A DNA stretch of 64,000 nucleotides from Prevotella sp. UBA3776. GTDB lineage: Bacteria; Bacteroidota; Bacteroidia; Bacteroidales; Bacteroidaceae. The notes beneath the pieces were generated by a model that saw only the letters and a program-made list of their open reading frames with translations, was not told where the DNA came from and ran no database searches. The DNA is taken from assembly GCA_002369515.1 (NCBI GenBank), contig DFFM01000018.1, positions 76,253 through 140,252 of the forward strand, given 5' to 3'. Shown piece after piece: positions 1 to 64,000 of this stretch. The first letter of the stretch is position 1. The number at the start of each line of letters is the position of its first letter. The position numbers and the translations under genes are program-made.

Positions 1-440
1 AACTCCTTCTGGCTGGCCTTCATGGCCTTCTTGGCCTCGTCGTATTCGGGAGTACCCTTCTCCACGCCCACGGGCTTGCCTTCCTCTTCGGGATAGTAGC
101 GCAGGTTCTCAAGCAGCAAGGCCTCGCCCATCTTCAAAGCGGCAGCCTGCTCCTGAGCCTTGGCGCAGTCGGGAGCAAAAGCCACGGGAACGCCCAAGGC
201 CTTCTCCACAGCCTCGCGAATCTGTCCGAGCGACAATTTGGGGTTCACCTTTCCTTTGGGCTTGCCCATGTGGCTCATGATGATGAGGGCACCGCCATCG
301 GCCAGAATCTTCTTCAGCGTGGGCAGTGCGCCGCGGATGCGGGTGTCGTCGGTGATGTTACCATTCTCGTCGAGGGGTACGTTGAAATCTACACGTACGA
401 TTGCCTTTTTGCCGGCAAAGTTGAATTCGTTGATAGTCAT
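1..440 (-). CDS. pgk: Phosphoglycerate kinase, N-terminal part (runs off the window)
   Basis: Reading the minus strand from the ATG at 440 gives about 147 residues of phosphoglycerate kinase, the glycolytic enzyme that makes ATP and 3-phosphoglycerate from 1,3-bisphosphoglycerate in the cytosol. The substrate-binding signature RVDFNVP lies at residues 16-22, with Asp18 and Asn20, followed by [15 protein letters not shown] and [12 protein letters not shown], all in family order. The C-terminal two thirds, including the nucleotide site, lie outside the window. A -7-like box (TATTTTTG on the minus strand, 538-545) suggests a leader of about 90 nt. Identity is clear. Confidence 0.96.
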
Positions 441-608
441 GATGTAATTACAATTATAATGATTAGAATTTTTGATTGAAACTACGTGTTTGTTGTCTTG
501 CTTTGGTTTTATCCGTCAATAATCGTTTTACCGTATGCAAAAATACGACAAATTCTTCATATTCCGCCATACCTGACGTTTTATTTATTCTTTTTTTGCA
601 CACCACAC

Positions 609-951
609 TTGTCGTCAACGCCGCGAATGCTATTTTTGTGCCATCAACGCCAACCACAGTGGCAACGGGGAGCGTTAAACTCGGAAAACGCATTGCAAAT
701 GCTGACATTCACTGCTGAAGGATTGCCATTGCAGTAAATCATTGCGGACGCAGGGGCAGAGGACCCGAGAATGGAGGCAGCGTGGTTTTGAAAAATCATG
801 AAGTTTTAACAGTTCCCCTCTGAAGCATTCTGGAAGTGAAATGGCTGTTAGTTTGCTCATTTTTGCCGTTTTGTGCATTGCGCATTTTGCGAGAAATGTG
901 CAAAATCGTTGATTTTCCACTCGAAAATGCCGTTTTCGAGTCCATTTTTTT
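609..951 (+). ncRNA. Candidate small RNA: promoter and terminator with no ORF
   Basis: TTG at 609-611, a 19-bp gap and TATTTTTG at 631-638 fit the Bacteroidetes promoter pattern on the plus strand. A perfect hairpin (ACTCGAAAA at 919-927, loop TGCCG, TTTTCGAGT at 933-941) followed by seven T residues (945-951) fits an intrinsic terminator on the same strand. A transcript of roughly 300 nt from about 645 would carry no plausible ORF. No known RNA family was recognised. Pairing the two signals is my inference. Confidence 0.3.
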
Positions 952-999
952 CGTTTTTGTGGTTGTTTTTGACAGCAAAAAACGACTGTTAAAAAAAAT

Positions 1000-1062
1000 A
1001 ACTCACGACGATATTTTCGTAACTCACGACGATATTTTCATAACTCCCGATGCTGTTTTTCT
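1000..1062. repeat. 21-bp tandem repeat array, three units
   Basis: Units at 1000-1020, 1021-1041 and 1042-1062. The first two are identical at 20 of 21 positions (AACTCACGACGATATTTTC core). The third diverges (AACTCCCGATGCTG). The unit matches, at about 16 of 21 positions, the 21-bp repeats that follow the RAYT transposase gene at 18706-18789. Confidence 0.8.
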
Positions 1063-1216
1063 AAAGTGCTGAAATGGTGCATTTTAACAAAAATGCGATT
1101 TTTCGCATCTTTGGCGGGAAAATGTTCTTTGCTGGTTAGACGGCCCTTTTTATGAGGGTAAAATGGTATGTTTTCTTTACATTTTAACTAACCTATATTG
1201 TTCATACGTTTCTTGT

Positions 1217-1351
1217 TTTACGCTTCGCGCCTTTAACAAAACAAAGTAAAACAAAGTAAAACCAAGAAAAACCGGATGGGTACAATTAAAAACCTGTTTT
1301 TCCTTGTTTTTATTGGTTTTTATTGGTTTTTGGAAAGGCGCGTAGCGTAAA
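1217..1351. repeat. Long imperfect inverted repeat
   Basis: The outer arms TTTACGCTTCGCGCCTTT (1217-1234) and its near-complement ending at 1351 match at 17 of 18 positions. Inside them both arms continue with A/C-rich (left) and T/G-rich (right) tracts built of about 10-bp repeats (AAACAAAGTA-like), separated by roughly 25 bp. Total length is about 135 bp. It could form a long hairpin in RNA or DNA. No coding role is visible. Confidence 0.6.
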
Positions 1352-1421
1352 TCTTCTTTCTTTGTGAATAATTCAAGTTTGAGACGATATGAAAGGGTGG
1401 GGAGTTTTTGTGAGCGCGTTT

Positions 1422-1453
1422 TTTGTACGTTTCGATAATTATTTGTACCTTTG
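1422..1453 (+). promoter_or_regulatory. Candidate promoter for the HIT-ridA-queC region
   Basis: TTTG at 1422-1425, a 20-bp gap and TACCTTTG at 1446-1453 match the Bacteroidetes primary sigma factor pattern. The next plus-strand gene starts at 1687, so the leader would be about 225 nt and would contain the C-rich hairpin and the octamer repeats. Confidence 0.45.
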
Positions 1454-1530
1454 CCGAAAACTGTTGGAAGTCTGGAAAGAGAGTTCATAGTATGGGCTTT
1501 TAACTTATAAGATACTGACCCCACCCCCAA

Positions 1531-1552
1531 CCCCTCCCCTACAAGGGAGGGG
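1531..1552. repeat. C-rich/G-rich short hairpin
   Basis: CCCCTCCC (1531-1538), six-base loop and GGGAGGGG (1545-1552) form a perfect 8-bp inverted repeat. It is preceded by CCCCACCCCCAA. Elements of this look recur between genes in Bacteroidetes genomes, but their role is not known to me. Confidence 0.6.
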
Positions 1553-1580
1553 AGAGTTCACAGGGGGATTTTTGTGGGAA

Positions 1581-1663
1581 CAGATACAGACGAGCAGACA
1601 AGCAGTTGAACGGATGAACGTACGAGCAGATGAATAGATGAACAGACGTACAGACGAACAGAA
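1581..1663. repeat. Degenerate octamer repeats (AGACGAAC / AGATGAAC type)
   Basis: The stretch is made of variants of an 8-bp unit such as AGACGAGC, AGATGAAT, AGATGAAC, AGACGTAC and AGACGAAC, ending 23 bp before the HIT gene start. The copies are imperfect and the register slips in places. It resembles a decayed microsatellite. Confidence 0.55.
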
Positions 1664-1686
1664 ACCTCTTAATATATTTTGAAACC

Positions 1687-2112
1687 ATGCAAAGTGATCC
1701 CAAGCTGTGCCTCTATTGCACCAACAACCAAACCTTGCACGACCTGATGATTGAGATTTGTCCGCTCACAGTGTCGCGCGCATTTCTTTTCAAGGAGCAA
1801 ACCTATCGCGGCCGTTGCCTTGTGGCATACAACGGTCATGTGAACGACCTCAACGAGCTGTCCGACGAAGAGCGCAACGCCTTCATGGCCGATGTGGCCC
1901 GTGTGACCCGCGCCATGCAGAAAGCTTTCAATCCCGAGAAAATCAACTACGGCGCCTACAGCGACAAACTCTCGCACCTGCACTTCCACTTGGCTCCCAA
2001 ATATGTGGATGGGCCCGACTATGGCGGCACTTTCCAAATGAACCCGGGCAAGGTGTATCTCTCGGACGAGGAGTATCAGCAAATGATTGAGCAAATCAAG
2101 GCAAATCTCTGA
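1687..2112 (+). CDS. HIT (histidine triad) family protein
   Basis: 141 residues. The histidine triad His97-x-His99-x-His101 (HLHFHLAPK) near the C terminus is the nucleotide-phosphate binding and catalytic motif of HIT hydrolases/transferases, which act on nucleotide conjugates in the cytosol. An N-terminal pair of cysteines (CLYC, residues 8-11) may bind a metal, as in some HIT proteins. Length is usual for the family. The exact substrate cannot be told. It is flanked on both sides by short tandem repeats, so it may be transcribed alone. Confidence 0.85.
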   Translation: MQSDPKLCLYCTNNQTLHDLMIEICPLTVSRAFLFKEQTYRGRCLVAYNGHVNDLNELSDEERNAFMADVARVTRAMQKAFNPEKINYGAYSDKLSHLHFHLAPKYVDGPDYGGTFQMNPGKVYLSDEEYQQMIEQIKANL

Positions 2113-2114
2113 TA

Positions 2115-2177
2115 GTTTACGGTTTACAGTTTACGGTTTACGGTTTACAGTTTACAGTTTACGGTTTACGGTTTACA
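2115..2177. repeat. Heptamer tandem repeat GTTTACR, nine copies
   Basis: Nine uninterrupted 7-bp units alternate between GTTTACG and GTTTACA and fill most of the gap between the HIT gene stop (2112) and the ridA start (2199). Every unit matches the consensus, so the array is young or under selection. On the complementary strand the unit reads YGTAAAC. Confidence 0.9.
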
Positions 2178-2198
2178 GATTTAAGAATACAATTTATT

Positions 2199-2573
2199 AT
2201 GAAAGCAATTAGTACAGCCAAGGCCCCTGCGGCCATCGGTCCTTATAGTCAGGCCATCGAGGCCAACGGATTTGTTTATGCCAGCGGACAGCTGCCCATC
2301 GACCCGGCAACGGGAGCTTTTCCTGAGGGTGGCATCAAGGAACAGACTCGGCAGTCGCTGCTCAACGCGCAGGCCATTCTGCGCGAGGCCGGACTCGACC
2401 TCTGCAACGTGGTGAAGACCACCGTGCTGCTGAGCGACATCGCCAACTTCGGCCCCATGAACGAGGTGTATGCTGAAATGTTCAGTGCACCGTTCCCCGC
2501 CCGCTCGGCCTTCGCCGTGAAGGATCTGCCCAAGGGGGCGCTGGTGGAAATAGAGTGCATCGCTGCGAAGTAG
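2199..2573 (+). CDS. ridA: RidA family reactive imine/enamine deaminase
   Basis: 124 residues, the usual length of RidA (YjgF/YER057c/UK114). These cytosolic trimers hydrolyse reactive enamine/imine intermediates released by PLP enzymes. The family signatures are present: PYSQAI (15-20), ASGQLP (28-33), Arg102 in PARSAF, which binds the substrate carboxylate, and the end motif VEIECIA with Glu119. It lies 39 bp upstream of queC on the same strand, but no functional link is evident. Confidence 0.95.
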   Translation: MKAISTAKAPAAIGPYSQAIEANGFVYASGQLPIDPATGAFPEGGIKEQTRQSLLNAQAILREAGLDLCNVVKTTVLLSDIANFGPMNEVYAEMFSAPFPARSAFAVKDLPKGALVEIECIAAK

Positions 2574-2612
2574 GCGGCCATGGCTAACACATGTATTTAG
2601 AGCATTGGGTTG

Positions 2613-3266
2613 ATGAAAGACTCTGTGATCATTGTGAGTGGCGGTATGGACAGCATTACGCTGCTCTACGACTATAGGGAACGTATCGCCTTGGCCGTTT
2701 CGTTCGATTATGGTTCGAACCACAACGGGCGCGAGATTCCTTTTGCGCGGTTGCATTGCGAGCGGCTGGGCATTGAGCACGTCACCATTCCCCTAGGTTT
2801 CATGCACCACTATTTCAAGAGCTCGCTGCTCGAAGGAGCCGAAGCCATTCCTGAGGGCAGCTATGCCGACGACAACATGCAGAGCACCGTGGTGCCCTTC
2901 CGCAACGGCATTATGCTGAGCGTGGCCGTGGGAATGGCCGAAAGCCGCGGATTGCACCATGTGATGATGGCCAACCATGGGGGCGACCACGCCATTTATC
3001 CCGACTGCCGGGCTGAGTTTGTCAGTGCCTTCGACGAGGCGGCCCGGGCCGGCACCTACATCGGCGTGAGCCTGCTGGCCCCCTACACACATCTCACCAA
3101 GGCCGACATCGCCCGTCGAGGCAAGCAGCTGGGCATCGACTATGCCGAGACGTGGAGCTGCTACAAGGGCGGCGAGAAACACTGCGGACGCTGCGGCACC
3201 TGTCTGGAACGTCGGCAGGCGCTGGCCGAAGCAGGCGTGGAAGACCACACAGAATATGACGAGTGA
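2613..3266 (+). CDS. queC: 7-cyano-7-deazaguanine synthase QueC
   Basis: 217 residues from the ATG at 2613; a TTG at 2610 is in frame but less likely. QueC converts 7-carboxy-7-deazaguanine to preQ0 with ATP and ammonia in the queuosine pathway. The PP-loop ATP motif SGGMDS sits at residues 9-14, and the C-terminal zinc site appears as WSCYKGGEKHCGRCGTC. Length is typical. Other queuosine genes are not in the window. Confidence 0.96.
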   Translation: MKDSVIIVSGGMDSITLLYDYRERIALAVSFDYGSNHNGREIPFARLHCERLGIEHVTIPLGFMHHYFKSSLLEGAEAIPEGSYADDNMQSTVVPFRNGIMLSVAVGMAESRGLHHVMMANHGGDHAIYPDCRAEFVSAFDEAARAGTYIGVSLLAPYTHLTKADIARRGKQLGIDYAETWSCYKGGEKHCGRCGTCLERRQALAEAGVEDHTEYDE

Positions 3267-3283
3267 AGAACGGCGAATGATGA

Positions 3284-4333
3284 ATGAAGAATAAAAGGCG
3301 CATTCCAAGGACAAAGGATGAACTGAAGCACAGATGGAAAGTGTTCAGCCGCTGGCAAAGGCTTCCCCACAGGGTGAAACCTCTGTCAACGGCTGAGCAC
3401 GATTGTCCCACCTGCCATACCCACTATCAGGGAAACTTTTGTCCGCGTTGCGGACAGTCGGCGGCAGTGGGGCGCTACTCGTTCAAGAAGGCTTTCTTGC
3501 TCTTCCTCGATGTGTGGGGCATGGGCAACCGTGGCATGTACCACACGTTGCGCGACCTCATGCTTCGTCCGGGCTACATGGTGCGCGACTATCTCATGGG
3601 CATGCAGATGGCCTATTTCCCGCCGTTCAAGATGCTGTTTCTGCTCACCACCTTGTCCATCATCGTGGCCAATGGACTGAACATCAGGGGGCTGGTAAAG
3701 GAAGATGCTAAATCGGAATCATTTACAGACTTGTTCGGAGAAGACGACGAAAACGAAAAAAGCGCTTCTCTGAAGAAAAGTGACGCTGCACTGAAGGTTG
3801 ATACTGTGAGCATGGGCGACTCGGTTGACAGTGGCAAGAAGAACATGGTGGTCAAGAACGTGAGTCCCGTACAAACAGAAATCAAGGTCAAGAAGGGGGA
3901 GGGCAGTTCTCTTATTGCTCCCAAGTTCAAGAAATTCGACAGATATTTGTGGAAGTTGCGCGAGAAGTTCCCCAACATCGTCAGCCTGCTGCTGCTTTTC
4001 CTGCTGTCGGGATTCTACTATCTTTTCTTCCGCAAGATGAAAACCATCGAAAACATCTGTTTTTCGGAGTTTTTCATTGCCAGTGTCTATTTCTCCAACA
4101 TGATGTCGATCCTGGCCATCGTGTTCTCGTTTTTCTGCATGAGCAACAGCATGCTGGCCTATTTGTTGCCAGTAGTCATGCAAGTGGTTGCGTTTAAGCA
4201 GTTCTCGGGCTTCAGGCTGAAGAAGGTCGTTTCCCGAATGTTAGCTTCCGTTTCGCTGGCTGTGCTGACCGCAACACTGTTTGTTGCTCTTTATTTGTTC
4301 ACACTGATGGGGCTTTCTGCCTTGATGGAGTAG
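3284..4333 (+). CDS. DUF3667 family membrane protein
   Basis: 349 residues. A zinc-ribbon-like segment CPTCHTHYQGNFCPRCGQ (about residues 41-58) is followed by a stretch with LRDLMLRPGYMVRDYLMG and YFPPF, as in the DUF3667 family of Bacteroidetes. Hydrophobic segments follow: one near 115-130 and about three in the C-terminal third. The middle (about 135-215) is charged and probably faces solvent. The family has no established function. It starts 17 bp after queC and may be cotranscribed with it. Confidence 0.8.
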   Translation: MKNKRRIPRTKDELKHRWKVFSRWQRLPHRVKPLSTAEHDCPTCHTHYQGNFCPRCGQSAAVGRYSFKKAFLLFLDVWGMGNRGMYHTLRDLMLRPGYMVRDYLMGMQMAYFPPFKMLFLLTTLSIIVANGLNIRGLVKEDAKSESFTDLFGEDDENEKSASLKKSDAALKVDTVSMGDSVDSGKKNMVVKNVSPVQTEIKVKKGEGSSLIAPKFKKFDRYLWKLREKFPNIVSLLLLFLLSGFYYLFFRKMKTIENICFSEFFIASVYFSNMMSILAIVFSFFCMSNSMLAYLLPVVMQVVAFKQFSGFRLKKVVSRMLASVSLAVLTATLFVALYLFTLMGLSALME

Positions 4334-4360
4334 GCACTCCTCTTGTTTCCCTCTTGTTTC

Positions 4361-5791
4361 TTATCCGAAAAGTGCGCGCAGGGCTTCTTCCACCTTGCGC
4401 ACAGGGTGCAGCTCTATGTTGAATTTCTTGCGGTTGAGCCCCGACAGGTTGTATTGGGGAATGATGATGTGGCTGAAACCGAGCTTTTCGGCCTCGGCAA
4501 TGCGCTGCTCAATGCGGCTGACGGGGCGCACCTCGCCGCTCAGCCCCACCTCGCCAGCCATGCACCAACCGCTCTCGATGGGCGTATCGACGTTGCTGGA
4601 GAGAACGGCCGCGATGACGCTCAGGTCCATGGCCAGGTCGGTGACGCGCAGGCCGCCTGCAATGTTGATGAACACGTCTTTCTGCACAAGTTTGAATCCC
4701 ACACGTTTTTCGAGCACGGCCAGCAGCATGTTGAGCCGACGCTGGTCGAACCCAGTGGCCGACCGCTGGGGGGTGCCGTAGGCGGCGGTGCTCACCAGGG
4801 CCTGCGTCTCCACCAGGAACGGGCGTATGCCCTCGATGGCGCTTGAGATGGCGATGCCCGAGAGTCCGTCGTGGTCTTGTGTGAGCAGCAGTTCCGATGG
4901 GTTGCTCACTTGGCGCAGCCCCGTCTGCTGCATTTCGTAGATGCCCAGTTCGGACGTTGAGCCAAAGCGGTTCTTGATGCTGCGCAGAATGCGGTACATG
5001 TAGTGTTGGTCGCCCTCAAACTGGATGACCGTATCGACGATGTGCTCGAGTATCTTCGGGCCGGCCAGGGTTCCCTCTTTGGTGATGTGTCCGATGAGAA
5101 TGACGGGGATGCCGCTCGACTTGGCAAAGCGGAGCAGGGCAGAGGCGCACTCGCGCACCTGGCTGATGCTGCCGGGCGAACTGTCAACGTCCTCGGTGCT
5201 GATGGTCTGTATGGAGTCGATGATGACCAGGTCGGGCACCACCTCCTTGATGTGGCTGAAGATGGCTTCGAGCGAAGTCTCGCACAATATGAGCAGGTGG
5301 TCGGAGTCTGCATCGAGGGCCGCTGCTTGGTTGGCGTCGGGCTGTGGGTGCCTGACAATGCGCTCGGCCCTCATTTTCAGCTGGTGCTGGCTTTCCTCAC
5401 CGCTCACGTAGAGAATCTTTCGGTCGGTTATTTGCAGTGCAGTCTGCAGTGAGAGTGTGCTCTTGCCGATGCCGGGCTCGCCGCCCAGCAGCACGATGCT
5501 GCCCGGCACCAGCCCGCCTCCCAACACGCGGTTCAGCTCCTCGTCGTGCATGTCGATGCGCGGTTCGTCCTTGGCGCTGATGTCGCGCAGCCGCATGGGC
5601 TGGTTGCGGTGGCTCAGCCGTTCGTTGCGCACGGTGGTGGCTGCCGAGCGGGCGGCCATGGTGCCGCTTTCGTTGGCAATGCGTATTTCCTTGAAGGTGT
5701 TCCACTGTCCGCAGGCGGGACATTTGCCTATCCACTTTGCACTCTCTTGTCCGCAGTTGGAGCAGACGTATGCTATTTTGTCTTTTGCCAT
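4361..5791 (-). CDS. radA: DNA repair protein RadA
   Basis: 476 residues from MAKDK at 5791; an upstream in-frame ATG at 5848 lies at the promoter and is unlikely. RadA is a RecA-like ATPase that drives branch migration in recombination. The zinc finger uses Cys10, Cys13, Cys24 and Cys27. The Walker A motif GGEPGIGKST is at 103-112, the RadA-specific KNRFG motif is near residue 270, and a Lon-like C-terminal domain follows. It is convergent with the DUF3667 gene, 27 bp apart, and divergent from the solute-binding protein gene. Confidence 0.97.
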   Translation of the reverse strand: MAKDKIAYVCSNCGQESAKWIGKCPACGQWNTFKEIRIANESGTMAARSAATTVRNERLSHRNQPMRLRDISAKDEPRIDMHDEELNRVLGGGLVPGSIVLLGGEPGIGKSTLSLQTALQITDRKILYVSGEESQHQLKMRAERIVRHPQPDANQAAALDADSDHLLILCETSLEAIFSHIKEVVPDLVIIDSIQTISTEDVDSSPGSISQVRECASALLRFAKSSGIPVILIGHITKEGTLAGPKILEHIVDTVIQFEGDQHYMYRILRSIKNRFGSTSELGIYEMQQTGLRQVSNPSELLLTQDHDGLSGIAISSAIEGIRPFLVETQALVSTAAYGTPQRSATGFDQRRLNMLLAVLEKRVGFKLVQKDVFINIAGGLRVTDLAMDLSVIAAVLSSNVDTPIESGWCMAGEVGLSGEVRPVSRIEQRIAEAEKLGFSHIIIPQYNLSGLNRKKFNIELHPVRKVEEALRALFG

Positions 5792-5845
5792 GATTCGAAG
5801 CCGAATGAGTTGGTTGTTTTTCTTGAAAAGTGATGTTGTTGCTGA

Positions 5846-5877
5846 CAAAAGTACAAAAATATTTTTTTACTTTCAAA
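5846..5877 (-). promoter_or_regulatory. radA promoter
   Basis: On the minus strand TTTG (877-874 of the 5800 block, i.e. 5874-5877), a 20-bp gap and TACTTTTG (5846-5853) match the Bacteroidetes consensus, about 55 bp before the chosen radA start. This supports the start at 5791. Confidence 0.55.
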
Positions 5878-5886
5878 GGTTTTTAT

Positions 5887-5894
5887 TAATTTTG
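5887..5894 (+). promoter_or_regulatory. -7 box ahead of the solute-binding protein gene
   Basis: TAATTTTG followed by C is a perfect TAnnTTTG box. No clear TTTG lies 17-23 bp upstream. Transcription from here would give a leader of about 110 nt containing the hairpin at 5947-5988. Confidence 0.4.
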
Positions 5895-5946
5895 CACCGT
5901 CGAAAAGGAATTCGGCTAATATCGCACATTAATTTTATATCAACCG

Positions 5947-5988
5947 AAGGGCGACTCTCGTTTCTGAAACGCTGGGTAGCCCTTTTTT
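5947..5988 (+). terminator. Terminator-like hairpin in the leader of the gene at 6013
   Basis: AAGGGC (5947-5952) pairs with GCCCTT (979-984 of the 5900 block), enclosing a second small stem CGTTT-CTG-AAACG (5959-5971), and six T residues follow (5983-5988). It lies between a -7 box and the gene start, which is the arrangement of an attenuator. No known riboswitch class was recognised. Confidence 0.45.
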
Positions 5989-6012
5989 CAAAAAAAACTA
6001 CGGACGTAAGAG

Positions 6013-6957
6013 ATGAAGAAATCCTTCGCATCGCTCTATATATTAATAGGTGTAGGCTGTCTGCTGATGGTCTGCACACTGGTGGCTTCGTGCGGGCAGT
6101 CGTACGAGGAGCACCAGCGCATCACCCGGGCCGAGCGTAAGCGGCTGGCGCGCGAAGACTCCGCCGCGCTGAAAATTGGCGTCACGCCAACGCTGGACTG
6201 CCTGCCCGTTTGGCTGGCCAAGGAACGACGGCTGTTCGACACGCTCGGAGCCGACGTACGCCCCAAGGCGTTCAACTCGCATCTGGACTGTCAGGAAGCC
6301 TTGCTGAAAGGAAAAGTGGAGGGATGTTTCACCGACATAGTGCGGGCTGAGCGCATGATGAAACGCGGCACACCCCTGCAGTATGCAACGGCCACCAACG
6401 CCTATTGGCTGTTTGTCAGCAACCGTCTGGCCCGTGTGAAGGAAGTGAAGCAGATGAACGACAAGATGGTGGCCATCACCAACCATTCGGCCACCGACAT
6501 GATGGTGCAGACCTGGGTTGACAGTGCCAAGATGCAGCAAACCAGCGTGTTCCGTGTCCCCGTGAACGATGTGCTGATAAGAATGCTCATGCTCCGCAAC
6601 AACGAGATGGATGCCGTCATGGTGACTGAGCCGCAGGCCACCGAAGCCCTGCTCTTCAAGCACCGCAAACTGAAGGACAGCCGCGACATGGACCTGAGGA
6701 TGGGAGCCGTGGTGTTCAGAACCAAGGGCATGGGCGACAAGGCCCGCAAAAAACAGTTGGAAGTGTTCGTCAAGGCTTACAACATGGCTTGCGACTCCAT
6801 CAACCAGAAGGGATTGAAGCACTATGCCGACCTGATAAAGAAACACACGAAGGCCGACGACAAGGTGATCGAGGCGCTGCCCAAACTCAAGTTCGAACAT
6901 GCCGCGCCGCCTCGGCAAAAAGACATAGAAGCAGCCCGCAAATGGCTGGGGAAATAG
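6013..6957 (+). CDS. Lipoprotein solute-binding protein, NMT1/THI5-like
   Basis: 314 residues. The N terminus is a lipoprotein signal peptide with the lipobox ending VASC (Cys about residue 27), so the protein should be anchored in the cell envelope. The mature part has the two-lobe layout of ABC substrate-binding proteins of the NMT1/THI5-like class (ALKIGVTPTLDCLPVWLAKE, then NDVLIRMLMLRNNEMDAVMVTEPQA). No ABC ATPase or permease is adjacent; the next gene encodes a TPR protein 27 bp downstream. The ligand is unknown. Confidence 0.75.
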   Translation: MKKSFASLYILIGVGCLLMVCTLVASCGQSYEEHQRITRAERKRLAREDSAALKIGVTPTLDCLPVWLAKERRLFDTLGADVRPKAFNSHLDCQEALLKGKVEGCFTDIVRAERMMKRGTPLQYATATNAYWLFVSNRLARVKEVKQMNDKMVAITNHSATDMMVQTWVDSAKMQQTSVFRVPVNDVLIRMLMLRNNEMDAVMVTEPQATEALLFKHRKLKDSRDMDLRMGAVVFRTKGMGDKARKKQLEVFVKAYNMACDSINQKGLKHYADLIKKHTKADDKVIEALPKLKFEHAAPPRQKDIEAARKWLGK

Positions 6958-6984
6958 TTATCTTCCATCACGTACTGACAGAAA

Positions 6985-9183
6985 ATGAACGACGACGTTT
7001 TTAAGCTCATAGCGCAAAACCACCTCATGGCAGCCGTCAGAAGACTGCAGGAGTATGCACAGCTCTATCCCGAAGTGCATGCCCCGGAACGCATCGAACG
7101 CATCGCTGCCGACTATAAGCTCATGCTCGACTATATGGAGCGTGGATTCAAGGACGACCAACGGCAACAACTCTATCAGGAACTGCTGGCGAGGACATGC
7201 CTCCTGGAGGCCGACACGCGCCTGGCCGACAAATGTCGCAAAAGTTCGTTTCTGTCCAACACGATGCGCCAGGCGGCTAGGGTAAGTTGGGACAACGAGC
7301 TGATTAGATACACGCTCGAGAACTTTGTTTCGGAAGTGGCCTTGCTGAGTTTGGAAGAGGAAGAGAGAAGGAAAGAAAAAAGCCGTACCCTCTACCAGCG
7401 GCACGACGCCTTCATGTCGTTGTTGTTTCGCAAGATTCTGCTTTCAACCCAGTGGAACGAGCAGACGGCCGCTTTTTTCGAGTCGTTGCTGCTGTCGCCA
7501 ACCGTCGATGTGAACGATGCACTGCTCATGGCCAGTGCGCTGTTGCTGGCATGCCGCTTGCAGTTTGATTACCGCAAGTGGCGCACCTTGGTGAATGTTT
7601 TCAGGCAGACCACCGACAAACGCCTTCATCAACGCACTTTGGTAGGGTGGTGCTTGGCGCTGAAGGAAGGTGACGAGACTGTTTTGTATGCCGACCGCAT
7701 GCGAGCCCTGCTGAAAGAGGTCTGCGCAAGTCCTGATGTGAGGCGCGAACTGCTGGAACTGCAGATGCAGGTGTTTCACTGCATCAATGCCGAGCGCGAC
7801 AATAAGAAAATACAGGAAGACATCTTCCCGACGCTCATGAAAAACAACAACCTGCGCATCACTCGCTTTGGCATAGAGGAGGTGGAGGACGATCCCATGC
7901 AGGACATCCTCGATCCTGGAGCAGCCGACCGCGCCATGGAGGAAATGGAACAGACCATGCAGCGCATGGCGGAAATGCAGCGGCAGGGAGCTGACATCTA
8001 TTTTTCTGGCTTTTCGCAGATGAAGCGTTTCCCCTTCTTCAACGATGTGGCCCACTGGTTGTTGCCTTTCTTCAGAGAGAATCCCGGGCTGAACGAGGTG
8101 GTTGACCGGCTGAGCAATTCCAACCTGATGCAGAACATCGTGGAGAATGCCCCTTTCTGCGACAGCGACAAATACTCGTTTGCGCTGGCCATCCATCAGG
8201 TCATCGACAAATTGCCGCCAAACGTTCGCGAGATGGTGGGCACCGCCGAGGCCATGGGACCCATTTCCCCGCGCGAGGAACTGACATCGCCCGCCTTCCT
8301 GCGCCGCATGTTTCTGCAGGATCTCTATCGGTTCTACAGGTTGTTTCCCCTGCGCGCCGATTTCGACAATCCTTTTGATGAATGCCAGAATGACGCCAAC
8401 AAGCAGCCGGCTGTTCTCAAATCGTTCTTCTTTGCCCAGCCTGTGTTCGGTACCGACCTGTTGGCCGACCAAGTGGGCGAACTGGGCACATTCCTGCTCA
8501 AGCACGGACGGATGGGGGAGTTGCGCTTGTTGCTGAACACATACGTTGGCAGCCGCACATCGGCGGCTGAGTCCACCGATGTGCGGCTGCTGTTGCTGAG
8601 TGCGCGATGCAGCGAATTTTTTGGCGAGGGCAGCGAGGTGTCCTTTTACGAGCGTGTGTTGGACTTGCAACCCGACAATGAGGTTGCCCTTCGCAATTTG
8701 GGGCAGCACCATTTTGCCCAAGGGCGTTATGCAGAGGCAGAGAACTGCTACCGCCAGCTGCTCGCCAAGCAGCCCGAGAAGAAAAGCTACCTGATGAGCT
8801 TTGCCGTAGCTCTGCTCTACCAGGGGAAAACCGATGAGGCCATGCCCGTGGTGTATCAGCTCGACTATGAACATCCCGACGACCTGAACGTGAAGCGTAC
8901 ATTGGCTTGGGGATTGATGGCTCAGGAAAAGCTGCAGCAGGCTCACGATGCCTACAGTCTCATTCTCGGCAGCGAACATGCCGTTGCCGAGGACTATCTG
9001 AATGCCGGATATTGTGAGTGGTTCATGGGGAATGTCAGTGCAGCAAAGTCGATGTTTGTCCTTTACAACAACAAAGGAAAGGAACCGCTCGACAGCCACT
9101 TCCTGCGCGACAGAAACACGCTGTTGGCCCATGGCATAACGGTCATGGACCAGATTCTCATGGCAGACTTGCTGCAGGTGTAG
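6985..9183 (+). CDS. Large tetratricopeptide-repeat protein, function unknown
   Basis: 732 residues without signal peptide or membrane segment. The C-terminal 200 residues contain recognisable TPR helices (for example ALRNLGQHHFAQGRYAEAENCYRQLL and YLNAGYCEWFMGNVSAAKSMFVLY). The N-terminal two thirds are helical without a family I can name. TPR arrays mediate protein-protein contacts. It follows the solute-binding lipoprotein closely and its stop lies one base from the stop of the convergent phospholipase D-like gene. Confidence 0.7.
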   Translation: MNDDVFKLIAQNHLMAAVRRLQEYAQLYPEVHAPERIERIAADYKLMLDYMERGFKDDQRQQLYQELLARTCLLEADTRLADKCRKSSFLSNTMRQAARVSWDNELIRYTLENFVSEVALLSLEEEERRKEKSRTLYQRHDAFMSLLFRKILLSTQWNEQTAAFFESLLLSPTVDVNDALLMASALLLACRLQFDYRKWRTLVNVFRQTTDKRLHQRTLVGWCLALKEGDETVLYADRMRALLKEVCASPDVRRELLELQMQVFHCINAERDNKKIQEDIFPTLMKNNNLRITRFGIEEVEDDPMQDILDPGAADRAMEEMEQTMQRMAEMQRQGADIYFSGFSQMKRFPFFNDVAHWLLPFFRENPGLNEVVDRLSNSNLMQNIVENAPFCDSDKYSFALAIHQVIDKLPPNVREMVGTAEAMGPISPREELTSPAFLRRMFLQDLYRFYRLFPLRADFDNPFDECQNDANKQPAVLKSFFFAQPVFGTDLLADQVGELGTFLLKHGRMGELRLLLNTYVGSRTSAAESTDVRLLLLSARCSEFFGEGSEVSFYERVLDLQPDNEVALRNLGQHHFAQGRYAEAENCYRQLLAKQPEKKSYLMSFAVALLYQGKTDEAMPVVYQLDYEHPDDLNVKRTLAWGLMAQEKLQQAHDAYSLILGSEHAVAEDYLNAGYCEWFMGNVSAAKSMFVLYNNKGKEPLDSHFLRDRNTLLAHGITVMDQILMADLLQV

Positions 9184-9184
9184 C

Positions 9185-10489
9185 CTACAGCCATGGTGCC
9201 AACAAATGGGCAAACCATCCCACAAACTTTTTCCATGGTGTACGCCACTTGTTCCACGACTTTTGGGTGAGGCGGAAGGAGGATTGTTTGTCGTGCTCGA
9301 AAATGCGGTCGAGCTCACGAGTGGTGCAGGTGTCAATGATGACCGCATTCTCCTCGTAGTCGAAGCGTAGGCTGCGCGAATTGAGGTTGGCACTGCCTAT
9401 GGTGCAGAACCGTCCATCCACCATGATGACCTTGGTGTGGTGGAATCCCGGCTTGTAAATCCATACGTCAACACCCTTGCGCATCAGCCGGTGGACATTG
9501 TAGAACACACAGTCGGGGGTCAGCGGAATGTCGCTCTTCTGCGACACCATGATTTCCACTTTCACGCCCCGCTTCACGGCATTGCGCAGCGCCTTTTTCA
9601 GTTTTCGGTTGAGTGTCAGGTAGGGATTCACCAGCTTGATGCTGTCTTGGGCCATGTTGATGGCGTTGAGATAGAACGAGCGGATGATGGCAGGCGAAAC
9701 GCGGGGTTCGCGGTTGATGATGCCAATCATTTTCTTCCCGGCAGTAGCGGTGGTGTCGGGCTTGAGTTCGCTGAGATAGGAGGCAGGCTTGAGGCCGTAG
9801 TAGTATTTCTCGCCCTGAAGTTGCACTCCTGTTACCTTTTTCCACATTTTTATGAAAATGCGCTGCAGCGTGTTCACCTCCTCACCTTCGATGCGGCAGT
9901 GCATGTCGCGCCAGCTGCCCACAGCTTCGGTACCGTTGATGTAGTAGTCGGCTACGTTCATGCCTCCCGTGTAGGCTGTCTTTCCGTCGATGATGACAAT
10001 CTTTCGGTGGTCGCGAGTCCACACATGGTTCACCCATGGAAAACGCACCGGGTCGAACTCGTAAATCTCTATTCCTTTTTCGCGGATGGCCTTGAGGTGG
10101 CGTTTCAAGAGCGGGCGGTTGTTGGAGTCGTTGCCGAATCCATCGAACAAGGCGCGCACCTCCACTCCCTGTTGGCTTTTTTCTTCGAGCAAGAGAAACA
10201 ATTCGCGGGCGATGGAGTCGTTTCTGAAATTGAAGTATTCCAAATGAATGGAGCTGCGCGCCTGGCGTATGGCCTCAAACAGGTCGTCGAATTTCTCCTG
10301 TCCGCTGGTGAGCAAAGTGATCGAGTTGTTGTGTGAAAAGGTTACGTTTTCCTGGCGCAGTTGCTCCACGAGCAGCGAGTCGCTGGTTTGTGCAGAAGCT
10401 GCAGAGAACAAAAAACAACAGGTGAAAAGAACCGCGAAGGTTCTTTTCACCTGTTGTTTGTATATGTTCAGCAACATTTCGAAAGTCAT
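9185..10489 (-). CDS. Phospholipase D-like protein, probable cardiolipin synthase
   Basis: 434 residues from the ATG at 10489 (a GTG at 10492 is also possible). A signal sequence ending ASAQ (about residue 34) is followed by two HKD motifs, HRKIVIID (161-168) and HTKVIMVD (about 351-358), each followed by a GGMN or GSAN element. This two-motif layout is that of phospholipase D-type cardiolipin synthases, which join two phosphatidylglycerol molecules at the membrane. The signal peptide is cleavable-looking rather than the usual pair of membrane helices, so another phospholipase D activity is possible. A perfect 21-bp hairpin lies inside the signal peptide codons. Confidence 0.8.
   Translation of the reverse strand: MTFEMLLNIYKQQVKRTFAVLFTCCFLFSAASAQTSDSLLVEQLRQENVTFSHNNSITLLTSGQEKFDDLFEAIRQARSSIHLEYFNFRNDSIARELFLLLEEKSQQGVEVRALFDGFGNDSNNRPLLKRHLKAIREKGIEIYEFDPVRFPWVNHVWTRDHRKIVIIDGKTAYTGGMNVADYYINGTEAVGSWRDMHCRIEGEEVNTLQRIFIKMWKKVTGVQLQGEKYYYGLKPASYLSELKPDTTATAGKKMIGIINREPRVSPAIIRSFYLNAINMAQDSIKLVNPYLTLNRKLKKALRNAVKRGVKVEIMVSQKSDIPLTPDCVFYNVHRLMRKGVDVWIYKPGFHHTKVIMVDGRFCTIGSANLNSRSLRFDYEENAVIIDTCTTRELDRIFEHDKQSSFRLTQKSWNKWRTPWKKFVGWFAHLLAPWL
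10413..10459. repeat. Perfect 21-bp inverted repeat within a coding region
   Basis: The arms 10413-10433 and 10439-10459 are exact complements around the loop GCGAA (10434-10438). The right arm contains GGTTCTTTTCACCTG. The hairpin covers codons about 11-26 of the cardiolipin synthase-like gene, that is, its signal peptide, on the transcribed RNA close to the start codon. Confidence 0.9.
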
Positions 10490-10589
10490 CACGCTATTTC
10501 TAATTGATTGATACTCCTATCTCAGGGTTTCCAGCTCCTGGCAGTCAACTCTTGTCTGTTATTTCTTGTCTCTTGTATCCAAACTCGTT

Positions 10590-11543
10590 TCAAACCATGC
10601 ACGAATAGTGATCCACTACACCCAGCAAATGGTTGTCGGCATCGACAACGAGCACGGAGTGAACCTTGTACTTCTGCATGATTTTCTGTATTTCGGCTAT
10701 CTTGGTGTTGGGCAGCACCGTCTTGGGATTTCGCGTCATGATGTCGCTCACAGTGCGGTCGAAGAATTCCGCTTGCCATTTTTCCATGGCGCGGCGTATG
10801 TCGCCGTCGGTGATGAGTCCGCTCACGCGGTTGTTCTCCAGCGACACTCCCAGTCCCAGCTTGCCCTTGCTCACATGTATGATGGCTTGGCCCAGGTGCA
10901 TGTCGGCAGGAATGATGGGCAGGTCGTTCGAGCGCATCACGTCGCGGGCAGTAGTGAGCAATCGTTTGCCCAGTTCGCCCCCCGGATGGAATTGGGCAAA
11001 GTCCTGGGGCTTGAAGTTGCGCAGCTCCATCAGTGCAATGGCCAGGGCGTCGCCCATGACGAGCACAGCTGTCGTGGAGCTGGTGGGAGCCAGGTTGAGT
11101 GGGCATGCCTCTTTCTCTACGCGCACGTTCAGGTGGACGGTGGAGTATTTTGCCAACAGCGAGTCGGCGTTGCCGCTCATGCCTATGATGGGTACGTTCA
11201 TGTGGAGCACCATGGGGATGAAGCGCAGCAGTTCGTCTGTTTGTCCCGAGTTGCTGATGGCCAGCACCACGTCGTCTTGGGTCATCACGCCGAGGTCGCC
11301 ATGAAACACGTCCAGGGGGTTGATGAAGAACGAGGGTGTCCCTGTGCTCGAGAGCGTGGCGGCAATCTTTGCGCCGATGTGCCCGCTTTTTCCTACGCCT
11401 GTCACGATGACCTTTCCACGGCACTTGAGGATGAGTTCCACGGCTTGGTCGAAACTGTCGTCTATTTGCGGTATGAGGTCGAGCACGGCCTGTGCCTCGT
11501 CTCTGATGGCCTGGATGGCGTGCTCTCTGATGTTTTTTTCCAT
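10590..11543 (-). CDS. kdsD: D-arabinose 5-phosphate isomerase (KpsF/GutQ family)
   Basis: 317 residues. The SIS sugar isomerase domain (about 35-170) includes VTGVGKSGHIGAKIAATLSSTGTPSFF and ISNSGQTDE. Two CBS domains follow (about 205-317: DVMRSNDLPII and DIMTRNPKTV). The enzyme makes arabinose 5-phosphate from ribulose 5-phosphate, the first step of Kdo synthesis for lipopolysaccharide. kdsA, the next enzyme, lies immediately upstream on the same strand, which supports the assignment over a catabolic GutQ role. Confidence 0.95.
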   Translation of the reverse strand: MEKNIREHAIQAIRDEAQAVLDLIPQIDDSFDQAVELILKCRGKVIVTGVGKSGHIGAKIAATLSSTGTPSFFINPLDVFHGDLGVMTQDDVVLAISNSGQTDELLRFIPMVLHMNVPIIGMSGNADSLLAKYSTVHLNVRVEKEACPLNLAPTSSTTAVLVMGDALAIALMELRNFKPQDFAQFHPGGELGKRLLTTARDVMRSNDLPIIPADMHLGQAIIHVSKGKLGLGVSLENNRVSGLITDGDIRRAMEKWQAEFFDRTVSDIMTRNPKTVLPNTKIAEIQKIMQKYKVHSVLVVDADNHLLGVVDHYSCMV

Positions 11544-11556
11544 TCTGTGTGTGTCT

Positions 11557-12318
11557 TTATGCGAGAATTTCTTTGATGAGGGGTTGCAGTTTGTTCAGTT
11601 CCAGCATGTTGGGCCCGTCGCTGAGTCCACGGTCTGGGTCGGGATGCACTTCAAAGAAGTAGCCCGTTGCGCCGAAAGCCTTTGCGGCCAGGGCCATGGC
11701 GGGTACAAAACGGCGGTCGCCCGATGTTTTGCCGCCTCCTGCTCCGGGGCGTTGCACACTGTGGGTGCAGTCCATGACTACGGTGGGCACGATGTTGAGC
11801 ATGTCGGGAATGTTGCGGAAATCCACCACAAGGTTGTTATATCCGAAAGTGTTGCCACGCTCGGTGAGCCACACCTCTTTTGCGCCAGCCTCTACGGCTT
11901 TCTCAACGGGATAGCGCATGTCGGCTCCAGAGAGGAACTGGGCTTTCTTGATGTTGACGATGCGTCCCGTCTGGGCTGCGGCTATGAGCAGGTCGGTCTG
12001 TCGGCAGAGAAATGCCGGAATCTGCAGCACGTCGCAAACCTCGCCTGCCATCTGTGCCTGGTGGCTCTCGTGAATGTCGGTGATGATGCGCAGGCCGTAT
12101 TTCTCCTTGATGTCGCCCAGCATGCGTATGCCTCGCTCCAGTCCTGGGCCGCGGAACGAATGGATGGAGGTTCGGTTGGCTTTGTCGAACGAAGCTTTGA
12201 ATATGATGTCGATGCCCAGCTGTTTGTTGATTCGTACCAATTCCTCTGCCACGGTGTTCAGCAACTCCTGCGACTCTATGACGCAGGGGCCGGCGATGAA
12301 TATGGGCTTGTTCTTCAT
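11557..12318 (-). CDS. kdsA: 3-deoxy-8-phosphooctulonate synthase
   Basis: 253 residues from MKNKPIFIAGPC at 12318. An ATG at 12357 adds 13 charged residues (KNEEKKNR) and cannot be excluded. The enzyme condenses phosphoenolpyruvate with arabinose 5-phosphate to Kdo 8-phosphate. Family motifs are IAGPCVIES, FKASFDKANRTS, GNTFGYNNLVVDFR, DCTHSVQRPG and FFEVHPDPD. It lies 13 bp upstream of kdsD, so the first two Kdo steps are cotranscribed. Confidence 0.95.
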   Translation of the reverse strand: MKNKPIFIAGPCVIESQELLNTVAEELVRINKQLGIDIIFKASFDKANRTSIHSFRGPGLERGIRMLGDIKEKYGLRIITDIHESHQAQMAGEVCDVLQIPAFLCRQTDLLIAAAQTGRIVNIKKAQFLSGADMRYPVEKAVEAGAKEVWLTERGNTFGYNNLVVDFRNIPDMLNIVPTVVMDCTHSVQRPGAGGGKTSGDRRFVPAMALAAKAFGATGYFFEVHPDPDRGLSDGPNMLELNKLQPLIKEILA

Positions 12319-12371
12319 GTTTCGGTTCTTCTTTTCTTCATTCTTGAGGTTCTTCATTCTTCAGTATTCTT

Positions 12372-14735
12372 TTATTTAAAAGATTTTTCATTTTCCATAC
12401 CCTCTCCCTTGATGTGAATGTCTCTTTGCGGGAAAGGTATTTCTATGTCATGCTCGTTGAGCGTGTTGTAGATGGTTTCCATGATTTCGCTCACCACATA
12501 TATTTTCTTCACGGCATCCACCCACGCGATGAGTTTCATGTTGATGCTGCTGTCAGCAAATTCGGTGAACACCACTTTCACCTGCTTGCTGTTGTCCATC
12601 CAGGGGTGGTGGAGCTTGGTCACCGCATCCTGAACAATCTGTTGCACGAAGTCGATGTTCGAACCGTAGGCCACGCCGAAGGGCACCAGTGCCAGCACGT
12701 ACCCATGGTTGCGCGTAAGGTTCTTGTAGTTCTTGGCAAAGAGCTGAGAGTTCTGGTAGCCTATCACCTCGCCGTAGAGCGACTCCACCATGGTGCTGGT
12801 GTAGTTGATGTTGGTCACTTTTCCTATTGTGCCGTCTATTTCTATCCAGTCGTTCTGCTTGATGCGGCCAGCCATGAGCGATATGCCGTAGTAGATGTTC
12901 TCGAGGATGTCTTTCAGGGCGAATCCCACACCCGTTGACAAACCACCCGAGATGACCACCAGCCATGTGTTGCTCACGCGCAGGATGGCCAGCGAAATGA
13001 GCAGCCATGCGCCCCAAACCACCAGTTGGATGATGTTCCTTCCCATGATGTTGCGGCTGGCCGACGTGTCGATGCCCCTGTTCAGAAGATAGAGCCGCAG
13101 CGATTCGCGCAGCAGTTTGCTGATGTACGAGAAAAGGAACCACAGTCCGATCACCACCGAAATGTTGTAGAGGCTGAGCTTGAAGTTCTCGGCATCGACA
13201 AAGTGGGTGGTGAATATCTGCCATGTCAGGTCGCTCAGGTTGAACACGTCGGCAGCCCAGTAGATGGACAGCAGCACCGACAGCAGTCCCATGATGGGGA
13301 GCACCACTTTATAAACCAGCTGGTAGAACCAGGTCTTGGTGATGGGTTTCTTTTCCAGCTGATGGCGCTCGGCGTAACTTTTCATCCATTCGCTGAAGCA
13401 GGTGATGGTGAGGATGCACGTGAGCTGCATGATCCACCAGATGAGTATCTGCACACTGAGCAGTGTGTAGCCCGCCCACGAACAGCCCACCGAAATGAGG
13501 AACACCACGAGCGAAGCATAGGCGTAGAACATGTCGCTGTTTGGAATGTTCTCGTTGTTCTTGCGGATGACCCACCACTGCCAAACCGAGCACAGCAGCA
13601 GAATGGGTGGGAACAGCAGATTGACCAGCTCGTTGGGGATGAGGATGATGCGGAACGAAATGACGATGAACCCCATGCTGATGAGCGGGGCGTAGATGCG
13701 GAAGGCACTCTTGATTTGGGTGCCATCGACGCGCAGCAGCAGCGATATGAGAATCACGCCCAGCAGCCAGGCATACTCCACGAGCAGGTTGCTGGCCATG
13801 ATGATGAAGTTCTGCTCGATGGTGGTTTGGATGATGCCCAGAATGATAGCAAAGGTGATGGTGGCCGTGGCCATGGTTATGCACGACCGTTTGGCCATGA
13901 ACGATTTTGAGCGGAACCGCTTGGGCGTGAGATAGCGAATGACCACAAAATTGAGCACAGCGGCCAGCAGTGCGTAGAAAACGATGATCATGAACAGGCC
14001 GACAATCATGCGCACGTCCCACTGCGAGTCCTGCTCTTTCACTGGCCGGTACTTCTCGCTCACGGTCATGGCCGTACGGTTCACGTTCGACCCCAGCCTC
14101 GAGAGTATCATGAAATAGTTCTCGCCGCCGTTGCGGAAGATGTTCGACTGTATCTCGTTGTAGCGCAGGTTGGCATAGTCGTTCAGCGTCTTCAGCTTGT
14201 ATTCGGTGTTCTCGTAGTACTTGTTGTACTGTTGCAGTTGCTCCTGGTTCTCCACGAGCGTGTTGCGGATGCTGGTGGCCAGTGTCAGGCATACGTTGCG
14301 GTCCACGAGCGCGCTGTCGTCGAGTGTGATGCGCGCCATCGACTGCAGACTCACAATCAGGCTGTCGTAGCGCTCAATCTCTGCGCTCAGGTTCTCCGAG
14401 AGCGTGCGCAGCGGGATGGCCTTGGTGCGGAAATCCTGATACTGGTCGGTGGCCTCGTGGCAGGCGTAGGTCAGGTCGAACACGTAGTCGGGCTTCTGCG
14501 AGTAGAGCATCAGCGCGTTTTGGTTGCTCCGCTGCATGATGGAGAACATGTTGCGGCGCACCTGCTCGTTCTCCTGCTTGAACAGCTTCATCTGTTTTTT
14601 CTGCTCGCGGTGGTAGCTGCCCAGCTCGACGCGAAGCACCGAGAGTGTCTGCTTCAAGTCTTTTTCCTTCAGCACGGCATGCGCAGGAATAGCCAGCATG
14701 AGTGCCGACAGTATGGTAAATAGTGCTCTTTTCAT
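12372..14735 (-). CDS. Large MscS-family mechanosensitive ion channel
   Basis: 787 residues from MKRALFT at 14735; four codons further upstream are open. A signal peptide (ends AHA, about residue 21) leads into a roughly 230-residue helical, probably periplasmic region, then many membrane segments (about 250-580). The MscS core follows: pore helix with GGLSTGVGFALKDILENIYYGI and the beta domain with DWIEIDGTIGKVTNINYTSTMVES. Such channels open under membrane tension to release solutes. A TAACTTTG box (14745-14752 on the minus strand) ends 10 bp before the start. Confidence 0.93.
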   Translation of the reverse strand: MKRALFTILSALMLAIPAHAVLKEKDLKQTLSVLRVELGSYHREQKKQMKLFKQENEQVRRNMFSIMQRSNQNALMLYSQKPDYVFDLTYACHEATDQYQDFRTKAIPLRTLSENLSAEIERYDSLIVSLQSMARITLDDSALVDRNVCLTLATSIRNTLVENQEQLQQYNKYYENTEYKLKTLNDYANLRYNEIQSNIFRNGGENYFMILSRLGSNVNRTAMTVSEKYRPVKEQDSQWDVRMIVGLFMIIVFYALLAAVLNFVVIRYLTPKRFRSKSFMAKRSCITMATATITFAIILGIIQTTIEQNFIIMASNLLVEYAWLLGVILISLLLRVDGTQIKSAFRIYAPLISMGFIVISFRIILIPNELVNLLFPPILLLCSVWQWWVIRKNNENIPNSDMFYAYASLVVFLISVGCSWAGYTLLSVQILIWWIMQLTCILTITCFSEWMKSYAERHQLEKKPITKTWFYQLVYKVVLPIMGLLSVLLSIYWAADVFNLSDLTWQIFTTHFVDAENFKLSLYNISVVIGLWFLFSYISKLLRESLRLYLLNRGIDTSASRNIMGRNIIQLVVWGAWLLISLAILRVSNTWLVVISGGLSTGVGFALKDILENIYYGISLMAGRIKQNDWIEIDGTIGKVTNINYTSTMVESLYGEVIGYQNSQLFAKNYKNLTRNHGYVLALVPFGVAYGSNIDFVQQIVQDAVTKLHHPWMDNSKQVKVVFTEFADSSINMKLIAWVDAVKKIYVVSEIMETIYNTLNEHDIEIPFPQRDIHIKGEGMENEKSFK

Positions 14736-14797
14736 AATTTTGTGCAAAGTTACAAATAATTGTCGGAACTAATGGCCGTTTTCCATAAATTATTTCT

Positions 14798-14805
14798 TAA
14801 TTTTG
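14798..14805 (+). promoter_or_regulatory. -7 box ahead of the BadF-type kinase gene
   Basis: TAATTTTG is a perfect TAnnTTTG box 37 bp before the ATG at 14842. An in-frame TTG inside this box (14803) is therefore not a start codon. It is divergent from the TAACTTTG box of the MscS gene. Confidence 0.45.
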
Positions 14806-14841
14806 TCCGCAATTATCGTTCAACGAGAAGTAAGAAAACAA

Positions 14842-15702
14842 ATGAAACATCCACTTCCCTCCATGCTCATAGCCGACAGTGGCAGCACCAAGACCGACTG
14901 GCTGTTGGTTTCGGCCGACGGAGCCGTCGGCCAAACGCTGGCTTCTCCGGGCATCAACCCCGTTCATCAGCCTGCAGCCGAAATCGAAAGTACGCTTGCC
15001 GAGGTGGCGTCCCGACTCACTGAAAAACCTGCTCAGGTTTACTTCTACGGTGCAGGTGTTCTCGCTCAGAATCAGCCGCTTATGCGCCAGCTGTTGCAAA
15101 CTGCTTTCCCTACTTGCACCGCGCCCCTTGCCGAGAGCGACTTGCTGGGAGCAGCCCGTGCCCTTTGCCAGCGGAAAGCGGGCGTCGCCTGCATTCTGGG
15201 CACCGGTGCCAACTCTTGTCTCTACGACGGCGAGCGCATTGTGCAGAACACGCCGCCGTTGGGCTACATTCTGGGTGACGAGGGCAGCGGGGCCGTCTTG
15301 GGTCGTCAGTTCCTGAACGCACTGTTCAAGGGCACGCTGCCCGCAACCATGCGCGACGACTATTTGCGCTCCGAGGGGCTCACCTACGCCGACATCATCC
15401 GCCGCGTCTATCGTGAGCCGCTGGCCAACCGTTTCCTGGCCTCCACCTCTTTATATATAGCCGCCCATCTCAACGAAAGCCCTGCCTTGCAGCAGCTTGT
15501 CACCGACAATTTCCGCCAGTTCCTCCAGCGCAATGTCCGTCCTTACGGCCACCCCGACCTGCCTGTCAATGCCGTGGGCAGCATGGCCCATGTCTATCGC
15601 GACCAGCTGCTTGCCGCCTGTCGTGCCGAAGGCTTCACGCTGGGCGCTGTGGTGAAAAGCCCCGTCAGGGGCATGGCAGACTACCATGCCCAATTTGTTT
15701 AA
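14842..15702 (+). CDS. BadF/BadG/BcrA/BcrD-type ATPase, probable N-acetylglucosamine kinase-like
   Basis: 286 residues from MKHPLPSMLIADSGSTKTDW. The ASKHA sugar-kinase-like fold is shown by the phosphate-1 motif ADSGSTKTDW, the phosphate-2 motif CILGTGANSCLYDG and the adenosine-loop-like NAVGSMAHVYRD. Eukaryotic GlcNAc kinase and bacterial relatives share this layout, so the likely role is phosphorylation of an amino sugar in the cytosol, but the substrate is not proven by sequence. It stands alone, divergent from the MscS gene. Confidence 0.8.
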   Translation: MKHPLPSMLIADSGSTKTDWLLVSADGAVGQTLASPGINPVHQPAAEIESTLAEVASRLTEKPAQVYFYGAGVLAQNQPLMRQLLQTAFPTCTAPLAESDLLGAARALCQRKAGVACILGTGANSCLYDGERIVQNTPPLGYILGDEGSGAVLGRQFLNALFKGTLPATMRDDYLRSEGLTYADIIRRVYREPLANRFLASTSLYIAAHLNESPALQQLVTDNFRQFLQRNVRPYGHPDLPVNAVGSMAHVYRDQLLAACRAEGFTLGAVVKSPVRGMADYHAQFV

Positions 15703-15728
15703 GAAAGTTGAAACAGAGGAAAAGTGGA

Positions 15729-15854
15729 TTAATGGTTCAGTTCTTCAAAAAAATCTTGAAGTTTTATCACTTCTACGTGTGGAAAAGGAATTGTTTTTCG
15801 TTTTGATAGTGACTGTAGTAAACAGTTCGTGTCTAAAACAATTTGCCTTTTCAT
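15729..15854 (-). pseudogene. Remnant of a PIN-domain toxin (internal deletion)
   Basis: The 41-codon frame starts 2 bp after the antitoxin-like gene. It opens with MKRQIVLDTNCLLQSLSKR, the first strand and first acidic residue (Asp8) of PIN ribonucleases of the Bacteroidales toxin type. It then jumps to FPHVEVIKLQDFFEEL, which resembles the extreme C terminus of the same family. The roughly 100 middle residues with the other catalytic acids are missing, so it cannot be an active nuclease. Family assignment rests on memory of PIN sequences. Confidence 0.7.
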
Positions 15855-15856
15855 TC

Positions 15857-16081
15857 TTAGTTCTTATAGGGAGTGCGCATGTGCTCTGATGCCCAAGATG
15901 ATAATATTTCTTGGGTCAATGTTCCGTTATCCCACAATTTTTCCAGTTCGTTTTGTAACCGAGTGTTCAGAAATTCCACAATAGCATTCTTCAACGCTGC
16001 TACATCTTCGTCGCTGTTGACGCAAGAAAGTAGATTGATGATTTCATATTGTGCGGGATTTATTTTCGTTGTCTGTTCCAT
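15857..16081 (-). CDS. Antitoxin-like small protein (partner of PIN toxin remnant)
   Basis: 74 residues. The pattern of a helical N-terminal part (INPAQYEIINLLSCVNSDEDVAALKNAIVEFL) and the end LWDNGTLTQEILSSWASEHMRTPYK matches small Bacteroidales proteins that sit directly before PIN-domain toxins. The position two bases before a PIN remnant supports this. With the toxin deleted it may be a passive relic or may neutralise a related toxin elsewhere. It has its own good promoter. Confidence 0.65.
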   Translation of the reverse strand: MEQTTKINPAQYEIINLLSCVNSDEDVAALKNAIVEFLNTRLQNELEKLWDNGTLTQEILSSWASEHMRTPYKN

Positions 16082-16106
16082 GTTGAATAGTTTTTTTGTA
16101 ACGGTG

Positions 16107-16138
16107 CAAAGTTAACGATAAAGGAGCATTGTTCCAAA
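16107..16138 (-). promoter_or_regulatory. Promoter of the antitoxin-like gene
   Basis: On the minus strand TTTG (16135-16138), a 20-bp gap and TAACTTTG (16107-16114) match the Bacteroidetes consensus, about 25 bp before the ATG at 16081. The promoter is intact although the toxin is not. Confidence 0.5.
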
Positions 16139-16256
16139 TATTTCCCCCGTTTTTTTTGATAGTACCTTTTCTGTTCCTTTACAAATTGTAGCCAATAACA
16201 TGTTGAAAAGTATCTTTTTGCAAGAAAGTACAATTTTTTAACAAAAAAGTATCATA

Positions 16257-16284
16257 TTGTTAGGATTTATTTCCTTAACTTTGC
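16257..16284 (+). promoter_or_regulatory. Promoter of the secreted protein at 16349
   Basis: TTG at 16257-16259 and TAACTTTGC at 16276-16284, with a somewhat short 16-bp gap. The leader would be about 60 nt and A/T-rich (CTTAAATAATAACTTAAAAC). Confidence 0.4.
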
Positions 16285-16348
16285 AACCAAATTTGGAAAT
16301 CTATTCAATTGTCTAACTTAAATAATAACTTAAAACTTAAAAAAGCTT

Positions 16349-17452
16349 ATGAAAAAGATTTTTACCTTGATTGCTGCCGCACTGATGGCAGTGGGCGCAA
16401 ATGCTCAAACCACGGAAAACTTGAAGTTAGGTGGTAATGCTTGGAATGTGAATTTTCCTTTGATGGAAAATGTACTTCTTACTGCTAAGGGTGGTTATGC
16501 TGAATACAAATTGTCAACAGACATGCCTTTTAACGCAGCAGATTACCAAGGATTTAGAGTTGAATATTCAGACATTGAAGGTACTGCTAATGAATGGGGT
16601 ACAATTATGCAAATAGTTATTAGTTCGGCTGAAACTCATCTGGGTAAAGACTGGCAGGGAAATGACGCTCAGGTTCCGAATCTTGTTGATTATCAGGCTC
16701 TTGACCCCGCAGCAGAGGAATATGTTGGTAATTTTGATAAATTTGTAGAAACTGAAGATCCTGAAACTACATGTCCTACGGTTGGGGGCTTTACTCTTCA
16801 GGCTGTATCACAGAATAATTCTATTTTTCTGAAAAAAGTTTTTCTGATTAAGAAGGATGGAACCGAGATTCAAACAACTTTCGCTGGTGATGCATGGGGT
16901 GGCAGTGGCTACACTGTGGAACCTAAAAGCGAAGGATTCCCTCCAATGGAGTTTGTTGGTCAGTATGGCGGACAGCAAATTCAGCTTGAAGATGGAACAC
17001 CTGCAACGTGGTCACAGGAAACTGAAGGCGAAGGAGAGGTTCAGAAATACACTATCGAGTTTGCTCAGCCTTTAGGATGTGATGTGGTTGTTGAATTCCA
17101 AAATGCTGGTAATGGTTTTATGTGGATGAATTTTGAAAAAGGAACAGAAAAGATTGAGTTTACTTTGGACAAAACCACTTCCTTAAAGAAAGCAAATGAT
17201 GAAGATCCTGGTGTAGTAACAGATGTTACAGAGATTTGGATTAAAGCTGCTTCTGGTGATGCTAGTGATTATCCTGCTATTGCAACAGTTAAGTCAATGG
17301 AACGAGTGTTGACTACAGCAGAAGAATTAGCAGTTAAGAATATTTTGGTAGAGAAGAATAATGGCGCTATCTTCAACCTCGCAGGCCAGCAGGTGAGCAA
17401 GGCTGTGAAGGGTGTTTACATCCAGAATGGCAAGAAGTTCGTTGTGAAGTAA
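16349..17452 (+). CDS. Secreted protein with C-terminal sorting-like tail
   Basis: 367 residues. A cleavable signal peptide ends GANAQ (about residue 20). Two beta-rich segments (about 22-165 and 175-300) look like carbohydrate-binding-type sandwiches but match no family I can name. The end, IFNLAGQQVSKAVKGVYIQNGKKFVVK in two halves, resembles the short C-terminal tails of many Prevotella exported proteins and, loosely, type IX secretion signals. Codon use is more A/T-rich than in neighbours. A strong terminator follows. The role is unknown. Confidence 0.6.
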   Translation: MKKIFTLIAAALMAVGANAQTTENLKLGGNAWNVNFPLMENVLLTAKGGYAEYKLSTDMPFNAADYQGFRVEYSDIEGTANEWGTIMQIVISSAETHLGKDWQGNDAQVPNLVDYQALDPAAEEYVGNFDKFVETEDPETTCPTVGGFTLQAVSQNNSIFLKKVFLIKKDGTEIQTTFAGDAWGGSGYTVEPKSEGFPPMEFVGQYGGQQIQLEDGTPATWSQETEGEGEVQKYTIEFAQPLGCDVVVEFQNAGNGFMWMNFEKGTEKIEFTLDKTTSLKKANDEDPGVVTDVTEIWIKAASGDASDYPAIATVKSMERVLTTAEELAVKNILVEKNNGAIFNLAGQQVSKAVKGVYIQNGKKFVVK

Positions 17453-17478
17453 TCATTGGTCATAATGAAAATAAGAAA

Positions 17479-17507
17479 GGGGGCGGCCTGTGGGTTGCCC
17501 CCTTTTT
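17479..17507 (+). terminator. Intrinsic terminator after the secreted protein gene
   Basis: GGGGGC (17479-17484) pairs with GCCCCC (17497-17502) and five T residues follow. It ends 5 bp before the ATG at 17513 chosen for the RAYT gene and argues against the in-frame ATG at 17456. Confidence 0.8.
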
Positions 17508-17923
17508 CTGTCATGGACGAAGAGAAATACAAGAAGCATCGGCCCTATGCCGGTGAAAAGAAACCATCGATGCTCCGGCGGCGCGTGGGCCACGACTATG
17601 AGTCGCGGCGCATGTACCTCATCACGATGACCGTTGAAGGGCGGCGCCCACTGTTGGGCAGGCTTGTTGGGCGGGCCGATGCCGAGGAGGGCAGTGGGGA
17701 TGCGCCGCGAGTGGAGCTGTCGGAGTTGGGAGAACGGGTAAAGGAGCGGTGGATGGATACGCCGAGGATTTATCCGGAGGTGAGCGTGGTGGCCCTGCAA
17801 ATCATGCCCGACCATCTGCATGGGGTGCTTTTCGTTAAGGAGCAGATGGGCAGGCACTTGGGCCAGGTGATTAAAGGGTTTAAGACGGGGTGCAACAAGG
17901 AGTACAGGAAGCTGGGACTTGCG

Positions 17924-17942
17924 GCTGCGACACGGTCGCAGC
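17924..17942. repeat. Palindrome GCTGCGAC-ACG-GTCGCAGC in the RAYT linker
   Basis: Perfect 8-bp arms with a 3-base loop. An identical palindrome with loop CGA lies 51 bp (17 codons) downstream at 17975-17993. Confidence 0.85.
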
Positions 17943-17974
17943 AAAGGGGACCAGAGCAAGAGACGATGGGCTGT

Positions 17975-17993
17975 GCTGCGACCGAGTCGCAGC
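17975..17993. repeat. Palindrome GCTGCGAC-CGA-GTCGCAGC in the RAYT linker
   Basis: Second copy of the 8-bp-arm palindrome inside the RAYT coding sequence. Both copies encode a short AAT.SQQ peptide in the non-conserved linker. Confidence 0.85.
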
Positions 17994-18705
17994 AGGCAGC
18001 AGCGGCAATGCTGGAGAGAGGGGAGCAGCAGGAGAAAGGGGAGCAGCAGGAGAAAGGGAAGACGCAGGCGGCGGCAGTGCAGGCAGCGGCGGGCGGAAAG
18101 GCGAAGCGCGACCGGCGGCTCGACGACCGTGAGCACGGGCAGCTGTGGGCGCTGGGCTATAATGACCATATTCTTGAGGGGGCGGGCGAACTGCAGCGGT
18201 GGATCGACTATCTGAAGGACAATCCGCGGCGGCTGGCCATCCGGCGCGCCCATGGCGACTACTTCCGAGTGCGCTTCGGCATCACCGTCGGCAGCCAGAG
18301 CTATTCGGCCATCGGCAACCGCTTCTTGTTGCAGCACCCGCGAAAAGAGCAGGTGCAACTGTCGCGCCGGTTGACCGACAAACAGATACAGCAGCAGGTG
18401 GAGCACTACTTGGCGTTGGCCCGTTTGGGCGCGGTGCTGGTGTCGCCCGCCATCAGCAAAGGCGAGCAGGCTGTCATGCGCGCCGTACTGGACGCCCGAC
18501 TGCCGCTCATTTTCCTCACGCCGTGGGGCTTCAACAGTTTTTCGCGGCCCGGCCATCATCTACGATGCCTGTGCCGAAGGGCGCTTTCTGATTCTCGCCC
18601 CTTGGCCGCACGAAAACCAGCGCATGCCGCTGACGCGAAGCATGTGCCTGGAACTGAACCAAATGGCAAAGGAGATTGTTTGCTACTTTCGGCAGACCTG
18701 AAACC

Positions 18706-18789
18706 ATCTCCCGAGAAAAGAAAACCATCTCCCGACAATAATTTTGTATCTCCTGACAATAAAAAAATATCTCCCGACGTTACGAACAG
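18706..18789. repeat. 21-bp tandem repeat array directly after the RAYT stop
   Basis: Four units at 18706, 18727, 18748 and 18769, each starting ATCTCCCGA or ATCTCCTGA, followed by A/T-rich sequence. The array begins 5 bp after the TGA at 18701. The last unit's ATCTCCCGACG (18769-18779) has an exact inverted copy, CGTCGGGAGAT, at 18814-18824. The unit resembles the array at 1000-1062. Confidence 0.85.
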
Positions 18790-18826
18790 ATTTTCTAGAG
18801 AATTTGAGCATAGCGTCGGGAGATAA

Positions 18827-19045
18827 AAACGAGAAACAAAACAAGGGCTTTTTAATGCACGGCCCGGTGACTTTCATGTTGCGTTTCGGCATTCTTTGGA
18901 GCGCGGCACTGTAGAGTTTTTTCTCCTTATTTTTTGTTGAAAACGCTAAGTGTTACAAATGAGCATGAAAGTATCAAGGTTTCTTGTTTTTTTTTTGTTA
19001 TTTTGCAACGTGAAAATATGTTTATACCTTAATAATTAAAGTGAT
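18827..19045. other. Intergenic stretch before the mannan operon
   Basis: 219 bp. A weak -7-like box, TATTTTGC, lies at 18999-19006, about 40 bp before the GH5 start, after a T-rich tract. No convincing upstream box and no operator palindrome is visible. No ORF. Confidence 0.4.
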
Positions 19046-20326
19046 ATGCGAAAATTATTTTTGCTGATGGTTATGATAGTATCGGCATCGGCAGCCAATG
19101 CCCAGTTTGTGAAGATGAAGAACGGGCACTTTGTGCGCGACGGCAAACCCTACTACTACGTGGGCACCAATTTCTGGTACGGAGCCATTCTGGCGAGCAA
19201 CGGTCAGGGCGGCGACCGCAAGCGTCTGCACCGCGAGCTTGACCGCATGAAGTCCATGGGCATTGACAATCTGCGCATTCTTGTGGGCAGCGACGGCGAG
19301 CGCGGTGTGCAGGCTTCGAAGGTGGAGCCCACGCTGCAAATCAAGCCCGGCGTGTATAACGACTCCATTCTCGACGGACTGGACTATCTGCTCTACGAAA
19401 TGCAGAAACGCAAGATGGTGGCTGTGCTCTATCTGAACAACTCGTGGGAGTGGAGTGGGGGCTACAGCTTCTACCTCACCCACGCTGGCGTGAAGAATGT
19501 TCCCACGCCGCAGGAGGCGGGCTATCCGGCTTTCATGAACTTCATGGCGCAATATGCCACCAACAAACGGGCTCACCAGCTGTTCTACAACTATGTGCGG
19601 TTCATTCTCACGCGCACCAACCGCTACACGGGCAAGAAATACAAGGACGACCCCGCCATCATGTCGTGGCAGATAGGCAACGAGCCGCGTGCCTTCAGCA
19701 AGGAGGCGCTGCCCGCCTTCCGCAAGTGGATTGGCGAGGCAGCCGCCCTCATCCGCTCGCTGGACCGCAACCATCTCATCAGCATCGGCAGCGAGGGGGC
19801 TTGGGGCTGCGAGAACGACTACACGACGTGGGAGCGCATCTGCGCCGACCGCAACGTGGACTACTGCAACGTCCATCTGTGGCCCTACAACTGGAGCTGG
19901 GCGCGCAAGGACCATTTGTGGGACGACCTGGAGCGCAGCTGCCAGAACACCAAGGAGTACATCGACAAGCACCTGGCCATCTGCGCGCGGCTGAAGAAGC
20001 CGCTGGTGATGGAGGAGTTCGGCTATCCGCGCGACGATTTCAAGTATGCGCTGGGCACACCCACCCGTGCGCGCGACGCATATTATAAATATGTGTTCTC
20101 GCTGGTGGCCGACAACGCCGAGTCGGGTGGCTATTTTGCCGGTTGCAACTTCTGGGGATGGGGCGGCTACGCACAGCCCCGCCACGAGCAGTGGCAGGTG
20201 GGCGACGACTATTGTGGCGACCCGTCGCAGGAGGCCCAGGGCCTGAACTCGGTGTTCTCGGGCGACGAGAGCACACTGCAGGTGGTGAAAGAGCAGGTTG
20301 ACAGGATGAGGAAGATTACTGAATAA
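19046..20326 (+). CDS. Secreted GH5 endo-beta-1,4-mannanase
   Basis: 426 residues with a cleavable signal peptide ending ANAQ (residue 20). The TIM-barrel family GH5, subfamily 7-like, is shown by GTNFWYGA (40-47), the acid/base Glu213 in QIGNEPRA and the nucleophile Glu324 in VMEEFGYPRD. Such enzymes cut internal bonds of beta-mannan outside the cytoplasm. The operon context (GH26, GH130, mannobiose epimerase) supports mannan as substrate. It is the first gene of the operon; the esterase starts 30 bp later. Confidence 0.9.
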   Translation: MRKLFLLMVMIVSASAANAQFVKMKNGHFVRDGKPYYYVGTNFWYGAILASNGQGGDRKRLHRELDRMKSMGIDNLRILVGSDGERGVQASKVEPTLQIKPGVYNDSILDGLDYLLYEMQKRKMVAVLYLNNSWEWSGGYSFYLTHAGVKNVPTPQEAGYPAFMNFMAQYATNKRAHQLFYNYVRFILTRTNRYTGKKYKDDPAIMSWQIGNEPRAFSKEALPAFRKWIGEAAALIRSLDRNHLISIGSEGAWGCENDYTTWERICADRNVDYCNVHLWPYNWSWARKDHLWDDLERSCQNTKEYIDKHLAICARLKKPLVMEEFGYPRDDFKYALGTPTRARDAYYKYVFSLVADNAESGGYFAGCNFWGWGGYAQPRHEQWQVGDDYCGDPSQEAQGLNSVFSGDESTLQVVKEQVDRMRKITE

Positions 20327-20356
20327 CAAATAATGATAAAAGATTTTGCAAGCCAT

Positions 20357-21643
20357 ATGAGGAAGAACATTTTATTGGCGCTGCTGTTGGCAGCCGTAGT
20401 GCAGCTTCATGCACAGATTCGTGGCAACAACATCCAGGTGTTGGTGCAGCCCGACCACAAGGACTGGACCTATCGTGTGGGCGAAGAAGCTTCGTTCACG
20501 GTGAGTGTGCTCAAGTCGGGCACGTTGCTCGACGGAGTGAAGGTGGATTATCAGGCCGGTCCCGAGATGTATCAGGACGCGAAGAAGAGCGTCACCCTGA
20601 AAGACGGAACGCTGAAGCTCTCGGGCACCATGAGCAAGCCCGGCTTCTACCGGGTGGATGTGACCGCCCACGTGGACGGCAAGGACTACAAGGGTGCCTG
20701 CGGTGCAGCCTTCTCGCCCGAACAGCTGGAGCCCTCGACGGTCATGCCCAAGGACTTCTTTGACTTCTGGCAGAATGCCATCCAGGAGGCGCGCAAGGTT
20801 GACCTCGACCCCACCAAGCGCCTGTTGCCCGAGCGGTGTACCAAGGACGTGAACGTCTATGAAGTGAGTTTCCAGAACGTGCGTTGGGGCAGCCGCACCT
20901 ACGGCATACTCTGCGTACCCGTAAAGGAGGGCCGCTATCCTGCGCTGCTTCGGGTGCCCGGTGCCGGTGTGCGCCCCTATGGCGGCGATGTCTATACAGC
21001 CTCGCGGGGAGCCATCACGCTTGAGATTGGCATCCACGGCATACCGGTCACCATGGACCAGTACATCTACGACAACCTGAACAACGGCGCGCTCAGCGGC
21101 TACTGGAACTTCGGCAGCGACAACCGCGACGAGAGCTACTACAAGCATGTGGTCATCGGCTGCATCCGTGCGCTCGACTACATAGCCGACTACACCCCCT
21201 GGAACAACAAGGAACTGGGCGTGACGGGCAGCAGCCAGGGAGGCTTCCTGACGCTGGCCACCGCCGGACTGGACGATCGCATCACCTTCTATGCCCCCGT
21301 GCATGCCGCCCTGTGCGACCACACCAACTCGCTGCGCGGCGTTGCCTGCGGATGGCCCCACTACTTCTACTGGAACAAGGGCAAGGGCATGGAAAAGAAC
21401 ATTGAGTGCTCGCGCTACTACGACGGCGTGAACTTCGCCCGTTTCATCAGCGACCACCAGAAAGGCTGGTTCTCGTTCGGCTACAACGACGACGTGGTGC
21501 CTCCCACCACCGCCTGGGCCACCTACAACGTGGTGAGTGGCCTCAAGGAAATCTCTCCCTACCAGGCCACATGGCACTTCTGGCATCAGGAGCAGTGGGA
21601 CGAATGGGAAGCGTGGCTTCTGAAACAAATGAACATCAAATAA
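20357..21643 (+). CDS. Secreted acetyl esterase of the CE7 (AXE1) family
   Basis: 428 residues from MRKNILLALLLAAVVQLHAQ, a signal peptide; an ATG at 20333 is in frame but would bury it. An N-terminal beta domain (about 20-130) precedes an alpha/beta hydrolase domain of the acetyl xylan esterase/cephalosporin deacetylase type with the nucleophile Ser in GSSQGG, Asp in NDDVVPP and His in FWHQEQ. In this operon it most likely removes acetyl groups from acetylated mannan so that the mannanases can act. Confidence 0.88.
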   Translation: MRKNILLALLLAAVVQLHAQIRGNNIQVLVQPDHKDWTYRVGEEASFTVSVLKSGTLLDGVKVDYQAGPEMYQDAKKSVTLKDGTLKLSGTMSKPGFYRVDVTAHVDGKDYKGACGAAFSPEQLEPSTVMPKDFFDFWQNAIQEARKVDLDPTKRLLPERCTKDVNVYEVSFQNVRWGSRTYGILCVPVKEGRYPALLRVPGAGVRPYGGDVYTASRGAITLEIGIHGIPVTMDQYIYDNLNNGALSGYWNFGSDNRDESYYKHVVIGCIRALDYIADYTPWNNKELGVTGSSQGGFLTLATAGLDDRITFYAPVHAALCDHTNSLRGVACGWPHYFYWNKGKGMEKNIECSRYYDGVNFARFISDHQKGWFSFGYNDDVVPPTTAWATYNVVSGLKEISPYQATWHFWHQEQWDEWEAWLLKQMNIK

Positions 21644-21662
21644 AAACAACAGCAATCACGAC

Positions 21663-22778
21663 ATGAAGAATCTATTGATGACAGCAATGGTAGCAGCAGC
21701 GATAGTTGGCTGCTCGACACAGAAAGCAGAGACCGAAACGACCGGCGCTCAGCAGTTGGCTGCACGTCTCGACAGTCTGCAACAGAAAGGCATCATGTTT
21801 GGCCATCAGGACGACCCGTTCTACGGTCTGACGTGGGAGTATCAGAACGACAGCAGCGACGTGAAGAACGTATGCGGCGACTATCCCGCCATCATGGGCT
21901 TCGAGTTGGGCGGCATCGAGATGGGCGAAGCCAAGAGCCTGGACAGTGTGCCCTTCACGCGCATCACGCAGGAAATCATCAACCACTACAACCGTGGCGG
22001 CATCATCACCATCAGCTGGCACCCGCGCAACCCTGTGACCACCATCGACGGTGGAGGCCCCGCAGGCCAGAAATTTCCCGAGGGTACGGCGTGGGACGTG
22101 ACCGACTCAACGGTGGTGAAGAAGATTCTGCCCGGCGGCGAATACCACGCGAAGTTCCAGACCTGGATGCAGCGTCTGAGCGACTTCCTGGCCACGCTCA
22201 AGACCGCCGACGGCAAGAAGATACCCGTCATGTTCCGTCCTTGGCACGAGAACAGCGGCTCTTGGTTCTGGTGGGGCGAGAAACTCTGCACCGTGGATGA
22301 ATACAAGGCTCTCTGGAACCTGCTGCAGGACAAACTGAAGGCCGACGGTTTCGACAACCTCGTGTGGGCCTATTCGCCCGGCTGCCAAGACGGCCTCACG
22401 CCCGAGCGACTGCTCGACCGCTATCCCGGCGACGACCGTGTGGATATGCTTGGACTGGACGGATACCAGTGGAAACCCGAAGAAAAAGACGCTTTCGTGG
22501 CTCGCACCAAACAGAATCTGGAGGTGCTCTGCAAGGTGGCCAAGGAGCATGGCAAGATTGCTGCCCTGACCGAGTGTGGCATGAAAAACCTGACGCAACC
22601 CGACTGGTGGACGACGACACTGCTGCCCGCCGTGAAGGATTACCCCATCAGCTACCTGCTGGTTTGGCGCAATTACAAGGACGAGTGGTTCGGCCCGTCG
22701 CCCTCGAAGCCCGACGCTGCTTACTTCAAGGAGTTCTTTGCCGACGAAAAGACTCTTTTCCTGAACGATATCAAATAA
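21663..22778 (+). CDS. Lipoprotein GH26 beta-mannanase
   Basis: 371 residues. The lipobox IVGC gives Cys17 as lipid anchor. GH26 signatures are the acid/base Glu196 in RPWHENSGSWFWWG and the nucleophile Glu304 in ALTECGMK. In Bacteroides fragilis a GH26 enzyme beside the same phosphorylase, transporter and epimerase genes releases mannobiose from mannan. The same role is inferred here. The gene starts 19 bp after the esterase gene. Confidence 0.92.
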   Translation: MKNLLMTAMVAAAIVGCSTQKAETETTGAQQLAARLDSLQQKGIMFGHQDDPFYGLTWEYQNDSSDVKNVCGDYPAIMGFELGGIEMGEAKSLDSVPFTRITQEIINHYNRGGIITISWHPRNPVTTIDGGGPAGQKFPEGTAWDVTDSTVVKKILPGGEYHAKFQTWMQRLSDFLATLKTADGKKIPVMFRPWHENSGSWFWWGEKLCTVDEYKALWNLLQDKLKADGFDNLVWAYSPGCQDGLTPERLLDRYPGDDRVDMLGLDGYQWKPEEKDAFVARTKQNLEVLCKVAKEHGKIAALTECGMKNLTQPDWWTTTLLPAVKDYPISYLLVWRNYKDEWFGPSPSKPDAAYFKEFFADEKTLFLNDIK

Positions 22779-22794
22779 AAAAACAAATCATAAT

Positions 22795-23961
22795 ATGACA
22801 GATTTTGCTAAGAGAGTGGAGGCACTGCGTGCCCACCACGAGGAGTTGCTCACACGCAAGAACGAACCTGCAGAATGGGGCAACGGTATTTATGACAAGT
22901 GGAAGAACCCTATCCTCACCGCCGAACATACACCGCTGGAGTGGCGCTATGACTTCTGCGAACAGGACAATCCCTACCTGATGCAGCGCATCATGATGAA
23001 CGCCACGCTCAATAGTGGCGCCATCAAGTGGGGCGACAAGTACGTGCTCATCGTGCGCGTCGAAGGAGCCGACCGCAAGAGTTTCTTCGCCGTGGCCGAA
23101 AGCCCCAACGGAGTAGATAACTTCCGTTTCTGGGACGAGCCCATCACCATGCCCGACGACGTGATTCCCGCCACCAACATCTACGACATGCGCGTCACCC
23201 GCCATGAGGACGGCTGGATTTACGGTGTGTTCTGCGCCGAGCGCCACGACGACTCTCAGCCCGGCAATCTGAGCGCAGCCACGGCCACGGCCGGCATCGC
23301 CCGCACCAAGGACCTGAAGACGTGGGAGCGGCTGCCCGACCTGAAAACCCAGAGCCAACAGCGCAACGTGGTGCTCCATCCCGAGTTTGTGGATGGCAAG
23401 TATGCCTTCTACACCCGCCCGCAAGACGGATTCATCGACACCGGCAGCGGCGGCGGCATCGGTTGGGCGCTGGTTGATGACATCACCCACGCCGAGGTGA
23501 AGGAGGAGAAAATCATCAACGCCCGCCACTACCACACCATTACCGAGGTGAAGAACGGCGAAGGCCCGCACCCCATCAAGACTCCGAAGGGATGGTTGCA
23601 CCTGGCCCATGGCGTACGTGCCACGGCCGACGGTCTTCGCTACGTGCTCTACATGTACATGACCGCTCTGGACGACCCCACGCGCGTCATTGCCCAGCCC
23701 GGCGGCTTCTTCCTCGTGCCGCAAGGCGACGAGTATCTGGGCGACGTGATGAACGTGGCCTTCGCCAACGGTTGGATAGCCGACGAAGACGGACGGGTGT
23801 TCATCTACTATGCCTCGGCCGACACCCGCATGCACGTGGCCACATCTACCATCGACAAACTCATCGACTACTGCATGAACACCCCCGAAGACGGCCTGTT
23901 CACCGCCGCTAGCGTGGAAACCATCAAGAAACTCGTGGCCAAAAACAAAAATAACAAGTAA
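22795..23961 (+). CDS. GH130 4-O-beta-D-mannosyl-D-glucose phosphorylase
   Basis: 388 residues without signal peptide, so cytosolic. It belongs to GH130, which cleaves beta-mannosides with phosphate. Family features include the catalytic-type Asp in TNIYDMRVTRHEDGW, HPEFVDGKYAFYTRP and KTPKGWLHLAHG. Next to a mannobiose 2-epimerase the expected substrate is mannosyl-glucose, giving mannose 1-phosphate and glucose. A mannooligosaccharide phosphorylase is the alternative. It lies 16 bp after the GH26 gene. Confidence 0.92.
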   Translation: MTDFAKRVEALRAHHEELLTRKNEPAEWGNGIYDKWKNPILTAEHTPLEWRYDFCEQDNPYLMQRIMMNATLNSGAIKWGDKYVLIVRVEGADRKSFFAVAESPNGVDNFRFWDEPITMPDDVIPATNIYDMRVTRHEDGWIYGVFCAERHDDSQPGNLSAATATAGIARTKDLKTWERLPDLKTQSQQRNVVLHPEFVDGKYAFYTRPQDGFIDTGSGGGIGWALVDDITHAEVKEEKIINARHYHTITEVKNGEGPHPIKTPKGWLHLAHGVRATADGLRYVLYMYMTALDDPTRVIAQPGGFFLVPQGDEYLGDVMNVAFANGWIADEDGRVFIYYASADTRMHVATSTIDKLIDYCMNTPEDGLFTAASVETIKKLVAKNKNNK

Positions 23962-24049
23962 AAAAATTTGAGTAGTTGGAAATTATGATTACCTTTGTGC
24001 AATCCAATGGTTTCCAATTACTCATTTTTTATTGATACAAACAACAATC

Positions 24050-25393
24050 ATGGCAAGTCTTAAAGAAAAAATCGGCTATGCACTTGGTGATGCAGCGGCC
24101 GGTGGTATTACCTGGAAAATCATGTCGATTGCTTTTCCGCTTTTCTTCACCAATGTGTTTGGCCTCACCGTGGCCGACACCGCAACGCTGATGCTCATTG
24201 CACGTATGTTCGACGTGGTGACCGATCCCCTGATGGGGTCGTTGGCCGACCGCACTCAGTCGCGCTGGGGCACCTATCGCCCGTGGCTCATCTTCGGTGC
24301 CGTACCCTTGGGACTCATTTTCGCCCTGCTGCTCTATACCCCCGACTTCGGCCCCGTGGGCAAACGTATCTATGCCTACACCATGTATTTGCTGATGATG
24401 GTGGTCTATACCGCGGTCAACGTGCCTTACGGTTCATTGCTGGGCGTGATGACGAGCGATGACAACGAGAAAAACCAGTTCTCGTCGTTCCGCATGGTGG
24501 GTGCCTATGCCATGGGATTCGTCACGTTGCTCTCGTTCCCCTATCTGCAGAAGATGGTGGGCGGCACCGAGGCTCACCAGTATGCCGTCTTGGGTGCCGG
24601 TTTCGGCGTGGTGGCCGCTGCTGGCACACTGGCCTGCGGCTTGCTCACCAAGGAGCGCCTGAAGCCCGTGCGCGCCGAGAAATTCTCGTTCAAGCCCTTT
24701 GCCGACCTGTTCAAGAACAAACCCTGGATCTACCTGACGCTCATCGGCATTTGCACCAACTTCTTCAACGGCTTCCGCTATGCTGTGGCCGGCTATCTGA
24801 TAGAGTACTGTCTGCACGGCGACGTTACCGTGAGCGGTCTCATCATCAACTACACCGTGTTCATGACCTTCGGCGAGGTGACCTGCATGATCTTCGGTGG
24901 CGTTTCGCCCAAGTTCACCCAGTGGGTGGGCTCCAAGGCCAAGGCCTTCACTTGGGCTGCCATCATTTGCTTCGTGTTCTCGGTGGCCTTCTTCTTCGTG
25001 CCCATGGATCCCGCCTACATCTGGGTGATGGTGGCTCTGGTGATTCTCACTTCCATCGGCATTGGCCTCTACTCGCCGCTGTTGTGGTCGATGTATGCCG
25101 ACGTGGCCGACTATGCCACTGAGAAGAACGGTGTCAGCTCAACTGGCCTCATCTTCTCTTCGGGCACCATGGCCCAGAAGTTCGGCACCGCCATCAGCGG
25201 TTCGCTGGTGGCTTTGTTCCTGGGTTTCTCGGGCTTCATCTCGGGCACCGACGAAGCTACGGGCCAAACCGTCATCACCATCACCAACGAGGAGTCGGTG
25301 AGACAGATGATTTGGTCGCTGTTCTCGTTGTTCCCCGCAGTGATAGCTCTGATTATCGTGTTCCTGATTTACAAATACCCCATCAAGAAGTAA
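24050..25393 (+). CDS. GPH-family sugar:cation symporter (mannobiose transporter)
   Basis: 447 residues from MASLKEKIGYALGD at 24050; an ATG at 24032 adds six residues. About twelve membrane segments and the conserved N-terminal loop RMFDVVTDPLMGSLADRTQSRWGTYRPW place it in the MelB-like glycoside-pentoside-hexuronide family, which imports sugars with Na+ or H+. Its place between phosphorylase and epimerase indicates uptake of mannobiose across the inner membrane. The 88-bp gap before it is the largest in the operon and A/T-rich. Confidence 0.92.
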   Translation: MASLKEKIGYALGDAAAGGITWKIMSIAFPLFFTNVFGLTVADTATLMLIARMFDVVTDPLMGSLADRTQSRWGTYRPWLIFGAVPLGLIFALLLYTPDFGPVGKRIYAYTMYLLMMVVYTAVNVPYGSLLGVMTSDDNEKNQFSSFRMVGAYAMGFVTLLSFPYLQKMVGGTEAHQYAVLGAGFGVVAAAGTLACGLLTKERLKPVRAEKFSFKPFADLFKNKPWIYLTLIGICTNFFNGFRYAVAGYLIEYCLHGDVTVSGLIINYTVFMTFGEVTCMIFGGVSPKFTQWVGSKAKAFTWAAIICFVFSVAFFFVPMDPAYIWVMVALVILTSIGIGLYSPLLWSMYADVADYATEKNGVSSTGLIFSSGTMAQKFGTAISGSLVALFLGFSGFISGTDEATGQTVITITNEESVRQMIWSLFSLFPAVIALIIVFLIYKYPIKK

Positions 25394-25396
25394 ACG

Positions 25397-26677
25397 ATGA
25401 ACGAAACCGTAAGAAAACTGAAAGCAGAGGTTCAGGATGTGTTGGAAAACAACATCCTGAACTTCTGGCTCAATAACATGCAGGACCGCGAAAACGGCGG
25501 TTTCTACGGGCGCATCGACGGCCAAGGCCATTTGCATGCCGATGCTGAGAAAGGCGCCATTCTGAACGCCCGCATCCTGTGGTCGTTCTCCGCTGCCTAC
25601 CGTGTGCTGCGCAAACCCGAATATTTGGAGGCTGCCACCCGTGCCAAGGACTACATCGTCGAGCATTTCTTCGATTGGGAATATGGCGGCTGCTATTGGA
25701 GCCTCGACTGCAAAGGGCAGCCCAAGGACACCAAAAAGCAGTTCTACGCCATCGGCTTCATGATTTACGGCCTGTCCGAATATGCCCGCGCCACTGGCGA
25801 CCGCGAGGCGCTCGACTATGCCATTCAGCTCTACGAGTGCATCGAGGAGCATTCGCTCGACAAGCAGAACAATGGCTATATAGAAGCTTGTACCCGCGAG
25901 TGGGGCGTAATCGGCGACATGCGGCTCTCGGAGCTTGACGCCAACTACCCCAAGTCGCAGAACACCCACTTGCACATCATTGAGCCTTACACCAATCTCT
26001 ACCGCTGTCTGAAGGAAATGCAGGCAGCCCAATCGTGCGACTACGTGCCGGCCATCGGCTCGGTGCTGCCCGTGGGCGTCACCGTTCCGCAGGAAACCGT
26101 CCTTCGCATTGAGGACTCGCTGCGCAACCTCATCTACATCTTCACCGACAAGATTCTGAACCCCGAAACCCACCATCTCGACCTGTTCTTCGACATGGAC
26201 TGGACGCGCCAGGCTGGCCGATTGGAGAGCTACGGTCACGACATCGAGTGTTCGTGGCTGATGCACGAGGCTGCGCTGGTGCTGGGCGACGCCGCCGTGC
26301 TCGAGAAGATGGAACCCATTGTGCAGATGGTGGCCAAAGCCAGCGAGAAAGGGCTGAACGAAGACGGTTCGATGGTTCACGAGGCCAACCTCGATACGGG
26401 ACATGTTGACAGCGACTTGCACTGGTGGGTGCAGGCCGAGAATGTGGTGGGCTGGGTGAACATCTATCAGTATTTCGGCGACGAATCCGCATTGGAAAAA
26501 GCCGTTCGCTGCTGGCAGTACATCAAAGACCAACTCATCGACTGGCAGGGAGGCGAGTGGCACTGGAGCCGCCACAAAGACGGCACGCTCAATCTTGATG
26601 ACGACAAGGCCGGTTTCTGGAAATGCCCCTATCACAACAGCCGCATGTGTCTGGAGCTGATGGAAAGAGAATTCTGA
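25397..26677 (+). CDS. Mannobiose (cellobiose) 2-epimerase
   Basis: 426 residues, cytosolic, of the N-acylglucosamine 2-epimerase/cellobiose 2-epimerase superfamily ((alpha/alpha)6 barrel). Motifs include FYGRIDGQG, ARILWSFSAAYR, HIIEPYTNLYR, YGHDIECSWLMHEAA and HWWVQAENVVGW with catalytic-type histidines. It converts beta-1,4-mannobiose to mannosyl-glucose, the substrate of the GH130 enzyme. Start lies 3 bp after the symporter stop. A short proline/valine-rich insert (about 214-236) looks lineage-specific. Confidence 0.92.
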   Translation: MNETVRKLKAEVQDVLENNILNFWLNNMQDRENGGFYGRIDGQGHLHADAEKGAILNARILWSFSAAYRVLRKPEYLEAATRAKDYIVEHFFDWEYGGCYWSLDCKGQPKDTKKQFYAIGFMIYGLSEYARATGDREALDYAIQLYECIEEHSLDKQNNGYIEACTREWGVIGDMRLSELDANYPKSQNTHLHIIEPYTNLYRCLKEMQAAQSCDYVPAIGSVLPVGVTVPQETVLRIEDSLRNLIYIFTDKILNPETHHLDLFFDMDWTRQAGRLESYGHDIECSWLMHEAALVLGDAAVLEKMEPIVQMVAKASEKGLNEDGSMVHEANLDTGHVDSDLHWWVQAENVVGWVNIYQYFGDESALEKAVRCWQYIKDQLIDWQGGEWHWSRHKDGTLNLDDDKAGFWKCPYHNSRMCLELMEREF

Positions 26678-26736
26678 GTGTACCCAGCTTTTCTCATTGC
26701 TAGATAACAGAGAAAAACCGGGAGAACAAAGAAGAC

Positions 26737-26799
26737 AAAAACAAAGAAAACCGGGAAAACAGAGCAAGAGCGCTTGTTTTCCCGGTTTTCTTTGTTTTT
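26737..26799. terminator. Perfect 25-bp inverted repeat between convergent genes
   Basis: Arms 26737-26761 and 26775-26799 are exact complements (core AACCGGGAAAACA / TGTTTTCCCGGTT) around a 13-base centre. Ends are A-rich on the left and T-rich on the right, so the hairpin can act as a terminator in both directions for the epimerase gene (plus) and prs (minus). Further partial copies of ACCGGGAGAAC flank it. Confidence 0.7.
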
Positions 26800-26913
26800 C
26801 CCGGTTCTCTCGGAAAAGCCCGACGAGGATTCCTGTCGGTGGGCATTAATTGCTTGGAAAGCTTTCCTATCGGCGGCTATTACAGTTTGGAAAGCCTTGT
26901 AAATGCGTTTTTG

Positions 26914-27849
26914 TCAGATGAGATACTGGTCGCTGATGCTCTCGTTGTCGAGCACACGGCGGATGGTTTCGGCAAACATGTCGGCCACGGAGAGCTGCTT
27001 CACCTTGGCGCAGCGCTGCGAATAGGGGATGGAGTCGGTAAAGACGATTTCCTCCAACGCAGAGTCTTGCACACGCTCGCTGGCCGGCCCGCTCATCACA
27101 CAATGGCTGGCACAGGCTCTGACACTCTTTGCCCCAGCTTCCTTCATGATGTCGGCCGCCATGGTGATGGTGCCTGCGGTGTCCACCATGTCGTCGATAA
27201 TCACAACGTTCTTGTCCTTCACATCGCCAATGATTTGCATGCTCGACACCACGTTGGCACGGGCGCGCGTCTTGTTGCAGAGCACCAGCGGGCATCCCAG
27301 ATACTTGGCGTAGGTGTTGGCGCGTTTCGAACCGCCCACGTCGGGCGAGGCAATCACCATGTCGTCCAACTTGAGGCTTTGCAGATAGGGGAGAATCACG
27401 CCCGAAGCGTAGAGATGGTCAACGGGAACGTCGAAGAAACCCTGAATTTGGTCGGCATGCAAGTCCATGGTGATGACTCGGTTCACACCTGCCACGCTGA
27501 GCAGGTCGGCCACCAGTTTAGCCCCGATGCTTACGCGCGGTTTGTCTTTCCGGTCCTGGCGCGCCCATCCGAAGTAGGGTATCACGGCGTTGATGGTGCG
27601 AGCCGATGCTCGTTTTGCGGCATCAATCATGAGGAGCAGCTCCATCAGGTTGTCAGAGTTTGGAAAGGTGCTCTGAACCAAGAAGATGTCGCGACCGCGG
27701 ATGGATTCCTCATACGAAACGGCAAACTCGCCGTCGGAGAACTTTGTCATGAGAAGTTTGCCGAGCGGGCAACCAAGACTTTGGCAGATTTTCTCTGCGA
27801 GGTATTTCGTGCTGGTTCCCGAAAATACCATAAAAGAGTTTTTCTCCAT
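26914..27849 (-). CDS. prs: Ribose-phosphate pyrophosphokinase
   Basis: 311 residues, the usual length. It makes PRPP from ribose 5-phosphate and ATP for nucleotide, histidine and tryptophan synthesis. Motifs: FSDGEFAVSYEESIRGRD, the divalent-cation site VITMDLHADQIQGFFDVPVDHL and the PRPP loop VVIIDDMVDTAGTI. It lies 46 bp downstream of the ThiE-like gene on the same strand and may share its transcript. Confidence 0.97.
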   Translation of the reverse strand: MEKNSFMVFSGTSTKYLAEKICQSLGCPLGKLLMTKFSDGEFAVSYEESIRGRDIFLVQSTFPNSDNLMELLLMIDAAKRASARTINAVIPYFGWARQDRKDKPRVSIGAKLVADLLSVAGVNRVITMDLHADQIQGFFDVPVDHLYASGVILPYLQSLKLDDMVIASPDVGGSKRANTYAKYLGCPLVLCNKTRARANVVSSMQIIGDVKDKNVVIIDDMVDTAGTITMAADIMKEAGAKSVRACASHCVMSGPASERVQDSALEEIVFTDSIPYSQRCAKVKQLSVADMFAETIRRVLDNESISDQYLI

Positions 27850-27895
27850 TTTTTAGCTTTCGATGTGTGTATGATGTTTGTTTTTTGAAGTTTTG

Positions 27896-28504
27896 CTAAG
27901 AGGTGGCTTTTTTCAGTTTCAGGAAGTGGCCAATGAGTGCCTTGTAGTCCAGCTCGTTGTGAATGTCGAATCTGTTCCATAGGTCGCCGCAAATCACCAC
28001 ACCTCCGAACCCCAGGTCTTTTGCCAGCCGTATGTTGTCCAGGCTCATTCCTCCGAGGGCATAGACGTGTTTGTCGATGAGTCCCTGTCGCGAGGCCGCC
28101 TTCAGTTCGTCGAGCGTGTAGGCGGGTTCATCCTCGGGGTTGGTGATGCCCTTGAAGAGTTTGCCCAGAAACACGTATTCGGCCTTTTTCTTGGCCGCCT
28201 TCAGCTGGTCGATGGCGTAGCAGGTGCGGCTGAAGCGTCCCTTGTACTTCTCGGGTAGGGCGGCGTCGGGCTGGTCGAGGTGGATGCCTGCCAGTCCGTA
28301 CTCAGCTTTCAGGTAGAAATGGTCGTGTACGGTGATGCGTCGATAGTAGTTTTCGGGTAAAAGTGTGAGCAGCCGCTCCGAATACATGGGCGAAGAATTA
28401 GGTTTGCACAGGTGCAGATTTTCCATGCCTTCTTCGAAGAGCGTTGCGAGTATTTTGTCTTCTTCCACAAAGAATGTGGATTTTGTCATGATAACGAGTT
28501 TCAT
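27896..28504 (-). CDS. ThiE/TenI-like phosphate-binding TIM-barrel protein
   Basis: 202 residues from MKLVIMTKSTFF at 28504. The order of motifs (AEYGLAGIHLDQPD, SRTCYAIDQLKAA, YVFLGKLFKGIT, VYALGGMSLDNI, GFGGVVICGDLW) follows thiamine-phosphate synthase-like barrels. The usual pyrophosphate and Mg residues of true ThiE are not obvious, so it may be a TenI-like relative with another role. No other thiamine gene is near. Confidence 0.7.
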   Translation of the reverse strand: MKLVIMTKSTFFVEEDKILATLFEEGMENLHLCKPNSSPMYSERLLTLLPENYYRRITVHDHFYLKAEYGLAGIHLDQPDAALPEKYKGRFSRTCYAIDQLKAAKKKAEYVFLGKLFKGITNPEDEPAYTLDELKAASRQGLIDKHVYALGGMSLDNIRLAKDLGFGGVVICGDLWNRFDIHNELDYKALIGHFLKLKKATS

Positions 28505-28528
28505 CGACGTTTGTTTGTTTTCTGATTG

Positions 28529-28559
28529 CAAAATTAAGAAAAATAGTTCAAACGTGCAA
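28529..28559 (-). promoter_or_regulatory. Promoter of the ThiE-like gene and prs
   Basis: On the minus strand TTG (28557-28559), a 20-bp gap and TAATTTTG (28529-28536), ending 24 bp before the ATG at 28504. This supports that start. Confidence 0.5.
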
Positions 28560-28672
28560 TTTAAACAAAGACAAAAAACGGCCCGCCCTTGTTTTTTTCA
28601 CAAATATCAAGAGGGGGCTTGCTTTTGTCGGTTCGTTTTCCGGCATAAAGAGTGTGTGGGCCGCTATGAACA

Positions 28673-28710
28673 ACGGCCGGAAAGTCATTCGTTGATGACA
28701 TTCCGGCCGT
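28673..28710 (-). terminator. 16-bp hairpin after the secreted protein gene
   Basis: ACGGCCGGAAAGTCAT (28673-28688) pairs with ATGACATTCCGGCCGT (28695-28710) with one mismatch and a six-base loop. It is 50 bp past the stop of the gene ending at 28760. No clear U run follows on either strand, so it may stabilise or process the transcript rather than terminate it. Confidence 0.5.
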
Positions 28711-28759
28711 GGCTGTTGCAGAAGAAATGCTGTTGCTTGTTGTGTTGGCGGCAGTAGGC

Positions 28760-30220
28760 TTATTTCTTCAACACCTTGTGTACGGTGCCGTCGTCCATGC
28801 GGAGGATGTTCAGCCCGCGTGTGAGTTTCTGCTGTTCGGCACCGCTGACGCTAAATACTTTGTCCACCTTGGCGTTGCTGCTGACAGGAGCTTTTACGCC
28901 CGACTCATCGTCGATGTCGATGATTACATGCTTGGCCCATTTGCCATCTCCGCCGACAATGCCATAATTGTCAAAATTGCCTGCAATGTCAATTCTTCCA
29001 TCTAACGGTTCAGTAATCTTGCAGTTACCAAGGTCTATTTTCTTAAAGTCGCAAATGGCTCCATAGACACAATCGAAATCCAAATAACAGTTTCTGATGA
29101 TAAGTGATTCATTGCTTGGACCATTTGGTCCGCCAATGCCCCAATCGCCAGTACCATAGACATACAGGTTGCGAAGTGTAAGGGTGGCACCGTCTAAGAC
29201 ATAAAAACATTCAAAACCGGGTGCATCAAGAGTAAGATTTTTATAATCTCCTTCGATAGTGGTGTTTGCATGGATGCGGAAAACAGAGTAGTTGTAAGAC
29301 ATTTTACAATCAGCTGAAGTGAATTTAATGGTCAGCCCATCCACACCTCTGTTTTCGATTAAAGGTTCATTGTCTCCGCTTGTGGAAACATCGTCGGAGT
29401 CGATGGTCAATAATTTGGCGTCTTCATCGTAAGTGACAACATCTGATCCAATATAATGCATTAATGCTAAGATGTATTCGTTTAATGGATTGCCTGCAAT
29501 GCTTATTTCATAATTTTTGCCAAGATTGAGTGTATTTGCAATTTCTCCATCAGAAGTGTTGATAAAAGTGAATTTATCTGTATTGAATTCGCTTGCTCCA
29601 GTAATGTCGCCATAATTGTCTGCGCAGTTGAATGCTCCATAACATTTAAAAGCTGAACTTCCTGTAGGAACATCAACCATGATCATGCAGTTTGCAGTGA
29701 TATCGCCATAGATTGAGATTCCAATGGATTGTGAACTCACGGAGAGATAGGAAAACTGTTTTCCTGTAATCTCCGAGTCCTCTCCAAGAATAGAAATACC
29801 ATAACCGTCACTTTTTATCTCTAAATGCGACTCATAGTCAATGTCAATGATTAAGCTGGAACGTGACATGAGACCGTGGTTTTTGTAAATGTCTTTACCT
29901 CCTTCCGCCTTGATTTTGCATACGCCTTTAACGATTATCCTAAGACCTTCGATGGCATCTTCCCAAGTGTCTCCATTTTCAATACCTTTAACGCCGTTGC
30001 CATTAACGGTGATCGTGGCATTGTCGAGCGTGAGTTCTTTCGTAGTGTAGTTGTAGGTAACAGTGCCTTCGATGCCTTCGCCAGTAACGGTGACAAGGTT
30101 TTGCTGGCCAGTGACTTGATGACCAGCCACATAAAGGGGCACACCCCATGCTTGCGCAAAAGCACAAGTTGGCAACACTGCCAGAATGGCAATAACGAAA
30201 ATAGTAGAAATCTTTTTCAT
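28760..30220 (-). CDS. Secreted beta-rich protein with C-terminal tail
   Basis: 486 residues from MKKIST at 30220, signal peptide ending AFAQ. Near the N terminus PLYVAGHQVTGQQ, then GTVTYNYTTKELTLDNATI, is a module seen in many Prevotella surface proteins. A second copy-like segment (VVTYDEDAKLLTIDSDDVS, about 265-285) follows, and the rest resembles a parallel beta-helix. The end VFSVSGAEQQKLTRGLNILR resembles a type IX-like sorting tail. Codons are A/T-rich in the middle. Function unknown. Confidence 0.6.
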   Translation of the reverse strand: MKKISTIFVIAILAVLPTCAFAQAWGVPLYVAGHQVTGQQNLVTVTGEGIEGTVTYNYTTKELTLDNATITVNGNGVKGIENGDTWEDAIEGLRIIVKGVCKIKAEGGKDIYKNHGLMSRSSLIIDIDYESHLEIKSDGYGISILGEDSEITGKQFSYLSVSSQSIGISIYGDITANCMIMVDVPTGSSAFKCYGAFNCADNYGDITGASEFNTDKFTFINTSDGEIANTLNLGKNYEISIAGNPLNEYILALMHYIGSDVVTYDEDAKLLTIDSDDVSTSGDNEPLIENRGVDGLTIKFTSADCKMSYNYSVFRIHANTTIEGDYKNLTLDAPGFECFYVLDGATLTLRNLYVYGTGDWGIGGPNGPSNESLIIRNCYLDFDCVYGAICDFKKIDLGNCKITEPLDGRIDIAGNFDNYGIVGGDGKWAKHVIIDIDDESGVKAPVSSNAKVDKVFSVSGAEQQKLTRGLNILRMDDGTVHKVLKK

Positions 30221-30370
30221 ACTCATTGTTTTTTTAGAAGGTTAATATAAAAAAATAAATACCAATTTAACAAAAGGTTGTATTTGTTTTGCAAATATAA
30301 CTAAAATTGTCAAGCTGAGGATGTTTTTTGTAGTTAAAAAAACAAAAAACCGATGGTTTCTTGTGACAAT

Positions 30371-30946
30371 CTATTGTTGAGGGGGCTGAAGACTGTGTGC
30401 TGCCATGGTTAGTTCGTGTGTCACTTGTTTCAGTTCGCCAATGGTAAAATGTTCTTTTTGGCTGGTGACCGTTTCGGGGCGAAGCCGTAACAGGTCGAGC
30501 AATGCCTGGCAAGCGCGTGCAAGCATCTCTTCGTGGTCGAATGCGAGTGGGGGAGTGGATTTGCTGACAATGGCCTCGCACAGGTCGCTAAGGTTAAACC
30601 AGCGAGCAAGTGCGGCATCGTCGGCGCCGCACACGTCTTGCATCCTCACCAGCGCGTAGTGGGCAATGCTGACGACGCGTTCGCGCGGGTCGCGGTCGGG
30701 TGAGCTGAAAGTGTGGAACTGGTGGATGGTGGCTTGCTCCATGCCCGTCTCCTCTTGCAGTTCGCGCAGAGCACCCTGCTCGGCGCTCTCGTCTATTTCG
30801 AGATAGCCTCCCGGAAAAGCCCAATGGCCTTTGTAGGGGTCGAATTTGCGTTCTATGAGCAGCACTTTCAGTTGTTGGCCGTCGAGAGCGAATATGACGC
30901 AGTCTGTAGCAATGGCGGGGTGGGGGTATTTGTAGGTGTAGGGCAT
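30371..30946 (-). CDS. Nudix hydrolase
   Basis: 191 residues from MPYTYKYPHPAIATDCVIF at 30946; longer ORF forms overlap the promoter. The Nudix box (GGYLEIDESAEQGALRELQ, then EETG, about residues 46-68) binds Mg and cleaves nucleoside diphosphate-linked substrates. The segment PPLAFDHEEML and the end HFTIGELKQVTHEL resemble the ADP-ribose-type and NrtR-type subfamilies, but the DNA-binding winged helix of NrtR is at most partial here. Substrate unknown. Confidence 0.85.
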   Translation of the reverse strand: MPYTYKYPHPAIATDCVIFALDGQQLKVLLIERKFDPYKGHWAFPGGYLEIDESAEQGALRELQEETGMEQATIHQFHTFSSPDRDPRERVVSIAHYALVRMQDVCGADDAALARWFNLSDLCEAIVSKSTPPLAFDHEEMLARACQALLDLLRLRPETVTSQKEHFTIGELKQVTHELTMAAHSLQPPQQ

Positions 30947-31024
30947 GGAGAGTGAACGATTGAAAATGAAAGTCGATGATTGAAGATCAACAATTCTGTT
31001 GCGGAAGGGTTTCCTTCCTGGTTG

Positions 31025-31055
31025 CAAAAATACGGAAAACGCGGGACATTTGCAA
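31025..31055 (-). promoter_or_regulatory. Promoter of the Nudix gene
   Basis: On the minus strand TTG (31053-31055), a 20-bp gap and TATTTTTG (31025-31032). It lies inside the longer ORF, which supports the start at 30946. Confidence 0.5.
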
Positions 31056-31133
31056 TAAAACAGTAGCAAAAAATGAAATGTGGAATACAGAATGAAAGAT
31101 TTTTGAACATTTTTGCAGCTTCTTTTTGCTCAT

Positions 31134-31159
31134 CTGCAATATTTTGTGTAATATTGCAG
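31134..31159 (+). promoter_or_regulatory. Palindromic operator candidate before the phenylacetate-CoA ligase gene
   Basis: CTGCAATATT (31134-31143) and AATATTGCAG (31150-31159) are exact complements around TTGTGT. The right arm overlaps TAATATTG (31149-31156), one base off a -7 box, 41 bp before the ATG. This is the layout of a repressor site on a promoter. Confidence 0.45.
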
Positions 31160-31200
31160 GTCAAAAACCGTAAACAATTCATTATTAAACAATAAAAATT

Positions 31201-32526
31201 ATGAAGAGCGAAAGCCAACAACCAACACAGGAATACTGGCAGCCGGAACTGGAAACCATGCCCCGGCCGCAATTGGAGCAATTGCAAGTAGAGAAACTCA
31301 GAAAAACCATCGAGATATGCCTCAAGTCGCCTTTCTACGGCAAGCGCCTGGGAGAACTGGGCATCACTCCCGAAAGCATCAACAGCCTTGACGACCTTCG
31401 CAAAATTCCTTTCACCACCAAGCAAGACCTTCGCGACAACTATCCCTTCGGTCTTGTTGGCGGAAACTTGGACGACGCCATCCGCATCCACTCGACGAGC
31501 GGCACCACCGGCAATCCCTGTGTGGTGGTGTATAGCCGCCACGACATCGAGTCGTGGGCCAACATGATTGCCCGCAACATGTACATGGTGGGTTGTCGCA
31601 AGAGCGACGTGTTCCAGAATTCCAGCGGCTACGGCATGTTTACCGGCGGACTGGGCTTCCAGTATGGAGCCGAGGCGTTGGGCGCCACCACGGTGCCGGC
31701 GGCAGCGGGCAACTCCAAGCGCCAGATCAAGTTCATTCGCGACTTTGGCACCACCTGTCTTCACGCCATACCGAGCTATGCCATCCGTTTGGCCGAGGTG
31801 TTCCGCGAAGAAGGCGTTGACCCGCGCAGCACCAAGTTGCACACGCTCTTCATCGGCGCCGAGCCACACACCGAGGAGCAGCGCCAGCGCATTGAGCGCA
31901 TGCTGGGCGTGAAGGCCTACAATTCGTTTGGCATGACCGAGATGAACGGCCCCGGCGTGGCCTTCGAGTGCAAGGAGCAGGACGGCATGCACCTGTGGGA
32001 GGACAACTATATCATAGAGATAGTGGATCCCGACACGTTGGAGCCGGTTCCCGATGGCCAGATGGGTGAAATGGTGCTCACCACGCTCGACCGCACCATG
32101 ATGCCTATATTAAGGTATCGTACGCGCGACCTCACCCGCATCATTCCCGGCGAGTGCAAGTGCGGACGCACCCACCGTCGCATCGACCGCATCAAGGGCC
32201 GCACCGACGACATGTTCATCATCAAGGGCGTCAACGTGTTCCCCATGCAGGTGGAGAAGATTCTGGTGCAGTACCCCGGTCTTGGCAGCAACTATCTGAT
32301 TACGCTCGACACCGTCGATGACAACGACATCATGACCGTGGAAGTGGAGCTCGACGACATGAACACCGATGTCTATCCCGAACTGCAGCGCATGACCAAG
32401 GACATTCAGCGCGCGCTGAAGGACGAGATATTGCTCACTCCGCATGTTCGCCTTGTGAAGAAAGGCTCGCTGCCCGTGAGCGAAGGCAAGGCCGTCAGAG
32501 TGAAGGATTTGCGCGCAGGCAGATAA
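31201..32526 (+). CDS. paaK: Phenylacetate-CoA ligase
   Basis: 441 residues of the adenylate-forming family. AMP-binding motifs are STSGTTGNPCVV (about 98-109), FGMTEMNGPG and the hinge-like DRIKGRTDDMFIIKGVNVFP. The enzyme activates an aryl acid such as phenylacetate to its CoA ester. Many Bacteroidetes carry this gene without the rest of the phenylacetate catabolic pathway, as here, often linked to indolepyruvate ferredoxin oxidoreductase, which is not in the window. The DUF3256 gene follows by 12 bp. Confidence 0.93.
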   Translation: MKSESQQPTQEYWQPELETMPRPQLEQLQVEKLRKTIEICLKSPFYGKRLGELGITPESINSLDDLRKIPFTTKQDLRDNYPFGLVGGNLDDAIRIHSTSGTTGNPCVVVYSRHDIESWANMIARNMYMVGCRKSDVFQNSSGYGMFTGGLGFQYGAEALGATTVPAAAGNSKRQIKFIRDFGTTCLHAIPSYAIRLAEVFREEGVDPRSTKLHTLFIGAEPHTEEQRQRIERMLGVKAYNSFGMTEMNGPGVAFECKEQDGMHLWEDNYIIEIVDPDTLEPVPDGQMGEMVLTTLDRTMMPILRYRTRDLTRIIPGECKCGRTHRRIDRIKGRTDDMFIIKGVNVFPMQVEKILVQYPGLGSNYLITLDTVDDNDIMTVEVELDDMNTDVYPELQRMTKDIQRALKDEILLTPHVRLVKKGSLPVSEGKAVRVKDLRAGR

Positions 32527-32538
32527 ACTACGAACACG

Positions 32539-33195
32539 ATGAAACCTTTCGAGAAGCATTTCCTCTGTATTCTCTTCGCCCTTGTGGCGATGGTTCCCGC
32601 CGGAGCGCAGTCTATGCGCGAGGTGTGGCTTTCCATGCCCGACTCGCTCGTTGGCTATCTCAACAAGAGCAAGCGCATAGAGGCCATGGACTATCGCGAC
32701 ATGGGGCTGAAGCTCGATGTGCGCAATCTGCTCAAAGGCAGCACACTGGTAGATACGCTGACGGCCGACTTCATCGCGGTGAAGCTCAACAAGTCTGCCT
32801 CGCTGCAGATGAAGTTGCTGCCTCGCGAATCAGACACGTTGGTGTGTGTCGTTAAGACTTTCCGCGGGCCGGCTGCCGACAGTTCCATCAGTTTCTTCAC
32901 CACTCGGTGGCAGCCCGTCGGCACATCGATGTTCTGCGATTCTGTCAGTCCGTTGGCGCAGCCTGTTGACTGCTTTCTGCAGCGTCCCGACACCATGAGT
33001 GTGGAACGTTTCAGCGAATTGAGCCTTCAGTTTGAGCCCCGCCTCCTGAGCATTGAAATGCCGGTGAGCGGTGAAGAGCTGAGCATAGAGTTGCAGCCGG
33101 CACTGCCAGTTCCGTCGTCGCTCGCAGCATCGCTAAAACAGCTTGTAAAGCGAAGAAACTTTAAATGGAACGGCAAAATGTTTATAGAATGTTAA
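32539..33195 (+). CDS. DUF3256 family secreted protein
   Basis: 218 residues. A signal peptide ends AGAQ (about residue 24), followed by MREVWLSMPDSLVGYLNKSKRIEAMDYRDMG in two parts, the start of the DUF3256 family found in Bacteroidales. No catalytic motif is visible. Probably periplasmic. It follows paaK by 12 bp and probably shares its transcript. Function unknown. Confidence 0.75.
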   Translation: MKPFEKHFLCILFALVAMVPAGAQSMREVWLSMPDSLVGYLNKSKRIEAMDYRDMGLKLDVRNLLKGSTLVDTLTADFIAVKLNKSASLQMKLLPRESDTLVCVVKTFRGPAADSSISFFTTRWQPVGTSMFCDSVSPLAQPVDCFLQRPDTMSVERFSELSLQFEPRLLSIEMPVSGEELSIELQPALPVPSSLAASLKQLVKRRNFKWNGKMFIEC

Positions 33196-33222
33196 AATTC
33201 TGATGTTTTTTACCAGAAACTC

Positions 33223-33326
33223 TTGCAGAATTGAAGAAAAGTAGTAATTTTGCATCGTGTTTTTCATGGTATTAGATTATTAAGGTTAATAAAGATTGGT
33301 TGTCGTGAGACAATCAATTTTTTTTT
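33223..33326 (+). ncRNA. Candidate small RNA of about 65 nt
   Basis: TTG (33223-33225), a 19-bp gap and TAATTTTG (33245-33252) form a consensus promoter. A hairpin follows at 33298-33315 (left GGTTGTC, loop GTGA, right GACAATC, one G-U pair) with nine T residues at 33318-33326. The transcript would run from about 33259 to 33324 and has no ORF. It could also be a promoter fossil whose gene was lost. Confidence 0.4.
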
Positions 33327-33509
33327 GCCCTTATTTTTGCTTCTTTTCCCCAACTTTATTCCGGCTCATGCCACACATTTCGGCGCGTTGGTCGCTCTTG
33401 CCGCGCTATCCTCTACATTATTCGGTCTTGGTGGCGGAGAATCCGAAACTTCAGTCGTTTGCTGAGCAGCCTCAAACGCCATGCGGCTCGAGAATCCGTG
33501 CAAATGCAA

Positions 33510-33575
33510 ACGGTCTATTCGTGATAGACCGTCGTTCTACTGCGAGTAGACCAATGGTCTATCACGGTTAGACCG
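33510..33575. repeat. Cluster of short hairpins with GGTCTA/TAGACC arms
   Basis: Hairpin 1: ACGGTCTAT (33510-33518) with ATAGACCGT (33524-33532), loop TCGTG. Hairpin 2: TCTAC (33536-33540) with GTAGA (33546-33550), loop TGCGA. Hairpin 3: GGTCTA (33556-33561) with TAGACC (33569-33574). TAGACC (33547-33552) and GGTCTA (33556-33561) can also pair, so the structures compete. This is REP/BIME-like. Confidence 0.75.
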
Positions 33576-33666
33576 TTCGTAATGCCCGGGAATGGAAATC
33601 CGCTGGTGGGCGATGGCTCATTGTGGCAAATGGCGCAAAACACGGAGCCGGCGCAGCACAAAGAAA

Positions 33667-33697
33667 CCGCCCCACACACTCGAGGTGCGCAGGGCGG
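33667..33697 (-). terminator. Probable terminator of the DUF1573 gene
   Basis: On the minus strand CCGCCC (33692-33697) pairs with GGGCGG (33667-33672), with further pairing of GCGCAC/GTGTG inside, and TTTCTTTG follows. It is about 40 bp past the gene's stop. The U run is weak. Confidence 0.4.
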
Positions 33698-33737
33698 CGG
33701 GGATATAAAATGAAGGGGAGGGTTTTCTTCGGTACGT

Positions 33738-34127
33738 TTACTTGGCTTCGGTCATGTTGCCCTCAACGTAAAGGCGCGTCAGCTCAGTGGCACCGTTGGT
33801 GCGAATGGTGATGGTCTTCTTGAAGTGGCCAGGGAATTTTCCTTTGCCGTTGTAGGTCACTTTGATGGTGCCCTGTGCGCCTGGTGCGATGGGCTCCTTG
33901 GTGTAAGACGGAACGGTGCATCCGCAACTGGCCACAGCCTGATTGATGATGAGCGGAGCCTGGCCTACGTTCTTGAACGTGAAAGTGCATTCCACTACGG
34001 GCGAACTCTCTGAGAAAGTTCCAAAATCGTGGGTGAGTTTGTCAAACTTGATTTCAGCCTGCTTTTGGGCCATGGCCACGCTGAACGAAGCCATGAGCAG
34101 GAGGGTGATCATCATTATCTTTTTCAT
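33738..34127 (-). CDS. DUF1573 domain secreted protein
   Basis: 129 residues. A signal peptide ends AMAQ (about residue 21). The rest is one Ig-like DUF1573 domain: FDKLTHDFGTFSESSPVVECTFTFKNVG, then the conserved ASCGCTVPSYTKEPIAPG and the closing strands. Likely periplasmic; the role of this family is not established. A TACTTTTG box (34160-34167, minus strand) lies about 33 bp before the start, divergent from the aspS promoter. Confidence 0.88.
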   Translation of the reverse strand: MKKIMMITLLLMASFSVAMAQKQAEIKFDKLTHDFGTFSESSPVVECTFTFKNVGQAPLIINQAVASCGCTVPSYTKEPIAPGAQGTIKVTYNGKGKFPGHFKKTITIRTNGATELTRLYVEGNMTEAK

Positions 34128-34217
34128 GATTTTTCTCTTTTAGGTTGTTTTTGTCGATGCAAAAGTAATAATTATAGTTGATAGTTGTGCTAATTTTTGT
34201 ATAATTTAAGATATTAT

Positions 34218-34248
34218 TTTGCAGTTTCATTTTTATTCGCTAATTTTG
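34218..34248 (+). promoter_or_regulatory. aspS promoter
   Basis: TTTG (34218-34221), a 19-bp gap and TAATTTTG (34241-34248) match the Bacteroidetes consensus, with a leader of about 40 nt before the ATG at 34295. Confidence 0.6.
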
Positions 34249-34294
34249 CACTTCATAAGGTGCATTTGCAAAAACATATTTATATATATAAAAA

Positions 34295-36058
34295 ATGTAT
34301 AGGACAAACACATGTGGAGAGCTTCGGCTCTCTGACGCCGGCAAACAGGTGACCCTTGCCGGATGGGTACAGCGTACGCGCAAGATGGGCGGTATGACTT
34401 TCGTTGATTTGCGCGACCGTTATGGAATCACTCAGTTGGTGTTCAACGAGGCCGTTGACGCCGCTCTCTGCGAGCGAGCCAACAAGCTGGGACGCGAATA
34501 TTGCATCCAGGTGAAAGGCCAGGTGAGCGAGCGCGAATCGAAAAATGCCAAGATGCCCACGGGCGACGTGGAGATTCTGGTGAGCGAACTGAACATCCTC
34601 AGCGAGAGCATCACCCCGCCGTTCACCATCGAGGACAACACGGACGGTGGCGACGACATCCGCATGAAGTACCGTTATCTCGACTTGCGCCGTGCAGCCG
34701 TCAGGAAGAACCTTGAGCTGCGCCACCGCATGACCATCCTGATCCGCAACTTCCTCGACTCTAAGGATTTCATCGAAGTGGAGACTCCCATCCTCATCGG
34801 CTCAACGCCCGAAGGCGCGCGCGACTTTGTGGTGCCTTCGCGCATGAATCCCGGCCAGTTCTATGCCCTTCCGCAGAGTCCGCAGACGCTCAAGCAGCTG
34901 CTCATGGTGAGTGGCTTCGACCGTTACTTCCAGATAGCCAAATGTTTCCGCGACGAAGACCTCCGTGCCGACCGTCAGCCTGAATTCACGCAGATAGACT
35001 GTGAAATGTCGTTTGTAGAGCAAGAGGACGTGCTGCAGTTGTTCGAAGACATGGCTCGCCACCTGTTCCGCGAAGTGCGTGGCGTCGAGCTGCCTCCGTT
35101 GCAGCGGATGACGTGGCACGAAGCCATGCGCCGTTTCGGCAGCGACAAGCCCGATTTGCGCTTCGGCATGGAGTTTGTCGAGCTGAAAGACCAACTGAAG
35201 GGCACGGGCAGCTTCTCGGTGTTCAACGATGCCGAATACATTGGCGCCATCTGTGTGCCCGGCTGTGCCGGCTACACTCGCAAGCAGTTGGACCAGCTGA
35301 CCGACTTTGTGAAGCGTCCGCAGGTGGGCGCCAAGGGGCTGGTCTATGTGAAATTCAACGAGGACGGCAGCGTGAAGTCGTCGGTGGACAAGTTCTATAC
35401 GCCCGAAGTGTGGCAGGCCGTGAAGGAAGCCATGGGCGCCAACAACGGCGACTTGGTGCTCATCATGAGTGGCGACAATGCCAACAAGACGCGCGTCCAG
35501 CTTTGCACACTGCGTCTGGAAATGGGCGACCGTCTGGGACTGCGCGACAAGGACAAGTTTGTTTGTCTTTGGATTGTCGATTTCCCGCTCTTCGAGTGGA
35601 GCGACGAGGAGCAGCGCCTCATGGCCACCCACCATCCGTTCACCATGCCCAATCCCGACGACATTCCTATGCTCGACAGCGCTCCCGAGCGTGTGCGCGC
35701 CGTGGCTTACGACTTTGTCTGCAACGGCGTAGAAGTGGGAGGCGGCTCGCTGCGTATCCACGATGGAAAGCTGCAAGAGAAGATGTTCCAGATTCTGGGC
35801 TTCACGCCCGAGCGGGCTATGGCCCAGTTCGGGTTCCTCATCAATGCCTTCAAGTATGGTGCGCCCCCTCACGCAGGCCTGGCCTTCGGCCTGGACCGTT
35901 TCGTGAGCCTCATGGCAGGCTTGGACAGCATTCGCGACTGCATCGCCTTCCCGAAGAACAACAGCGGACGCGACGTGATGCTCGATGCGCCGAACGAAAT
36001 AGACCAGAAACAGCTCGACGAATTGTGCCTGAAAGTTGATTTAAGTCAAGAAAATTGA
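34295..36058 (+). CDS. aspS: Aspartyl-tRNA synthetase
   Basis: 587 residues, full bacterial type. Order: N-terminal OB-fold anticodon-binding domain (about 1-105), class II motif 2 ([18 protein letters not shown]), the bacterial GAD insertion (about 290-400), and motif 3 ([15 protein letters not shown]). It charges tRNA-Asp in the cytosol. No sign of damage. Confidence 0.98.
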
Positions 36059-36131
36059 CTTTGTCCCTTTTCTCGGCTTACAAATTGCAATATTTCTGTC
36101 AAAAAACACTTCGTGTTTCAAAGAAAAACAC

Positions 36132-36139
36132 TAACTTTG
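36132..36139 (+). promoter_or_regulatory. -7 box of the winged-helix protein at 36202
   Basis: TAACTTTG followed by C, 62 bp before the ATG. No clear TTTG at the right distance upstream. Confidence 0.4.
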
Positions 36140-36201
36140 CACACGAAATTTAAGACACTGATACTTAACTAGTTCAGTAACATTTAAAAGTTTTACTAAT
36201 T

Positions 36202-36498
36202 ATGGCAGAAAAGAAAGCAACAACGAAGAAGGCTGCCGCTCCCAAAGAGGCAGCAGAAAAGAAAGCAACAGTGAAGAAGGCTGCAACCAAGAAGGCAGCT
36301 CTGGTTATCAATGCAGAAACAGTAGGTTTCAAGGCAGGCGATGTTTATCAGGCACTGGCAACAGCTGAGAAGGCTCTTACAGTAGCTGAAATCGCAAAGG
36401 CAGCAAAGATTACTAACGAGGAGGCTCTGCTCGGTTTGGGTTGGCTTCTTAAAGAGGGTAAAGTTGCCGACGCTGAGGGTAAGCTTGCTTTGGCTTAA
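36202..36498 (+). CDS. Small lysine/alanine-rich winged-helix protein (DUF2582-type)
   Basis: 98 residues. The first 35 are a histone-tail-like run of KKA repeats (AEKKATTKKAAAPKEAAEK). The remaining 60 (AGDVYQALATAEKALTVAEIAKAAKITNEEALLGLGWLLKEGKV) form a winged helix-turn-helix of the DUF2582 type. Charge and fold suggest nucleoid or nucleic-acid binding, not shown by sequence alone. It has its own promoter and terminator, and its codon use suggests high expression. Confidence 0.8.
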   Translation: MAEKKATTKKAAAPKEAAEKKATVKKAATKKAALVINAETVGFKAGDVYQALATAEKALTVAEIAKAAKITNEEALLGLGWLLKEGKVADAEGKLALA

Positions 36499-36522
36499 TA
36501 AACCTGAAAGAATATTCTACGA

Positions 36523-36561
36523 AAGGGGCTGGTAAATGTCTTTTTACCGGCCTCTTTTTTT
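36523..36561 (+). terminator. Intrinsic terminator after the winged-helix gene
   Basis: AGGGGCTGGTAAA (36524-36536) pairs with TTTACCGGCCTCT (about 36543-36555) with G-U pairs, and seven T residues follow. 25 bp past the stop. Confidence 0.8.
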
Positions 36562-36628
36562 GAATTGGAAAGCGGGGAGAGAGGAAAAGGGGAGACGGGA
36601 ATGGTGAGATGTTGTTGAGAAGAAACCA

Positions 36629-36961
36629 ATGAATTACGAGCGAGACATATTGCGCATACTGATGGAGGCGGGTTCTGCCGGGTTGAGCGTGGCTAAGATT
36701 TCGCGCCACGTGTTCAATGCCTCCAACACCTTCTTCGAAACGGTCGATTTCGAAGAGGTGCATCGTTATGTTTCTGCCTATCTGCTTCGCAACAGCAAGA
36801 CGAGCGAGTCGGTCGTGGAAAAAGTGGCGCGGGGGGTCTATCGGCTCAATCTCAAATCGTCGGAAACACAGCAACTGCAACTTGAATTTGCCGACCACGT
36901 TGAACTCAACGACGAGAAGCCCGTCACGCAGGATTTGTCGCTCAGTTTGTTTGGCGATTAG
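36629..36961 (+). CDS. Small helix-turn-helix-like protein, function unknown
   Basis: 110 residues. The N-terminal 75 (YERDILRILMEAGSAGLSVAKISRHVFN, then VARGVYRLN) have the look of a winged helix of the HARE-HTH type, in which a GVY-like turn ends the domain. The C-terminal tail is acidic (LSLFGD end). No signal peptide. It is 67 bp after a terminator, so probably a separate unit. The family is not known to me with certainty. Confidence 0.6.
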   Translation: MNYERDILRILMEAGSAGLSVAKISRHVFNASNTFFETVDFEEVHRYVSAYLLRNSKTSESVVEKVARGVYRLNLKSSETQQLQLEFADHVELNDEKPVTQDLSLSLFGD

Positions 36962-37113
36962 TGGCGGCCATGCGAGGTCGTCATGGTGAATGTCGCGGTC
37001 TCGTCTTTTTTTTTTGAGCATTTGCTGGGGCGTTGTGCCCATTTGAAAGAGGCGTTGGGCAAAAAAAGAAAAAACGGTGCTTTTCTCTTTTACTTTTTTA
37101 GGGGAAAAATGCT

Positions 37114-37176
37114 TATGTCCGTATTATAAATAGAACCGAAAGAAAAAAGGACATATCTAAATTTTTTTATAATACG
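37114..37176 (+). promoter_or_regulatory. Operator candidate before xylB
   Basis: Two pairs of complementary elements lie just upstream of the xylB start: TATGTCC (37114-37120) with GGACATA (37149-37155), and CGTATTATA (37120-37128) with TATAATACG (37168-37176). The pairs interleave rather than nest, so they look like two binding-site copies or alternative pairings, not one hairpin. No regulator gene is adjacent. Confidence 0.45.
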
Positions 37177-37183
37177 AAAAAAC

Positions 37184-38671
37184 ATGGCAAGATATTTATT
37201 AGGCTTCGATGTAGGCAGTAGTTCTGTCAAGGCATCGTTGGTTGACGCAGAGAGTGGAGCCTGCGTGGCCAGTGCGTTTTATCCTGAGAGTGAAGCTCCC
37301 ATCACTGCAGTCAAGGCCGGTTGGGCCGAGCAGGATCCCCAAATGTGGTGGGACAATGCTAAGCTTAGTTTGAAGAAAATCATGGTCGAGGCCGGTGCCA
37401 CCGCCGACGACGTGAAGGCCATCGGCATCTCTTATCAGATGCATGGCCTGGTGTGTGTTGACAAGTATCAGCAGGTGTTGCGCCCCAGCATCATCTGGTG
37501 CGATTCGCGCGCCGTTCCCTACGGCGAGCGGGCCTTCAGCGAGCTGGGCAGCGAGCAGTGCCTCTCCCATCTGCTCAACTCCCCCGGCAACTTCACCGCC
37601 TCGAAACTGGCTTGGGTGAAGGAAAACGAACCCGAAGTGTTCGACAAAATCGACAAGATCATGCTTCCCGGCGACTTTATCGCCATGAAGCTCAGCGGTG
37701 TGGCCAACACCACCATCAGCGGCCTGAGCGAGGGCATGATGTGGGACTTCAAGGAGAAACGCCCCGCAAAGTTCCTGCTCGATTACTTTGGATTCCCCGA
37801 AGGTGTCATTCCCGAAATCGTGCCCACCTTCAGCGTTCAGGGCGAACTCTGTGCCGCCGCTGCCGCCGAACTGGGCCTGAAAGAAGGAACCCCCATCAGC
37901 TACCGTGGCGGCGACCAGCCCAACAACGCTTTGTCGCTCAATGTGTTCAATCCCGGCGAGATAGCTTCTACGGCCGGCACCTCAGGCGTCGTCTATGGTG
38001 TGCTCGGCGAGCCCAACTACGACCCCAAGAGCCGTGTGAACACTTTTGCCCACGTCAACTACACCACCGAACTCGACCGTCTGGGCGTGTTGCTGTGCAT
38101 CAACGGAACGGGTATTCTCAATGCCTGGGTGCGCCGCAACGTGGCTCCCGAAGGCATCAGCTATGCCGACATGAACGTCATGATGGAGAACATTCCCATC
38201 GGTTCCGAGGGCGTGCGCATCATCCCCTTCGGCAATGGAGCCGAGCGTGTGCTTGAGAACCGTGAGACGGGCTGCTCCATCAATGGCATCAACTTCAACA
38301 AGCACTCCAAGGCCCACATCATGCGCGCCGCTCAGGAAGGCATCGTCTTCTCGTTCTGCTACGGCATGGAAATCATGCAGCAGATGGGCATGGACATTCG
38401 CAAGATTCACGCCGGAAAGGCCAACATGTTCCTCAGCGACATCTTCCGCAATACGCTTGCTGGCGTCAGCGGTGCCACCATCGAACTCTACGAGACCGAT
38501 GGCTCCGTAGGCGCTGCCAAGGGAGCCGGCATGGGCTGCGGCATTTACAAAGACCACGACGAGGCTTTTGCCACGCTGAAGAAACTGGCCGTCATCGAAC
38601 CCGATGCCCAACGCCGCAACGAGTATCTGGCTGCATACGCCGCTTGGAAGGAAACGCTCGAGAAATTGTAA
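37184..38671 (+). CDS. xylB: Xylulokinase
   Basis: 495 residues of the FGGY kinase family. N-terminal GFDVGSSSVKASLVD phosphate loop, QMHGLV (about 85-90), IIWCDSRA with the substrate-binding Asp, GGDQPNNALSL and the C-terminal GAAKGAGMG. It phosphorylates D-xylulose to xylulose 5-phosphate. xylA follows by 64 bp, confirming a xylose operon. Confidence 0.96.
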   Translation: MARYLLGFDVGSSSVKASLVDAESGACVASAFYPESEAPITAVKAGWAEQDPQMWWDNAKLSLKKIMVEAGATADDVKAIGISYQMHGLVCVDKYQQVLRPSIIWCDSRAVPYGERAFSELGSEQCLSHLLNSPGNFTASKLAWVKENEPEVFDKIDKIMLPGDFIAMKLSGVANTTISGLSEGMMWDFKEKRPAKFLLDYFGFPEGVIPEIVPTFSVQGELCAAAAAELGLKEGTPISYRGGDQPNNALSLNVFNPGEIASTAGTSGVVYGVLGEPNYDPKSRVNTFAHVNYTTELDRLGVLLCINGTGILNAWVRRNVAPEGISYADMNVMMENIPIGSEGVRIIPFGNGAERVLENRETGCSINGINFNKHSKAHIMRAAQEGIVFSFCYGMEIMQQMGMDIRKIHAGKANMFLSDIFRNTLAGVSGATIELYETDGSVGAAKGAGMGCGIYKDHDEAFATLKKLAVIEPDAQRRNEYLAAYAAWKETLEKL

Positions 38672-38735
38672 AACACAGAAAATCAAACAATAACTTAATT
38701 ATTTATCAACTTTTAATAAAACTTTTTAGGTAACA

Positions 38736-40055
38736 ATGGCAAAAGAGTATTTTCCGTTTACTGGTAAGATTCCTTTCGAAGGAAAGGAGAGTAAGAACGT
38801 AATGGCTTTCCACTACTACGACCCCGAGAAGATGGTCATGGGCAAGAAGATGAAGGACTGGCTGAAGTTCGCCATGGCTTGGTGGCACACGCTGGGAGGC
38901 GCCAGCGCCGACCAATTTGGCGGCCAGACACGCTCTTACGAGTGGGACAAGGCCGAGGATGCTGTGCAGCGCGCCAAGGACAAAATGGACGCTGGTTTTG
39001 AAATCATGGACAAACTGGGCATTGAGTACTTCTGTTTCCACGATGTTGACCTTGTTGAAGAGGGCGACACCATTGCCGAGTATGAGGCCCGCATGCAGGC
39101 CATCACCGACTACGCTCAGGAGAAGATGAAGCAGTTCCCCAACATCAAGCTGCTGTGGGGTACGGCCAACGTGTTCGGCAACAAGCGCTATGCCAACGGT
39201 GCCTCTACCAATCCCGACTTCGACGTTGTGGCACGTGCCATCGTTCAGATAAAGAATGCCATCGACGCCACCATCAAGCTCGGCGGTCAGAACTATGTGT
39301 TCTGGGGTGGACGCGAAGGCTACATGAGCCTGCTCAACACCGACCAGAAGCGTGAGAAGGAACACATGGCCACCATGCTGACTCTTGCCCGCGACTACGC
39401 GCGCTCGAAGGGCTTCCAGGGCACATTCCTCATCGAGCCGAAACCCATGGAGCCTTCAAAGCACCAGTACGACGTTGACACTGAGACCGTCATCGGATTC
39501 CTCCGTGCCCATGGCCTCGACAAGGACTTCAAGGTGAACATCGAGGTGAACCACGCCACACTGGCCGGCCACACCTTCGAGCACGAGCTGGCTTGTGCCG
39601 TTGACGCTGGCATGCTGGGTTCTATCGACGCCAACCGCGGCGACGCACAGAACGGATGGGACACCGACCAGTTCCCCATCGACAACTACGAGCTGACCCA
39701 GGCCATGATGGAAATCATCCGCAATGGTGGCCTTGGCAACGGCGGTACTAATTTCGATGCCAAGATTCGCCGCAACTCCACCGACTTGGAGGATCTCTTC
39801 ATTGCTCACATCAGTGGTATGGACGCCATGGCCCGTGCCTTGGAGAATGCAGCCGCCATTCTTGAGGAAAGCGAACTGCCCGCTATGAAGAAGGCTCGCT
39901 ATGCCAGCTTCGACAGTGGCATCGGCAAGGAGTTCGAGGACGGTAAGCTCACCCTCGAACAAGTCTATGAGTATGGCAAGACCGTAGAGGAGCCCAAGCA
40001 GACCTCTGGCAAGCAGGAGAAGTACGAAACCATCGTTGCTCTCTATGCCAAATAA
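38736..40055 (+). CDS. xylA: Xylose isomerase
   Basis: 439 residues, the class II length. Metal and catalytic residues appear in FCFHDVDLVEEG, VFWGGREGY, LIEPKPMEPSKHQYDVD, NIEVNHATLAGHTFEHEL and GSIDANRGDAQNGWDTDQFP. It converts D-xylose to D-xylulose. It shares the transcript with xylB, followed by a strong terminator. No xylose transporter is in the window. Confidence 0.98.
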   Translation: MAKEYFPFTGKIPFEGKESKNVMAFHYYDPEKMVMGKKMKDWLKFAMAWWHTLGGASADQFGGQTRSYEWDKAEDAVQRAKDKMDAGFEIMDKLGIEYFCFHDVDLVEEGDTIAEYEARMQAITDYAQEKMKQFPNIKLLWGTANVFGNKRYANGASTNPDFDVVARAIVQIKNAIDATIKLGGQNYVFWGGREGYMSLLNTDQKREKEHMATMLTLARDYARSKGFQGTFLIEPKPMEPSKHQYDVDTETVIGFLRAHGLDKDFKVNIEVNHATLAGHTFEHELACAVDAGMLGSIDANRGDAQNGWDTDQFPIDNYELTQAMMEIIRNGGLGNGGTNFDAKIRRNSTDLEDLFIAHISGMDAMARALENAAAILEESELPAMKKARYASFDSGIGKEFEDGKLTLEQVYEYGKTVEEPKQTSGKQEKYETIVALYAK

Positions 40056-40099
40056 GTAGGAATACTTTGCCAAACAGCTCCGTTGCACGGAAGTCACAA

Positions 40100-40138
40100 A
40101 AAAAGGTTGCACCTCCAAAAGGAAGGCGCAACCTTTTT
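40100..40138 (+). terminator. Intrinsic terminator of the xylBA operon
   Basis: AAAAAGGTTGC (40100-40110) pairs perfectly with GCAACCTTTTT (40128-40138) around 17 bases, ending in the T run. Confidence 0.85.
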
Positions 40139-40309
40139 GTATCGTGTAGTCCCCTTACGGCCCTTGTGTTCTTTAGGGGCTTGGCGAGTTGGTCTGCCGG
40201 TGGGTCTGCTACAGAAGTTTTTTTTATTTTTTTCGGTCGAAATGCGGCATAATTCAAATTTTTTATGTATGTTTGCAAAATAAATAACGAATAAGTTTCT
40301 TTTTAGCTT

Positions 40310-40912
40310 ATGGCAATTCAGATACTCGACCTGACTAGGTTTACCAACAACGAGCATTACACGGTCGTAGAACTTGTGTTGCACACGCTCTCGACTGCCA
40401 ACCTGACCAACAAAATGGCATCGCAGCGCATGGAGGGGCTGAAGGAGGCTTTCACCCATGAGAGCGATGCTTTCAAGACTCTGCACAAGCGTTTCGGTTC
40501 GAACGACCTGAACGAGATAGACCGCCAGTTGTGCGACAAGACGGAGTATAGCCGACAGATGCAAGAGCTGATGAGGCTATGTACGGACGAGGCGGTGCTC
40601 GAGGCGGTTGACCGCCTCAGGTCTGTGCGTGCTTCCACCGACTTGGCCTATAGGCAGATGGTGGAGATATTGAATGCCCTGCTTGTAGTCAGTCCCAATG
40701 ACGAGCTTCGGCGGGTGGAAACGCAGCTCAACCAGCAGGCCGAATACGTAGCGTACAAATATCAGGGTGGAAAACGGGCTTCCGAGAGCAGTTTGTTGGA
40801 GGCCGGCGAGATACCCGCAGGACTCTCCGCCTTGGCCTCGGCTTCGGAAAACAGCGAGGCGCAAGTGCGTTTGATGACCATTCCTCTGGCACAGAAAGTG
40901 AAGGAAGGGTAG
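40310..40912 (+). CDS. Conserved hypothetical protein (DUF6261-like)
   Basis: 200 residues, mostly helical, no signal peptide. It begins IQILDLTRFTNNEHYTVVELVLHTL, resembling the start of DUF6261 proteins of Bacteroidales, and the C-terminal third is low-complexity. A TATGTTTG box at 40268-40275 lies about 35 bp before the ATG. manC follows 75 bp later. No function can be given. Confidence 0.5.
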   Translation: MAIQILDLTRFTNNEHYTVVELVLHTLSTANLTNKMASQRMEGLKEAFTHESDAFKTLHKRFGSNDLNEIDRQLCDKTEYSRQMQELMRLCTDEAVLEAVDRLRSVRASTDLAYRQMVEILNALLVVSPNDELRRVETQLNQQAEYVAYKYQGGKRASESSLLEAGEIPAGLSALASASENSEAQVRLMTIPLAQKVKEG

Positions 40913-40987
40913 GGGGAGAATTGAAAAACAGAAATCAAAACAAAAATAAATCAGAAACAACGAATAAAGGTAAAAATCAATTATTCT

Positions 40988-42055
40988 ATGGCTCAAAAAA
41001 CAAATCATTTGGTGATCATGGCTGGCGGCGTAGGCAGTAGGTTCTGGCCCATGAGCACCACTGAGCGCCCCAAACAATTCATTGATGTGCTGGGAGTTGG
41101 GCGTTCGTTGTTGCAGCTTACGTTCGACCGCTTCAAGGGTATTTGCAATCCTGAAAATGTTTGGGTGGTAACCAATCAGAAATATGCCGACATGGTGCGC
41201 GAACAGTTGCCCGAAGTGCCATCGAACAACGTGTTGTGCGAGCCTTGCCGCCGAAACACCGCTCCCTGCATCGCTTACGTCAGTTGGCGCATCAAGTCAA
41301 TCGATGCCAAGGCCAACATCGTTGTTACACCCAGCGACCACATCGTGGTCAACACGGATGAGTTCCGCAGAGTGATTGAGCTGTGTCTGAAGTTCACCAG
41401 AGAGAGCGACGCCGTGGTGACGCTCGGCATGAAGCCCACGCGCCCCGAGACGGGTTATGGCTACATTCAGGCCGACCTTTCGAGCAGCAGTCCCCGCAAT
41501 CGTGAGATATTCCGCGTAGATTCGTTCCGCGAAAAACCCGATCTGGAGACGGCCCTGAAGTATATCCAACAAAAGAGTTACTACTGGAATGCTGGCATCT
41601 TCATCTGGAACGTGAGCACCATCGTCAATGCTTTCCGCATCTATCAGCCCAGCATGAGCAAGATATTCGAGCAGCTGTTGCCCTATTACGGCACAGACCA
41701 GGAGCAGGCCCTCATCGACAAGTGGTTTCCTGAGTGCGAGAGCATTTCGGTGGACTATGCCATCATGGAGAAGGCCGAAGAGATATTTGTCTTTCCTGCC
41801 GATTTTGGATGGAGCGACCTTGGCACGTGGGGTAGTCTGCTCATGCAGACCAAGCGCGACCTTTACGGCAACAGCACCATCGGGCAGAACATCACCATGG
41901 TGGATTCGCACAACTGCATTGTCCATACCACCGAAGAGAAGCGGGTGGTGATTCAGGGGCTTGATGGTTACATCGTGGCCGAAAAGGACGACACCTTGCT
42001 CATTTGCAAATTGTCCGAAGAACAGCGCATTCGCACGTTTGCCGAGGAAGAATAG
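40988..42055 (+). CDS. manC: Mannose-1-phosphate guanylyltransferase
   Basis: 355 residues: the nucleotidyltransferase domain without the C-terminal isomerase domain of bifunctional ManC. Motifs: MAGGVGSRFWPMSTTERPKQF at the start in two parts, VVTPSDHIV, GYGYIQ, FREKPD and the metal-binding WNAGIFIW. It makes GDP-mannose from mannose 1-phosphate and GTP. The next two genes take GDP-mannose to GDP-fucose. Mannose 1-phosphate is also a product of the mannan pathway in this window. Confidence 0.95.
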   Translation: MAQKTNHLVIMAGGVGSRFWPMSTTERPKQFIDVLGVGRSLLQLTFDRFKGICNPENVWVVTNQKYADMVREQLPEVPSNNVLCEPCRRNTAPCIAYVSWRIKSIDAKANIVVTPSDHIVVNTDEFRRVIELCLKFTRESDAVVTLGMKPTRPETGYGYIQADLSSSSPRNREIFRVDSFREKPDLETALKYIQQKSYYWNAGIFIWNVSTIVNAFRIYQPSMSKIFEQLLPYYGTDQEQALIDKWFPECESISVDYAIMEKAEEIFVFPADFGWSDLGTWGSLLMQTKRDLYGNSTIGQNITMVDSHNCIVHTTEEKRVVIQGLDGYIVAEKDDTLLICKLSEEQRIRTFAEEE

Positions 42056-42142
42056 GAGTTCGCAGAAAAAAATGTTGTTGATGGAGACGCTCTGAGCGAA
42101 CAGAGGATTCGACCAACTCCACCAGCGAAAACAAGAATCTTT

Positions 42143-43231
42143 ATGCAAAAGAAAATAGCACTGATAACAGGCATTACGGGTCAGGATGGTTCTTATCTGG
42201 CCGAGTTCTTAATTGAGAAAGGTTACGAAGTTCACGGTTTGTTGCGCCGCAGCAGTTCGTTCAACACCGGGCGTATAGAGCATCTCTATCTTGACGAGTG
42301 GGTGCGCGACATGAAAAAAGCCAGATTGGTGAATCTTCACTGGGCAGACATGACCGATTCGTCGTCGCTCATTCGCATCATCGGTGAGGTGCGTCCCACG
42401 GAAATCTACAACCTGGCGGCCCAAAGCCATGTGAAGGTGTCGTTCGACGTACCCGAATATACAGCTGACACCGATGCCGTGGGCGTTCTCCGGTTGCTTG
42501 AGGCAGTGCGCATCGTGGGGTTGGAGAAACAGTGCCGAATCTACCAGGCTTCCACCTCCGAACTTTACGGCAAGGTGCAGGAAGTGCCCCAACGCGAGAC
42601 AACACCCTTCTATCCACGTTCGCCATACGGTGTGGCCAAACTCTACGGTTTCTGGATTGTGAAGAACTACCGCGAGTCCTACGGCATGTACTGTTGCAAC
42701 GGCATTCTGTTCAACCACGAGAGCGAACGACGGGGCGAAACCTTCGTCACGCGCAAGATAACGCTTGCCGCCGCCCGAATAGCCCAGGGCTATCAGGACA
42801 AACTCTATCTGGGCAACCTCAACTCGCTGCGCGACTGGGGGTATGCCAAGGACTATGTGGAGTGCATGTGGCTCATTCTGCAACAGCCTCAGCCCGACGA
42901 CTTCGTCATTGCCACAGGAGAGTACCACACGGTGCGCGAGTTCGCCACGTTGGCTTTCCACCATGTGGGAATCGAGCTTGACTGGCAGGGCGAGGGTGTC
43001 AACGAGAGGGGCATCGACAAGGCAACCGGCCGTTCGCTCGTTGAGGTGGATCCCAAGTATTTCCGTCCTGCCGAAGTGGAACAGTTGTTGGGCGACCCCA
43101 CCAAGGCCAAGCAGGCACTCGGTTGGAACCCACGCAAGACCTCCTTCGAACAACTGGTGAAAATCATGATTGACCACGACATGCGATTTGTCAGGAAACT
43201 CTATCTGAAATCTAAAATGCCCAGCGACTGA
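42143..43231 (+). CDS. gmd: GDP-mannose 4,6-dehydratase
   Basis: 362 residues, short-chain dehydrogenase/reductase fold. NADP-binding [14 protein letters not shown] (about 10-23), [14 protein letters not shown], and the catalytic Tyr-x3-Lys in [12 protein letters not shown]. It makes GDP-4-keto-6-deoxymannose. Its stop TGA overlaps the fcl start (TGATG at 43229-43233), implying translational coupling. Confidence 0.97.
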
Positions 43232-44427
43232 TGTTGAATAAAGACAGCAAAATTTATGTGGCAGGCCATCGCGGACTCGTGGGCTCGGCCATCTGGAACA
43301 ATCTGAAGGCTCGCGGATATGAAAATCTTGTGGGCCGCACCCATGCCCAACTTGACCTTACCGACCAAGTTGCCGTGCGCAAGTTCTTCGACGAAGAACG
43401 CCCCGCCGCCGTGGTTCTGGCTGCGGCTTTCGTGGGGGGCATCATGGCCAATTCGCTCTATCGCGCCGACTTCATCATGATGAACATGAAGATTCAGTGC
43501 AACGTCATCAGCGAGGCTTACGCCCATGGTGTTGAGAAGCTGCTCTTCCTAGGTTCTACATGCATCTATCCCAAGAATGCTCCACAGCCGATGCGCGAAG
43601 ACGCCCTGCTCACCTCGCCCCTCGAATATACCAACGAGGAGTATGCCATTGCCAAGATTGCCGGCCTCAAGATGTGCGAGAGCTACAATCTGCAATATGG
43701 CACCAATTACATTGCCGTCATGCCCACCAACCTATACGGACCCAACGACAACTTCCATTTGGAGAACTCCCACGTCATGCCCGCCATGATGCGAAAAATA
43801 TATTTGGCCAAACTCATCCACGATGGCGACTGGACAGCTGTCCGGCAGGATATGGACAAGCGTCCTGTGCAATATCGTCGTGGAGAGGCCAAACTCACGG
43901 CAAACGGTACGTCTGCCCAAGACGAAATCATGGAAGCACTGGCCAGTTATGGTATTTTCGACAACCGCGTCATCCTTTGGGGAACGGGAAAACCGCTCCG
44001 CGAATTTCTCTGGAGCGAGGATATGGCCGATGCCAGTGTGCATGTGCTCTTGAATGTGAATTTCAGCGACATCATTGGCGTTGAGAAATATTCAAGCGTG
44101 TTCTATGGCGCCCAAACAGACGGTTCGGTGGACCGCAACAGCAGCGAAGGGCGTGGAGGAGCCATTCCCTCGTTGGGCGAAATCCGCAACTGCCACATCA
44201 ACGTGGGCACTGGCAAAGAACTCACAATTCGCCAACTGTCCCAACTCGTGGCCTCTGCTGTGGGATTCACCGGAGAAATAGTATTCGACAGCACCAAGCC
44301 CGATGGCACCATGCGCAAGCTCATCGACGTGTCGAAACTCCATTCGCTCGGTTGGACCCACAAGGTGGAAATAGAAGAAGGTGTGGGCCGCCTGTTCCAT
44401 TGGTATCAACAAAGCATCAACTCGTAA
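43231..44427 (+). CDS. fcl: GDP-L-fucose synthase
   Basis: 398 residues, SDR fold. NADP-binding GHRGLVGSAIWNNL at the N terminus, FLGSTCIYPK, and Tyr-x3-Lys in YAIAKIAGLKMCE. It epimerises and reduces the gmd product to GDP-L-fucose. It is about 75 residues longer than the E. coli enzyme, mostly because of inserts near 205-240 and 285-315 (the latter with GAQTDGSVDRNSSEGRGG), as in other Bacteroidetes. It supplies fucose for surface glycans. Confidence 0.96.
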   Translation: MLNKDSKIYVAGHRGLVGSAIWNNLKARGYENLVGRTHAQLDLTDQVAVRKFFDEERPAAVVLAAAFVGGIMANSLYRADFIMMNMKIQCNVISEAYAHGVEKLLFLGSTCIYPKNAPQPMREDALLTSPLEYTNEEYAIAKIAGLKMCESYNLQYGTNYIAVMPTNLYGPNDNFHLENSHVMPAMMRKIYLAKLIHDGDWTAVRQDMDKRPVQYRRGEAKLTANGTSAQDEIMEALASYGIFDNRVILWGTGKPLREFLWSEDMADASVHVLLNVNFSDIIGVEKYSSVFYGAQTDGSVDRNSSEGRGGAIPSLGEIRNCHINVGTGKELTIRQLSQLVASAVGFTGEIVFDSTKPDGTMRKLIDVSKLHSLGWTHKVEIEEGVGRLFHWYQQSINS

Positions 44428-44495
44428 GAACGCCACTTTGCAAGAAGCGCCACTTCTATAAAAGAACGCCATCTTGTAACAACGCCACTTTGTAA
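44428..44495. repeat. Four degenerate 16-20-bp repeats (AACGCCACTTTGTAA type)
   Basis: Units at 44428, 44444, 44464 and 44480 share CGCCACTT or CGCCATCTT followed by A-rich spacers. They begin at the fcl stop. An inverted relative (GAGCGTTCTGTTTTGGTGG) follows at about 44500. Confidence 0.6.
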
Positions 44496-44551
44496 ACATG
44501 AGCGTTCTGTTTTGGTGGAGTGTGCAGGCGGACTCGTTTTTTGGGGAGGTT

Positions 44552-44574
44552 CTATGGTCTAATAAAGAAACGCT
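44552..44574 (-). pseudogene. Original 3' end of the Nudix gene, cut off by IS982
   Basis: On the minus strand this fragment reads, after the duplicated target, TTC TTT ATT AGA CCA TAG. Joined to the Nudix codons up to 45627 without the IS element it gives YQRFFIRP and stop. This is the lost native C terminus. Confidence 0.75.
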
Positions 44575-45619
44575 ACGCCAGTTCGGGATAAGAAAGTTGC
44601 CTAAAAAGTTGGTAATCTGAGATATTTTTTGTACCTTTATATCTGAATTCCAATCACTTATAAAGTCAAACAAAAGAATATACTCATGATTACCGACGAC
44701 AAAATTACAGAAATTTTCTGTGCTACGGATGAATTTAGTAAGAAATTTGATGAGGAGATTGAAAATATGCCTCTTCTGACCTCCGACGGGAAGGCTCGCC
44801 GCCGTCGTGCTGCCAGCATGTCCGACAGCGAGATTATGACGATTCTGATAATGTTCCATTTTGGCACATTCGACAATTTCAAGCACTACTACCTGCACTT
44901 CATCCGCATCCACCTCAAGCGTGACTTCCCTGACGCGGTGTCCTACAACCGTTTCGTGGAACTGGAGAGCAGGGTGTTCTTCAAGATGATGTTCTTCCTG
45001 AACCTCCACTCCTTCGGGCGGTGCACTGGCATCACTTTTGTGGACTCCACCATGATACCCGTATGCCACAACTTGCGCAGGTATGCCAACAGGGTCTTCG
45101 CCGGTCTTGCCACTGATGGGAAGGGGACGATGGGATGGTGCCACGGTTTCAAACTGCATTTCATCTGCAACGACCGGGGAGAGATCATAATGTTCTGTCT
45201 TACAGGAGCCAACGTGGATGACAGAGATCCGAAGGTATGGGCTGTGCTCGGCAAGAGAATCTACGGGAAACTCTTTGCTGACAGGGGATACATCTCACCT
45301 AACCTGTTTGATGCGCTCTTTGCCGATGGAGTACATCTGGTCACTGGAATCAGAAACAATATGAAGAACAGGCTGATGCCACTATGGGACAAGATTATGC
45401 TCAGAAAAAGGTATGTCATCGAGTGTATTAACCATTTGCTCAAGGACAAAGGAAACCTCGTACACTCCAGACACAGGTCAGTCAACAATTTCCTGATGAA
45501 CCTCATCGCTGCACTTGGAGCATATTGTTTCTTTGACAACAAACCTGAAGCTATTCAGGGATATCGTATTGAGGACACTAAACAACTCTCTTTGTTCTAA
45601 TCTTATCCCGAACTGGCGT
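44575..45619 (+). mobile_element. IS982-family insertion sequence, complete
   Basis: 1045 bp. Terminal inverted repeats of 19 bp are identical: ACGCCAGTTCGGGATAAGA at 44575-44593 and its complement at 45601-45619. They are flanked by a 7-bp target duplication, AAACGCT, at 44568-44574 and 45620-45626. One transposase gene fills the element. Intact ends, exact duplication and intact ORF indicate a recent insertion. Confidence 0.95.
44686..45600 (+). CDS. IS982-family transposase
   Basis: 304 residues, full length, DDE type: Asp120 in FVDSTMIPVC, Asp199 in FADRGYIS and Glu246 in VIECINHLLKD. The C-terminal part NLMNL..LGAYCFFDNKP is also typical. The stop codon abuts the right inverted repeat. 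It probably moves only this element. Confidence 0.95.
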   Translation: MITDDKITEIFCATDEFSKKFDEEIENMPLLTSDGKARRRRAASMSDSEIMTILIMFHFGTFDNFKHYYLHFIRIHLKRDFPDAVSYNRFVELESRVFFKMMFFLNLHSFGRCTGITFVDSTMIPVCHNLRRYANRVFAGLATDGKGTMGWCHGFKLHFICNDRGEIIMFCLTGANVDDRDPKVWAVLGKRIYGKLFADRGYISPNLFDALFADGVHLVTGIRNNMKNRLMPLWDKIMLRKRYVIECINHLLKDKGNLVHSRHRSVNNFLMNLIAALGAYCFFDNKPEAIQGYRIEDTKQLSLF

Positions 45620-46107
45620 AAACGCTGGTATTCATCCTCAAAGTTGGGAGTGAATACGCCCTTGCCGATGTTGTCGGCAATTTCCTCTGGTGACCAGAAA
45701 CGCCCTCCGTCGAGTTCATTCTTGCTGGGATGGATGGGGTCGTCGTAAACAGTTTTGTTGACATAAACGAGTTCACGCTCGCGCTTGCCCTCGAAGATGT
45801 AGGTGCCCAGATGTTCGGGGGTGAAGCGGGTGATGCCCAGTTCTTCGCTCACTTCGCGTTTCAGTGCCATTTCCACGTTTTCGCCAAAATCGACGTGACC
45901 TCCGACGGAGGTGTCCCATTTGCCTGGCTGAATGTCTTTCCATTCGGGGCGTTTTTGCAGGTAGAGCTCGCCGTTGCTGTTGAAAACGTGCAGATGGACC
46001 ACGGGGTGGAGCACTTTCGTGCCATCGTGCGCCCGTCCGCGGGTAATGCTGCCGAGGATGTTTCCCATTTCGTCAACGACAGGAAACAATTCTTCTTGAT
46101 TGTCCAT
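45478..46107 (-). CDS. Nudix hydrolase with C terminus replaced by IS982 sequence
   Basis: 209 residues as now read. Residues 1-162 are a Nudix protein of the isopentenyl-diphosphate isomerase-like/YfcD type (VVHLHVFNSNGELYLQKR, Nudix box GGHVDFGENVEMALKREVSEELG at about 69-91). From residue 163 the frame runs into IS982 read antisense and adds 47 foreign residues (LRQFGIRLEQREL...). The native protein would be 167 residues. The catalytic part is whole, so activity may survive. Its substrate is unknown. Confidence 0.85.
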   Translation of the reverse strand: MDNQEELFPVVDEMGNILGSITRGRAHDGTKVLHPVVHLHVFNSNGELYLQKRPEWKDIQPGKWDTSVGGHVDFGENVEMALKREVSEELGITRFTPEHLGTYIFEGKRERELVYVNKTVYDDPIHPSKNELDGGRFWSPEEIADNIGKGVFTPNFEDEYQRLRQFGIRLEQRELFSVLNTISLNSFRFVVKETICSKCSDEVHQEIVD

Positions 46108-46167
46108 AGCTGGTATTGTGTTTTTGCTTTGTTAAGTAACTGGTTGAGACGGTCTTGGATGAAATGC

Positions 46168-47022
46168 TCAACCAAATGGGTTCATCCGCTTGCTTGTGCT
46201 TTGAACGGTTCTCTCCATGCTTACCACTTTCTGGTAGCACCCCTCGAACTCTGTCAACGAAGGAACCTCGCGGAACAGCCCCACTACACTGCTGCCGCTG
46301 CCACTCATCACGGCATAGTCGGCTCCGAGGTCATAGAGCCTCTGCTTGATGGAGGCTATCGTAGGGTGCAAGGCGAAAATGCTCTCCTCGAAATCGTTCA
46401 CCAGTTCATCGCGCCATGTGCTGACAGGCTGGTTCACCACCTCACGGCAGTTCTTTCGCGGCTTATGGGGGGTGATGCCGGCGTAGGCCTCGCGGGTGGA
46501 AACGGCTATGGGTGGTTTGACCACTGCCAGATAATAACCGGTCAGTCCAAGGGGAATGGGGGCAAGTTTGTCGCCGATGCCTTCAGCGTAGGCAGGATGT
46601 GCCGTCACGAAGAAGGCGCAGTCGGCTCCCAGTCGGGCAGCATAATGCTGCAGCTCGGCCTCTGAAAGCGAAAGTGCAAACATGCTGTTGAGCAGCCTGA
46701 GTGTGTAAGCACCGTCGCTCGAGCCGCCACCCATTCCAGCCTGCATGGGTATTTGCTTGTCAAGCGTGATGTGGACAGACGGCAGGCCGAAGTCGGCTTG
46801 CAGCATGCGGTAGGCGCGCATCACAAGGTTTTGCTCGGGGTCTCCCTCAACGGGGTGACCCACGACGGTGAGTCTGGTCGGTCCATCGCCCGCTAGCTCT
46901 ATGTTCAGAGCGTCGAAGATGGGGACAGGATAGAAAACGGTTTCCAGGTTGTGGTAACCGTCAGGGCGACGACTCACCACGTTCAACCCTAGATTGATTT
47001 TTGCACAAGGAGCTGTTTGCAT
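46168..47022 (-). CDS. ispE: 4-diphosphocytidyl-2-C-methyl-D-erythritol kinase
   Basis: 284 residues, GHMP kinase fold. N-terminal CAKINLGLNVVSRRPDGYHNL, ATP loop MQAGMGGGSSDGA and the C-terminal MSGSGSSVVGLF. It catalyses a step of the non-mevalonate isoprenoid pathway. It is divergent from dnaB, 108 bp apart. The Nudix gene downstream on the same strand ends the run. Confidence 0.96.
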   Translation of the reverse strand: MQTAPCAKINLGLNVVSRRPDGYHNLETVFYPVPIFDALNIELAGDGPTRLTVVGHPVEGDPEQNLVMRAYRMLQADFGLPSVHITLDKQIPMQAGMGGGSSDGAYTLRLLNSMFALSLSEAELQHYAARLGADCAFFVTAHPAYAEGIGDKLAPIPLGLTGYYLAVVKPPIAVSTREAYAGITPHKPRKNCREVVNQPVSTWRDELVNDFEESIFALHPTIASIKQRLYDLGADYAVMSGSGSSVVGLFREVPSLTEFEGCYQKVVSMERTVQSTSKRMNPFG

Positions 47023-47114
47023 TTACTTTTTTCTTTGTGGTTACAGTTTGAGATTTTTGTGTACAAAAGTACAGAAAAAAGCAAAAAGAAACGAGTTTTT
47101 TAGTTTTTTTGTTG

Positions 47115-47122
47115 TAATTTTG
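47115..47122 (+). promoter_or_regulatory. -7 box at the dnaB start
   Basis: TAATTTTG followed by C lies only 8 bp before the dnaB ATG at 47131, so the transcript would start at or within a few bases of the start codon. Confidence 0.45.
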
Positions 47123-47130
47123 CGGTCACT

Positions 47131-48639
47131 ATGGCAGAAACGAACAACAGACGGGGCACTTCTACCCCCATTGACAATAAATACGGTCATCTACAGCCGC
47201 AGGCCACAGATGTGGAGAGGCTCGTGCTGGGTGCGCTCATGGTAGATAAGGACGCATTCTCGGTCATCAGCGAACTGGTGCGGCCCGAAACATTCTATGA
47301 ACCCCGAAACCAGAAGATTTTTCAGGCCATACAGACGTTGAGCATGGCCGAGAAACCGGTGGATATAGCCACGGTGACCGAACAACTGAAACGCGACGGC
47401 ACACTGGAGGACGTGGGCGGTCCGCTCTACTTGCTGGAGCTGAACCAACACGTTGCCTCGTCGGCTCACGTTGAGTACCATGCTAAGATACTTGCACAGA
47501 AGTTCCTGGCACGGCAGCTCATCTCGTATGCCAGCATGGTGGAAACGAAAGCCTTCGACGAAACCATCGATGTGGACGAGTTGATGCAAGAGGCCGAGGG
47601 CACACTCTTTGAACTGTCGCAGCGCAACATGAAGCAGGACTACACGCAGATTGACCCGGTGGTGAAGAATGCCATAGACATTCTGCAAAAGGCATCGGCC
47701 AATGCGGGTGGACTGACGGGCATCCCGACGGGCTACGCCGACCTAGACGACAAAACTTCGGGATGGCAGAACTCCGACTTGGTGATTTTGGCCGGTCGTC
47801 CGGCCATGGGCAAAACGGCCTTTGCCCTTTCGTTGGCCAAGAACATTGCCATTGACCATCAGATACCTGTGGGATTCTTTTCGCTGGAAATGAGCAATGT
47901 GCAGCTTGTGAACCGTCTTATCTCTAATGTATGTGAGATATCAGGCAAGAAAATCCTGAACGGACAGTTGTCGGGTGACGAGTGGGAACGGTTGGACAAG
48001 AATCTTCGCCGTATGCAGGGTGCTCCTCTTTACATCGACGACACCCCGGGCATGTCGATTTTCGAACTGCGCACCAAGGCACGACGTCTGGTTCGCGAGA
48101 AGCAGGTGAAGATAATCATGATAGACTATTTGCAGCTGATGAATGCCAATGGCGTGAAGTTCGGCAGCCGACAGGAGGAGGTTTCCACCATCAGCCGGTC
48201 GCTGAAAGGGCTTGCCAAGGAACTGGACATCCCCATCTTGGCACTCTCGCAGTTGAACCGTGGCGTAGAGGGACGTGAAGGTTTGGAGGGCAAACGCCCC
48301 CAGTTGAGCGACCTGCGTGAGTCGGGAGCCATTGAGCAGGATGCCGACATGGTGTGTTTCGTCCACCGCCCCGAATACTACCATCTTTACTCTGACGAGA
48401 AAGGAAACGACCTGCGTGGAAAGGCGGAAATCATCATTGCCAAGCACCGCAAGGGAGCCACTGGCATTGTTCTGCTGAATTTCCATGGAGAATTTACAAG
48501 GTTTGAGAATCCCAACGAGAGTTTCATCCCGCCTTCGGAAGGGGGCGAGATTCTGGGCTCACGAATGAATGGTGGAAACGGCGGAGGCTATGACCCCATG
48601 GGACTGCCGCCCCTCTCCAACGATGGTGCAGGGTTCTGA
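47131..48639 (+). CDS. dnaB: Replicative DNA helicase DnaB
   Basis: 502 residues. An N-terminal helical domain (about 25-125: PQATDVERLVLGALMVDKDAF) and a RecA-like C-terminal domain with Walker A AGRPAMGKTAF, FFSLEMSN, IIMIDYLQLMN and DLRESGAIEQDADMV. It unwinds DNA at the replication fork. The glycine-rich tail (GGNGGGYDPMG) is probably disordered. No intein. The -7 box almost touches the ATG. Confidence 0.97.
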   Translation: MAETNNRRGTSTPIDNKYGHLQPQATDVERLVLGALMVDKDAFSVISELVRPETFYEPRNQKIFQAIQTLSMAEKPVDIATVTEQLKRDGTLEDVGGPLYLLELNQHVASSAHVEYHAKILAQKFLARQLISYASMVETKAFDETIDVDELMQEAEGTLFELSQRNMKQDYTQIDPVVKNAIDILQKASANAGGLTGIPTGYADLDDKTSGWQNSDLVILAGRPAMGKTAFALSLAKNIAIDHQIPVGFFSLEMSNVQLVNRLISNVCEISGKKILNGQLSGDEWERLDKNLRRMQGAPLYIDDTPGMSIFELRTKARRLVREKQVKIIMIDYLQLMNANGVKFGSRQEEVSTISRSLKGLAKELDIPILALSQLNRGVEGREGLEGKRPQLSDLRESGAIEQDADMVCFVHRPEYYHLYSDEKGNDLRGKAEIIIAKHRKGATGIVLLNFHGEFTRFENPNESFIPPSEGGEILGSRMNGGNGGGYDPMGLPPLSNDGAGF

Positions 48640-48737
48640 GTGATGGAAGACAATTGACCTGGGGGCTATAAAATCCCATGGACCTTAATAAATCCCCCAA
48701 CTTCAAGAATAATCTAAAAAAATAACTTCCAAAGGCG

Positions 48738-49409
48738 ATGAAGAAAATAGTATGTTTAATTATGTGTGCGTGGTGCTGCCTGACGGCTGCTGCACAAGTG
48801 CGAGAATCGGTTTCGGTGCTGGGTGACTCGTATTCGACGTTCGAGGGCTACGTGAGTCCAGACACCAACGAGATGTGGTACTATGCCAAGCATGGTGGAA
48901 ATACCGATGTGGAGGATGTCACACAAACATGGTGGCACCAAGTGGTGAAGCGACAGGGTTGGAAACTCTGTCAGAACAACTCGTATAGCGGATCGACCAT
49001 TGGCTATCAAGGCTACGACGGCAATGACTACAGCAAACGTTCCTTCTTGAGCCGCATGGACAACCTGGGTTGTCCCGACATCATTTTCGTGTTTGGCGGC
49101 ACCAACGACAGTTGGGCTGGCGAGCCTGTGGGTGAGTATAAATATGAGAAGTGGAACAAGGGCGATTTCTATACGTTCCGTCCTGCCATGGCCTACATGC
49201 TCGACCACATGTTGAAACGTTATGTCAATACGCGCATCTATGTCATCATCAATTCTGAGTTGCACGACGACATTGCCGAGTCGATGAGAACCATTTGTGA
49301 GCACTATGGTGTGAAATACATCGAGCTGAAGGACATTGACAAAATGAATGGTCACCCGTCCATCAAAGGAATGGCACAAATCGCCAATCAGGTGATTGAG
49401 AAAATGTAA
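48738..49409 (+). CDS. Secreted SGNH/GDSL-family hydrolase
   Basis: 223 residues. A signal peptide ends AAAQ (residue 20). SGNH blocks: VLGDSYS with nucleophile Ser31, block III GGTND (about 120), and the catalytic pair in NGHPSIKG near residue 207. Such enzymes are esterases, often on acylated glycans. It stands 98 bp after dnaB. Substrate unknown. Confidence 0.85.
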   Translation: MKKIVCLIMCAWCCLTAAAQVRESVSVLGDSYSTFEGYVSPDTNEMWYYAKHGGNTDVEDVTQTWWHQVVKRQGWKLCQNNSYSGSTIGYQGYDGNDYSKRSFLSRMDNLGCPDIIFVFGGTNDSWAGEPVGEYKYEKWNKGDFYTFRPAMAYMLDHMLKRYVNTRIYVIINSELHDDIAESMRTICEHYGVKYIELKDIDKMNGHPSIKGMAQIANQVIEKM

Positions 49410-49489
49410 GCAAATCTGAAAAGGATGTGTGGAGAAAAGGCGGGAAAATGATAAATTGTAAGTGAAAATAAAAATTTTCTTACGATTTA

Positions 49490-49521
49490 TTTGTTTGGTT
49501 CGTTGAAAATGTTTAAATTTG
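49490..49521 (+). promoter_or_regulatory. Promoter of the leucine operon
   Basis: TTTG (49490-49493), a 20-bp gap and TAAATTTG (49514-49521) match the Bacteroidetes consensus and precede the leader peptide by about 25 bp. Confidence 0.6.
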
Positions 49522-49545
49522 CAGCCGATTTACAGAAACAGCATC

Positions 49546-49626
49546 ATGAACAAAAACATTTCTATTCTGCACATTCTCATTTCTCTACGACTGCATAGTG
49601 TGGCCGGAAGTGATGATTTGTGCTGA
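49546..49626 (+). CDS. Leucine operon leader peptide
   Basis: 26 codons, beginning MNKNISILHILISLRL. Five leucine and four isoleucine codons fall within residues 5-25, most of them at 5-16, just where a ribosome would stall when these amino acids are scarce. It lies between a consensus promoter and a terminator 27 bp downstream of its stop, ahead of leuA. It is too short to be found by length-based gene callers. The role as attenuator leader is inferred from composition and position. Confidence 0.75.
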   Translation: MNKNISILHILISLRLHSVAGSDDLC

Positions 49627-49652
49627 CAGTTGTGTATATATATAGTATCATG

Positions 49653-49699
49653 ACAGAGCCTTTCACACTTCCATGTGCGAAAGGCTCTGTTGTTTTTTT
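49653..49699 (+). terminator. Attenuator terminator ahead of leuA
   Basis: ACAGAGCCTTTC (49653-49664) pairs perfectly with GAAAGGCTCTGT (49679-49690), extended by three more pairs past one mismatch, and seven T residues follow (49693-49699). It stands 43 bp before the leuA ATG. CACTTCC in its upper part (49666-49672) is complementary to GGAAGTG in the leader peptide codons (49606-49612), a possible antiterminator pairing. Confidence 0.85.
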
Positions 49700-49741
49700 A
49701 AGACATAAAAGATTGTACAAACAAACATTCAAAAAAGTAAC

Positions 49742-51241
49742 ATGAGTGACAGATTATTCATTTTCGACACAACGCTCCGCGATGGCGAGCAGGTGCCAGG
49801 ATGCCAGCTCAACACCGTGGAGAAGATTCAGGTGGCAAAATCGCTTGAACAGTTGGGCGTAGATGTGATTGAGGCGGGTTTCCCCATTTCCAGCCCGGGA
49901 GATTTCCATTCGGTCATAGAGATTTCAAAGGCCGTCACGTGGCCAACCATTTGCGCACTGACACGTGCTGTAGAGAGAGACATTGATGTGGCGGCAGAGT
50001 CGTTGCAGTATGCCAAGCGCAAGCGCATTCATACGGGCATCGGCACCAGCGACTTGCATATAAAGTATAAGTTCAACGCCACTCGCGAAGAGATTATCGA
50101 ACGGGCTGTGGCTGCCGTGAAATATGCAAAGCGATATGTTGAAGACGTTGAGTTCTATGCCGAGGATGCCGGTCGTACTGACAATGAGTATCTTGCACGT
50201 GTCATCGAGGCTGTCATCAAGGCGGGCGCCACGGTGGTGAACATCCCTGACACTACGGGCTACTGTCTGCCGTCAGAATATGGTGACAAGATAAAATATC
50301 TCATGGAGCATGTCGATGGCATCCACAAAGCCATCATCAGCACCCACTGCCACAACGACCTGGGCATGGCAACAGCCAACACGTTCAGCGGCGTTATGAA
50401 CGGCGCGCGGCAAGTGGAAGTTACGGTCAACGGCATTGGCGAGCGGGCTGGCAACACCTCACTTGAGGAGATAGCCATGATACTGAAGTGCCACAAAGGC
50501 ATTGGCATAGACACCAACATCAACACCACCAAGATTTACCCCATCAGTCGGATGGTGTCGAGTCTGATGAACATGCCCGTGCAGCCAAACAAAGCCATTG
50601 TGGGACGCAACGCTTTTGCCCATTCAAGCGGCATCCATCAGGACGGTGTGCTGAAAAACGTGCAGACCTATGAAATCATTGACCCCAAGGACATCGGACT
50701 GGACGACAACTCCATCGTTCTCACGGCTCGTAGCGGTAGGGCAGCCCTGAAATACAGACTCAGTGTGTTGGGCGTTAATATAGACGACGAGAAGCGTATA
50801 GACAAAATCTACGACAAGTTCCTCAAACTGGCCGACAAGAAAAAGGAAGTGACCGACGTGGATATCTTGGCGCTGGCCGGTGCCGACACTGCCGAAGCAC
50901 ATGCCGTGAAGCTTGACTTCCTGCAAGTGACCACTGGCATGGGTGTGAGGAGCGTGGCCAGCATAGGGCTGGACATCAGCGGACAGAAATTCGAGGCAGC
51001 CTCGACGGGTAACGGCCCCGTGGATGCAGCAGTGAAAGCACTGAAGAAAATCATCCTCAAACAGATGACCATCAAGGAGTTTACCATCCAAGCCATTTCG
51101 AAAGGTTCAGACGACATGGGAAAGGTACACATGCAGGTGGAATACGACGGCAATCTCTATTACGGCTTTGGTGCCAACACCGACATCGTGACAGCCTCAG
51201 TGGAAGCATATATTGACTGTATCAACAAATTCAAGAAATAA
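49742..51241 (+). CDS. leuA: 2-isopropylmalate synthase
   Basis: 499 residues. HMGL-like TIM barrel with [13 protein letters not shown] (about 8-20), [11 protein letters not shown] with metal-binding histidines and GIGERAGN, then the C-terminal LeuA regulatory domain (about 385-499) that binds leucine for feedback inhibition. First step of leucine synthesis from 2-ketoisovalerate. Its stop overlaps the leuC start (TAATG). Confidence 0.97.
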
Positions 51242-52641
51242 TGAACACTCTATTCGACAAAATATGGGATCGCCATGTGGTGCAACAGATTGAAGATGGC
51301 CCCACACAACTCTACATCGATCGGCTCTATTGCCACGAAGTGACCTCGCCGCAGGCTTTCGACGGTATGCGGGCACGAGGACTAAAGTGTTTTAGGCCAG
51401 AACAAATTGTCTGTATGCCAGACCACAACACCCCCACGCACGATCAGGACAAACCCATCGCCGACCCAGTGTCGAAGCGTCAGGTAGATGCGCTTGAACG
51501 CAACGCCAAAGAGTTCGGGTTGAAACATTTCGGCATGATGTCGCCCGACAATGGCATCATCCATGTGGTGGGCCCAGAGAAAGGACTGTCTCTGCCGGGC
51601 ATGACCATCGTCTGTGGCGATTCGCACACTTCTACACATGGAGCCGTGGGGGCAGTTGCTTTCGGGATAGGCACTAGCGAGGTGGAGATGGTGCTGGCCT
51701 CGCAGTGCATCCTGCAACAAAAGCCCAAATCCATGCGCATCAACATTGCAGGAAAACTGCAAGAGGGTGTAACAGCCAAGGATGTGGCTCTATATCTGAT
51801 GGCACAGCTCACCACCAGTGGCGCCACGGGATACTTTGTTGAATATGCCGGCGAGGCGGTGAGGAACCTCTCTATGGAGGGTCGGCTTACACTCTGTAAC
51901 TTGTCCATAGAGATGGGGGCTAGAGGAGGCTTCGTTGCCCCCGACGAAACCACCTTTGAATATCTTCGTGGGCGTGAGTACGCGCCCAAAGGCGAGGAAT
52001 GGGACAAGAATGTTGCCTACTGGCGAACGCTGAAGAGTGACGACGATGCCGTGTTCGACAAGGAACTCTTCTTCGATGCTGCCGACATAGAGCCCCGAAT
52101 CACCTATGGTACCAACCCCGGCATGGGCATTGGAATCAAGTCCTCTGTCCCCTCGTTGCAGAACGTTCCAGAAGAGGCCAAGGCCAGTTTCCTAAAGTCA
52201 CTTGCCTACATGGGGCTCGAACCTGGTGAGCAACTCTTGGGGAAAAGTGTTGACTATGTGTTCCTGGGAGCCTGTACCAACGGGCGAATTGAAGATTTTC
52301 GCGCCTTTGCCTCCATTGCCAAAGGACGCCATAAAGCTTCAGATGTGGTTGCGTGGCTCGTTCCAGGCTCGTGGTCTGTCTGGAAACAGATTAAGGCCGA
52401 AGGGCTCGACGTGGTTCTTGCAGAAGCAGGCTTTGAGATTCGGCAACCTGGTTGTTCAGCATGCTTGGCCATGAACGACGACAAGGTTCCTTCGGGCAAA
52501 CTCTGTGTCTCGACGAGCAACCGTAATTTCGAAGGCCGTCAGGGCCCTGGAGCGCGTACCATATTGGCTTCGCCGCTGGTTGCCGCCGCCGCTGCAGTGA
52601 CGGGAGTGATTACAGATCCACGCGAACTGCTGGCACGGTAA
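51241..52641 (+). CDS. leuC: 3-isopropylmalate dehydratase, large subunit
   Basis: 466 residues of the aconitase family. Motifs: [23 protein letters not shown], the 4Fe-4S ligand regions [12 protein letters not shown] and GCSACLAMN. With LeuD it isomerises 2- to 3-isopropylmalate. Translationally coupled to leuA. Confidence 0.97.
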
Positions 52642-52682
52642 CGTAGAGTTTTTTAGACATAGTAACACACGAAAAAAAACAT

Positions 52683-52711
52683 GGCAGATGTTATGGAAAC
52701 AGTAATCTGCC
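52683..52711 (+). other. Hairpin between leuC and leuD
   Basis: GGCAGAT (52683-52689) pairs with ATCTGCC (52705-52711). No U run follows. It lies in the 136-bp gap, the largest within the operon, and could tune transcript stability between the two cistrons. Confidence 0.4.
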
Positions 52712-52777
52712 AACATTTCATAAAACAGCTAACACGTTTTGAATTAACGGATTGCTGCCAATAATTACAAGTAAAGC

Positions 52778-53368
52778 ATGAAACAGAAATTCAATGTCAT
52801 TACCAGCACATGTGTGCCGTTGCCACTGGAGAATATAGATACCGACCAGATAATACCTGCCCGCTTTTTGAAAGCAACCGACAAGCAAGGTTTCGGTGAC
52901 AATCTATTTCGTGACTGGCGCTTCGATAAAGAAGGACGCCCCATCAAAGACTTTGTGCTCAACGACCCCACTTATGGCGGAGTGATACTGGTGGCGGGGA
53001 AGAACTTCGGTTCGGGCTCTAGCCGTGAACACGCTGCATGGGCCATTGCCGGTTATGGCTTCCGAGTGGTCATCAGTTCGTTTTTCGCAGACATTCACAA
53101 GAACAACGAACTCAACAATTTCGTGTTGCCAGTAGTGGTTTCTGAGCCTTTCTTGGCTGAACTCTTCGAGAGTATCAAGGCGGCCCCAAAAACTTTGGTC
53201 GAAGTTGATTTGCCCAACCAGAAAGTGACCAATAAAGCAACGGGTCGAATTGAACATTTCGAAATCAATGGCTATAAGAAACACTGTCTGATGAACGGAC
53301 TTGACGACATAGATTTTCTTCTGGCCAACAAAGAAAAAATAGAAGCATGGGAACACCTCAACAAATAA
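52778..53368 (+). CDS. leuD: 3-isopropylmalate dehydratase, small subunit
   Basis: 196 residues. The swivel domain carries [14 protein letters not shown] and [17 protein letters not shown], with the SSR substrate loop. Partner of LeuC. Its 3' end overlaps the next gene by 22 bp. Confidence 0.97.
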
Positions 53369-54927
53369 CCGCCGAGTCCTACCGCCGAGTCCTGCCCTTT
53401 ATAGAGATTATGGACTCCACACTTCGTGATGGCGAGCAGACCAACGGCGTGTCCTTCTTGCCTCACGAGAAACTCGTGATAGCCCGCATGCTGTTGAGTG
53501 ACCTCAACGTGGATCGCATCGAGGTGGCTTCAGCCCGTGTTTCGGAAGGTGAGCGTGAGGCCGTCCGCATGATTTGCCGCTATGCCTCACAAGTAGGACG
53601 GCTCCAAAGCGTAGAGGTTCTGGGGTTCGTTGATGGGACTGCCTCTATAGATTGGATCGCCGATTGTGGAGGGCGTGTAATCAATCTCTTGGCCAAGGGG
53701 TCTTTGAAACACTGTACCCAGCAGCTTGGCAAAACTCCCGACGAACACATTTCTGACATTCTCTTTTCTGTGGGTTATGCCCAGGAACGGGGATTGGCGG
53801 TCAATCTGTATCTTGAGGATTGGTCCAACGGAATGAAAGATTCGCCTCAGTATGTCTATCAGCTCATGGATGCGCTCACTTCCACACCCGTCATGCGATT
53901 CATGCTGCCCGACACACTCGGCATCATGAACCCGCTGCAGGTGATAGAGTTCTTCCGCAAAATGGTGAAACGCTATCCCAACACACATTTTGATTTCCAT
54001 GCCCACAACGACTACGATTTGGCTGTTTCAAATTCACTTGCGGCAGTCCTCAGCGGAGCCAAGGGACTCCATGTCACAGTCAACGGACTGGGTGAGCGAT
54101 GTGGCAATGCACCCATAGCCAGCGTACAGGCCATTCTGAAAGACCAGTTCCATGCAACTACCCATATCAACGAGAGCCAGCTCAATCGAGCCAGCCGCGT
54201 GGTGGAAAGCTACAGTGGCATTGCCGTGGCTGCCAACCAACCCATCGTTGGCGACAATGTGTTCACCCAAGTGGCAGGTGTCCATGCCGACGGCGACAGC
54301 AAAGACAAACTCTACTACAACGATTTGGTGCCCGAGCGTTTCGGGCGTCGCCGTGCCTATGCGTTGGGAAAAACCAGCGGACGCGCCAACATTGCCCGAA
54401 ACCTGAAGGAACTGGGGCTTGAACTTACCCCCGAGCAGACACGCCGTGTGACACGCCGCATCACCGAACTAGGTGACAAAAAGGAAATAGTCACTCAAGA
54501 TGATCTTCCCTATATAGTCAGCGATGTTCTCCATCACGATGTTGCTCATGACAAAGTGAAGCTCATCAGCTACATCGTCACTACTGCCTATGGACTCAAG
54601 CCAGGAGCCAATGTCAAGGTTGAAATCAATGGCAATGCCTACGAGGCGGCAGCAACTGGAGATGGTCAGTATGACGCGTTCGTCAAGGCTCTGCGTTACA
54701 TCTACAGGAAGTATCTCGGACGAACTTTCCCCATTCTGTCCAACTACCAGGTAACCATTCCGCCAGGTGGGCGTACCGATGCGCTAGTGCAGACAGTCAT
54801 TACCTGGGACAATGACGGCCGCACCATTCGCACCCGTGGCCTCGACGCAGACCAGACCGAGGCCGCCATCAAAGCAACCTTCAAAATGCTGAATATTTTT
54901 GAGGAACAGACAATAAACAACACCTAA
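53347..54927 (+). CDS. Second 2-isopropylmalate synthase-like enzyme (possible citramalate synthase)
   Basis: 526 residues. Same layout as Leu[15 protein letters not shown] (about 21-34), [14 protein letters not shown] with metal-binding His, GLGERCGN, and a C-terminal LeuA-type dimerisation domain (about 400-520). Proteins of this kind sit between leuD and leuB in many Bacteroidetes. Divergence from the first copy suggests another acceptor, for example pyruvate (citramalate, for isoleucine). This is an inference; homocitrate-type activity is an alternative. An internal ATG at 53410 lies inside the conserved motif and is not the start. Confidence 0.8.
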
Positions 54928-54997
54928 CCAGCGTTTTAAAAATTGTCATCACTTATCAAACACTCATCCAACAACATTACCCAACAACCTCACTAAA

Positions 54998-56065
54998 ATG
55001 AATATTAAAATAGCCATTCTCCCGGGCGACGGCATAGGACCCGAAATCATGAAGCAAGGCGTAGCCGTTCTCGATGCCATTGCCAGTAAGTTTAATCATA
55101 AGTTCGAGTACGAAGAAGCTATCTGTGGCGCACACGCCATAGATGAAGTGGGCGACCCTTATCCGCCGCAGACCCATGAGGCATGCATGCGTGCCGATGC
55201 TGTTCTTTTTGCCGCAGTGGGCGACTTGCGCTACGATAACGACCCCACGGCTCCCATTCGTCCAGAGCAGGGACTTTTGGCCATGCGCAAACAGTTGGGA
55301 CTCTTTGCCAATGTTCGCCCCGTTGTCACTTTCCCCTGTCTGCTCCACAAGTCGCCCCTCAAGGATGAGCTCATCAGCGGAGCTGACTTTGTGGTCATTC
55401 GTGAACTCACTGGTGGCATGTACTTCGGTGAGCGTCATCAAGACAACGACCATGCGTTCGATACTGATGTATATACGCGTCCGGAAATTGAGCGCATTTT
55501 GCGCGTTGGTTTTGAGATGGCCATGACGCGCCGCCGCCACCTCACTGTGGTCGATAAGGCCAATATTTTGGCTACCAGTCGCTTGTGGCGACAAATAGCA
55601 CAAGAAATGGAGCAACAGTATCCCGATGTGCAAACAGACTATATGTTCATCGACAATGCTTCCATGCGTGTTCTGACCGAGCCCCGCTTTTTTGATGTCA
55701 TTGTCACCGAGAACACCTTCGGTGATATTCTCACAGACGAGACATCGTGCATCACCGGTTCGATGGGGTTGCAGCCCAGCAGTTCGTTGGGCGAGCATAC
55801 TCCGCTCTTTGAACCCGTTCACGGGTCGTGGCCTCAGGCGGCTGGCAAGAACATTGCAAACCCGTTGGCTCAGATTCTCTCTGCAGCCATGTTGCTCGAG
55901 CATTTTGGCCTTGAAGCCGAGGGCGCACTTGTGCGCGAAGCCGTCACTGCGTCGCTCGATGCCAATGTGCGCACTCCGGAAATTCAAGTGGAAGGCGGTG
56001 ATTGCTATGGAACGCGTGAAGTGGGAGCGTGGATAGTGAATTACATCAACGAAAAACAAAGCTGA
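54998..56065 (+). CDS. leuB: 3-isopropylmalate dehydrogenase
   Basis: 355 residues. [15 protein letters not shown] (about 7-21), the dehydrogenase signature [19 protein letters not shown] and the NAD-binding [15 protein letters not shown]. It oxidises and decarboxylates 3-isopropylmalate to 2-ketoisocaproate. Last gene of the operon. Confidence 0.97.
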
Positions 56066-56242
56066 TAGTAAGTTGCCCCTGTCTTAGAATAATTCAATAA
56101 CACTCTTCTGGCAGCATTCCCATTGCGGTGGTTCAGGCTCACTGGCAACATGGACGATAACAATTTCACGATGAAAATAACCCAGTAGGTTCGCTTGTTA
56201 CAGACCTTAGCAGCAGCCTGCCAACAAAAAGCATATTATTTC

Positions 56243-57115
56243 ATGAAGAATAGACGATTCGGAGCGTATCTGGCTTTGCTGTTTGTCCTGTTGTCTTTGT
56301 CTTCAGCAAGGGCTCAGGAAAAAAGAATGCTAAGCAAGTCGGAAACAAAGAGTCTGGCCGATACGCTGAGCCATTTTGACCAATGGATACCCTTGCCCAA
56401 GTTTCTGCAGAGCAACGAACTTGCCAACGAGTATTGCAGTCATGTGCTGACACTGAGAAATGAACAATATGCAACTGACAGCACTGCTGCTGTGGAGTAC
56501 ATTGCTCGGCTGAAAAGGCTGATTGACCAGTTCTACCGAGTGAAGCCAAAGTACATGGAAAGTTTAGGCCTGATGGGTTTCGATGGCATGATTCACATGC
56601 GGCTCAATGAAGTGCAGCCTCGCTGTTCCACTCTGTTGAACTATTGCAACAAACGACGTCAGGCGAAAAGAGAGGCTCAACTGCGCTCCATGCCACAGGG
56701 AAAACTGCTCTCTTTCTGCTACGAGGAGTGGGGCTCTTCTCGTCCCAATCCCGTCAAAGTTGCCGTCAGTGCAAATGCCGACGGACAGATGGAAGTGGCG
56801 GCCTACGACAGATACAACCGATACGATGATGAGAAAAATGCTGTCAAGAAAATTCTTGCCTCCGAAGCTGTTCTCTCTGAACTGCGCCAACGTATAGAAA
56901 AGAACAAGCTCTATCAGTTGTTGGGCAATTATGACGAGCCTTGCCTCTTTCGTGATGTACCTCAACTGACGGGAGGTCCCCCTTCGTGGATGTTCAAGGC
57001 GGTGTTCGAAGATGGAACGGTGTCTTCGGGTGGCGACCACGGGCCTGTGTTGGAATGCCAGAAAATAGGCTATTGGCTGATGGAGCTTGTGTTGCCCGAG
57101 GATCAGCGTGAATGA
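56243..57115 (+). CDS. Secreted protein of unknown function
   Basis: 290 residues from MKNRRFGAYLALLFVLLSLSSARAQ, a signal peptide. The mature part is helical (RLKRLIDQFYRVKPKYM) with a final mixed region containing GGPPSWMFKAVFEDGTVSSGG. No family or catalytic motif recognised. It is separate from leuB by 177 bp without a clear terminator. Confidence 0.6.
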   Translation: MKNRRFGAYLALLFVLLSLSSARAQEKRMLSKSETKSLADTLSHFDQWIPLPKFLQSNELANEYCSHVLTLRNEQYATDSTAAVEYIARLKRLIDQFYRVKPKYMESLGLMGFDGMIHMRLNEVQPRCSTLLNYCNKRRQAKREAQLRSMPQGKLLSFCYEEWGSSRPNPVKVAVSANADGQMEVAAYDRYNRYDDEKNAVKKILASEAVLSELRQRIEKNKLYQLLGNYDEPCLFRDVPQLTGGPPSWMFKAVFEDGTVSSGGDHGPVLECQKIGYWLMELVLPEDQRE

Positions 57116-57247
57116 TGTCGTTCTAAGTTGTTGCATCTCGCAAATAGATGGCTAGTGGTTGGTCGTGGGGGAGTAGTGTCGTACTCACATTTCATCCAGC
57201 TTCCACCCCTTCATGATATGTACAATAATCATCTTGTTTTGACAAAA

Positions 57248-58402
57248 ATGCTGAAAAACAATATCTACTTTTTATGCTTGTTCCTATTTCTGAACAGCCA
57301 GTTGGCTTCTGCTCAGAATGACGTTTGGGGCTATGAATATCGCAATGAGATTCCCGTTTATGTTGACAGCATACAGGTGCAGCTCAACTATCCATTGGCC
57401 TGGGGTAACAGTCCTATCAAGGATTTCGTTCTTTGGCGTGATGCTGCCCGGGCCAAGGTGTTTGAGTGTATGATGGAAGCTCCTCCCAAACCTGTAGCAT
57501 GGGATGTGCGTGTTTTGTGTGAGGAGCAGCGCGAAGGCTACCGAGCTCGCAAACTTGAGTTTGCCTTGAGCCGCTGGTACAGAGTGAAGGCCTATCTGCT
57601 CATACCCGATGGAGAGGGGCCATTCCCATCCGTCAATCTGCTGCACGATCATGGGGCACACCTGAGCATTGGCAAGGAGAAAATGATTCGACCTTTTTGT
57701 GTCGATACAGCTATCGTGAAAGATGCTGACGGTTGGGTCCAAAGCCTTTATGGCGGCCAGTATTTGGGTGACTTTCTGGCACAAAATGGATTTGTGGTTT
57801 TTTCAACCGATGCTCCTCTCTGGGGCGAACGCGGGCGCGCAGAGGGTGTTGACCGAAGCAAATACGACCTCATTGCGGGCAATATGATGATGCTTGGCCG
57901 TGACCTGAGTGCCTTTATGACCTACGATGACCTGGCTGCCACCGAATTCCTCGCTTCGTTGCCCGAGGTCGATGCTGAGCGCATCGGCTGTGCAGGATGC
58001 TCTATGGGGGGCTATCGTGCATGGATGCTTGCTGCACTGAGTGACCGCGTAAAGGCCGGTGCCTGCATCTGCTGGATGGGGAGCACTTTTGCTCAGCTGT
58101 CCAACCACTATGGGCGCAAGGAGAATGGTGGTTTTGCCAACTGCATCCCTGCTTTGCGGCAGTATCTGGACTATCCGCATATAGCTTCGCTTGCGTGTCC
58201 TAAACCCATGCTGTTTGTATCGGGCATGAAGGACAAATTGTTCCCCATAGAAGGCGTAAATGCGGCTTTCGAAACCATGCACACCGTGTGGAGGAGCCAA
58301 GGGGTTGACAAACAATTGGAAACCTACGTGAAGGACCAACCCCATGAATGCAATCTGGACAACCAGACAATGATTCTGAAATTTCTGAAACGACACTTAT
58401 GA
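57248..58402 (+). CDS. Secreted alpha/beta hydrolase of the dienelactone hydrolase/acetyl esterase type
   Basis: 384 residues from MLKNNIYFLCLFLFLNSQLAS, a signal peptide; longer upstream frames have no such start. The hydrolase core has VNLLHDHGAHLSIGKE, the nucleophile elbow GCSMGG, the Asp in SGMKDKLFP and a His in DQPHECN, all in order. It resembles Bacteroidetes enzymes of the Abhydrolase_7 type, which act as carbohydrate esterases. Its stop overlaps the next start (ATGA). Confidence 0.8.
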   Translation: MLKNNIYFLCLFLFLNSQLASAQNDVWGYEYRNEIPVYVDSIQVQLNYPLAWGNSPIKDFVLWRDAARAKVFECMMEAPPKPVAWDVRVLCEEQREGYRARKLEFALSRWYRVKAYLLIPDGEGPFPSVNLLHDHGAHLSIGKEKMIRPFCVDTAIVKDADGWVQSLYGGQYLGDFLAQNGFVVFSTDAPLWGERGRAEGVDRSKYDLIAGNMMMLGRDLSAFMTYDDLAATEFLASLPEVDAERIGCAGCSMGGYRAWMLAALSDRVKAGACICWMGSTFAQLSNHYGRKENGGFANCIPALRQYLDYPHIASLACPKPMLFVSGMKDKLFPIEGVNAAFETMHTVWRSQGVDKQLETYVKDQPHECNLDNQTMILKFLKRHL

Positions 58403-60063
58403 TAGAAGAATATCAGTTGCGAGTGGTGCCGCGTGTGGCTGCCACCGAAAGCCTGCTAAAGGATTATCTGCAAAACGAAAAAGGCATTGACGCCTCCTCT
58501 ATTTGCCACATCAGAATACTGAAACGAAGCATTGATGCGCGTCAGCGCACCATCTTTGTGAACCTGAAAGTGCGCGTTTATATCAACGAGAATCCCGAGG
58601 ACGAAGATCTTGCACATGTAGAATATCGCGATGTGAGCCTTGCGCCACAGGTGATTGTCGTCGGGGCTGGACCTGGAGGGCTGTTTGCCGCGTTGCATTT
58701 GATAGAACTGGGGCTGAAGCCTGTTGTGCTCGAGCGAGGAAAGAACGTTCGAGACCGCAAAAAGGACCTGGCTCAGATAGCCCGTACACAGCAGGTGAAT
58801 AGTGAGAGCAACTACTGTTTCGGAGAGGGAGGAGCGGGTGCCTACAGTGACGGAAAACTATACACCCGTAGCAAGAAACGAGGCTCCACAGAAAAAATTC
58901 TGAACGTATTCTGTCAGCATGGCGCGCCGCTGAGCATATTGGCTGATGCCCATCCGCACATCGGCACCGACAAGTTGCCGCGGGTGATCGAGAACATGCG
59001 CGAGACCATTCTGCGTTGTGGGGGCGAAGTGCATTTCCAGACAAAGATGACGGGATTGTTGATTGACAATTCGCAGTTGACTATTAATCATTCGTCAATT
59101 TGCCATGACAATAGTAAAAGTGGAAAGGTCATTGGAGTTGTAGCCGAAGAAAGAGTATTGGAGGTACAGAAATCAGGTCTCGACGAACAAAAAGAAAAGT
59201 TCATAACCAAGGAGTTTTTAGGCCCTGTGATACTGGCTACAGGACACAGTGCCCGCGATGTTTATCGTTACCTCTTCAGTGAGGGTATTGCCATTGAGGC
59301 AAAGTCGCTGGCCATGGGTGTGAGATTGGAGCATCCATCGATGCTGATAGACCAGATACAATACCATAGCAGCGAGGGTAGGGGACTATATCTTCCTGCA
59401 GCAGAATACAATTTTGTCACTCAGGTGGACGGGCGTGGAGTGTATAGCTTCTGTATGTGTCCGGGAGGCTTTGTCATTCCTTCCGCAACAGGCCCCGAGC
59501 AAATCGTTGTCAATGGTATGAGTCCCAGCAACCGTGGTACTGCATGGTCGAATAGCGGTATGGTGGTGGAGATACATCCTGAAGACATCGACTCTGAAGA
59601 CACATCGCCATTGTGCATGATGCTGTTTCAGGAACAGCTCGAGCGCACAACATGGCAGCAGGGCAACATGCGACAAACGGCGCCAGCCCAGCGCATGGCC
59701 GACTTTGTGAACCATAGGCTGAGCTGCGATCTGCCTAAGAGCAGCTATGCTCCTGGATTGATTTCCAGCCCATTGCATTTCTGGTTGCCTGAACATATTG
59801 GAAAACGGTTGCAGCAGGGATTCCTGAAGTTTGGAAAGATGAGCCACGGTTTTCTCACCAATGAAGCTGTGCTCATTGCCACCGAGACGCGCACATCGAG
59901 CCCTGTGCGTATATTGCGCGATGCAGAAACCCTTCAGCATGTTAGTGTGGACGGACTTTTTCCTTGCGGCGAGGGTGCTGGCTATGCAGGTGGCATTGTT
60001 TCGGCGGGTGTTGATGGCGAGCGTTGCGCCGACATGGCAGCAGCATATGTACGTCACTCGTAG
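58399..60063 (+). CDS. FAD-dependent dehydrogenase (COG2509-type)
   Basis: 554 residues from MIEEYQLRVVPRVAATE; the ATG overlaps the stop of the hydrolase gene. Dinucleotide-binding VIVVGAGPGGLFAALHLIELGLKPVVLE lies at about 93-120 in two halves, followed by YCFGEGGAGAYSDGKLYTRS and the C-terminal FPCGEGAGYAGGIVSAGVDG that closes the FAD site. Cytosolic. The substrate of this widespread family is unknown. Its 3' end overlaps by 10 bp the 3' end of the permease gene on the other strand. Confidence 0.88.
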   Translation: MIEEYQLRVVPRVAATESLLKDYLQNEKGIDASSICHIRILKRSIDARQRTIFVNLKVRVYINENPEDEDLAHVEYRDVSLAPQVIVVGAGPGGLFAALHLIELGLKPVVLERGKNVRDRKKDLAQIARTQQVNSESNYCFGEGGAGAYSDGKLYTRSKKRGSTEKILNVFCQHGAPLSILADAHPHIGTDKLPRVIENMRETILRCGGEVHFQTKMTGLLIDNSQLTINHSSICHDNSKSGKVIGVVAEERVLEVQKSGLDEQKEKFITKEFLGPVILATGHSARDVYRYLFSEGIAIEAKSLAMGVRLEHPSMLIDQIQYHSSEGRGLYLPAAEYNFVTQVDGRGVYSFCMCPGGFVIPSATGPEQIVVNGMSPSNRGTAWSNSGMVVEIHPEDIDSEDTSPLCMMLFQEQLERTTWQQGNMRQTAPAQRMADFVNHRLSCDLPKSSYAPGLISSPLHFWLPEHIGKRLQQGFLKFGKMSHGFLTNEAVLIATETRTSSPVRILRDAETLQHVSVDGLFPCGEGAGYAGGIVSAGVDGERCADMAAAYVRHS

Positions 60064-61301
60064 CGCATCGACTTGGCCGGGTGAATGTGCGAAATAAGAT
60101 AGCTGGGAGCTATGAGTACAAACACACTGATGAAAAGTGTAGCCAAGTTGATGAGGATGATATAGATGAGGTTGATTTCCACAGGTACAGTACTCACGTA
60201 GTAGGTGGCAGGCTCAAGTTTCACCAAACCAGTGAAACGCTGCAGAAGTACCAGTCCAAGGCCAATGATGTTTCCAAAGAGCATGCCGCGCCCAATGATA
60301 AACACTGCAAACCAAAGGAATGTGTGGCGAATGGTGGTGTTAGTGGCTCCGAGAGCCTTGAGAACACCAATCATGTTCGTTCGTTCAAGTATAATGATGA
60401 GCAAGCCTGAAATCATAGTGATGCCTGCCACGCAAATCATCAATCCCAGAATGATCCACACATTCAAATCGAGTAGGTCGAGCCACGAAAAAATGGCAGG
60501 CTGCGCATTCTTGATGGTGACCGAACTAAAGGTTTCTCCATAGTGGTCGGTTGTTCGGTTTACCATATTAATATAATAGGTGGCGGTTTTGTCCAATTGT
60601 TCAAAGTTGCTCACCGTTACCTCTGCACCGCTCACTTGGTCGTCTTTCCATCCGTTCAGTTTTCTGGCTGTATGTAGGTCCCCAAAAACGATGTTCTTGT
60701 CGAACATGGTGAGGTTGGTTTCGTAGATTCCGCTGATGGTGAACCGGCGGGTGCGTACGTTGCCGTTGTCGAAAAAGTAGGCGAAGATTCTTTCACCCGC
60801 CTTGATTCCCAATTTGTCGGCCATCATTTTCGACACCACAATCTGGTTCCTGCTCTCGGCTGAACTCCATAGTGGCATGCGCCCCTCTACCATGTTGCTG
60901 CCGATGAAAGTAGTGTCGAACTGTTCGTCAACCCCCTTGAGCATGATGCCCAAAAAGTCGTTGTCGGTTTTCAGGATGCCTTGCTTCATGGTGTAGCGTT
61001 GAACGTGGGCTACACCTGGTGCCTTGCTGAGCACCTGCATCATGGAGTCGTCGATGGCTATTGGTTCCTCGTCAGCGCTCTGAATGCTCATGAAGTTGCC
61101 CACTGTGATATGGCTTCCAAAGCCAACCACCTTGTCGCGGATGGTATGCTTGAAACCCAGTACCACGCACACCGACACTATCATTACGGCTAGTCCGATG
61201 GCTACTCCGATAGTGGCAATGCGAATGGCAGGACGCGAAACTTTTCGTTCGTCGCCCTTGTCACTGTGTATGCGTCTGGCTATGAATAGGGGGAGATTCA
61301 A
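60054..61301 (-). CDS. ABC transporter permease of the FtsX/LolC-LolE type
   Basis: 415 residues. One membrane helix near the N terminus (ATIGVAIGLAVMIVSVCVVLGFK), a periplasmic MacB-like domain (about 60-270) and three helices at the C terminus. This is the layout of LolC/LolE, which extract lipoproteins from the inner membrane with the ATPase LolD. No ATPase is adjacent. Lipoprotein release is therefore probable but unproven. Confidence 0.85.
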   Translation of the reverse strand: MNLPLFIARRIHSDKGDERKVSRPAIRIATIGVAIGLAVMIVSVCVVLGFKHTIRDKVVGFGSHITVGNFMSIQSADEEPIAIDDSMMQVLSKAPGVAHVQRYTMKQGILKTDNDFLGIMLKGVDEQFDTTFIGSNMVEGRMPLWSSAESRNQIVVSKMMADKLGIKAGERIFAYFFDNGNVRTRRFTISGIYETNLTMFDKNIVFGDLHTARKLNGWKDDQVSGAEVTVSNFEQLDKTATYYINMVNRTTDHYGETFSSVTIKNAQPAIFSWLDLLDLNVWIILGLMICVAGITMISGLLIIILERTNMIGVLKALGATNTTIRHTFLWFAVFIIGRGMLFGNIIGLGLVLLQRFTGLVKLEPATYYVSTVPVEINLIYIILINLATLFISVFVLIAPSYLISHIHPAKSMRYE

Positions 61302-61357
61302 GATTCTTTCCTTAGTGTGGCTTATGTTCTTAAGGGCCTTTGTCGTTAGTGAAAAAG

Positions 61358-62566
61358 CTATTCGTCGCTTTCCACACGTCCAGGATAAGCTTCGAGTGCC
61401 TTGCGTAGCACAAAGAGGGCGCGCTCAAGGTCTTTCTTTTTAAGCACATAGGCTATGCGCACCTGGTTGATGCCTGCTCCTGGCGTTGTGTAGAAGCCAG
61501 TGGCTGGTGCCATCATCACCGTTTCGCCTTCATAGTCGAAACTCTCCAGGCACCAACGGCAAAACTTCTCGCTGTCGTCAACGGGCAATTTGGCCACGGT
61601 GTAGAAAGCTCCCATGGGTATGGGCGAATAGACACCTGGAATGCGGTTGAGCCCATCGATGAGGCACTTTCGCCGTTCCACGTATTCGTCATAGACATCG
61701 CGCATGTACTCCTCGGGTGTATTGAGCGAAGCCTCTGCGACAATCTGTCCGATGAGTGGGGGAGAAAGGCGTGCCTGGCAGAACTTCATCACCGCCCGGC
61801 GTATTTCCTGATTTTTTGTAATAAGGGCACCGATACGTATGCCGCATTCCGAGTAGCGCTTCGAAACAGAGTCGATGAGCACAACGTTCTGCTCGATGCC
61901 TTCCAGATGGCAGGCCGAGATGTAGGGTGAGCCTGTGTAGATGTACTCACGATACACCTCGTCGCTGAACAAGTAGAGGTCGTACTTCTTCACCAAGTCG
62001 CGGATTTGGTTCATTTCGCGACGTGTATAAAGGTAGCCTGTGGGGTTGTTGGGATTGCAGATGAGAATAGCCCGTGTGCGGTCGTTGATGAGTTCCTCGA
62101 ACTTCTCCACCTTGGGCAGTGAGAACCCCTCTTCGATTGTGGTGGCAATCGTGCGGATTTTTGCACCCGCCGAGATGGCGAACGCCATATAGTTGGCGTA
62201 GGCAGGTTCGGGCACGATTATTTCGTCGCCAGGGTTCAGGCAACTCATGAAGGCGAAAAGCACAGCCTCGCTGCCTCCGCAGGTGATGATGATGTCATCG
62301 GCCGTAACGTTGATGTCGTATTTCTTGTAGTAATCAACCAGTTTCTCGCGATAGCTCAGGTAGCCCTGTGATGGTGAGTACTCCAGTATTGAGCGGTCAA
62401 CGTTGCGTATGGCGTCGAGGGCCACTTGTGGAGTGGGCAGGTCGGGCTGGCCTATGTTCAGGTGATACACCTTTGTGCCACGCTTCTTGGCAGCGGCTGC
62501 CAAGGGAGCCAGCTTCCTGATAGGAGACTCGGGCATTTCGAGCCCACGAACTGAAATCTGAGGCAT
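61358..62566 (-). CDS. PLP-dependent aminotransferase, aspartate aminotransferase-like
   Basis: 402 residues, fold type I, class I/II. NIGQPDLPTP (about 37-46), CNPNNPTG (about 170), SDEVYREYIY and the PLP lysine in DSVSKRYSECGIRIG. Amino acid specificity cannot be read from the sequence. It lies 56 bp upstream of the permease gene on the same strand and starts next to the divergent AlbA_2 gene. Confidence 0.92.
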   Translation of the reverse strand: MPQISVRGLEMPESPIRKLAPLAAAAKKRGTKVYHLNIGQPDLPTPQVALDAIRNVDRSILEYSPSQGYLSYREKLVDYYKKYDINVTADDIIITCGGSEAVLFAFMSCLNPGDEIIVPEPAYANYMAFAISAGAKIRTIATTIEEGFSLPKVEKFEELINDRTRAILICNPNNPTGYLYTRREMNQIRDLVKKYDLYLFSDEVYREYIYTGSPYISACHLEGIEQNVVLIDSVSKRYSECGIRIGALITKNQEIRRAVMKFCQARLSPPLIGQIVAEASLNTPEEYMRDVYDEYVERRKCLIDGLNRIPGVYSPIPMGAFYTVAKLPVDDSEKFCRWCLESFDYEGETVMMAPATGFYTTPGAGINQVRIAYVLKKKDLERALFVLRKALEAYPGRVESDE

Positions 62567-62695
62567 GTTGCTTTCTTCTTTTATATATTACAAAAACGCT
62601 GCAAAATTACGTTTTTTTTCTCAATTAAGCGCCAAAAGGTTCGCTTTTTTTGTGCTATTTCGTATGAATTGGGCGATTTGGAAAAAAATTTGTGC

Positions 62696-62703
62696 TATCT
62701 TTG
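62696..62703 (+). promoter_or_regulatory. -7 box at the AlbA_2 gene start
   Basis: TATCTTTG followed by C, with TTTG at 62677-62680 (gap 15, a little short). Transcription would begin near 62709, where an in-frame GTG lies. Confidence 0.4.
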
Positions 62704-62708
62704 CACCT

Positions 62709-63344
62709 GTGAACGAACGCAGATACATTCAGAAACTCATTGCCGAAGGCGAGCACCAGCAGCAGGATTTCAAGTATAAGATTTCCGATGCCATGAAGTT
62801 GGCTCGTTCAGTGTCAGCCTTTGCAAACACCGATGGAGGACGGTTGCTCATTGGCGTGCGTGATGATGGCCACATTTCGGGAGTGCGTTCCGAAGAGGAA
62901 ATCTTCATGATGCATGCCGCCGCCTACAAGTACTGTCGTCCGTCGGCTTCCATCAAGTTTGACACCTATCAGATTGATGGGCGCACACTCGTCATAGCCA
63001 CTGTTCCCCCCTCAGAGCGCAAGCCCATTTGTGCGCTTACCGACGAAGGCCGTTATCGAGCATATATCCGAGTGGCCGACGAAAACATCGTGGCATCGCC
63101 CGTACACGTGGCCATCTGGCGCGAACAGCAGTCGCCACAAGGGCAGCTCACCGTTTACGATGAAGCCGAGCAACAGCTATTGTCAGCGCTAGCTTTTGGT
63201 CCATGCCAGACGCTCAATCAGATAGTTCGCCGTTCGCGATTGCAGCGTCAAAAGGCCATCACCTTGTTGGCCCGTCTTGTGCGCTATGGTATCGTGGAGA
63301 TGCAACTTGCCGACCATCGTTTCCTGTTCACGGCAGTTGAGTGA
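62709..63344 (+). CDS. AlbA_2 (Schlafen-type) putative DNA-binding protein
   Basis: 211 residues from the GTG at 62709; an ATG at 62664 is upstream of the -7 box and would need another promoter. The AlbA_2 domain spans about 1-130: EGEHQQQDFKYKISDAMKLARSVSAFANTDGGRLLIGVRDDG in several parts, then SVHVAIW-like end. A short winged-helix-like tail (QTLNQIVRRSRLQRQKAITLLARLVRYGIVE) follows. Such proteins are often regulators; the role here is unknown. Confidence 0.75.
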   Translation: MNERRYIQKLIAEGEHQQQDFKYKISDAMKLARSVSAFANTDGGRLLIGVRDDGHISGVRSEEEIFMMHAAAYKYCRPSASIKFDTYQIDGRTLVIATVPPSERKPICALTDEGRYRAYIRVADENIVASPVHVAIWREQQSPQGQLTVYDEAEQQLLSALAFGPCQTLNQIVRRSRLQRQKAITLLARLVRYGIVEMQLADHRFLFTAVE

Positions 63345-63514
63345 ACAACTTGCTATAGGCTGGTAAATGGTTCAACTTTTTCATGATGATTTTTGTGTTT
63401 TTATAGAAAGTGCAGGCCTTTGCCCCGATATTGTGACACATGGAAATGTTTGTTGTCTATATGTTGAGTGTGAAGTGGCTATGTGCGCTTTTTTCAAAGA
63501 AAGCAGAAAAAAAA

Positions 63515-63545
63515 TTGTGTATGTTGTTTTTTTTGTGTAAGTTTG
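63515..63545 (+). promoter_or_regulatory. Promoter of the glucosaminidase gene
   Basis: TTG (63515-63517), a 20-bp gap and TAAGTTTG (63538-63545), 22 bp before the ATG at 63568. The stretch 63345-63514 before it has no other feature that I can see. Confidence 0.5.
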
Positions 63546-63567
63546 CAAGCTAAAAGTGCGAATACGA

Positions 63568-64000
63568 ATGAAAAGATACCTTATACTACTGATCATCTCT
63601 TTGATGATGGCCGGGGCCATGGCGCAGAAGATGCGCCCCAATCGGCAATATCAGGACTATATCGACCAGTATAAGGATTTGGCCATTCAACAAATGTTGA
63701 AATACCGGATTCCGGCTAGCATTACGCTGGCTCAGGCCATTCTGGAAAGTGGGGCGGGGCGAAGCGATTTGGCCGTCAGGGGCAATAACCATTTCGGCAT
63801 CAAATGTCACGGATGGACAGGGCGTACTGTTTATCATGACGATGATGAGCAAGGCGAGTGTTTCCGGGCCTACGACCACCCGTACCAGAGTTTTGAGGAT
63901 CACAGCCAGTTTCTGCTTCGCGACCGTTACAAGAGTCTGTTTGCACTCAAAATGACTGACTATAAAGGTTGGGCTAAAGGGCTGAAACGTTGTGGTTACG
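63568..64000 (+). CDS. Secreted glucosaminidase, N-terminal part (runs off the window)
   Basis: 144 residues are visible. A signal peptide ends GAMAQ (residue 20). The mannosyl-glycoprotein endo-beta-N-acetylglucosaminidase-like (glucosaminidase) domain starts at about 28: IPASITLAQAILESGAGRSDLA with catalytic Glu60, NNHFGIKC, and YDHPYQSFEDHSQFL. It cleaves the peptidoglycan glycan chain. Related proteins often end in LysM repeats, which would lie outside the window. Confidence 0.9.
   Translation, partial: MKRYLILLIISLMMAGAMAQKMRPNRQYQDYIDQYKDLAIQQMLKYRIPASITLAQAILESGAGRSDLAVRGNNHFGIKCHGWTGRTVYHDDDEQGECFRAYDHPYQSFEDHSQFLLRDRYKSLFALKMTDYKGWAKGLKRCGY

What the first reader, a model, noticed from the sequence alone, without database searches (positions are those of the whole stretch)
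49490..49741. Leader-peptide attenuator controlling the leucine operon in a Bacteroidetes
Seen: consensus promoter, a 26-codon ORF starting MNKNISILHILISLRL with nine Leu/Ile codons, a perfect 12-bp terminator with seven T residues, then leuA. GGAAGTG in codons 21-23 can pair with CACTTCC in the upper terminator. Known: ribosome stalling at such codons controls amino acid operons in proteobacteria. Inferred: stalling at Leu/Ile codons frees GGAAGTG, which disturbs the terminator; a ribosome that reaches the stop covers it. The mix of Leu and Ile would fit an operon that also holds a citramalate synthase-like gene.
Basis: partly seen in the sequence, partly recalled or inferred. Interest (0 to 1): 0.7.

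Follow-up and report, generated by a model that had tools for sequence, protein, structure and literature searches.

The report
Leucine-isoleucine attenuator before the leu operon
A short RNA leader with a tiny leucine- and isoleucine-rich coding region very probably switches the leucine/isoleucine operon on when these amino acids run short, and in related bacteria its codons differ with the gene content of the operon.

Summary
Observation confirmed; the reading is largely right. Window 49490-49700 holds a Bacteroidota-type promoter, a 26-codon ORF (4 Ile, 5 Leu), an antiterminator strand GGAAGTG inside it, and a terminator whose upper stem and loop (CACTTCC) pairs with that strand, ahead of leuA-leuC-leuD-cimA-leuB. 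The element is present in 67 of 80 named leuA loci (mostly Prevotellaceae) and in many other Bacteroidales. The antiterminator pairing covaries (0 of 20,000 permutations, two sets). Outside Prevotellaceae the antiterminator motif is read in two frames, so RNA rather than peptide is kept there. Leader codons follow operon content: Leu-dominated before leuA-only operons or in genomes without cimA, Leu+Ile with cimA in the operon, Val added where ilvDBNC leads (Val weaker when kinship is considered). Leaders are rich in the rare Leu codon CTA (35% against 1.7% in leuA). The mechanism is a known kind, and leader-peptide attenuation has been suggested before in Bacteroidota; this branched-chain family was not seen in the papers searched. 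No expression data exist here.

The parts
49490..49521 (+). promoter: TTTG (49490-49493), 20 nt, TAAATTTG (49514-49521)
   Evidence: sequence; TANNTTTG within 75 nt upstream of the leader ATG in 93 of 97 leaders, shuffled rate 5%. The motif itself is recalled from the literature on Bacteroides promoters.
49546..49626 (+). leader ORF, 26 codons, MNKNISILHILISLRLHSVAGSDDLC, stop TGA at 49624-49626
   Evidence: counterparts in relatives
49588..49606 (+). hairpin 1:2 core, CGACTGC (49588-49594) with GTGGCCG (49600-49606); one A-C mismatch in the window
   Evidence: searches (this region is paired in the MFE; 63 leaders of the window and named set): 82.8% of cells paired, 5 of 7 pairs with changes on both sides, above all slides
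49606..49612 (+). region 2, antiterminator strand GGAAGTG
49666..49672 (+). region 3, CACTTCC, upper stem and loop of the terminator, partner of region 2
49653..49699 (+). intrinsic terminator: 12-bp stem (49653-49664 with 49679-49690) and T tract (49693-49699)
49742..51241 (+). leuA, 2-isopropylmalate synthase
   Evidence: NF002086, TIGR00973 above cut-off
51241..52641 (+). leuC
52778..53368 (+). leuD
53347..54927 (+). cimA-like, citramalate synthase (overlaps leuD by 22 nt)
   Evidence: best NCBIfam hit NF042433 CimA (620 bits, below its cut-off 950); Leptospira CimA structure 3ble E 9.7e-116, next best 2.8e-54
54998..56065 (+). leuB

Best explanation
A ribosome-mediated transcription attenuator that senses charged tRNA-Leu and tRNA-Ile. 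RNA polymerase starts shortly after the promoter (about 49528, inferred) and a ribosome starts at the leader ATG, with no Shine-Dalgarno visible by eye. With enough Leu and Ile it runs to the stop codon and covers at least part of region 2 (GGAAGTG), so region 3 is free to form the terminator and transcription stops near 49699. If Leu or Ile is short it stalls on the Ile/Leu run: hairpin 1:2 cannot form, region 2 pairs with region 3 before the terminator's 3' arm is made, the terminator is delayed, and leuACD-cimA-leuB is transcribed. If the leader is not translated, 1:2 forms and termination is the default. Both amino acids are sensed because the operon serves both: leuABCD for Leu, and cimA with leuBCD for Ile by the citramalate route. 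Shown: anatomy, conservation, covariation, codon-operon match, rare-codon use. Inferred: stalling, termination, the response to Leu/Ile, and that the antiterminator wins kinetically.
For: Leader and terminator in 67 of 80 named leuA loci (65 by a detector that asks for Leu/Ile density, L016 and L029 by eye) and at leuA itself in 31 of 54 further Bacteroidales loci (one false call dropped). Pairing 2:3 covaries: own -16.15 against permuted -12.62 (sd 0.42) kcal/mol, n=36, 0 of 20,000; second set of 64 loci -15.16 against -11.81 (sd 0.31), 0 of 20,000, control with the upstream strand reversed -11.00 own against -10.78 other. Hairpin 1:2 and terminator exceed shuffles and slides. Probability of region 3 paired with region 2: window 0.05 without ribosome, 0.61 with one stalled at the last Leu/Ile codon, 0.00 with one at the stop; 97 loci 0.38/0.75/0.01. 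Ile fraction 0-0.22 in 7 leaders of leuA-only operons or cimA-less genomes against 0.25-0.78 (mean 0.51) in 67 leaders of cimA operons; 4 of 4 independent pairs on starred branches agree. CTA is 127 of 368 leader Leu codons against 36 of 2072 in leuA.
Against: The window's terminator hairpin (-27.2) is stronger than its antiterminator duplex (-18.5), so antitermination must be kinetic. 13 of 80 named relatives have no leader ORF. Within the named set the 2:3 pair hardly varies (58-62 of 63), so its covariation rests on wider Bacteroidales, and there the own partner is the single best in only 8 of 36 and 8 of 64 rows (42 of 64 in the top quarter). In the 1:2 helix one column pair is unpaired in 43 of 62. 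L104 has an Ile-poor leader (1 Ile, 5 Leu) although its genome has cimA on another contig. The sign test on the tree has too few pairs for significance (p 0.125). No RNA-seq, reporter or ribosome-profiling data.
Confidence: 0.88

Rival explanations
1. Nascent-peptide arrest: the peptide end conserved in Prevotellaceae (RL..GGSDKVC) senses a ligand in the ribosome tunnel, as in arrest peptides, and Leu/Ile codons are incidental.
For: In 51 of the 60 window-or-named leaders that hold AAGTG it is read in one frame (GGA AGT), so the peptide end is alike there.
Against: The same RNA motif is read in another frame, ending in or near the stop, in L032, L035, L041 and L059, and outside the named set in 6 of 8 (leaders) and 7 of 14 (leaders) that hold it, mostly as AAG TGA. 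Some leaders stop before region 2 (L024, L136). Composition goes with operon content.
Confidence: 0.03
2. A riboswitch, T-box or protein-binding leader: a ligand, tRNA or RNA-binding protein chooses between terminator and antiterminator, and the ORF is not translated.
For: Mutually exclusive helices exist.
Against: No Rfam match at gathering score in the window apart from FopS; the spacer between ORF and terminator is poorly conserved; Ile/Leu-rich ORFs and the CTA bias make sense only with translation.
Confidence: 0.05
3. An ordinary terminator of a small independent transcript (small protein or sRNA), with leuA transcribed by read-through or its own promoter, not regulated by amino acids.
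For: Promoter, short ORF and terminator would also make a small transcript; before four other genes of this genome (ilvD, hisG, two aspartokinases) I saw no such leader.
Against: The terminator covaries with a strand inside or next to the ORF; the element lies in front of ilvD where ilvDBNC precedes leuA.
Confidence: 0.04

Closest known systems
leu operon leader (leuL) of Escherichia coli / Salmonella
   Same: Leader ORF with control Leu codons, alternative helices, terminator before leuA (recalled). The Salmonella leader uses CUA control codons and loses sensitivity when they become CUG (Carter et al. 1986, as described in passages of PMC1183508); the leaders here are also CTA-rich.
   Different: No Rfam match; Ile codons about as frequent as Leu in cimA operons; promoter of the Bacteroidota type, no Shine-Dalgarno seen by eye; gene order leuACD-cimA-leuB.
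Bacteroid-trp RNA (RF01692)
   Same: Listed as a cis-regulatory RNA of Bacteroidetes in the motif table of PMC2864571 (passages only). That it lies before trp genes with a Trp-rich ORF is recalled.
   Different: Other operon; no match in the window's genome, which is only 67% complete.
Leader-peptide attenuators suggested in Flavobacterium psychrophilum
   Same: Text states strong clues for leader-peptide attenuation upstream of amino-acid biosynthesis operons in a Bacteroidota species (PMC9723704, passages).
   Different: The passage names no operon and leuA does not occur in the main text; the supplementary table could not be read here.
Staphylococcus aureus ilv-leu attenuator
   Same: 26-aa Leu-rich leader that also holds three Ile, before a branched-chain operon, supported by mutants (PMC5794164, passages).
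   Different: Firmicutes; combined with CodY; sequences not compared here.

Membership tests
Ribosome-mediated (leader-peptide) transcription attenuator | Short ORF before the operon, rich in codons for the operon's product | tested here: met
Ribosome-mediated (leader-peptide) transcription attenuator | Intrinsic terminator between ORF and first gene | tested here: met
Ribosome-mediated (leader-peptide) transcription attenuator | Antiterminator helix, exclusive with the terminator, whose 5' strand lies in or just after the ORF | tested here: met
Ribosome-mediated (leader-peptide) transcription attenuator | Anti-antiterminator (1:2) hairpin overlapping the control codons | tested here: met
   on 63 leaders of the window and named set; not tested in this way in other Bacteroidales
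Ribosome-mediated (leader-peptide) transcription attenuator | Leader translated; read-through depends on charging of the cognate tRNA | not testable with these tools
   needs RNA 3'-end mapping, reporters or ribosome profiling
Bacteroid-trp RNA (RF01692) | Match to the Rfam covariance model | tested here: not met
   window; own genome, 67% complete
T-box or known riboswitch | Match to an Rfam model | tested here: not met
   gathering scores (only FopS RF04319 at 33257-33327)

The most novel reading that the evidence does not exclude
An order-deep family of branched-chain attenuators in Bacteroidales (perhaps reaching another order of the class) in which one RNA scaffold is kept and the control codons are rewritten whenever the operon gains or loses a pathway: Leu for leuA-only operons or leuACDB in genomes without cimA, Leu+Ile when cimA is in the operon, Val+Ile+Leu when ilvDBNC leads, sometimes as two attenuators in tandem. 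If so, the leader is a readable record of which amino acids the operon is tuned to, and it requires tight transcription-translation coupling at leaders without Shine-Dalgarno sites.
Probability: 0.65. Interest if true: 0.6.

Novelty: new member of a known kind. Interest (0 to 1): 0.5.

Why it matters
Transcription attenuation by leader peptides is textbook in enterics but, as far as the searches here show, little documented in Bacteroidota. A widely conserved leu/ilv attenuator would give a mechanism for branched-chain amino acid control there, a ready test of transcription-translation coupling in a phylum that is said to start translation mostly without Shine-Dalgarno pairing (recalled), and a natural series in which control codons change with gene content. 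It would also let unannotated leader peptides be named, and an operon's sensed amino acids be predicted from sequence.

Tried and rejected
Arrest peptide: disfavoured because the motif of region 2 is read in two frames. My first count of frames (36/34/31) was taken from the start of each predicted duplex, which is not a homologous position; it is withdrawn and replaced. Riboswitch/T-box: no Rfam match. Bacteroid-trp: no match. Covariation of 2:3 inside the named set alone: uninformative, nearly invariant. Val codons against ilv content: raw contrast strong (two or more Val in 17 of 27 leaders against 1 of 67; one or more in 21 of 27 against 14 of 67) but the tree-based pairs test is inconclusive (on average 1.6 the same way, 0.3 opposite, of 3 starred pairs). 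Leaders before other operons of this genome: none seen before ilvD (by eye), hisG or two aspartokinase genes (orientation wrong, redone; one detector call before an aspartokinase judged spurious). Outside Bacteroidales: of 20 loci read, two ilvDBNC-leuA loci (L296, L298) have a matching leader before ilvD; the few other detector calls (L297, L303, L311) were judged spurious, and for many loci the operon start was not reached, so absence is not shown.

Alignment A1 holds 63 of the 66 detected leaders of the window and named set (L024, L070, L071 left out; starts of L026, L033, L052 moved to a later ATG). In the codon test L104 and L275 were set aside as ambiguous (cimA on another contig), L204 and L283 as false calls; L118 fell out because the detector chose another ORF than the Leu-rich one (MAQVRSLSLRLLQDFSR); five further calls with fewer than 4 Ile+Leu fell out (L128, L213, one each of L214 and L234, L265). 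L220, L230, L236 were counted with the cimA operons because cimA lies downstream on the same contig and strand. For L115 and L276 the contig ends about 3-4 kb after leuA, so 'leuA only' is less sure. The Ile threshold of 0.25 was set after seeing the data. In one search, of six named leaders in the second frame, L061 (another copy of the motif) and L062 (copy after the stop) were set aside. The ilv names rest on L140, whose ilvD, ilvB and ilvC score above NCBIfam cut-offs; its ilvN gave no hit at E 1e-60 and is named by position.

Full report
What is there. The stretch 49490-49741 holds a promoter of the Bacteroidota type, a 26-codon ORF (49546-49626, 4 Ile and 5 Leu codons), a strong intrinsic terminator (stem 49653-49664 with 49679-49690, T tract 49693-49699) and then leuA at 49742. 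The RNA is far more structured than shuffles (z -5.0). The operon is leuA-leuC-leuD-cimA-leuB. The fourth gene's closest solved relative is the Leptospira citramalate synthase (3ble, E 9.7e-116; next best 2.8e-54), and its best NCBIfam model is CimA, though below that model's cut-off. So the operon would make Leu (leuABCD) and, through citramalate with leuBCD, Ile; the pathway logic is recalled knowledge.

Conservation. 67 carry leader and terminator: 65 by a detector that asks for a terminator and a Leu/Ile-dense ORF, L016 (cut by the contig start) and L029 (poor T tract) by eye. 13 lack the leader: L005, L007, L022, L037, L040, L042, L044, L049, L051, L055, L065, L079, L082. In 10 of these 13 a TANNTTTG lies 18-60 nt before leuA, as if the leader had been deleted; L079 keeps a terminator-like hairpin. 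On a leuA tree the pattern needs 7 changes. Among 57 genomes with a close LeuA in a draw of 148 Bacteroidales, I read 54 loci other than the window itself, one repeat and one partial gene; 31 have the leader at leuA, and a further one (L122) was picked up by the later detector. Of the rest, 8 have ilvC directly upstream of leuA, and all 8 have such a leader upstream of ilvD when read by eye, 7 of 8 by the detector (L139 missed).

Is it chance? A detector blind to peptide composition called 68 of 95 upstream regions from 97 further genomes (two regions too short) and 13 of 475 dinucleotide shuffles of them.

The switch. Region 2 (GGAAGTG in the window) pairs with region 3 in the terminator. In wider Bacteroidales both sides change together, for example GGGAGTG with CACTCCC (L085), GTGAGAATGG with CCATTCTCAC (L111, L120), TTAGAGTGAG with CTCACTCTAA (L099). 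An alignment-free test, own duplex against duplexes with other species' terminator arms, gave -16.15 against -12.62 (sd 0.42), 0 of 20,000 permutations, for 36 loci, and -15.16 against -11.81 (sd 0.31), 0 of 20,000, for 64 further loci chosen without regard to pairing; the reversed upstream strand shows almost no difference (-11.00 own, -10.78 other). The effect is in the mean: the own partner is the single best in 8 of 36 and 8 of 64 rows, and in the top quarter in 42 of 64. In the window and named set (63 of 66 leaders aligned) region 2 and 3 are nearly invariant, and a hairpin CGACTGC/GYGGNCG just upstream shares region 2's first G; it has changes on both sides at 5 of 7 pairs and exceeds shuffles and slides, although one of its pairs is unpaired in 43 of 62. 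The terminator is supported likewise. Thus helices 1:2, 2:3 and 3:4 of a classical attenuator are present. A partition-function calculation up to the start of the terminator's 3' arm gives, for region 3 paired with region 2: window 0.05 with no ribosome, 0.61 with a ribosome stalled at the last Leu/Ile codon, 0.00 with one at the stop; over 97 loci 0.38, 0.75, 0.01, stalled above none in 85 of 97 and above stop in 97 of 97 (RNA up to 14 nt beyond the A-site codon's first base taken as covered). Once complete, the window's terminator (-27.2) beats the antiterminator (-18.5), so the switch has to work by order of synthesis; this is inferred.

RNA, not peptide, is kept at region 2. Of 66 leaders of the window and named set, 60 hold AAGTG; 51 read it as GGA AGT, but L032, L035, L041 and L059 read it in another frame, ending in or next to the stop codon. 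Outside that set both frames are common: 6 of 8 and 7 of 14 leaders with the motif have the second frame, mostly AAG TGA. The stop codon ends a median 9 nt (10th-90th percentile 0 to 24) after the predicted duplex strand begins (101 leaders), so a ribosome at the stop would sit on or next to it.

Codons follow the operon. With operon content read from the DNA and cimA sought genome-wide in 39 genomes, chiefly where it was missing from the operon, leaders of leuA-only operons or of genomes without cimA have Ile/(Ile+Leu) of 0, 0.22, 0, 0.14, 0, 0.14, 0.14 (n=7), while 67 leaders of cimA operons have 0.25-0.78, mean 0.51 (rank test p 6.7e-6, ignoring kinship). On a LeuA tree of 99 loci, operon class and Ile state each change five times, and in 4 of 4 independent starred pairs they change the same way (sign test p 0.125, too few pairs). 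Two leaders (L136, L137) are Ile-rich with leuCD but no cimA in the operon; cimA is on another contig of those genomes. L104 (1 Ile, 5 Leu; cimA on another contig) is the exception. Leaders before ilv-leu operons carry Val: two or more in 17 of 27, against 1 of 67 for cimA operons; the tree test for Val is inconclusive. Several ilv operons have two such elements in a row: by eye L139, L142, L146, by detector L245, L250, L267. The ilv gene names rest on L140, checked (ilvN by position only).

Control codons. In 97 leaders CTA makes 127 of 368 Leu codons and ATT 343 of 413 Ile codons before region 2, against 36 of 2072 and 915 of 2768 in the leuA genes of the 65 named ones among them. CUA is also the control codon of the Salmonella leu leader, where replacing it lowered sensitivity (passages of PMC1183508). 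Part of the ATT bias may come from pairing in hairpin 1:2.

What is known. The mechanism is the textbook one. Bacteroidota precedents seen here: Bacteroid-trp (RF01692; table in PMC2864571, passages), statements on leader-peptide attenuation in Flavobacterium psychrophilum (PMC9723704, passages) and on short ORFs in long 5' UTRs reminiscent of leader peptides in Bacteroides thetaiotaomicron (PMC7366714, passages). PMC4833913 (passages) cites Lopatovskaya et al. 2010 on attenuation of amino-acid operons in bacteria, which I have not read and which might include Bacteroidetes. In the listings of nine searches I saw no paper on a Bacteroidota leu attenuator. They cover only an open-licence library, so priority is open.

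Verdict. A real, conserved, very probably working Leu/Ile attenuator; a new member of a known kind, made more interesting by the codon re-tuning across relatives. The mended frame count does not change my odds, since the two frames outside the named set still speak against a conserved peptide.

Noticed in passing
window 33257-33327 (+): Match to FopS, a Bacteroidetes family of paralogous sRNAs (RF04319, 75.5 bits).
   Followed up: no
L139, L142, L146, L245, L250, L267, upstream of ilvD: Two leader-peptide attenuators in tandem before ilv-leu operons, with Ile, Leu and mostly Val codons.
   Followed up: partly
L079, upstream of leuA; L024 leader: L079 keeps a terminator-like hairpin without a leader ORF; L024's leader stops before region 2. 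Possible decay stages of the attenuator.
   Followed up: no
L005, L007, L049, L082 and others: Relatives without the leader, with a TANNTTTG shortly before leuA (10 of 13), as if the whole attenuator had been deleted.
   Followed up: partly
L296 and L298 (same class, another order): Leaders MNGKVFLLSIIILLEF and MYPLVILLSFIILIGFTK with matching terminators before ilvDBNC-leuA, so the family may reach beyond Bacteroidales.
   Followed up: partly
window 49588-49590 and relatives: The codon before the last Leu control codon is CGN in 55 of 63 aligned leaders, CGA in 54 of these (from the column counts); CGA is 78 of 132 leader Arg codons against 60 of 1175 in leuA, perhaps because it is part of hairpin 1:2.
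   Followed up: partly
window 53347-53368: leuD and cimA overlap by 22 nt, which suggests translational coupling.
   Followed up: no
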